Positions 1 through 23,016 of a stretch of DNA of 23,016 nucleotides are shown here, piece by piece. How positions within the stretch are numbered: the stretch's first letter is position 1; every line of letters starts with the position of its first letter. The DNA comes from a virus, in IMG/VR virus record IMGVR_UViG_3300025098_000309, positions 1 to 23,016 of that record. One strand, written 5' to 3'. A program made the position numbers and the translations under genes. Below the pieces are notes generated by a model that saw only the letters and a list, made by a program, of their open reading frames with translations, made no database searches and was not told where the DNA came from.

Positions 1-14
1 TCGAGGCAGCATAA
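1..14 (+). CDS. Possible 3' end of an upstream plus-strand gene
   Basis: Reading from base 3 gives Glu-Ala-Ala and a TAA stop at 12-14, directly before a terminator-like hairpin. A plus-strand gene ending here would explain the hairpin. Only three codons are visible, so this is inference from position and nothing can be said of the product. Confidence 0.22.
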
Positions 15-16
15 AC

Positions 17-38
17 GAGAGGCCCTACGGGGCCTTTC
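17..38 (+). terminator. Hairpin terminator with a UACG tetraloop (plus strand)
   Basis: The arms AGGCCC (20-25) and GGGCCT (30-35) pair perfectly around the loop TACG. The stem extends by a G-T, an A-T and a G-C pair to 17/38. A C-UACG-G loop belongs to the very stable UNCG tetraloop class. The 3' side runs into TTTCCC, a short U tract, so intrinsic termination is likely but perhaps incomplete. It lies three bases after a possible stop codon. A near copy lies on the opposite strand at 14945-14967. Confidence 0.6.
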
Positions 39-62
39 CCACGACACACAGGAAATAAACAA

Positions 63-308
63 ATGTTTACAGTAGAGACCGAAGACAATCATACGAAGGT
101 CGTCGCTCTGGATGATAGTGGTAAACACGAAGACATAGAGATGTACATAGAGCACGATGGTCGTGTGTTTATCAGGCAGTGGGCCGAGGATCTGAAAGAA
201 TACCAAGTGATAATCTTAGCGTTCAATCAGTTCATGTCCTTAGTATCGTGTATCGACTCAGAAGACGGTATGTTTACCTTGGAGTTGGACAAAAGAAGTA
301 AAAAGTAA
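63..308 (+). CDS. Conserved small phage protein, function unknown (81 aa)
   Basis: This is the only convincing complete plus-strand gene in the window. ATG at 63 is preceded by AGGAAA at a suitable spacing, and the frame ends at TAA 306-308. The protein is acidic and has no membrane segment. It begins MFTVETEDNHTKVV and continues with alternating short beta-like stretches (VVALDD, MYIEHDGRVFIRQW) and a C-terminal helix. I recall similar short proteins starting MFTVET in marine phage genomes, where they have no assigned role; this is memory and not a search. It lies downstream of the 17-38 hairpin with no room for a promoter between, so it is probably reached by read-through. It converges on the lysis end of the minus-strand operon. 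It may be the last gene of a separate early or middle transcript. Confidence 0.7.
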   Translation: MFTVETEDNHTKVVALDDSGKHEDIEMYIEHDGRVFIRQWAEDLKEYQVIILAFNQFMSLVSCIDSEDGMFTLELDKRSKK

Positions 309-312
309 TTGT

Positions 313-357
313 GGAGGGAACGGCTGTCCAGACTAGCCGATCACACTCGTTCCCCCC
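313..357 (+). other. Structured RNA element or weak terminator after the plus-strand gene
   Basis: Two nested pairings are visible. The inner arms CGGCT (321-325) and AGCCG (335-339) are a perfect hairpin. GGAGGGAA (313-320) can also pair with TTCCCCCC (350-357) with one mismatch, and if the inner hairpin opens the outer stem can lengthen to ten pairs. There is no U tract on either strand, so a classic intrinsic terminator is not shown. A 3'-end stabilising structure for the 63-308 transcript is possible. Confidence 0.35.
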
Positions 358-411
358 TGATACCGAAGTATCCACTGGTACACATAGTTACCCGACGTCA
401 CATTTGCAAAC

Positions 412-441
412 AAAAAACACTGATCACCAAAGCGACCAGTG
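412..441 (-). terminator. Rho-independent terminator ending the late operon
   Basis: Read on the minus strand, CACTGGTC (441-434) pairs with GATCAGTG (425-418) as an eight-pair stem with one G-T pair and an eight-base loop. Six uninterrupted T follow (complement of A412-417). It lies about 50 bases after the endolysin stop at 490, where the end of the leftward transcript is expected, so it fits the classic form well. Confidence 0.75.
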
Positions 442-489
442 CTAAGTTAGAAAGATATTCGATCACCGTACCTTTCGTTGTTACCAGAT

Positions 490-1071
490 CTACTTGACCA
501 TCTGTTGGGCAGCGATCTGTGTTTTTTTGACTCTGTTTCTAAAGCCGTTCTCGAAGTGTTTCCACGCCTCAATACGCTTGTAAAATGCCAGACGGTTCTC
601 AGAGAACTTCTTGATGAACTCTGTTTGATCCATTGCATTGATTGCCGCGACTGTCTTGGGTCCTATTAGACCATCAACTACTGTACCTGCCGTTTCTTGG
701 GCAATTTTCACACTGCGTCTGGGACCGCTGTGAACACTGAGATCGAAAAGTAAAAGGTCAGCACCGTCCACGAGTTCGTCTGCGCGTACTCGCGCCCAGT
801 ATCTGTCTTTATAGATTGGTGCCACGTCCTCGATAGTAAGGTTCTTTATGTCTTCTTTAGTGACCTCTCGTCCCACCCAGTTCTCATAGGTTTTCTTGGT
901 GACTCCAAAGTTAGTTGCGCCACCGTTATCTCGGGGATCATCAACGTAGCCCCCTTCTGACTTGAGTATCTGTGCTAGACACTCGATCCAGTTATCTTTC
1001 ATATTAATACATCCTATTGCAAAGGTTGGTTGGACAAAGAAAAAGAGGCAAAAGATAGCCAACCTCTTCAT
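490..1071 (-). CDS. Endolysin, GH108-type N-acetylmuramidase with N-terminal signal sequence
   Basis: This enzyme should hydrolyse peptidoglycan glycan strands to release progeny. After residue 30 the protein shows the hallmark SEGGYVDDPRDNGGATNFGVT of glycoside hydrolase family 108, with the expected catalytic glutamate at Glu39. A C-terminal region (roughly 110-190), with DGLIGPKTVAAIN and RLAFYKRI, fits the usual peptidoglycan-binding part. The length of 193 aa is normal for the family. Residues 4-20 are a hydrophobic segment after a Lys-Arg start, with Thr-Phe-Ala before Ile19. This reads as a cleavable signal or a signal-anchor-release sequence, so export could use the host Sec system. 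The start at 1071 overlaps the upstream stop as ATGA, implying coupling. A second in-frame ATG at 1002 (Met24) would give a form without the signal. It is the last gene of the operon, with a terminator downstream. Confidence 0.87.
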   Translation of the reverse strand: MKRLAIFCLFFFVQPTFAIGCINMKDNWIECLAQILKSEGGYVDDPRDNGGATNFGVTKKTYENWVGREVTKEDIKNLTIEDVAPIYKDRYWARVRADELVDGADLLLFDLSVHSGPRRSVKIAQETAGTVVDGLIGPKTVAAINAMDQTEFIKKFSENRLAFYKRIEAWKHFENGFRNRVKKTQIAAQQMVK

Positions 1072-1409
1072 CTATTGAACCCTCTCATCGCTCGAAAACC
1101 GAACGAACTGGCGATTGAGGCATACATTCCCCAAGTCACCCAGTCAGGGCATTGCTCCAGATTCTCGAAGCCTTGAGCCATAAATGGTTGGAATGCAGGG
1201 ACAAAATTGGCTGCCAGAATAAGGACAAAAACACCTGTCCAAAGTTCATCTTTATAGCTGTCTTTCGAGGCGTTTATAGCTGCCTGTTCCCAGTTGATCT
1301 CACCTGTGGCGAGTTTCATCTTAGTCTCTGCTTCGGCCTGTTTAACCTTGGCTTTACTGTCGATGAAGGTGGTGGCTAAATTAGCTACACTAGTTAAAAT
1401 ACCAATCAT
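1068..1409 (-). CDS. Putative holin, 3TM/GTA-holin-like
   Basis: Residues 1-14 are mildly hydrophobic. A charged helix (about 18-50, with KAKVKQAEAETKMKLATGE) follows, then a clear membrane segment around 56-72 (LWTGVFVLILAANFVPAF) and a C-terminal hydrophobic stretch around 88-106. The order of amphipathic helix, Trp-Glu motif and two late membrane segments resembles the 'holin of 3TMs' family known from gene transfer agents and marine phages; this is recall. Location supports lysis: it is immediately upstream of the endolysin, with an ATGA overlap of stop and start. The SD AAGGAAA precedes the ATG. A holin would form inner-membrane lesions that set lysis time. It could instead be another small membrane protein. 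Confidence 0.55.
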   Translation of the reverse strand: MIGILTSVANLATTFIDSKAKVKQAEAETKMKLATGEINWEQAAINASKDSYKDELWTGVFVLILAANFVPAFQPFMAQGFENLEQCPDWVTWGMYASIASSFGFRAMRGFNR

Positions 1410-1418
1410 TTGCTTTCC

Positions 1419-1907
1419 TTACTGTGTGATGAAGAAGTAGATAACGGCTCCGGCTGCACACAGTCCCAATAGGACTACACCTGCAATCGTTGTCGCTTCT
1501 ATAAACTCTTGTCTTTCTCTCTCAGCCCTACGACGCTCTTCTTTACGCTTGCGCCTTGCTTCTGCTTGATAGTTCAACCAGTCCTCCTTTAGACCTGCAC
1601 GACCTTGGTAGATCATGACTTGCATTAGTTGTTCTTCAGTCTCTTTGATTTTCTCAAGCGCAAGGAACTCTTCAAGATCTTGCGCCTGTGTTTGTTTTAA
1701 CTGAGCCATAAACCCAGATCTCTTCTTGTGTACCCTTTCCTCTAGCGCCGATTTGCTTGCAACAATGGTCCCGATCTGCGAGGCGCAGTCGGCTAAAGAT
1801 CTTCCGTTTTGGAGGAAACTTTTGACGGTGGTAAAGGCGGCGTTGCAAGCGGCGAGTTCCGCTAACATTTGACTAGTCGATTTCCCTCGTAGCCATCTTA
1901 TGAACAT
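1419..1907 (-). CDS. Coiled-coil protein with C-terminal membrane anchor, lysis-cassette neighbour
   Basis: The function is not recognised. The 162-aa protein has a mostly helical N-terminal half, then a very charged helix around 113-137 (ARRKRKEERRRAERERQEF), then one membrane segment at the extreme C terminus (about 140-160, GVVLLGLCAAGAVIYFF). It is therefore tail-anchored. It sits between two other small membrane proteins and the endolysin, so a role in lysis or membrane disruption is plausible but not shown. The first 35 bases overlap the preceding gene. The ATG at 1907 has AGGGA unusually close to it. An alternative start is Met14 (1868), whose GAGGG lies rather far upstream. Confidence 0.6.
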   Translation of the reverse strand: MFIRWLRGKSTSQMLAELAACNAAFTTVKSFLQNGRSLADCASQIGTIVASKSALEERVHKKRSGFMAQLKQTQAQDLEEFLALEKIKETEEQLMQVMIYQGRAGLKEDWLNYQAEARRKRKEERRRAERERQEFIEATTIAGVVLLGLCAAGAVIYFFITQ

Positions 1908-2142
1908 CGTCCCTGATGGCTTTTATGTTTTCGTCTATTCGAGCCATTGCAATCGCTTGGGTAAAAACCATGTCTTCTAGTTTGTCCAAGCGTTTGCCTA
2001 AGTCACTTAGTTTGTTGGTGTTGCGTTCAATGTCCCCATACATCATGGAGACAACCCAAACGATTGCTGCGCCTTGGGTAATTAGTCCAATGATAAGGGT
2101 GATGGGGACGCTTTTCGATAGGTGCCAACTATCCTCGCTCAT
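1873..2142 (-). CDS. Small single-pass membrane protein with coiled coil (spanin- or holin-like)
   Basis: The 89-aa protein has one membrane segment near the N terminus (about 11-33, VPITLIIGLITQGAAIVWVVSM). A heptad-like helix follows (about 38-80, with NKLSDLGKRLDKLEDMVFTQAIAMARIDENIKAI). That layout matches inner-membrane spanin subunits and also several phage membrane proteins of unknown role. No lipoprotein outer spanin is visible beside it, so spanin is only a candidate. It overlaps the upstream gene by four bases (ATGA) and the downstream gene by 35 bases, indicating coupled translation within the lysis block. Confidence 0.6.
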   Translation of the reverse strand: MSEDSWHLSKSVPITLIIGLITQGAAIVWVVSMMYGDIERNTNKLSDLGKRLDKLEDMVFTQAIAMARIDENIKAIRDDVHKMATREID

Positions 2143-2405
2143 TCAGTAGGGCCACTTGCTGCTACATGTGCAGCGTAGGCTGTCTTCATTGCGTCTGTGA
2201 ACACTGGTGTGCAAATCGCAACCACATCCGCATCCTCTGCAGATAGATCAGCGTCTGGAGCGACTACATGTCGGTGGAATGAACGGCTTATCTCTTCGTT
2301 GTCACGCTTGATTATCGTGGCGGTGCGTACTTGTACGACTGAGAATGTTCCGTTGTTTACGACCTCGATTTTGTCGTTCATTGTTTCTTCTGTTAATGTT
2401 GCCAT
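2139..2405 (-). CDS. Conserved small phage protein, function unknown (88 aa)
   Basis: A soluble protein with no signal or membrane segment. The core, IEVVNNGTFSVVQVRTATII followed by SFHRHVVAPDADLSAED, resembles short proteins found next to fibre and lysis genes in marine phages; this is recall without a search. The N-terminal half predicts as beta strands and the C-terminal half as helix ending Ala-rich. The SD GGAGAT stands before the ATG. It lies just downstream of the second fibre, so a fibre accessory or virion role is possible, but nothing in the sequence proves it. The stop overlaps the next start (ATGA). Confidence 0.65.
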   Translation of the reverse strand: MATLTEETMNDKIEVVNNGTFSVVQVRTATIIKRDNEEISRSFHRHVVAPDADLSAEDADVVAICTPVFTDAMKTAYAAHVAASGPTE

Positions 2406-2438
2406 CGTTTATCTCCTATATGGCTATTGGACTGACTA

Positions 2439-2455
2439 CCCATGATCCACATGGG
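2439..2455 (-). other. Small intergenic hairpin between fibre and downstream gene
   Basis: CCCATG (2439-2444) and CATGGG (2450-2455) form a six-pair stem with a five-base loop, just after the second fibre's stop. There is no U tract, so it is unlikely to be a terminator. It may cap or protect the fibre mRNA end, or be chance. Confidence 0.3.
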
Positions 2456-2458
2456 GTG

Positions 2459-4036
2459 TTATGTTGCTGTTTGGTATGTAATTTGTCCTATCATATTAAA
2501 AGAAGTTCCCAGATTAGTTCCTATAAGCGCGTACCAAGTTGTATTATCGCCAAGAGCATAAAATCTTAAATAGCTACTACTACTATTATATATAACAATC
2601 TGGGATCTAGACCCAGGAATGTCTACATTGTTATACATTACACTTCCTGAACCTTCTTGTACTGCATTAAAAGGTATCCCCCCTAAATTAAAGGTACTTC
2701 CGTTTGGACTAATTAAATTAGTAATTTCAAACTGAAGAGTAACCTGTCTGCCAATCTTTGTGTAAATACAATTAGCTGCCTCATGATTTAAACCTGATGC
2801 ACCTTGAGCAGCAGTAGGTGTCCAAGTCCCCTCTTCATAATCGTCAAGTGTATTGCTCGTTGCATTCCCTGCGACTGCATCAAAGACTACACCGCCTGAG
2901 AGGTAGAGGTCTTTATAACGATAATTAGTATGACCAAGATCAAGGGCGTTATCTAATATTGAACCATCTCTTAATGGAATAATACCATTTGTGTTAAATT
3001 GAATACCAGAATGTCCAGATGGGCCTTGAATATACACATCACCAAGAAATGACCCAATACTACCCACAGTGGAGCCGTCTTTGGCAAAATCAATTATGCT
3101 TCCATCACTACTTTGCCTATTTAATCTAACAGGGTTGCCACCATCTCTTGCTACTTCAAGAAAACCAATACTGCCACGAGCAACTATGCCAGTGTCAGAA
3201 GATGAAGTTCCTACTCCTACTGCCGCTGTGCCCACAAGCAAGTTACCGCTGCTTCTTTGTATTCTCATAGCCTCTGTAACAGTATCGTTTACTATTGTAG
3301 AAAAGACAGGATCACCAGTTGAGGGATCAAGACCTACATCAAGACCATAAGCCGCTGCACCAGAAGCCCTTTGAGTAACACGAAGTATTCCTAGTTTATT
3401 ACTACCACCAGAAATATCTAAATTAGCATCAGCGTCATTAACGCCAATCCCAACCGATCCGCTGCTGTTGATGGTAAGTCTGTTGAGGTTTCCAGAGCGT
3501 AGATTTAAAGTGTCGTCAGCGTTATTGTAGTTAATACCACCAATGTTTGTGTCAGCAGCATCGCCAAAATCAATAGCCGCTACAGAACTAGCCCCTGCTT
3601 GAATGTTCATTCCTGAAAAAGCAGTGCCAGTAACAGCTACACCAGTTGCGGTAGTCTCAAACTTAGATACGTTGTTATACCAAAGAGATACTTCTCCATC
3701 TTTGACAAACTGAGCCATTGTTTCAGCATTGTCAGAACTTTTAACATAAACCCCTGCATCACCTTGTAAAATTAATCCACCAGTACCTTGGTCTGCAATA
3801 CGGCTATTTGATCCATCATGGTAAATTTGTAGGTCATCATCATCACCCATGCGGATCTTATCGTTATCGCCCAAGTCCACCGTCTGTGCATCGGCACTGT
3901 CGATAGTTACTGTGGTTCCAGAGACACTCAAGTTCCCTGCTACAGACACATCACCACTTGCCGTGAGGTCATCGACGGTAAGTGTTCCTGCGATGTCCTT
4001 GTCTGCACTGTCTGCTAAATCTCGTGCTCTAGTCAT
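2459..4036 (-). CDS. Second tail fibre / receptor-binding protein (525 aa)
   Basis: The N-terminal part (about 1-70) reads DLADSADKDIAGTLTVDDL, then GDVSVAGNLSVSGTTVTIDS. This beta-strand lattice is typical of marine phage fibres. The middle (70-380) repeats short strand-turn motifs (IYHDGSNSRIADQGTGGLIL, RLTINSSGSVGIGV, AMRIQRSSGNLLVGT), several paralogous to the upstream fibre. The last 130 residues, after NTLDDYEEGTWTP, look like a globular beta-rich tip (LQFEITNLISPNGSTFNLG) that would bind the receptor. Unlike the upstream fibre it has no S74 chaperone. It overlaps that gene as TAATG, so the two are made together, perhaps as a branched fibre. The DNA from about 2460 to 3060 is visibly AT-richer than its surroundings, suggesting tip exchange. 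The host receptor cannot be inferred. Confidence 0.8.
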   Translation of the reverse strand: MTRARDLADSADKDIAGTLTVDDLTASGDVSVAGNLSVSGTTVTIDSADAQTVDLGDNDKIRMGDDDDLQIYHDGSNSRIADQGTGGLILQGDAGVYVKSSDNAETMAQFVKDGEVSLWYNNVSKFETTATGVAVTGTAFSGMNIQAGASSVAAIDFGDAADTNIGGINYNNADDTLNLRSGNLNRLTINSSGSVGIGVNDADANLDISGGSNKLGILRVTQRASGAAAYGLDVGLDPSTGDPVFSTIVNDTVTEAMRIQRSSGNLLVGTAAVGVGTSSSDTGIVARGSIGFLEVARDGGNPVRLNRQSSDGSIIDFAKDGSTVGSIGSFLGDVYIQGPSGHSGIQFNTNGIIPLRDGSILDNALDLGHTNYRYKDLYLSGGVVFDAVAGNATSNTLDDYEEGTWTPTAAQGASGLNHEAANCIYTKIGRQVTLQFEITNLISPNGSTFNLGGIPFNAVQEGSGSVMYNNVDIPGSRSQIVIYNSSSSYLRFYALGDNTTWYALIGTNLGTSFNMIGQITYQTAT

Positions 4037-6906
4037 TAGTTAGCCTCCAATGCTTCTAATCGTGTTGTCAAATCAGCTATCTGAGTTGCTTGGGTTGTAC
4101 TTTGAGTTTCTAATGTTTCAATCTTGGCTATTGCTTCTTGCAGTGCAGCCGTTAACAATGGCACTAGTTTGGATTGGTCAATACCTTGCATATCAGGAAC
4201 GCTGCGAGTTCCCATAACTACGGCTGTTGTTTCACGCCATTGTTGACCTTCTTCTAAAGTCTCAGGCTGCTCAACATTGCTGCTATGAATGACTTCATCA
4301 GTTGCCGCAGATACCTCATTACCTTCTTCATCAAGAACAGCGTCTGTGGCAGGGGTATACACATCACCTTTAGCTGCAGTAACCTCATATTCCTCATCTT
4401 TCATAGCGTCTTTTTCGCCAGTAACTGCTTCTGGAACTACTGTCGCAGCCTCGTGTGCTAAGAAGCCATCAACAGTTTTGTCTGCGTCTGCGATAAAGTT
4501 GAAGCGTTTAGGAGCTAATTGTTTAACTCTTGTGATGCCATCGGTGACATCTGTTACATTTTCTTTGAGGCGGTAGTCTGAAGAGGTAGCATAACTTGTT
4601 GATGTCCCACTTGTTTCTATTCTACCAACAGCGCCATTTCCGTTATAGAACTGTATTTGATATCTTGCTGAAGTTCCACTTCTGGAAAAACGCCTTTCTC
4701 CTGAGTCTGCACGTAAACCAATTCCATCAGCACTACCGTCAGGTAATGAAGTACATCCTATAAGAAAGTTGCCTGACGCGTCCAATCTTGCTCTTTCCGA
4801 GCCGTAAGTGAAGAACCTTTGAACATTGCTACCAGTCATAGCAATAAAAGTGTCAGTATCGTCTGTTCCTACAAAGTTACGTGCCATAACATTATTTGAC
4901 AGGAAGAGGTCTTTGAAACGTCTGCCGCCAGAGCCGCCAATATCAATAGCGTTGTCTCGATCTGCTCCAGTATTATTAGCAGGTGCTATCTGATTATTGC
5001 CAAAACGAATTAGGCTTTCATCAGGATTTCCAATATACACATCACCACCGTTAGACCCAATACTACCTATAGTACCATCCGCATTTTGCAGACGTATAAG
5101 TTCACCGTCATCATTTGAGCCAGAACCAATACGTTTTACAAACAAAGCCGTCTGTGAATCTGATGTAGTAGTAAGTGTGCCGTTTGCCCTAGCTTCCACA
5201 CCTGTATCAGCGTTGCCCAAAGAAGTTGTACCCACAAGTAAGTTACCGCTGCTGTCGATGCGCATGGCTTCTGAGAGTGATGTGTCAAACGCTGTTGAAA
5301 AAGTGAGAATGCCGTCATTTGCACCTGCACCTGCACCTACTTTAGTACCTGTGATTCTAGCTAGACTCCCGTTGCCATTTTCAAAATCTATGCTACCAAC
5401 ATTTTCACCTGCATTATAAAGTTTAAGGTAAGTTGTGTCTGAACTACTGTTAGTTGTCGCTTGTATTTCTAAAGGGCTATCAGGCGAAGTCGTCCCAATT
5501 CCAACGTTTCCAGAAGAATCAAGGGCAATCCTGTTAACACTTGCAGTTGCGTCCTGAATAAAAAGACTACCTGCTGAAGATGATACAAGAATTTTATAAT
5601 CTCTATCAACAGTACCACCTGCAGTACCTATTTGAATCCCTGCTGTAGCACCACCAGTTGTCGCAATGTGCAGTTCTTCACTAGGCGAACTCGTGCCAAT
5701 TCCAATTCGATCATTCGTAGCATCGAGCGTAACCCCTGCAGTCAACAAGTGTGCATCGACGTCACTGTCAGTATATCCTGCAGCTACTGCAGCCCATGCG
5801 TAATCTGAGCCGTTCCACTGTAGATACTGACCGCTAGTTGCAGAGGCTTGATTGAGGTGGAGGTCAACGTCACTGTTTGCATACCCTCCAGCTACAGTAT
5901 CCCACGCATAATCGGAACCGTTCCACTTAAGGTATTGACCGCTAGTAGCACTGGATTGGTTGAGGTGAGTGTCTACACTGCTATCTCCGTAGCCACTACC
6001 ACCGCCACCAAGCGGCTCAAACCGAGCGTCTGCTTGTGTCTTAGTGTAGTGGTCGGAATTAGTGAAAACAAAAGTACCAAAGGCAATGATGTCAATGATG
6101 TCTCCTGCAGCTGCACCGGATGCCAACACAATGTTAGTTCCTGAAGTCGCAGTGAAATCAGTACCGACTAAAAGTTTAACTCCATTGAGCCACACGTCTA
6201 CAAACCCTGCATCGTAAGTCACTGAAAATGTGGTTTGCCCTGCAGTCGCTACATATGTCTGTCTCTCACTTGTACCGTTGACTGATGATCCTGCGTTCAC
6301 CCAACCACCTGACGCATACACTTTTAGAGTATCTGATGCGGTGTCAAACCAAAGATCTCCTAGATCCAGAGCCGAACCGTCTGGGTCTTGTGTTGGTGCA
6401 GTTGCTGCAGCCCCTAGATACTGGTTTTGGAATGTTGCTAATGTAGATGCCGCTGAAGTAGCTGATGTAGCCGCATCAGTAACTGAGGTGCCTATAGCTG
6501 CCAAGTCTGCAGCCGCTGAAGCCGCTGATGCAGCCGCATTTGTGGCCTGAGTTGTTGATGTAAGCGCACTTAAAGCGGCATTTGTTGCTTCAGTATTCGC
6601 CGTAACAGCACTTGCAGCCGCATTATTAGCATGATTAAGCCCAGTTGAAGCGTGGGATGCTGCTTGTTGCGAAGATCCTAATGCAGCAACTTGTGCAGCC
6701 TCTGCAGCATTCTTAGATTGAGTTGCTGAAACATCTGCAGCATTTGCTGATGTAGCAGATGCAGCCGACGCAGCCGCTGATGAGGCACTATTAGTTGCTG
6801 AAGTTGCCGCATTTGTTTCGGAAGTAGCGGCCTGATTAACACTAGATTGGATTGCTGTACTGTTAGAACTAGGAATCCCAATCTGCGAATAGAATGATGA
6901 TGACAT
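4036..6906 (-). CDS. Tail fibre with C-terminal S74 intramolecular chaperone (956 aa)
   Basis: Residues 1-20 are the probable virion-attachment end. Residues 20-165 are Ala/Ser/Thr-rich heptads (long coiled coil). About 170-205 is a small domain with LDLGDLWFDTASDTLKVY, and about 215-300 a T7-fibre-like strand domain (VDVWLNGVKLLVGTDF). Then come two and a partial third copy of a 36-residue repeat, and beta-helical motifs such as RIGIGTSSPSEELHI. The C-terminal 180 residues are a peptidase S74 chaperone: SSDYRLKENV contains Ser776 and Lys781, the self-cleavage dyad, so cleavage is expected before Asp777 once the trimer has folded. The end (QSKLVPLLTAALQEAIAKIE) is a helical bundle. The start at 6906 uses the SD GGAGAT that encodes the last codons of the adaptor gene. 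The class is very secure; the receptor is unknown. Confidence 0.92.
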   Translation of the reverse strand: MSSSFYSQIGIPSSNSTAIQSSVNQAATSETNAATSATNSASSAAASAASATSANAADVSATQSKNAAEAAQVAALGSSQQAASHASTGLNHANNAAASAVTANTEATNAALSALTSTTQATNAAASAASAAADLAAIGTSVTDAATSATSAASTLATFQNQYLGAAATAPTQDPDGSALDLGDLWFDTASDTLKVYASGGWVNAGSSVNGTSERQTYVATAGQTTFSVTYDAGFVDVWLNGVKLLVGTDFTATSGTNIVLASGAAAGDIIDIIAFGTFVFTNSDHYTKTQADARFEPLGGGGSGYGDSSVDTHLNQSSATSGQYLKWNGSDYAWDTVAGGYANSDVDLHLNQASATSGQYLQWNGSDYAWAAVAAGYTDSDVDAHLLTAGVTLDATNDRIGIGTSSPSEELHIATTGGATAGIQIGTAGGTVDRDYKILVSSSAGSLFIQDATASVNRIALDSSGNVGIGTTSPDSPLEIQATTNSSSDTTYLKLYNAGENVGSIDFENGNGSLARITGTKVGAGAGANDGILTFSTAFDTSLSEAMRIDSSGNLLVGTTSLGNADTGVEARANGTLTTTSDSQTALFVKRIGSGSNDDGELIRLQNADGTIGSIGSNGGDVYIGNPDESLIRFGNNQIAPANNTGADRDNAIDIGGSGGRRFKDLFLSNNVMARNFVGTDDTDTFIAMTGSNVQRFFTYGSERARLDASGNFLIGCTSLPDGSADGIGLRADSGERRFSRSGTSARYQIQFYNGNGAVGRIETSGTSTSYATSSDYRLKENVTDVTDGITRVKQLAPKRFNFIADADKTVDGFLAHEAATVVPEAVTGEKDAMKDEEYEVTAAKGDVYTPATDAVLDEEGNEVSAATDEVIHSSNVEQPETLEEGQQWRETTAVVMGTRSVPDMQGIDQSKLVPLLTAALQEAIAKIETLETQSTTQATQIADLTTRLEALEAN
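5776..5991 (-). repeat. Two tandem 108-bp (36-residue) repeats inside the fibre gene
   Basis: Residues 306-341 and 342-377 are near-identical units with the core HLNQ-S/A-SATSGQYL-K/Q-WNGSDYAW. A truncated third unit (YTDSDVDAHL) follows at 5740-5775. Each unit is exactly 36 codons. Such repeats lengthen a fibre shaft and can change copy number by recombination. Confidence 0.8.
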
Positions 6907-6911
6907 GTTTG

Positions 6912-7520
6912 TTAATCTCCATAGACTACGGTTGGTCGCATTACCTGATTGATGCCTGACTGTTCTGCAGAATAATTATGTTCCTGCATTTCAGCGAGAA
7001 ACTGCCCTGACTTCTGTTCAAAGATAGCGGCTCGTTCATCCATAAAATAATCTGCAGCATAAGAGAGTGCAGTATATGTCAGGATATCTGAGGCTGTTTC
7101 AGTCAGCGCATTGCTGTCAGCATCTGTAGCGAGAGTAGGAAACTCACGATAGTAATCTAGGAATACCGTTCCAGTAGTTGGTTGTGGGTGTAGTAAGACT
7201 TGAACACTTTGGCGACACATCTGTCTTGGGATGCCCAGTTCTCCAGTCTTTTGTGCTTGCAGCATCTCATGATGGGGTATGCGTGTAAGAGCATTACCGT
7301 CCATATAGATACTTATGATTTCTAATAGATTGACAGGTAAAGTGATCTGTGAAGTCTGACCGGAGATGGTATAAGTTTGTTGAGCCTCCATTGAAGGATT
7401 TCTCATTACTCTCTGTATTCTGGTCGTTGCCTGATCGATGAAAGTATCGGCAAGCGCATCAGGGCAATCACTTCGATTTAGAAGGGCCAAAAAGTGCGCC
7501 CTGATTTGTCCTTTGTTCAT
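6912..7520 (-). CDS. Head-tail adaptor protein, SU10-adaptor-like (202 aa)
   Basis: This protein probably docks on the portal dodecamer and links it to the tail hub. The N-terminal helical part (MNKGQIRAHFLALLNRSD, DTFIDQATTRIQRVMRNPSM) leads into strands (QTYTISGQTSQITLPVNLLE, VFLDYYREFPTL) and returns to helices rich in Tyr and Ala (DILTYTALSYAADYFMDE). This order matches phage adaptor proteins of the SU10/P22 gp4-like type by recall, and about 200 aa is usual. It stands between three small basic genes and the fibres. The ATG at 7520 lies two bases after the preceding stop, with AGAAGG of that gene's last codons as a distant SD. Its own end supplies the SD for the fibre. Confidence 0.72.
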   Translation of the reverse strand: MNKGQIRAHFLALLNRSDCPDALADTFIDQATTRIQRVMRNPSMEAQQTYTISGQTSQITLPVNLLEIISIYMDGNALTRIPHHEMLQAQKTGELGIPRQMCRQSVQVLLHPQPTTGTVFLDYYREFPTLATDADSNALTETASDILTYTALSYAADYFMDERAAIFEQKSGQFLAEMQEHNYSAEQSGINQVMRPTVVYGD

Positions 7521-7522
7521 AA

Positions 7523-7687
7523 TTAGGTATACCTTCTTTTAGCCTTTGTTTTCTTCTTCTTAACAGGCTTCTTTGCAGTCTTAGCGGCTGCGCGAAATGC
7601 AGCGTCAGTCGGAGCGCCCTTGTCGCCCTTCTTACGCATCTTTTTTCCAGACTTGCGTCGTTTATTGATGTTCTCATATAGGCTCAT
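7523..7687 (-). CDS. Small, strongly basic phage protein MSLYEN family (54 aa)
   Basis: Found by direct translation of the gap between the adaptor and the next gene. ATG at 7687 reads MSLYENINKRRKSGKKMRKK, then GDKGAPTDAAFRAAAKTAKK, and ends KAKRRYT at TAA 7523-7525. I recall short proteins starting MSLYENIHKKR next to adaptor and capsid genes in marine phages; their role is unknown. It is extremely Lys/Arg-rich, so nucleic-acid binding or charge balance inside the capsid is a reasonable inference. The SD AAGGA lies seven bases upstream, inside the last codons of the previous gene. Confidence 0.72.
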   Translation of the reverse strand: MSLYENINKRRKSGKKMRKKGDKGAPTDAAFRAAAKTAKKPVKKKKTKAKRRYT

Positions 7688-7706
7688 GTCAGGTCCTTCT
7701 CGATTT
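7685..7706 (-). repeat. Stop/Shine-Dalgarno/start cassette, copy 1
   Basis: The plus-strand core AGGTCCTTCTCGA is shared with 7869-7890; overall 19 of 22 bases match. On the coding strand it gives Ser-Arg-Arg-Thr, a stop, the SD AAGGA, and the next ATG, joining the 60-aa and 54-aa basic genes. Confidence 0.8.
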
Positions 7707-7871
7707 CATTGCTTTCTTTTTCGCAGTGGGGCTTAATTGATTTAAGTGGAACAAAGGTTTGCTAGTTGCGGTATGTCTTGCACCAGTGTGCAGCATTCCG
7801 TTTGCCATTTTGTGCATAGAACCTTTATGTTCAGTTCCGCTTCTCAAATAGTGTTTTACACCTCTTGCCAT
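7689..7871 (-). CDS. Small basic phage protein with His/Met-rich middle (60 aa)
   Basis: The chosen start is ATG 7871 (MARGVKHYLRSG), preceded by AAGGA at seven bases. A longer frame starting upstream at 7898 would overlap the preceding gene and lacks such an SD. The protein is basic, with several His and Met residues (HKGSMHKMANGMLHTGARH), and ends KKAMKSRRT. I do not know its function. It is the middle one of three consecutive tiny basic genes and is separated from its neighbours by one base on each side, so all three are probably translated as a coupled set. The length and the His pattern do not form an obvious zinc site. Confidence 0.68.
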   Translation of the reverse strand: MARGVKHYLRSGTEHKGSMHKMANGMLHTGARHTATSKPLFHLNQLSPTAKKKAMKSRRT

Positions 7872-7890
7872 ATTAGGTCCTTCTCGACTT
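7869..7890 (-). repeat. Stop/Shine-Dalgarno/start cassette, copy 2
   Basis: Second copy of the 22-base cassette, here joining the 84-aa and 60-aa basic genes. It differs from copy 1 at three positions and keeps the encoded KSRRT ending, the SD and the spacing. Confidence 0.8.
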
Positions 7891-8127
7891 AGCACCACTG
7901 CACTTCCATCGTTTTCTCGATAGGTTCAGAGGTGAGTTGGGGTTCTTTGCTGCTTTCGGGTGTTTCTTCTTCTGCGCTAGTGATCGAGCACAGTAAGCGT
8001 CACCCTTCTTCGTCCCTGCTCGGACTCGAGGTCCACCATCTTTTGCTTTCCCCGATTGACCGTAGGAAACACGTTTGCCACTTTTTGTGACTTTGACTTT
8101 TGCCTTGCCTGTTCTCGGGGTAGCCAT
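7873..8127 (-). CDS. Small basic phage protein with C-terminal KRWKC motif (84 aa)
   Basis: The sequence begins MATPRTGKAKVKVTKSGKRV, has GTKKGDAYCARS in the middle and SPLNLSRKRWKCSG near the end. It is highly basic, with one Cys in the middle and one near the end. I recall phage proteins with the same layout (GTKKGDAYCARS ... LSRKKWKC) beside capsid genes in marine phages, annotated only as hypothetical or as DUFs. The two spaced Cys could bind metal or form a disulphide; this is inference. The SD AAGG lies just before ATG 8127. The last codons encode KSRRT, the same ending as the next gene, and carry that gene's SD. Confidence 0.75.
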   Translation of the reverse strand: MATPRTGKAKVKVTKSGKRVSYGQSGKAKDGGPRVRAGTKKGDAYCARSLAQKKKHPKAAKNPNSPLNLSRKRWKCSGAKSRRT

Positions 8128-8128
8128 T

Positions 8129-8449
8129 TTAAACCTTCCGATCTGTTGCCATGAACATGTCTAGGTTTTCTTTTTGTAATCTCGCTACGATTTCCTTGCC
8201 TGTTGCTTGCCAAAGATCGAAACCTTCTCTCATCCACTTCTCAACAATGACAGTGGGAATCGAGGCAACTCTATGAAACTCGCCCATAGGTCTTGATGTA
8301 CTTTCGTTACGAGCATCTTTCAGATCATCTAGGAATTTTTGGGAGATGTTCTGGGTGTGCTTTCTTGTGACGTCACCTGCTTCGAATAAGAAGTCCGTAT
8401 TGGACTGTGTGAGGTCTGTAATATTCTCTTTTGTAGACTTTAGTAACAT
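8129..8449 (-). CDS. Conserved capsid-neighbour protein, function unknown (106 aa)
   Basis: The protein is mainly helical and has no signal or membrane segment. The segments NTDFLFEAGDVTRKHTQNIS, GEFHRVASIPTVIVEKWMRE and EIVARLQKENLDMFMATDRK suggest a conserved fold that I recall in marine phages directly downstream of DUF5309-type capsid genes. A head-completion, decoration or capsid-assembly role is therefore plausible, from location only. It follows the capsid terminator at 8462-8526, so its expression probably depends on read-through. AAGGACAGCTA before ATG 8449 provides an SD. Confidence 0.65.
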   Translation of the reverse strand: MLLKSTKENITDLTQSNTDFLFEAGDVTRKHTQNISQKFLDDLKDARNESTSRPMGEFHRVASIPTVIVEKWMREGFDLWQATGKEIVARLQKENLDMFMATDRKV

Positions 8450-8461
8450 TAGCTGTCCTTA

Positions 8462-8526
8462 GAAATAAAAAGGACCGCACCAGACACAAAGTAAGGAGAG
8501 CAAAACCCATGTATCTAGTGCGGTCC
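8462..8526 (-). terminator. Long-stem terminator after the major capsid gene
   Basis: On the minus strand GGACCGCAC (8526-8518) and GTGCGGTCC (8480-8472) pair perfectly. The stem continues inward for eight more pairs with two G-T pairs, giving 17 pairs and a loop of about 21 bases. TTTTTATTT follows directly. A second, smaller hairpin (8533-8538 with 8545-8550, ACCGAA/TTCGGT) lies between the capsid stop and this structure. Together they should end or stabilise the capsid mRNA and lower transcription of downstream genes. Confidence 0.8.
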
Positions 8527-8554
8527 ATAAGAACCGAAGTTCTATTCGGTATTA

Positions 8555-9430
8555 TTAAGTAAGAGCGTTAATCTGTACGCTATCACCGAAGTTCATATGC
8601 TTGACGGACATCTCGCCGACGACAAAATGCTTGTCTGAGTCACCGTCCTTAGCAAGAAGTGTTCTTGTAAACGGACGAAGTGTACATGTCTTGAACATCG
8701 ACGGATCGATCAATAGGGCATGTGTTGCTTCTAGGTGTCTATTCAACACCACACGATATTCACCGTAGGGACTAACATAGAGGTCTATCGCATTAACGAG
8801 AGTTTTGCCTTGAGCAATCTCACGGTTACGACCAGAACTTGCAGAGAACCCTGCTACGATCTGAGCGTCTGCAGGTTTGATCATGAAAGTGTCTACGTCT
8901 GAGCCGTTGTTGTATGCAGTTTGACCTGCAGACAATAGCATTGCCTCAGTTAAAGCCGCTGAACCACCTGCCTCTACTGTAGAGATCTGGTTGATAACAC
9001 TCTGTGCTTTACGCGCTGTTGAAGAGTTACCTGCTACGGCTGCTTGGTCGGCACCCACGAGCATAAATTCTGCATCACGCTTTATTTCCTTGAGTGCTTT
9101 CCCCAACTGATGGGCTGTTTCCTTCGCCCTGCCGTAAGTGCCGACAGCGTCTGCAGTTGCAGAAACTTGAAATGCTTTCGTGAGGATTTGTGTATTATTC
9201 GTCCTCTCTACCGCATTCGCAAGCGTCGCCATTGACGCCGAGGCCCCTTCCACGGCCGCGTTTACTCCGGCATTTGCCAAAGAATCCTCAAGCCATGAGA
9301 ATGTTCGTGCGCCGACTTTCTCGTCTTTGAACATGGTCATCGCAGGTGTATCAAAGGGAGTTATGTCTGTTATGATATCTGCAACTGACTCTTTCAAACC
9401 AACTTGGTCATATGAAGTATAAGTTGTCAT
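8555..9430 (-). CDS. Major capsid protein, DUF5309/SU10-like
   Basis: This 291-aa protein should form the icosahedral shell. The start, TSYDQVGLKESVADIITDIT followed by PFDTPAMTMF, is the hallmark N terminus of the DUF5309 capsid family, and WLEDSLANAGVNAAVEGA fits the family's N-arm and E-loop region. The rest includes a helix rich in Ala/Lys (HQLGKALKEIKRDAEFMLVG), the middle A-domain part (VDTFMIKPADAQIVAGFSAS) and the C-terminal strand region (YVSPYGEYRVVLNRHL). The length is normal. The gene order of portal, small helical protein, scaffold, capsid supports it. The SD AAAGGAAA precedes ATG 9430. It is flanked by an AT-rich leader and a strong terminator, as expected for a highly expressed gene. 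Confidence 0.9.
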   Translation of the reverse strand: MTTYTSYDQVGLKESVADIITDITPFDTPAMTMFKDEKVGARTFSWLEDSLANAGVNAAVEGASASMATLANAVERTNNTQILTKAFQVSATADAVGTYGRAKETAHQLGKALKEIKRDAEFMLVGADQAAVAGNSSTARKAQSVINQISTVEAGGSAALTEAMLLSAGQTAYNNGSDVDTFMIKPADAQIVAGFSASSGRNREIAQGKTLVNAIDLYVSPYGEYRVVLNRHLEATHALLIDPSMFKTCTLRPFTRTLLAKDGDSDKHFVVGEMSVKHMNFGDSVQINALT

Positions 9431-9489
9431 TATTGTTTCCTTTCAATGACTTACGTCATTAAATTAAAGTTAAGATTGAAGTGGAAAGA
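9431..9489 (-). promoter_or_regulatory. AT-rich leader of the capsid gene with a small hairpin
   Basis: This 59-base gap is the largest before any structural gene in the packed operon. AATGAC (9445-9450) and GTCATT (9455-9460) form a six-pair hairpin directly upstream of the SD. The adjoining stretch (TTAACTTTAATTTAATG on the coding strand) is AT-rich and could hold a promoter -10 region, but no convincing -35 is visible. A 5' stabilising hairpin for the capsid mRNA is the simplest reading. Confidence 0.35.
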
Positions 9490-10560
9490 CTATGTTTCCC
9501 AACGTGCCATTAATGCTTCTGTCACATCATCCATACCACCGCCGAACTTTGGATTATCTCGAAGTTTTTGCCGTGCCTTTTCAGCGTTGGCCTTCTTAAT
9601 CTGAGTTTTGGTGGGTGGGGATTTCTTAGAACTCAAAACTTTGGTCTTCTTTGTCTTTTTGATCACTTTTGCTTTTGCCTTCTTTGATTGGGCCGTTGCT
9701 TTAGATTCATCATAAAGACGCGCCTTGTTAATCAGCATGATCACATTTGGATCTGTGTACTGATCGACTTCGTGTTGAGGTAGACCGTTCTTGACTGCAT
9801 ACGTCCTGATGTCGTTGTACATGTCGTTGCCCCAGTCTGGCATTGTGTCCTCGAGCACACGAATACAATCTTTCGCGGCTGCTTGAACTGCAGACTGACG
9901 CTTCGCTTGCATATCTTGCAGCAAGGCGTTGCTTTCTTCTTCGAGGAACTTTACATCCTCTTCGGCCTGTTTCGCGTCCTGTCTCAGTTGGGCAAATGTT
10001 TCCACGTCCATCTGTGACTGAGCGATCATCATGTCCATATCTGCATATGGCTTTAATCGTTCTTTAGCGCGATCTAAGAGTTTCTGGTATGACGCTGTAG
10101 TCCTCACAAAGTCTTCCTCTGCGATTTTACGTTGGTCGGCTAAGTCTTGAGACTTTCGGGTGAGAGATGCTTCCTGACCTGCCAGTCGTTTCAGATCCTT
10201 TACAGATACCTGTTGAGTCTCACCGTTAACTTTGACTTCGACCATTGTATCGTCCGAGGCGACTTTCACTTCTTCAGTGTCTTCGTCTTCCTCTTCGTCC
10301 TCGTCGTCGACTTCTTCGTCTTCGGCTACATCTTCCTCTTCGTCAGGGTCTGCTTCATAATCTTCAACTTCTTCGAGATCGTCTGCTTCCTCAGTTTCAA
10401 CTTCTTCTACGTCTGTCTCAGCGACGTCTTCAGTTGTTGCCTCCACTTCTTCGTCTTCAGATGGCTTTTCAGCGTCTTCCCAACGATTTAGGATGGCGTC
10501 AGCCGCGTCACTGAGATCCAGTGCGCGAGGTTCAGATTCGGTCTTTTGCACGTCTGACAT
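9490..10560 (-). CDS. Putative scaffolding protein, acidic N terminus and basic C terminus (356 aa)
   Basis: It would direct capsid shell assembly and leave or be degraded before packaging. Residues 31-98 are almost entirely Glu and Asp, about 125-245 is a helical, coiled-coil-like middle (LTRKSQDLADQRKIAEEDF, KQAEEDVKFLEEESN), and about 288-335 is Lys-rich (KAKAKVIKKTKKTKV). The charge layout of acidic end, coiled coil and basic C-terminal coat-binding region, with its place directly before the capsid gene, is typical for scaffolds. The N-terminal DAILNRWED (21-29) and C-terminal EALMARWET (348-356) are matching motifs. No protease motif is visible. The start at 10560 lies four bases after the previous stop. 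Confidence 0.68.
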   Translation of the reverse strand: MSDVQKTESEPRALDLSDAADAILNRWEDAEKPSEDEEVEATTEDVAETDVEEVETEEADDLEEVEDYEADPDEEEDVAEDEEVDDEDEEEDEDTEEVKVASDDTMVEVKVNGETQQVSVKDLKRLAGQEASLTRKSQDLADQRKIAEEDFVRTTASYQKLLDRAKERLKPYADMDMMIAQSQMDVETFAQLRQDAKQAEEDVKFLEEESNALLQDMQAKRQSAVQAAAKDCIRVLEDTMPDWGNDMYNDIRTYAVKNGLPQHEVDQYTDPNVIMLINKARLYDESKATAQSKKAKAKVIKKTKKTKVLSSKKSPPTKTQIKKANAEKARQKLRDNPKFGGGMDDVTEALMARWET

Positions 10561-10564
10561 GGTG

Positions 10565-10834
10565 CTATTCGTCCTCTTCTTGGCTAGTGTCGCCTTGTTC
10601 TTTAATGCTATCTCGCACCGCGACCTTATGTTTAAAATGGTTCACCACGTCGACTAATGCTCGATAGTGGCGATAGGAAGTCTCACGTTTTTCAGTCTCG
10701 TGAGGCTCAGTGTTGACAAAGACTTTGAATGCCTCGTCAACAAGTTCATTAATAGTGACGTTGAAAGTCGAGGATCCTAAGATTTGCTCGGCATCATCGC
10801 CCTGTTTAATCATTTGCTCTTCTTGTGTAGTCAT
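10565..10834 (-). CDS. Small helical protein between portal and scaffold (89 aa)
   Basis: It is acidic, helical and probably soluble, with GDDAEQILGSSTFNVTINEL and an EKRETSYRHYRALVDVV helix. Many podovirus-like and siphovirus-like phages have a short protein of this character (AE-LL-NPAFN ... EKRE-Y) between portal and scaffold or capsid, without an assigned role. The resemblance is from memory. The position suggests a part in head assembly or packaging. The SD AGGAAAA lies before ATG 10834, and the end is coupled to the scaffold start. Confidence 0.65.
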   Translation of the reverse strand: MTTQEEQMIKQGDDAEQILGSSTFNVTINELVDEAFKVFVNTEPHETEKRETSYRHYRALVDVVNHFKHKVAVRDSIKEQGDTSQEEDE

Positions 10835-10841
10835 GGTTTTC

Positions 10842-12872
10842 CTATCCGTTAGGGCTTGCTATTGCTCGGACGTCTTCAGCCTGTCTAGCGATCTCGAGTT
10901 CTTCGAGGTTCACCATTTCTTTATGCTGTTGTTGGCTCTCTTGGAGATCCATCTTGTCCGACTTAAGGGCGTAATCTTGCTCGGCCTTGAGTTTATCAAG
11001 TTCGAGTTTCATACGACCAATCTCTGCTTCATAGGCTGCTTTCTGTTCTGCAACCTGAGTTTGACGATCAGAAATCTCCAGTTGCTTCTGCGCCATTTGC
11101 ATTTGCATCTGTTGATTTGGATCTGGTTGTGGTGGTGGGATCATCTTAGGATCTTTCAAGAAGTCAGATACGTTCTTGATCCCTGACATATCTAGGATCT
11201 TGGCAAGCATCTGATGCTTCTGTTCTGGTCCGTACATGCCGCCTAAACTTGGGTCCGAAGAGAACAGTTGATGAAACGCCAGATACTTCTGGATCTGTGT
11301 CTCCTGTTCACCGTAACCGAGGTTGAACTCAACCATCACGTCACGCTTGTCAGTCCACTGTGCAGGTGTAACTTCCACATAGTTACCTGCTAACTCAACG
11401 ATCTTTTGCTCTGTCTCATTCTCTACGCAGATCTGGTAGACCTTGAGAAAGAGAGGCTTAAGAAAGTTATTAGCGAAGTTTCTAGCAATGATCTTTTGTC
11501 TTTGTTGTGACATCGAGGCCAGTTGTTCGACCATTGCGGCTGAGTTTTGGTGACTGATGGCATCCTTGTTTAAGCCTTGGCTAAGACGTGAGACGCCAGA
11601 AGTATCCTCTTTGTCTTGGTCCAACATGCTAATCGTTTGGAACACAAATGGATTGAGGCTTGCTTGTGGCATCGGGTTGATTGCGTCGGGCCTAGTCACA
11701 TTTACAATGCCGCCAACGCGATTGTCGATGAGTTCGCGTGGATTCGTAAGACCACCTTTGACCACTGTGTATCTAGGGTTGTTTGTAACCATAGCGTGAT
11801 CGAGGATGGAGCGTGTCAGAACTGTACGAGCATTCTGTATCGCAACTAGTTTGTCAGCAAAGTTATTACCATGGAAAGCATGTGGAATAGGCAAAGGCAC
11901 GAAAGCCACGAATGGCAATCTTGAAACCTCTTCACACTCCAACAAAGTACCACCGGACTTGACGATACGATAAAGAGAACACACGCCCTCTCCGTACTTA
12001 TCGAGTTCCATAAAAGCCTCGACCACTGTTACCTGTCTGGACATCTTTTGGTTACTGTTTGCATTGAAACCACGGTCTGCGCCGATCTCGTTAAAACGCG
12101 ATAAGATCTCTGGATCGTTGTCGAAGTCATTGTCTTCGTCGTTGATGTCCATGACTACGTCTTCGTCATAGCCCATCTCGATTAGATCGGAGAGTGACTT
12201 CTTGGTTCTGTGTGCCAGAAACATAGCACTTTCTAGTGACTTACACTGGGGTTCAATGAGAAACTCTTCGGGTGCAACGGCTTCTATCTTGACCTGTGAT
12301 GTGTCTCTGTAGATCCGTAGTTGACCACTGTTTAATCCATATTCTTCGTCTGTCTCGATTTGTTCGATCTCAGTCATCTCGTCTGCAAGACGCATGTCGA
12401 GTTCTTCTTCTGTAAGATCCTCGATGTCTTCTAGGTGACTGTCTGTGCTTTGGTCCCAGTAGACTTTACACAGACCTGCTCTGGCAATCAGACCATCGTG
12501 AATCACGGTTTGCATCGTTTCGAATAGATTATTTTGTCGGTGAAGGACGTAATCTGTGTACTCAGTAGCTAAATCAGCCATCTGTACGTCATCGACATTT
12601 TGAGGTGTGAAGCGAAGAGTTTTGTTACCTGTGCTAAAAGTCTCGAGTAGTGCAGCCTTCATTGACTCGACGGCATCGTAGACGTCCTGACTGACATACT
12701 TTGAGTTACCGTCATGTGCAGGTTTAGGTAGATGGGCTGAGTAGTAGTCCATAACCTTTTGGCGTTCTTTAGACAGTTCACTGTCGTAGTAGCCTATTGA
12801 TCGTCTCAAGTTCTGATCGACTAATGAGAGGATCTTCTCGTCATCAAGTTTTTGTAATTCTTCTGATTTCAT
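10842..12872 (-). CDS. Portal protein, P22-like (676 aa)
   Basis: The portal forms the dodecameric ring at one capsid vertex through which the terminase pumps DNA. The N-terminal third carries MDYYSAHLPKPAHDGNSKYV and VYDAVESMKAALLETFSTGN, common at the start of P22-type portals, and EAVAPEEFLIEP. The core contains RTVLTRSILDHAMVTNNPRY, KGGLTNPRELIDNRVGG and SGVSRLSQGLNKDAI, characteristic stretches of this class. The C-terminal 100 residues (about 565-660) form a long Gln/Glu/Lys-rich coiled coil (DPNQQMQMQMAQKQLEISDR), expected to make the barrel or an internal extension. The length is usual for P22-like portals with a barrel. The gene follows the large terminase by two bases. The assignment is strong. 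Confidence 0.92.
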   Translation of the reverse strand: MKSEELQKLDDEKILSLVDQNLRRSIGYYDSELSKERQKVMDYYSAHLPKPAHDGNSKYVSQDVYDAVESMKAALLETFSTGNKTLRFTPQNVDDVQMADLATEYTDYVLHRQNNLFETMQTVIHDGLIARAGLCKVYWDQSTDSHLEDIEDLTEEELDMRLADEMTEIEQIETDEEYGLNSGQLRIYRDTSQVKIEAVAPEEFLIEPQCKSLESAMFLAHRTKKSLSDLIEMGYDEDVVMDINDEDNDFDNDPEILSRFNEIGADRGFNANSNQKMSRQVTVVEAFMELDKYGEGVCSLYRIVKSGGTLLECEEVSRLPFVAFVPLPIPHAFHGNNFADKLVAIQNARTVLTRSILDHAMVTNNPRYTVVKGGLTNPRELIDNRVGGIVNVTRPDAINPMPQASLNPFVFQTISMLDQDKEDTSGVSRLSQGLNKDAISHQNSAAMVEQLASMSQQRQKIIARNFANNFLKPLFLKVYQICVENETEQKIVELAGNYVEVTPAQWTDKRDVMVEFNLGYGEQETQIQKYLAFHQLFSSDPSLGGMYGPEQKHQMLAKILDMSGIKNVSDFLKDPKMIPPPQPDPNQQMQMQMAQKQLEISDRQTQVAEQKAAYEAEIGRMKLELDKLKAEQDYALKSDKMDLQESQQQHKEMVNLEELEIARQAEDVRAIASPNG

Positions 12873-12874
12873 AT

Positions 12875-14464
12875 CTAAACCATCTCAATGTAAAATTCAT
12901 CGACTGCATCTATTGGTGTCCACACACCTTCGTGAATGTGATTGGCGAGTGCTAAACTCATCACACAGTCGTCATAGCATCCAGATTCAGCCTCCATTCC
13001 ACCGCTATTGTTGACGATGTATGTGAGCATTTCTCGGATAGTGACCTTGTCGTTAAGTTCGATTGTTCCATCCCTAGACGCTGCTCGAAGTTCATCGATG
13101 ACCAGTGGTTTAGTTTTGGAGGTGGTTGTGAAACCGAGTTTTACGGTCTCTTTATCTGTAAGTTTATCAATTTGGATCTCGGTGTAGAAGTTTGGATAAG
13201 CCATGTCCTTCCCGAGCCTTGTGCAGGTCAGTATGCCGTGACTGTTGTTCTCTACGATTATGAGAGCCTCGTTGAAGAACTCACCGAGAGCAAAAAGAAC
13301 TGTTGCAAAGTAGTCAGGATGTACTCTGGCTCGATATGTGGCTACTTGCCTTTTCTTCGAGTCCAAGACTTGCGCGACAGACCAGTCGCCACCAGAAACA
13401 CCCATCGCAACATCTGCGCCAATAGTGTATCTCTCTCCGGCATCATGTTTCTTGTAGAGTGATAGTTCGCCTCGAGGATTCTCTAACCACTCATCGCCTT
13501 CGAGCGCCAGTCGATTGATAGGATCTGGAGCATCGTCGAGAGCCTCTTGTAAGGTCTCTGGGCTAAACACTGGTCTACCAGTTGTGAGAAAGGCTTCGTC
13601 AGCCTCGATAGGATACTCTTGTCTAAATAGATCAATTCCGTTCTGAGCGATCTTGCGTCGTCTAAACATGAGTTGCTCATCATCGAGTCCATACTTCTCA
13701 ACTAGTTCTTCCTCTTCTAGTGTCTGTTCGAAGTTCTTAGGAACTGGTTCCCGATAGTCGGGGTCCAAATGCCAAGGGATGAACACTGGGATGTATCCGT
13801 TAGTTCCCTCGACGGCTCCTCGCCACAAGTCATAGAAGACACCACTAACACCGTTAGCCGTGCTCTCTACAAAGATCGCAGTTCCCTTTTTGTTTGGGAC
13901 CGCTTGTGTGAGGCCGTTCCAGTTCTCTAGCGCCGTGGACTTAGACCAAAACGCTATTTCGGAAGCATGAACATGGGTTAAAGTTTCACCTCTACCAATA
14001 CTTTCACCACCTGCCGTAGCCACAACATAAGAACTGTCTAAGACATCAAATGTAAGTTCACGGCGAGATGAGTATTTAGTGTGAGGCTTGAGTAACTCAG
14101 GACAGTTCTCATGATAACGCTTAGTCATGTCGAACAAGGCTCTAGTACTGTCAGAATGGTGAGTGATCACCAGTGCCTTACAAGCCTTACGTTGAGACAC
14201 ATTGTGGTAAAGATAGCCACCGCAATAGGTGCTAAGACCTTGCTGCCTCGCCTTAAGGATTATGATACGAACTTTGCCCTCGGACTCTAACTGTTTGTCC
14301 ACTGCATCTTGAAGTAACTTCTGTGCAGGTTTGAGATTGAGAGACTGTATGTCTCCGTCTTTAGTTCTAATCTTTAGGGCTGATTTTGCGTAGAAATCGA
14401 AGTCATCAAATAGTCGTTGTCTGACTGCTTTAAGTTTCTTGTCCATCTTGCTCTTCTTCTTCAT
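12875..14464 (-). CDS. terL: Terminase large subunit (ATPase and nuclease, 529 aa)
   Basis: It powers DNA packaging and cuts the genome concatemer. The ATPase half has the Walker A-type KARQQGLST (71-79) and the Walker B-like LTHVHASEIAFW (162-173), followed by the coupling region FVESTANGV (198-206). The nuclease half has GADVAMGVSGGD (349-360) with Asp351, VENNSHG (404-410), and CYDDCVMSLALA with Asp498/Asp499, fitting an RNase H-like metal site. The length of 529 aa is normal. The start at 14464 overlaps the small terminase gene by 35 bases. Met7 (14446) is an alternative start with a better but still weak SD (AGAAGAG). It is encoded directly before the portal. Confidence 0.93.
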   Translation of the reverse strand: MKKKSKMDKKLKAVRQRLFDDFDFYAKSALKIRTKDGDIQSLNLKPAQKLLQDAVDKQLESEGKVRIIILKARQQGLSTYCGGYLYHNVSQRKACKALVITHHSDSTRALFDMTKRYHENCPELLKPHTKYSSRRELTFDVLDSSYVVATAGGESIGRGETLTHVHASEIAFWSKSTALENWNGLTQAVPNKKGTAIFVESTANGVSGVFYDLWRGAVEGTNGYIPVFIPWHLDPDYREPVPKNFEQTLEEEELVEKYGLDDEQLMFRRRKIAQNGIDLFRQEYPIEADEAFLTTGRPVFSPETLQEALDDAPDPINRLALEGDEWLENPRGELSLYKKHDAGERYTIGADVAMGVSGGDWSVAQVLDSKKRQVATYRARVHPDYFATVLFALGEFFNEALIIVENNSHGILTCTRLGKDMAYPNFYTEIQIDKLTDKETVKLGFTTTSKTKPLVIDELRAASRDGTIELNDKVTIREMLTYIVNNSGGMEAESGCYDDCVMSLALANHIHEGVWTPIDAVDEFYIEMV

Positions 14465-14927
14465 CGCTGTCTAACAGCGACTCCAAGAAGGCTTCGGCCT
14501 TACCGATTGTGACTTCGCTCTTAGCGGCAGGTTTTGTCTTAGTAAAATCCAAGACCATTCGAGCCGCTGTAAGGCGGTCTCTATTCTGTGCAGGTTCGCG
14601 CATTATCTCGACGGCTGTCTTCAATGCTTCGACTGCATACTCGTCGTCGATATCGTTTTCTTTAACCATTATCGCAACAATCCTTTCAGCATCTGCTTTT
14701 GCTTGTTTTCTGATCGGCTTGATCATTTCTGCAGTGTAGCCGTCGGGAGTTCCTCTTGGACGTCCTGCATTTTTCTTAGGCTTTGTTGACCATTGCTTTC
14801 TCAATGCTCGGCCTTCTGGTGTAGACATAAGTTTGGAGAAGTAGTTCTGACTTCCCTTCCGTGCCATGTTTGGGTTCTTTAGTTCCTTCTCGGGTGCTTT
14901 CTTCCGAGGGTTCTTTGGTGCGCCCAT
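14430..14927 (-). CDS. Putative terminase small subunit with AT-hook-like motif (165 aa)
   Basis: The small subunit would recognise packaging sites and load the large subunit. The sequence has a basic N-terminal arm (residues 1-55, with NPRKKAPEKELKNP), then GRPRG (55-59), an AT-hook core that inserts in the minor groove, then YTAEMIKPIRKQAKADAERI. A helical middle (about 90-130) includes EALKTAVEIMREPAQNRDRL and AARMVLDFTKTKP. The acidic tail DSDEEEEQDGQE could contact the large subunit. Identity rests on position before terL, size and this layout, and not on an unmistakable domain. It has an excellent SD, AAGGAG, six bases before ATG 14927. It follows a UUCG hairpin terminator. Confidence 0.75.
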   Translation of the reverse strand: MGAPKNPRKKAPEKELKNPNMARKGSQNYFSKLMSTPEGRALRKQWSTKPKKNAGRPRGTPDGYTAEMIKPIRKQAKADAERIVAIMVKENDIDDEYAVEALKTAVEIMREPAQNRDRLTAARMVLDFTKTKPAAKSEVTIGKAEAFLESLLDSDEEEEQDGQET

Positions 14928-14944
14928 ATAAGTCTCCTTATGTA

Positions 14945-14967
14945 GAAAAGGCCCCGAAGGGCCTCTC
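14945..14967 (-). terminator. UUCG-tetraloop terminator between ejection and terminase genes
   Basis: On the minus strand AGGCCC (64-59 of the 149xx block) pairs with GGGCCT (54-49) around TTCG, and TTTTC follows. The C-UUCG-G loop is a classic extra-stable form. The U tract is short, so partial read-through is expected, as the terminase genes need it: only 18 bases separate the hairpin from the small terminase ATG. It resembles the plus-strand hairpin at 17-38. Confidence 0.7.
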
Positions 14968-14981
14968 TTAAGCGGTTAGAA

Positions 14982-17372
14982 TCAGTTTTGTTTAGCCGTT
15001 CGTTTTGCTTTTGATGATTTAGCCTTACGAGCGGCTTGCTGTATCTCTACCCTATCTAAATATGGCTTGAGGTACTGATCTGAGAGTTGTTTGTCTTTAA
15101 GATTGCCTTTGGCCTTACTTATAATAGACTTTAATTTCTTCACAGAGTCTGATCCTAAGTTCAGACGCATATCACCTATCGCCTGTCTTAAAGTTGCTTT
15201 ATCGACAGTAGATGCCGAGGATTCATCGATTTGAGCGCCTAAATTGTCAAGAAAAGCGTTGTTTGAGTCTATTCCATCTTGTACTTGAGGTGATCTTGGA
15301 GAACTGCCTTTTGGAGGCTTCGGTGCTTTCATTCCTCTAACACCACCTTTGACTAAACCGATCACCGTAGTAAGAGGTCCTCCAGTCTTGCCCATGCTTC
15401 CAGTCGTAAGCATTTTCCTATAGTCGGCAATGGCTTTAAGCATTATGTCAGCATCTGCACCACCTAATTTTTGGAACCTAGCCTCTTGTTGATTTAAAAC
15501 ATCAAAAATCATTTGATCTATCTGAGAGGGTTCCATACCTTTCATAAGTTTTGGATTTACTTCGTTTATACCTGCGTAGACTTTGCCTCTTGGAGATTTA
15601 GGGTGTGGATCCAAACCTAGGTTATACTGAGCGACGTAACTCTCGTCTTTTTTCTTTTGTTCCGCTTCTTTTTCAGCGTCTGCCTGTTGCTTGGCGGCTG
15701 CCTTTTGATCAGCGGCCTCTTGTTTCCGAGCGGCAGCCGCTAGTTTTGCGGCCTCTTTTGCATCACGAGCCTTTTGCCTTTCAGCCTCTTTTGCATCACG
15801 AGCCTGTTGCTTTTCGGCTTCTGCTTGCTGTTTGGCGATTGCCCGAAGTTGTTCTGAACGACCTTCGACTTTGGGTCCTGTCGGATCGTCCAACCCTGCT
15901 TTATTTTGGTTCTTCTTAATGAAGGTGTTTACCTTACTTCTTCTGCCTGTCACGGCGTCGATTGCTCGACCACCTACAACGGCAGGTATCTGTATTGCTA
16001 GAGTTTGACCTCCAGTAGCGGCAGCCGCACCCATGTTGATGTTTCCTGTGAGCAACCCTGCAGGAGTGTAAGACCTACCAAGACGAGGGAGAGGATTAAA
16101 ATTATCTGTGAACTGTGAAACACCACCTTTAAGACCTGAACTATATACTTCGGTGATGACATTAGATTTACGAAGAGCATTTAGTAGTGATCGTCCTTCA
16201 TAAGTGTTTCCTACTTTCTGTTTAACAAACTCGAGATTTTCTTTCGTGACCGTACCAGAAATTTTATTGTTTGCTTGGCGTATGGTTTGTTTAAATTTGG
16301 CTTCTGTTTCTGCGTCTGCATTCTTTAATATCTCTCTCTTAAGAACCCTCATATTCTGATCAATGTCAGCCATTACTCGACTTCTTGAAGCCTCAAGAAT
16401 GGCGTTTGCGCCCTGTTGAGACGACGGATCTACATTACGACGGTTGAAGCCTTCACTAGTTGCAATCTCGTCCATCATCCTTGCGACATCACCTGCAGCC
16501 TGACCAGTCTCTGGGTCTAAGTCTGCTTTTGGTCGGAATACAGTTTCACCTGCTTTATTCACGGTGGAGATGGTGGTGTTGATACCTTTTGAAAGTGTGG
16601 CACCTACGATACCTGCTTCAGCTACTCGTGTGACAATCTCTTCTGGCACATACTCACCGCCTTGGACGGCTGTACCACCAATGACGAGACCTTCTTGTCC
16701 CATCTCTTGAGCGCCTTCTCGTAGAACTCTAAGCGTAGCACCGCCACCTTTTAGAGGCGTAAGTTCGATGATGCCACTAGCTATCGCTGTCGATAAGTCA
16801 GTAATAGTTGCTTTAGGGTCTATGCCCTTCTCTTCTTTTTCGGCTCTGTTGGCACCAAGTGCTTGGTTGACACCCAAGAGTGTACCACCTGCAGCTAGAG
16901 TACCACCAACGATTGGCGCACCTGCCATAGCTGCACCTGCAGCCAAAGATGTCCCTGCACCGACTGCGACCTGTGGAGCCGCTTCAGTTGCAGAATACAA
17001 CAAAGACTTACCTGCACCACCAATATCACCCTCTTTCAAGTTCTTGATGATACCGTCTGCATTTTCTGGTCTCTGATAGTTCAGGGCTTCGGCTTCGGCT
17101 TGGTTCTTTTCGGCTATGTCTCGACCAACATTCTGCAGTGTCTCACTGCCTGTTAGTTCACCTGCACTTTGGATACCTTTACCTGCTAAACTCTGGGCTT
17201 GGTTGAATCCGTACCTTGCTGCACCAGACAGACTTGTGTCAGGAGCCTCAGTTTGTGCCGCTTGTGTTTCTTGAGCAAGTTGGGCTTTCAAGGCTGCCAA
17301 CGCACCTTTTTTATTCGGGCCTGTGACTTTAAATGTACGTCCATCAGGAGCCGTAATTTTAAATGTTGGCAT
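14982..17372 (-). CDS. Large internal virion / DNA-ejection protein (796 aa)
   Basis: It probably sits inside the head or tail and is expelled into the cell with the DNA. The N terminus MPTFKITAPDGRTFKVTGPN is a short beta module I recall at the start of phage ejection or transglycosylase-like proteins. Residues about 130-170 are an Ala/Gly hydrophobic stretch (APQVAVGAGTSLAAGAAMAG, GGTLAAGGTLLGVNQALGAN), able to enter a membrane. About 495-570 is a Lys/Glu/Ala/Gln coiled coil with 11-residue repeats (KEAERQKARDA), and the C terminus is Lys-rich. I see no lysozyme catalytic motif. It is the last of three such genes next to the tail hub, as in podovirus ejection modules. The exact role is inferred. 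Confidence 0.7.
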   Translation of the reverse strand: MPTFKITAPDGRTFKVTGPNKKGALAALKAQLAQETQAAQTEAPDTSLSGAARYGFNQAQSLAGKGIQSAGELTGSETLQNVGRDIAEKNQAEAEALNYQRPENADGIIKNLKEGDIGGAGKSLLYSATEAAPQVAVGAGTSLAAGAAMAGAPIVGGTLAAGGTLLGVNQALGANRAEKEEKGIDPKATITDLSTAIASGIIELTPLKGGGATLRVLREGAQEMGQEGLVIGGTAVQGGEYVPEEIVTRVAEAGIVGATLSKGINTTISTVNKAGETVFRPKADLDPETGQAAGDVARMMDEIATSEGFNRRNVDPSSQQGANAILEASRSRVMADIDQNMRVLKREILKNADAETEAKFKQTIRQANNKISGTVTKENLEFVKQKVGNTYEGRSLLNALRKSNVITEVYSSGLKGGVSQFTDNFNPLPRLGRSYTPAGLLTGNINMGAAAATGGQTLAIQIPAVVGGRAIDAVTGRRSKVNTFIKKNQNKAGLDDPTGPKVEGRSEQLRAIAKQQAEAEKQQARDAKEAERQKARDAKEAAKLAAAARKQEAADQKAAAKQQADAEKEAEQKKKDESYVAQYNLGLDPHPKSPRGKVYAGINEVNPKLMKGMEPSQIDQMIFDVLNQQEARFQKLGGADADIMLKAIADYRKMLTTGSMGKTGGPLTTVIGLVKGGVRGMKAPKPPKGSSPRSPQVQDGIDSNNAFLDNLGAQIDESSASTVDKATLRQAIGDMRLNLGSDSVKKLKSIISKAKGNLKDKQLSDQYLKPYLDRVEIQQAARKAKSSKAKRTAKQN
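15751..15816 (-). repeat. Two tandem 33-bp repeats inside the ejection protein gene
   Basis: The 33-base unit starting GCCTCTTTTGCATCACGAGC (15751) is repeated at 15784, nearly identical. It encodes an 11-residue unit around KEAERQKARDA. An 11-residue (hendecad) period favours an extended helix, and neighbouring sequence carries more degenerate copies. Confidence 0.75.
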
Positions 17373-17384
17373 GTGTTAGCCTTT

Positions 17385-18794
17385 CTAATCTGCAGTTTGC
17401 TCGACTATGTATTGACCATCGTCTGATCCAGAAGCCTCATTAGCTATCGAACTTCTTGTTGCTTCGACAGAAGCGGAAGACATTTCCGGTGGAACTTCTT
17501 GTCCTGTTGCTAGTCTCATTTGAACTTTTGTAAGAGCATCAACTCTTTCATTAAGCCATGCCTCCCAAATTGCCTCGTCTTGGTAATTCTTAGGTGCAGG
17601 AGATAAGAAGAGTTTCATCTCAGCGTTAGAGATCGCACCTTTTGTATGTGCAACACGAAGTAAGGCATCATCGACTTTGACCTTAGATAGGATCAATCGA
17701 CGTGCGCCGTCTTCGTCACCTGTGAAGTTGTCGAGGAAAGATTTAAAGATACCACCGACGCCTGTCAGGTTGCCACCTGCCGCTCGGCTGTCTGCGATTG
17801 CTTGGAGAGCACGTTTATAGCTGTCCATCTGAGAGTTCATACCTTCAAATGTCTTAGCGTCTTTACCTTTACCTTTAGCGGCTGCTTTCGCGGCAGCAAG
17901 TTTCGTAGCCTGATCGGTCTTATACTTTTCCATGGCTGTCTTACGGTTTGCATCTTGGATCGCTCCGTACTCTCTAGTAGCGGCACCAATGCCGTCACCT
18001 TGTAGACCACCGCTGTACATTGCTCCACCGATACGGATGAGAGCCTCGTTTCTGTCAACGAGCATGGACGGAATGTTTGATTGACGTCTGTTGCTAGTCT
18101 TCGGACCCGAAGAACTCATGATCGAGCGAACACTTGGTCCTCCAGTTGTACCTAGTACACCTGCCGTCGTCTCATTGTTTGGCTTAGTTGTGTCTATGAG
18201 AACAGGGTTGTCGTAGATGTTACCTCGACCTGCCTCTTCATTCATTCCAAGCGCAGGAGGAGTAGTCACTACATTGTTAACTGTATTCTCTGCAGCCGCT
18301 AGACTTCCTTCACCTGCAGCCGGAGCATTCATGTTGTTGTTTAGCACTGGACCTTCAAATGGCTGTCTCACGTTTGCTCGAAGCATCGCTTGTGCGGTTG
18401 GATTACCTGCATCTGCAAGTTGCTGTAAGGCTGCCGGATCCATGTTTGCAAACTGTGCGTCGGATCTGGTGTTGAAATTCTTCGTTCCTAGGACCCCAGT
18501 ATCCATGTTCACATTGTAGTCTTCTTGAGAAACTCTGTTTGCAGCGTTCTCGCCTGTTGCTTCTGCCATGAAGTCGTTAGGGCCGTAGTCTTCGTAGCCT
18601 GTCAAAGCCGGACCAACTTCATTCTGCGTTTGTTGATTTAAAACAGGTGCAGATGTATCTCCATAAAGAGAAATAAAGCTGTCCTTCATATCTTGAGGAA
18701 GGTTCATCCACCACTCGTTTGGGTCTCCAGTAACTTGAGGGCCTATAGCGTACTGGAATTTTGGGTTATTCTTAATTATGTCCCACTGTTCCAT
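17385..18794 (-). CDS. Internal virion / structural protein, second ejection-module gene (469 aa)
   Basis: No domain is recognised with certainty. The N-terminal part (1-60) is Trp/Pro-containing (IKNNPKFQYAIGPQVTGDP, WWMNLPQDMKDSFISLYG). The region 60-250 is Asn/Gly/Ala-rich and likely disordered. A helical Lys/Ala block (about 280-320, MEKYKTDQATKLAAAKAAAK) and a folded C-terminal part (about 345-430, with ALLRVAHTKGAISNAEMKLF) follow. That last part resembles stretches I have seen in phage internal proteins. The position between two other large virion genes and the hub suggests an ejection protein. Its ATG (18792-18794) overlaps the previous stop as TGATG, so it is translationally coupled. 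Confidence 0.65.
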   Translation of the reverse strand: MEQWDIIKNNPKFQYAIGPQVTGDPNEWWMNLPQDMKDSFISLYGDTSAPVLNQQTQNEVGPALTGYEDYGPNDFMAEATGENAANRVSQEDYNVNMDTGVLGTKNFNTRSDAQFANMDPAALQQLADAGNPTAQAMLRANVRQPFEGPVLNNNMNAPAAGEGSLAAAENTVNNVVTTPPALGMNEEAGRGNIYDNPVLIDTTKPNNETTAGVLGTTGGPSVRSIMSSSGPKTSNRRQSNIPSMLVDRNEALIRIGGAMYSGGLQGDGIGAATREYGAIQDANRKTAMEKYKTDQATKLAAAKAAAKGKGKDAKTFEGMNSQMDSYKRALQAIADSRAAGGNLTGVGGIFKSFLDNFTGDEDGARRLILSKVKVDDALLRVAHTKGAISNAEMKLFLSPAPKNYQDEAIWEAWLNERVDALTKVQMRLATGQEVPPEMSSASVEATRSSIANEASGSDDGQYIVEQTAD

Positions 18795-19831
18795 CAGACA
18801 AAGCCTCCCAACCCTCTACCACCACCGAAGTAGCCGTCAAACATTCTGCTTTCGCCTAAACCGTCAGGGAAATACTTGTTCTGGAAGCCAAAGCCTGACA
18901 TTGCACCGCCCATAGCGCCCTGATAGGGGTCTACTTTGTTGACCTGTGCTCTATTAGAAGTCGTACCGCCTTGAGCAAGTATGCCTTGACCGTATCTTTC
19001 GCGCATATCGAACTCGAAGTCTCGATCACGCTCGAACCTGTTACGCATATCGTCTAAGCGGTTCTGTTCTTGCTGTTGTAGGAAGTTTCCGGCGTTCATT
19101 CCAAAGTTAGCACCCTCACCCATGGTATTCATGCCCATGCCGTATGCGTTCATGATGCCTTGGTTTGCTTGTCCGGCTGCATTTAGGGCATCTCCTCGAT
19201 CTGAGAACTGCCTTGCTTGCTGTTGAAGGGATCTATCGATCAGTTGGTTCTGTAGACCTGTTCGAACATCAGACGCACGATCATCGAAGTCGCGTCTAGC
19301 GATGGCATCAGCCACACCTGCACGACTTGAGTTCATGTTTCCGGTGCCAGAGGCCGAAATATTACCCTGTCGAAGGTTTTCATCTAAGTTTCTTCGGCTA
19401 TCACGAAGGGCTACGTCTGCTAATGCGTCTACATTGTTGTTGGCGTAGTCCATTGCAGTCGCCATGCGGTCTTGACCTGCACTATCAGCCATTCCCATGT
19501 ACTGGTCGTAGAGTGCATTGGCATTTCCACCGAAACCACCAGTCTGTGCCATGATATTGGCACCTTGGTTCTGCATATTGTTACCAAATTGGCCCATATT
19601 GTTGGCTGTACCAACGCTAAACTGGTTAGGGTCGGCTAAAGTTTGACCTTGGTAGTTGCCTGTCGATAGCACTCCCTGCAAAGCACTGTCTGCGCCTTGA
19701 AGGTTGCCCTCAACGTAGGGTTTATACATGTTGAAACTTGCCATATTAGCGGCGTTTGCTCTATCCATAGCTTTGGCTTGCTTATTGGCCCCCATAAGGC
19801 CCATAGCGCCGCCTATTATTGCGCCCCACAT
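18794..19831 (-). CDS. Internal virion protein with Gly-rich N-terminal helix, first ejection-module gene (345 aa)
   Basis: The chosen start is ATG 19831 (MWGAIIGGAMGLMGANKQAK), preceded by AAGGAA at eight bases. A longer frame back to 19924 would run into the upstream gene and has no comparable SD. The first 15 residues are a glycine-zipper-like hydrophobic helix that could insert into a membrane. The rest is Asn/Gln/Gly/Met-rich and mostly helical (DSRRNLDENLRQGNISASGT, RLDDMRNRFERDRDFEFDMR). The extreme C terminus is Gly/Phe-rich. Similar small Gly-start virion proteins occur in T7- and P22-like ejection sets; this is recall. The stop shares a base with the next start. Confidence 0.66.
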   Translation of the reverse strand: MWGAIIGGAMGLMGANKQAKAMDRANAANMASFNMYKPYVEGNLQGADSALQGVLSTGNYQGQTLADPNQFSVGTANNMGQFGNNMQNQGANIMAQTGGFGGNANALYDQYMGMADSAGQDRMATAMDYANNNVDALADVALRDSRRNLDENLRQGNISASGTGNMNSSRAGVADAIARRDFDDRASDVRTGLQNQLIDRSLQQQARQFSDRGDALNAAGQANQGIMNAYGMGMNTMGEGANFGMNAGNFLQQQEQNRLDDMRNRFERDRDFEFDMRERYGQGILAQGGTTSNRAQVNKVDPYQGAMGGAMSGFGFQNKYFPDGLGESRMFDGYFGGGRGLGGFV

Positions 19832-19845
19832 ATTCAAATTCCTTT

Positions 19846-20136
19846 CTATGTTATGTCGATGGATCGCCAATTGGCCCCATCGTAGACAACTAAACCGCTG
19901 TATCCTGTTCCGGTAGGGTCCCATGGCGATATTGCATATCGAACCATGCCCTTACGTTTACTTTCGGGTTCTTGGTCAGTCACACTTATTGCTGCGTCTG
20001 TTAAAGTCCTTATTGCCGTCTCTATTTCTCTAAGTTGGTCTTGGACGTAAGGACCTAGTTGTTCTGGGTTTATTGTTGGTGTTGGCCTTCGAACATAATT
20101 CTTAACCAAGACATTGAGTAAGTCAGAGATAGCCAT
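19846..20136 (-). CDS. Small virion-associated protein with fibre-like C-terminal tip (96 aa)
   Basis: The N-terminal half is helical (LNVLVKNYVRRPTPTINPEQ, QDQLREIETAIRTLTDAAIS). The C-terminal half carries KRKGMVRYAISPWDPTGTGY and GLVVYDGANWRSID. This resembles the short beta module at the end of phage fibres and tail tips that I recall as KG-hyd-RYA ... G-hyd-hyd-YDG-W. A tail tip, plug or fibre-adaptor role beside the hub is therefore plausible, but there is no direct evidence. The SD AGGAGG is formed by the hub gene's last two Arg codons, so the genes are coupled. Confidence 0.62.
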   Translation of the reverse strand: MAISDLLNVLVKNYVRRPTPTINPEQLGPYVQDQLREIETAIRTLTDAAISVTDQEPESKRKGMVRYAISPWDPTGTGYSGLVVYDGANWRSIDIT

Positions 20137-20140
20137 TTAA

Positions 20141-22111
20141 CTACCTCCTACCTGTTACAATCACATCCACATCCATACCAGAGAACGAAAAGTCCTTCAG
20201 TGTAGGCAACGCTAGTTTGTAACTGAGGTATCTACCGGAGATGCGAGTGTTTACTTTATACGCTACGTTGGAGTCGAAAGTTACCGTGACATCATATGTT
20301 GGTGTAGCCGTTGGGATGTCGGCAGCGCCAAAAGTAAACTCAAAGTTACCATCTGAATTAGGTGTGTTCATCTGTGGGTAGAACGTATTGATCACTTTGT
20401 AGCCTGATAGCGGAGTCCCTTGTTCGTCCAGATCTATGCCTGTTCTCTCTAGGAAAGCAGGTTTACTGACGTCTGTGTCAGTTCCTTGTGTCAAAGATCC
20501 TAAGTCCTGCAGGTCTAGGCCGTACAAAGTAGAGCGTAGAACACCGCTTAGAGTGTTTTGTACTGTTATACTGTTTCCCATTCCTAAATGGTTTAGACAG
20601 CCGTATGAGACAGGGCCAACATCGTTTTGACCCATCGTTAAAATTACAGCGCCACCTGCATTTCCATTAGATCCTTGGAAAGTTACACCCACAGTGTAAG
20701 GAGCGCTAAGATTATCGTTGCCATCAAATAGACGGAATGGGTGTCCCATCATACTCGAGTCGCTGACATCGAATATATAGGTTTGACCTTTTTGTAATGT
20801 GAGTGTGGGCTGCTCGACACCATCGATATAAAAAGCATTGCTGCTTCCTGCACTAGTGTTTCCGGCACTTTTAGCTGCACGAGTTACAACAAATGTTATA
20901 GCTGGAAATGTCTTCTTGGAAAACATTACGGCATGGCGTTTGAACTCTGACTCTTGGCTTAAGTATGTACCGCCTGAGTTTGCATAAGTTATACTCGGAT
21001 CTACTGACGCGTAGGAAGTAACTGATTGAATGTTGGCAATACCACCACCTACTACATTAGGTAAATCTTGGAACGTCCAAGTGTCCTCTTTGTAGTTGTA
21101 GACGGCTGCTCGATTACACTTGTCTCCGTCTTCGAAAACAGCAAGGTCGTCGCCTGAGTGATAACAGAAGTAAACTTCTTCTAGGGCTGCATTATGCAAC
21201 ACAAAACACTGGCCCTTCTTGCTGTAGTCAATACCGTTGAAAATGTAGTCTCGGACCCGACCATCGCAAATAGACTGCCTAGAGTTTCCATCCGTGACGT
21301 AGATGTCATCGAAGTCGAACACATAGTGCTTGCCTGTCACTTCAACAATGCAGTTCTGGCTCATGGCACCTGCGTCATCAAAAAGTTTACGAAAGTTGAA
21401 TATGAACGAACCGCCTACAAACTCCATCATCCACACTTGGTCGGACGAATAGATCAAGAAGTTGGACCCTAAAGTGGCTCCGTCAACTATAGGTGTCTTC
21501 ATCTGTACGAGGTCATTGAAACCTGCAGACTCTGTCGTGTCTGTTTCATCCCATGTACTTGGTACTTGGTTCGACAGAGTGGTGGTACTAAAGCGTACCC
21601 TGTTTCTGTGATCGACACCGCCTTCTGTGGTGTTCAATGCAATCAGGAAGTCACCAAAAGATCTGATGGCTTTTGTTCTTAGCGTCGAGGGCCAGTTTGG
21701 TAGATCAGTGAAGTTATTAGCACCGCTAGTTCTGTGGACAGGTATCTTGTCACTTCTGTTTACATAGACGACGTTTGCTAAGTTAGTTGCTGTCAGTTCA
21801 GTCAGGTTCGATTGGACAGTCCCAGTGTGTCTCTGTGTATAAGATCCATTGCTGTACTCTTGTATTGTGAACTGATCGTCAACTACGAGAACAGTATCGT
21901 AGCCTGTGGATGACTCAATGCCATACACAAACATAGGATTGTCTACTTGGCTGTTGGGACTGGCGTCTCTGAAGACTGGGCCTGCGCTCACTTTGCCTTC
22001 GTTAAATCTAATGTTCTTGCCTCGGGTGAAGCCGTTGATCGGTAGGTTGTAGGGGTCAACGTCAGTGACCACACCTACAGACCCAAGTCCTCGGATTGGT
22101 AAGTTAGGCAC
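20141..22111 (-). CDS. Tail hub / stabilisation protein, P22 gp10-like, with cupredoxin-like insert (656 aa)
   Basis: It should close the portal-adaptor channel and carry the fibres. The N terminus PNLPIRGLGSVGVVTDVDPY leads into VRF-type strands and repeated beta-propeller-like units (IYSSDQVWMMEF, YVFDFDDIYVTDGN, VYNYKEDTWTFQDLPNVVGG), the usual pattern of phage stabilisation proteins. The C-terminal GIDLDEQGTPLSGYKVINTF and YKVNTRISGRYLSYKL also fit. Between about residues 400 and 520 lies a separate beta domain with a putative type-1 copper site (His457, Cys505, His508, Met511). The start chosen is GTG 22111, five bases after GGAGGAGG. An in-frame ATG at 22126 overlaps that SD and has none of its own; choosing it adds five residues. 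The stop is followed by the next gene after four bases. Confidence 0.85.
   Translation of the reverse strand: MPNLPIRGLGSVGVVTDVDPYNLPINGFTRGKNIRFNEGKVSAGPVFRDASPNSQVDNPMFVYGIESSTGYDTVLVVDDQFTIQEYSNGSYTQRHTGTVQSNLTELTATNLANVVYVNRSDKIPVHRTSGANNFTDLPNWPSTLRTKAIRSFGDFLIALNTTEGGVDHRNRVRFSTTTLSNQVPSTWDETDTTESAGFNDLVQMKTPIVDGATLGSNFLIYSSDQVWMMEFVGGSFIFNFRKLFDDAGAMSQNCIVEVTGKHYVFDFDDIYVTDGNSRQSICDGRVRDYIFNGIDYSKKGQCFVLHNAALEEVYFCYHSGDDLAVFEDGDKCNRAAVYNYKEDTWTFQDLPNVVGGGIANIQSVTSYASVDPSITYANSGGTYLSQESEFKRHAVMFSKKTFPAITFVVTRAAKSAGNTSAGSSNAFYIDGVEQPTLTLQKGQTYIFDVSDSSMMGHPFRLFDGNDNLSAPYTVGVTFQGSNGNAGGAVILTMGQNDVGPVSYGCLNHLGMGNSITVQNTLSGVLRSTLYGLDLQDLGSLTQGTDTDVSKPAFLERTGIDLDEQGTPLSGYKVINTFYPQMNTPNSDGNFEFTFGAADIPTATPTYDVTVTFDSNVAYKVNTRISGRYLSYKLALPTLKDFSFSGMDVDVIVTGRR
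20552..20914 (-). other. Cupredoxin-like domain inserted in the tail hub
   Basis: In hub residues 400-520, LTLQKGQTYIFDVSDSSMMG resembles the strand-turn-strand of cupredoxins before the first copper His. His457 is in GHPFRLF. Cys505, His508 and Met511 lie in YGCLNHLGMGNS, a C-x2-H-x2-M loop with the same ligand spacing as amicyanin. I recall similar GHPF ... C-x2-H-x2-M segments in marine phage tail proteins, so the domain type may recur. Copper binding is inferred from ligands and order only. The insert separates two hub segments (FKRHAVMFSK and GVLRSTLYGLDLQDLGSL) that are normally close. Confidence 0.6.
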
Positions 22112-22145
22112 TACACCCTCCTCCATCTATTGTTGATTGTTGGAC

Positions 22146-22331
22146 CTAGACGTCCTCGGCCCACTTGTAACAGGTGTACTGTCTGATGACCCAACCTTGC
22201 TGTTCGATCTGTACAAGCCCACCAAATAGACTAGTGATACACGCCTGTTCGTCTGTGAAGATCTTGTGGTTGCCGAAGGTCTTGCACTCGCTTGCTGAAA
22301 GCGAACATGCGAATATTATGGCACTAAACAT
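22146..22331 (-). CDS. Small secreted or membrane-associated protein with Cys residues (61 aa)
   Basis: The first 14 residues are hydrophobic (MFSAIIFACSLSAS), a short signal or anchor. The rest is soluble (KIFTDEQACITSLFGGLVQI, GWVIRQYTCYKW) with Cys at 9, 16, 31 and 54; two or three could form disulphides in the periplasm. I recall similar short Cys-containing proteins next to holin-like genes in marine phages, with unknown function. It has an ideal SD, AAGGAGG, placed inside the last codons of the preceding gene, and is separated from it by one base. It could be a lysis accessory or outer-spanin-like protein; no lipobox is clear. Confidence 0.6.
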   Translation of the reverse strand: MFSAIIFACSLSASECKTFGNHKIFTDEQACITSLFGGLVQIEQQGWVIRQYTCYKWAEDV

Positions 22332-22332
22332 C

Positions 22333-22536
22333 TTATGCCTCCTTGCCCATCCAGATAGCGAAAGCCCCTGTTGCGGCTCCCATCACTACGGATACTAGGG
22401 CTGACTGTTGTGTCGTTGGTTCTGGAAGGTTCATAAACCACTCCACCACCCTCCACGACATGACTGTAAAAGCAATCATCATGAACCGAGGCCATATCTT
22501 CCAGTCATCTAAAAAAGTTCTAACTCGTTCTACCAT
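22333..22536 (-). CDS. Small two-helix membrane protein, holin-like (67 aa)
   Basis: The sequence MVERVRTFLDDWKIWPRFMM leads into a first membrane segment (about 18-35, MMIAFTVMSWRVVEWFM). A Pro-containing turn (LPEPTTQQS) and a second segment follow (about 44-62, ALVSVVMGAATGAFAIWMG). This resembles a common family of phage membrane proteins (DWK-WPR start, WFM-LP-PT turn) often annotated as holins or left unnamed. It is not adjacent to the endolysin here, so it may be a second holin or antiholin, or have another membrane role. No strong SD precedes ATG 22536; the start lies four bases after the previous stop. Confidence 0.62.
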   Translation of the reverse strand: MVERVRTFLDDWKIWPRFMMIAFTVMSWRVVEWFMNLPEPTTQQSALVSVVMGAATGAFAIWMGKEA

Positions 22537-22540
22537 GGCA

Positions 22541-22681
22541 CTAATTCTCGAATGCGTCAGAGAGGAGAATGATCTCCAGTTTCTGTACGGATAGCTGAAG
22601 TTCGTTGGTGGTCTTTATGTTCCAACCAACAAGCGCGAGTATGGCAGAGGCCATCACGCCGACTAATAGTTTACTGTCCAT
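22541..22681 (-). CDS. Tiny single-pass membrane protein (46 aa)
   Basis: Found by direct translation of the gap. ATG 22681 reads MDSKLLVGVMASAILALVGW, then NIKTTNELQLSVQKLEIILL and ends SDAFEN at TAG. One membrane segment (about 5-20) is followed by a short amphipathic coiled-coil-like helix. I recall small phage proteins of the form MDPK-hyd-VG ... W-L-TT-L-L-VQKLE in marine phages. It may be a spanin-like or holin-regulating protein, but the role is unknown. It lies four bases after the fibre stop and four before the next ATG, so it is probably coupled. The SD is weak. Confidence 0.65.
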   Translation of the reverse strand: MDSKLLVGVMASAILALVGWNIKTTNELQLSVQKLEIILLSDAFEN

Positions 22682-22685
22682 GGCG

Positions 22686-23016
22686 CTATGTCTTCATAAC
22701 GTAGCATAGGGCATAGTACGGAGGTCTGTTCTCGTGAGACTGACCGCTACCTGCAGAGTTTGTCGTACCAGTTCTATTGCCATTCGGGTCCCAAGTCGTC
22801 GCGTTGAAATCGATGTCAATTCCGGGCGAAAGTGCTTGCTGTAGAACGTACAGATCTGAGTATGTGTGGGTGTGCGAGGGCATCTGTGCGGCAGTCAACG
22901 TAACGCTGCTTGAGCCGCCTGTGTTGCCCACTGCATAACCACTACCTGCACCTACCACGAACCTATCTCGTAGGTCTGGAGTACTGTTGTTACCGTCGCA
23001 TAACACATAGCCGCTA
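22686..23016 (-). CDS. C-terminal part of a collar-type tail fibre or tip protein (partial)
   Basis: The gene enters from the right edge. Reading in frame from base 23015 gives SGYVLCDGNNSTPDLRDRFV, and a GTG in that stretch is internal and not the start. The visible end continues VGAGSGYAVG, then SVTLTAAQMPSHTHTYSD and GQSHENRPPYYALCYVMKT. This is the phage tail collar/tip domain seen at fibre ends, with the conserved DLRDRF, MPSHTH and NRPPYYAL-YIM-K features. The SHTH histidines are those that coordinate metal in the T4-type needle; that may apply here but is not shown. The N-terminal part and partners are outside the window. Confidence 0.85.
   Translation of the reverse strand, partial: SGYVLCDGNNSTPDLRDRFVVGAGSGYAVGNTGGSSSVTLTAAQMPSHTHTYSDLYVLQQALSPGIDIDFNATTWDPNGNRTGTTNSAGSGQSHENRPPYYALCYVMKT

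Follow-up and report, generated by a model that had tools for sequence, protein, structure and literature searches.

A Predicted Cupredoxin Module with a Conserved Type-1-like Metal Site in Phage Tail Proteins

Results

The Window Encodes a Short-Tail Nozzle Carrying an Insert

The window, by which we mean the whole stretch of viral DNA analysed here (23,016 nucleotides), is a 23-kb IMG/VR record of a marine bacteriophage, without a near relative among the 50,697 phage records searched. It contains the gene for a tail nozzle of 661 residues, whose features are listed below in the order of the protein.

20141..22126, minus strand: nozzle (hub) protein, 661 aa, carrying the cupredoxin insert (phrog_3287, PDB and SU10 gp17 matches)
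20921..22126, minus strand: nozzle N-terminal part, residues 1-402, ahead of the insert (83-88% identical to the insert-less L263-L265)
20963..21013, minus strand: Tyr372, Tyr381 and Tyr388, inferred fibre dock (aligned with the SU10 dock loop; invariant in alignment A8)
20558..20914, minus strand: inserted domain, predicted cupredoxin, residues about 405-523 (absent in close relatives; family HMM; AF2 fold)
20741..20743, minus strand: His462, candidate copper ligand 1, in GHPF (invariant in alignment A3)
20597..20599, minus strand: Cys510, candidate copper ligand 2, the only Cys of the domain (invariant in A3)
20588..20590, minus strand: His513, candidate copper ligand 3 (invariant in A3)
20579..20581, minus strand: Met516, candidate axial ligand (at least 90% conserved in A3)
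20141..20539, minus strand: nozzle C-terminal part, residues 530-661, past the insert (81-85% identical to L263-L265)

A preliminary description, made from the sequence alone, had called the protein a P22 gp10-like hub, which needs correction. The protein matches phrog_3287 with an E value of 9e-98, and phmmer searches against the PDB returned 9nwi_Y (E=3e-61), the 8zkm nozzle (E=4e-30) and the SU10 nozzle 7z47 (E=3e-24). Using hhalign, it could be aligned with SU10 gp17 (E=4e-21) up to the last residue, with a C-terminal GRR common to both. The hub is homologous to the SU10/T7-type tail nozzle along the propeller and the C-terminal platform, as judged by hhalign and the PDB nozzle chains, and on the strength of these matches it is better termed a nozzle of this type. 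The presence nearby of a portal (SU10_portal, PF23899) and an adaptor (SU10_adaptor, PF24175) is consistent with a short-tail nozzle. The full-length nozzle model reached a pLDDT of only 43, too poor to show the propeller fold or the position of the domain. Also on the minus strand are the genes for a long tail protein that ends in an S74 endosialidase chaperone (window 4036-6906) and for a GH108 muramidase that includes a peptidoglycan-binding domain (window 490-1071).

The same description had proposed that about 120 residues do not belong to the propeller-like fold of the hub, and this held. In the nozzles L263-L265, which are 83-88% identical to that of the window, the motif FKRHAxMxS joins the STxYGLD strand directly, so that the window nozzle has about 119 extra residues (405-523); a family HMM of the domain matches residues 411-522 with E=2e-36. 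In the L262 nozzle the two flanks are 88% and 82% identical to those of the window, whereas the copy of the domain at the same site is only 39% identical and nevertheless retains the His, Cys, His and Met. The domain is present in 7 of 85 nozzle ORFs examined. Three locus ids among these 7 repeat the sequence of the window itself, and L030/L031 and L073, also among them, are members of a different nozzle subfamily. L030 and L073 were misaligned in alignment A7, and alignment A5 (full nozzles plus isolated domains), which apparently misplaced the domain rows, was left out of the results. Close nozzles without the domain, together with the swapped copy in L262, argue that the insert is a module that is gained, lost or exchanged rather than a part of the propeller. 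The domain is thus a true insert, foreign to its host nozzle.

The Insert Is Predicted to Adopt a Cupredoxin Fold

We modelled the domain with AlphaFold2 using 53 natural relatives as input, which gave nine strands with a pLDDT of 87.6 and a pTM of 0.83. The best 50 PDB matches listed for this model were all cupredoxins or cupredoxin-domain proteins, headed by rusticyanin (E=5e-4, probability 1.00) and including amicyanin, pseudoazurin, plastocyanin, multicopper oxidases, copper nitrite reductase and factor Va, with Foldseek TM-scores that were moderate, only 0.4-0.5. At the sequence level, a 54-sequence profile run against all PDB sequences found first pseudoazurin (E=0.013), a copper oxidase and copper nitrite reductase, and hhalign of the domain with four plastocyanin-family proteins (E=8e-4) placed His on His and Cys/His on Cys/His.

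The window domain itself gave no match to Pfam PF00127 (Copper-bind) at E<=1 and is hence not assigned to that family, and typical copies are not recognised by Pfam or NCBIfam. Two bridges exceed the Copper-bind cut-off of 21.2 bits: the tail fibre of P-SSM2, whose second copy scores 23.3 bits, and L493, a Bacteroidetes protein whose C-terminus scores 32.3 bits and matches phage copies at 1e-19. Altogether, residues about 405-523 very probably form a cupredoxin fold (an all-beta Greek-key sandwich) with a selected metal site, where the fold is predicted by a model rather than solved and the convergence of the ligands is inferred.

The Candidate Ligands Are Kept or Abandoned Together

The segment GQTYIFDV ... 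GHPF ... CLNHLGM is present in the insert as first reported, but the residue numbers given for the ligands (457, 505, 508 and 511) were 5 too low; the correct residues are His462, Cys510, His513 and Met516. They stand in the order of a type-1 set, with Cys, His and Met in the last loop, and their spacing, CxxHxxM, is that of amicyanin. In alignment A3, which holds 54 diverged copies with a mean column identity of 43%, His462, Cys510 and His513 are the only invariant columns and Met516 is conserved to at least 90%; across the wider set of copies, Lys or Gln rarely takes the place of the Met.

Some of our search patterns covered CxxHxxM, and the first sample was therefore partly biased toward copies bearing the ligands. 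A second sample was drawn with a DNA pattern from another part of the domain, independent of the ligands; it favours one subfamily, and the columns under its pattern are conserved by construction. All four ligands were found in 92 of the 99 non-redundant copies of this sample, while each of the remaining 7 lacks three or four of them together. The loss of the Cys coincides with that of the second His (Fisher p=6e-9, a test that treats related copies as independent). When all copies were pooled, 171 of 181 had the complete set and single changes occurred only at the Met (to Lys or Gln). The copy of cyanophage PSS2 has lost His, Cys and His alike.

Copies that keep the strand signature with three or four ligands gone are L344, L454, L398, L420, L394, L409 and L444, and also L499, L501 and L014; such copies occur in structural proteins of the cultured cyanophages S-E7 and ACG-2014b and in PSS2 gp080. 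A separate set of 1181-residue proteins (L005-L010) has the axial Met replaced by Lys, with His, Cys and His kept and extra loops.

Ligands that are kept whole or abandoned whole behave as those of a metal site do, and the roughly 6-7% of copies without them indicate that some proteins can use the fold with no metal in it. Chance as the origin of the ligand pattern is ruled out by the invariant His/Cys/His and the joint loss. Exactly one Cys per domain is found in 53 of 54 copies, which rules out a disulfide inside the domain. The proposal of a cupredoxin-like domain hence stands as a prediction, resting on the AlphaFold2 model and its listed structure matches, and that of a blue-copper ligand set with an amicyanin-like short loop stands in order, spacing and strong conservation. 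Free loss of the ligands in copies that keep the fold, which would have refuted it, was not observed, the losses being rare and coordinated. There are no binding data, and copper binding in the virion, inferred from sequence and predicted fold, is likely.

The Insertion Point Adjoins the Inferred Fibre Dock

In SU10 (PMC9509320) the short tail fibre docks on a loop that sits away from the channel, at the edge of propeller blade 1, and contains Trp839, Trp847 and Trp857. In the profile alignment to SU10 gp17, the cupredoxin insertion falls about 14 residues after Trp857, and the residues aligned with the dock loop include Tyr372, Tyr381 and Tyr388, which are invariant in 23 relatives (A8). An insertion adjoining the equivalent of the dock loop suggests that the domain sticks out at the nozzle's outer edge, next to the fibre dock. 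We consider this exterior position likely, as an inference from the alignment.

The Domain Is a Mobile Module of Marine Phages

The suggestion that similar segments occur in other tail proteins of marine phages, as a mobile virion domain would, was confirmed. With a typical copy as the tblastn query, 212 of the 50,697 phage records gave a hit. By organism name these are Synechococcus, Cyanophage, Prochlorococcus, Pelagibacter, Methylophilales, marine or uncultured phages; no name of an enteric or Pseudomonas host appears among the 212. A scan of IMG/VR returned at least 600 rows. The domain is carried by tail fibres, baseplate proteins and gp9 fibre connectors, by nozzles and by other virion proteins, and some of these have it twice. 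In the gp9 connectors of Syn33, S-RIM2, S-RIM14 and S-BM1 the domain lies at the C-terminus with its His, Cys, His and Met intact. The domain is thus a mobile module of marine phages.

In genome assemblies the domain is rare (1 of 61 Prochlorococcus-family genomes, 2 of 99 genomes from a Bacteroidetes order); it turns up there in, among others, very large marine Bacteroidetes proteins and collagen-like marine Euryarchaeota proteins. A 189-kb contig from a Prochlorococcus single-cell genome, QCLS01000003.1, holds five copies in very large ORFs (L484, L503-L507), and may be a cyanophage genome caught with the cell. An origin of the module in the hosts is disfavoured, given that the single Prochlorococcus-family genome has its copies on this suspected cyanophage contig. 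Its rarity in the family and the suspected contig make the module look mainly viral.

In two Marine Group II Euryarchaeota proteins of about 340-400 residues (L477 and L479), a collagen-like Gly-x-y stretch is joined to a four-ligand copy at the C-terminus. The domain model also matches BFVD entries A0A481Z6J5, A0A481Z7Q7 and A0A481YVH3 (E about 1e-6 to 1e-7), which are 'beta-sandwich proteins' of 124-169 residues from pithovirus- and marseillevirus-like giant viruses. They could be free-standing viral cupredoxins, a possibility that rests on this match alone.

Discussion

Relation to Known Cupredoxins and Tail Proteins

Cupredoxins are electron carriers and oxidase domains of cells. With the small blue copper proteins that serve photosynthesis and respiration (amicyanin, pseudoazurin, rusticyanin, plastocyanin; PF00127) the window domain shares the predicted fold and the order His...Cys-x2-His-x2-Met, with the spacing of amicyanin. 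In contrast to these free-standing secreted or periplasmic electron carriers, it is an internal module of a 661-residue nozzle, and where plastocyanins have His-Asn it has His-Pro and falls below the Pfam cut-off. The His-Pro motif after the first ligand is common to the insert and the oxidase match, and the type-1 domains of multicopper oxidases and copper nitrite reductase match the insert in both profile and fold. Unlike those enzymes, the insert has by sequence neither a second copper site nor an oxidase signature.

The SU10 gp17 nozzle (7z47), homologous to that of the window along the propeller and C-terminus, likewise holds inserted beta-sandwich domains (PMC9509320). There, four Ig-like domains of the nozzle lie between blades 2 and 3, whereas the window has one cupredoxin past the fibre dock region. 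Phage-encoded cupredoxin folds are already familiar from cyanophages, which carry plastocyanin (petE) as a metabolic gene, but the petE product serves photosynthesis and is expressed in the host, without being part of a tail protein. Metal on a tail appendage has also been proposed for marine phages in the iron HxH sites of fibres (T4 gp37, Alteromonas phage R22Y; PMC11705849). Those sites hold iron between paired histidines of trimeric fibres, in contrast to the His-Cys-His-Met of a single cupredoxin domain.

A Proposed Docking Module and Its Alternatives

In the explanation that we prefer, the predicted cupredoxin with its intact type-1-like site is a mobile module seated in a loop that probably lies at the nozzle's outer edge, and it would pick up copper from outside after the virion leaves the cell. 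The copper-holding domain, rigid and exposed, would then serve docking or adhesion and help the nozzle to engage a fibre or the host surface during infection. The position beside the fibre dock and the location in gp9 suggest such a module at fibre joints. Against it stands the assembly of virions in a copper-scarce cytoplasm, which means that copper loading must come later. We give this explanation as a whole a probability of roughly 0.5. Copper loading, exposure and docking are all inferred; the docking role taken by itself falls a little short of being the probable one. None of the roles suggested at the outset (metal or redox sensing, stabilisation of the hub, receptor binding) has been established, and they survive as competing readings.

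The best surviving alternative is that of a structural brace, in which copper merely stiffens a small beta-sandwich, helping an exposed piece of the tail to endure outside the cell, and has no role in recognition. It is supported by the retention of the ligands while the domain diverges to 39% between near-identical nozzles, and by carriers that are structural tail proteins of several kinds. However, a tail domain can be stable without metal, as copies lacking the site exist and most phages rely on Ig-like domains that contain none; and a brace alone leaves the restriction to marine phages unexplained. We regard it as unlikely.

The domain could also be a copper bait, mimicking when loaded a copper-delivery protein and docking on an outer-membrane copper-uptake receptor of the host. 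This would be the copper counterpart of the iron 'Ferrojan horse' idea, in which iron-binding fibres are proposed to exploit siderophore receptors (PMC11705849), and the cupredoxin azurin has been reported to bind the TonB-dependent copper transporter OprC (PMC6907878). The azurin-OprC contact was, however, not reproduced with functional OprC (PMC8610252), the domain occurs in nozzles and gp9 connectors and not only in receptor-binding tips, and the window virus has no known host, leaving little to recommend the idea.

We hold still less confidence in a redox or metal sensor, whose site would change state at the cell surface and help to trigger the tail or release the fibre. The type-1 ligand set speaks for it, as does the location, next to the fibre dock inferred for the nozzle and at the end of the gp9 connectors. 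Against it, the window encodes no electron partner, the very different surface of the L262 copy (39%) is hard to square with a fixed partner interface, and the shape of cupredoxins changes little with redox state. Another metal such as zinc, or a non-metal reason for keeping the residues, is allowed by the absence of binding data and because sequence alone does not name the metal, but is no more probable than the sensor, given the joint ligand loss that fits a metal site, the amicyanin order and spacing with 50 listed structure matches that are all cupredoxins, and the single Cys that excludes a disulfide within the domain.

A bolder version of the preferred docking explanation, which we think unlikely, is that marine phages share an unrecognised family of copper-loaded tail cupredoxin modules in which copper is functionally required, with the loaded domain docking on host surface structures, possibly copper-uptake receptors. 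If this were true, adsorption would be copper-dependent and viruses would form part of the strongly bound copper of the ocean.

Significance

We found no description of a virion-borne cupredoxin domain in the titles and abstracts of the open-access literature searched. The predicted domain places a well-known fold in a new setting, on the virion, with a conserved type-1-like site common to many ocean phages and with copper binding as an inference. It also supplies a hypothesis of function for a domain whose typical copies escape Pfam and NCBIfam. A selected copper site in the tails of abundant ocean phages, the hosts of which are Synechococcus, Prochlorococcus, SAR11 and methylotrophs, would tie trace-metal chemistry to infection, and would set beside the iron 'Ferrojan horse' idea a concrete counterpart for another metal that is easy to test.
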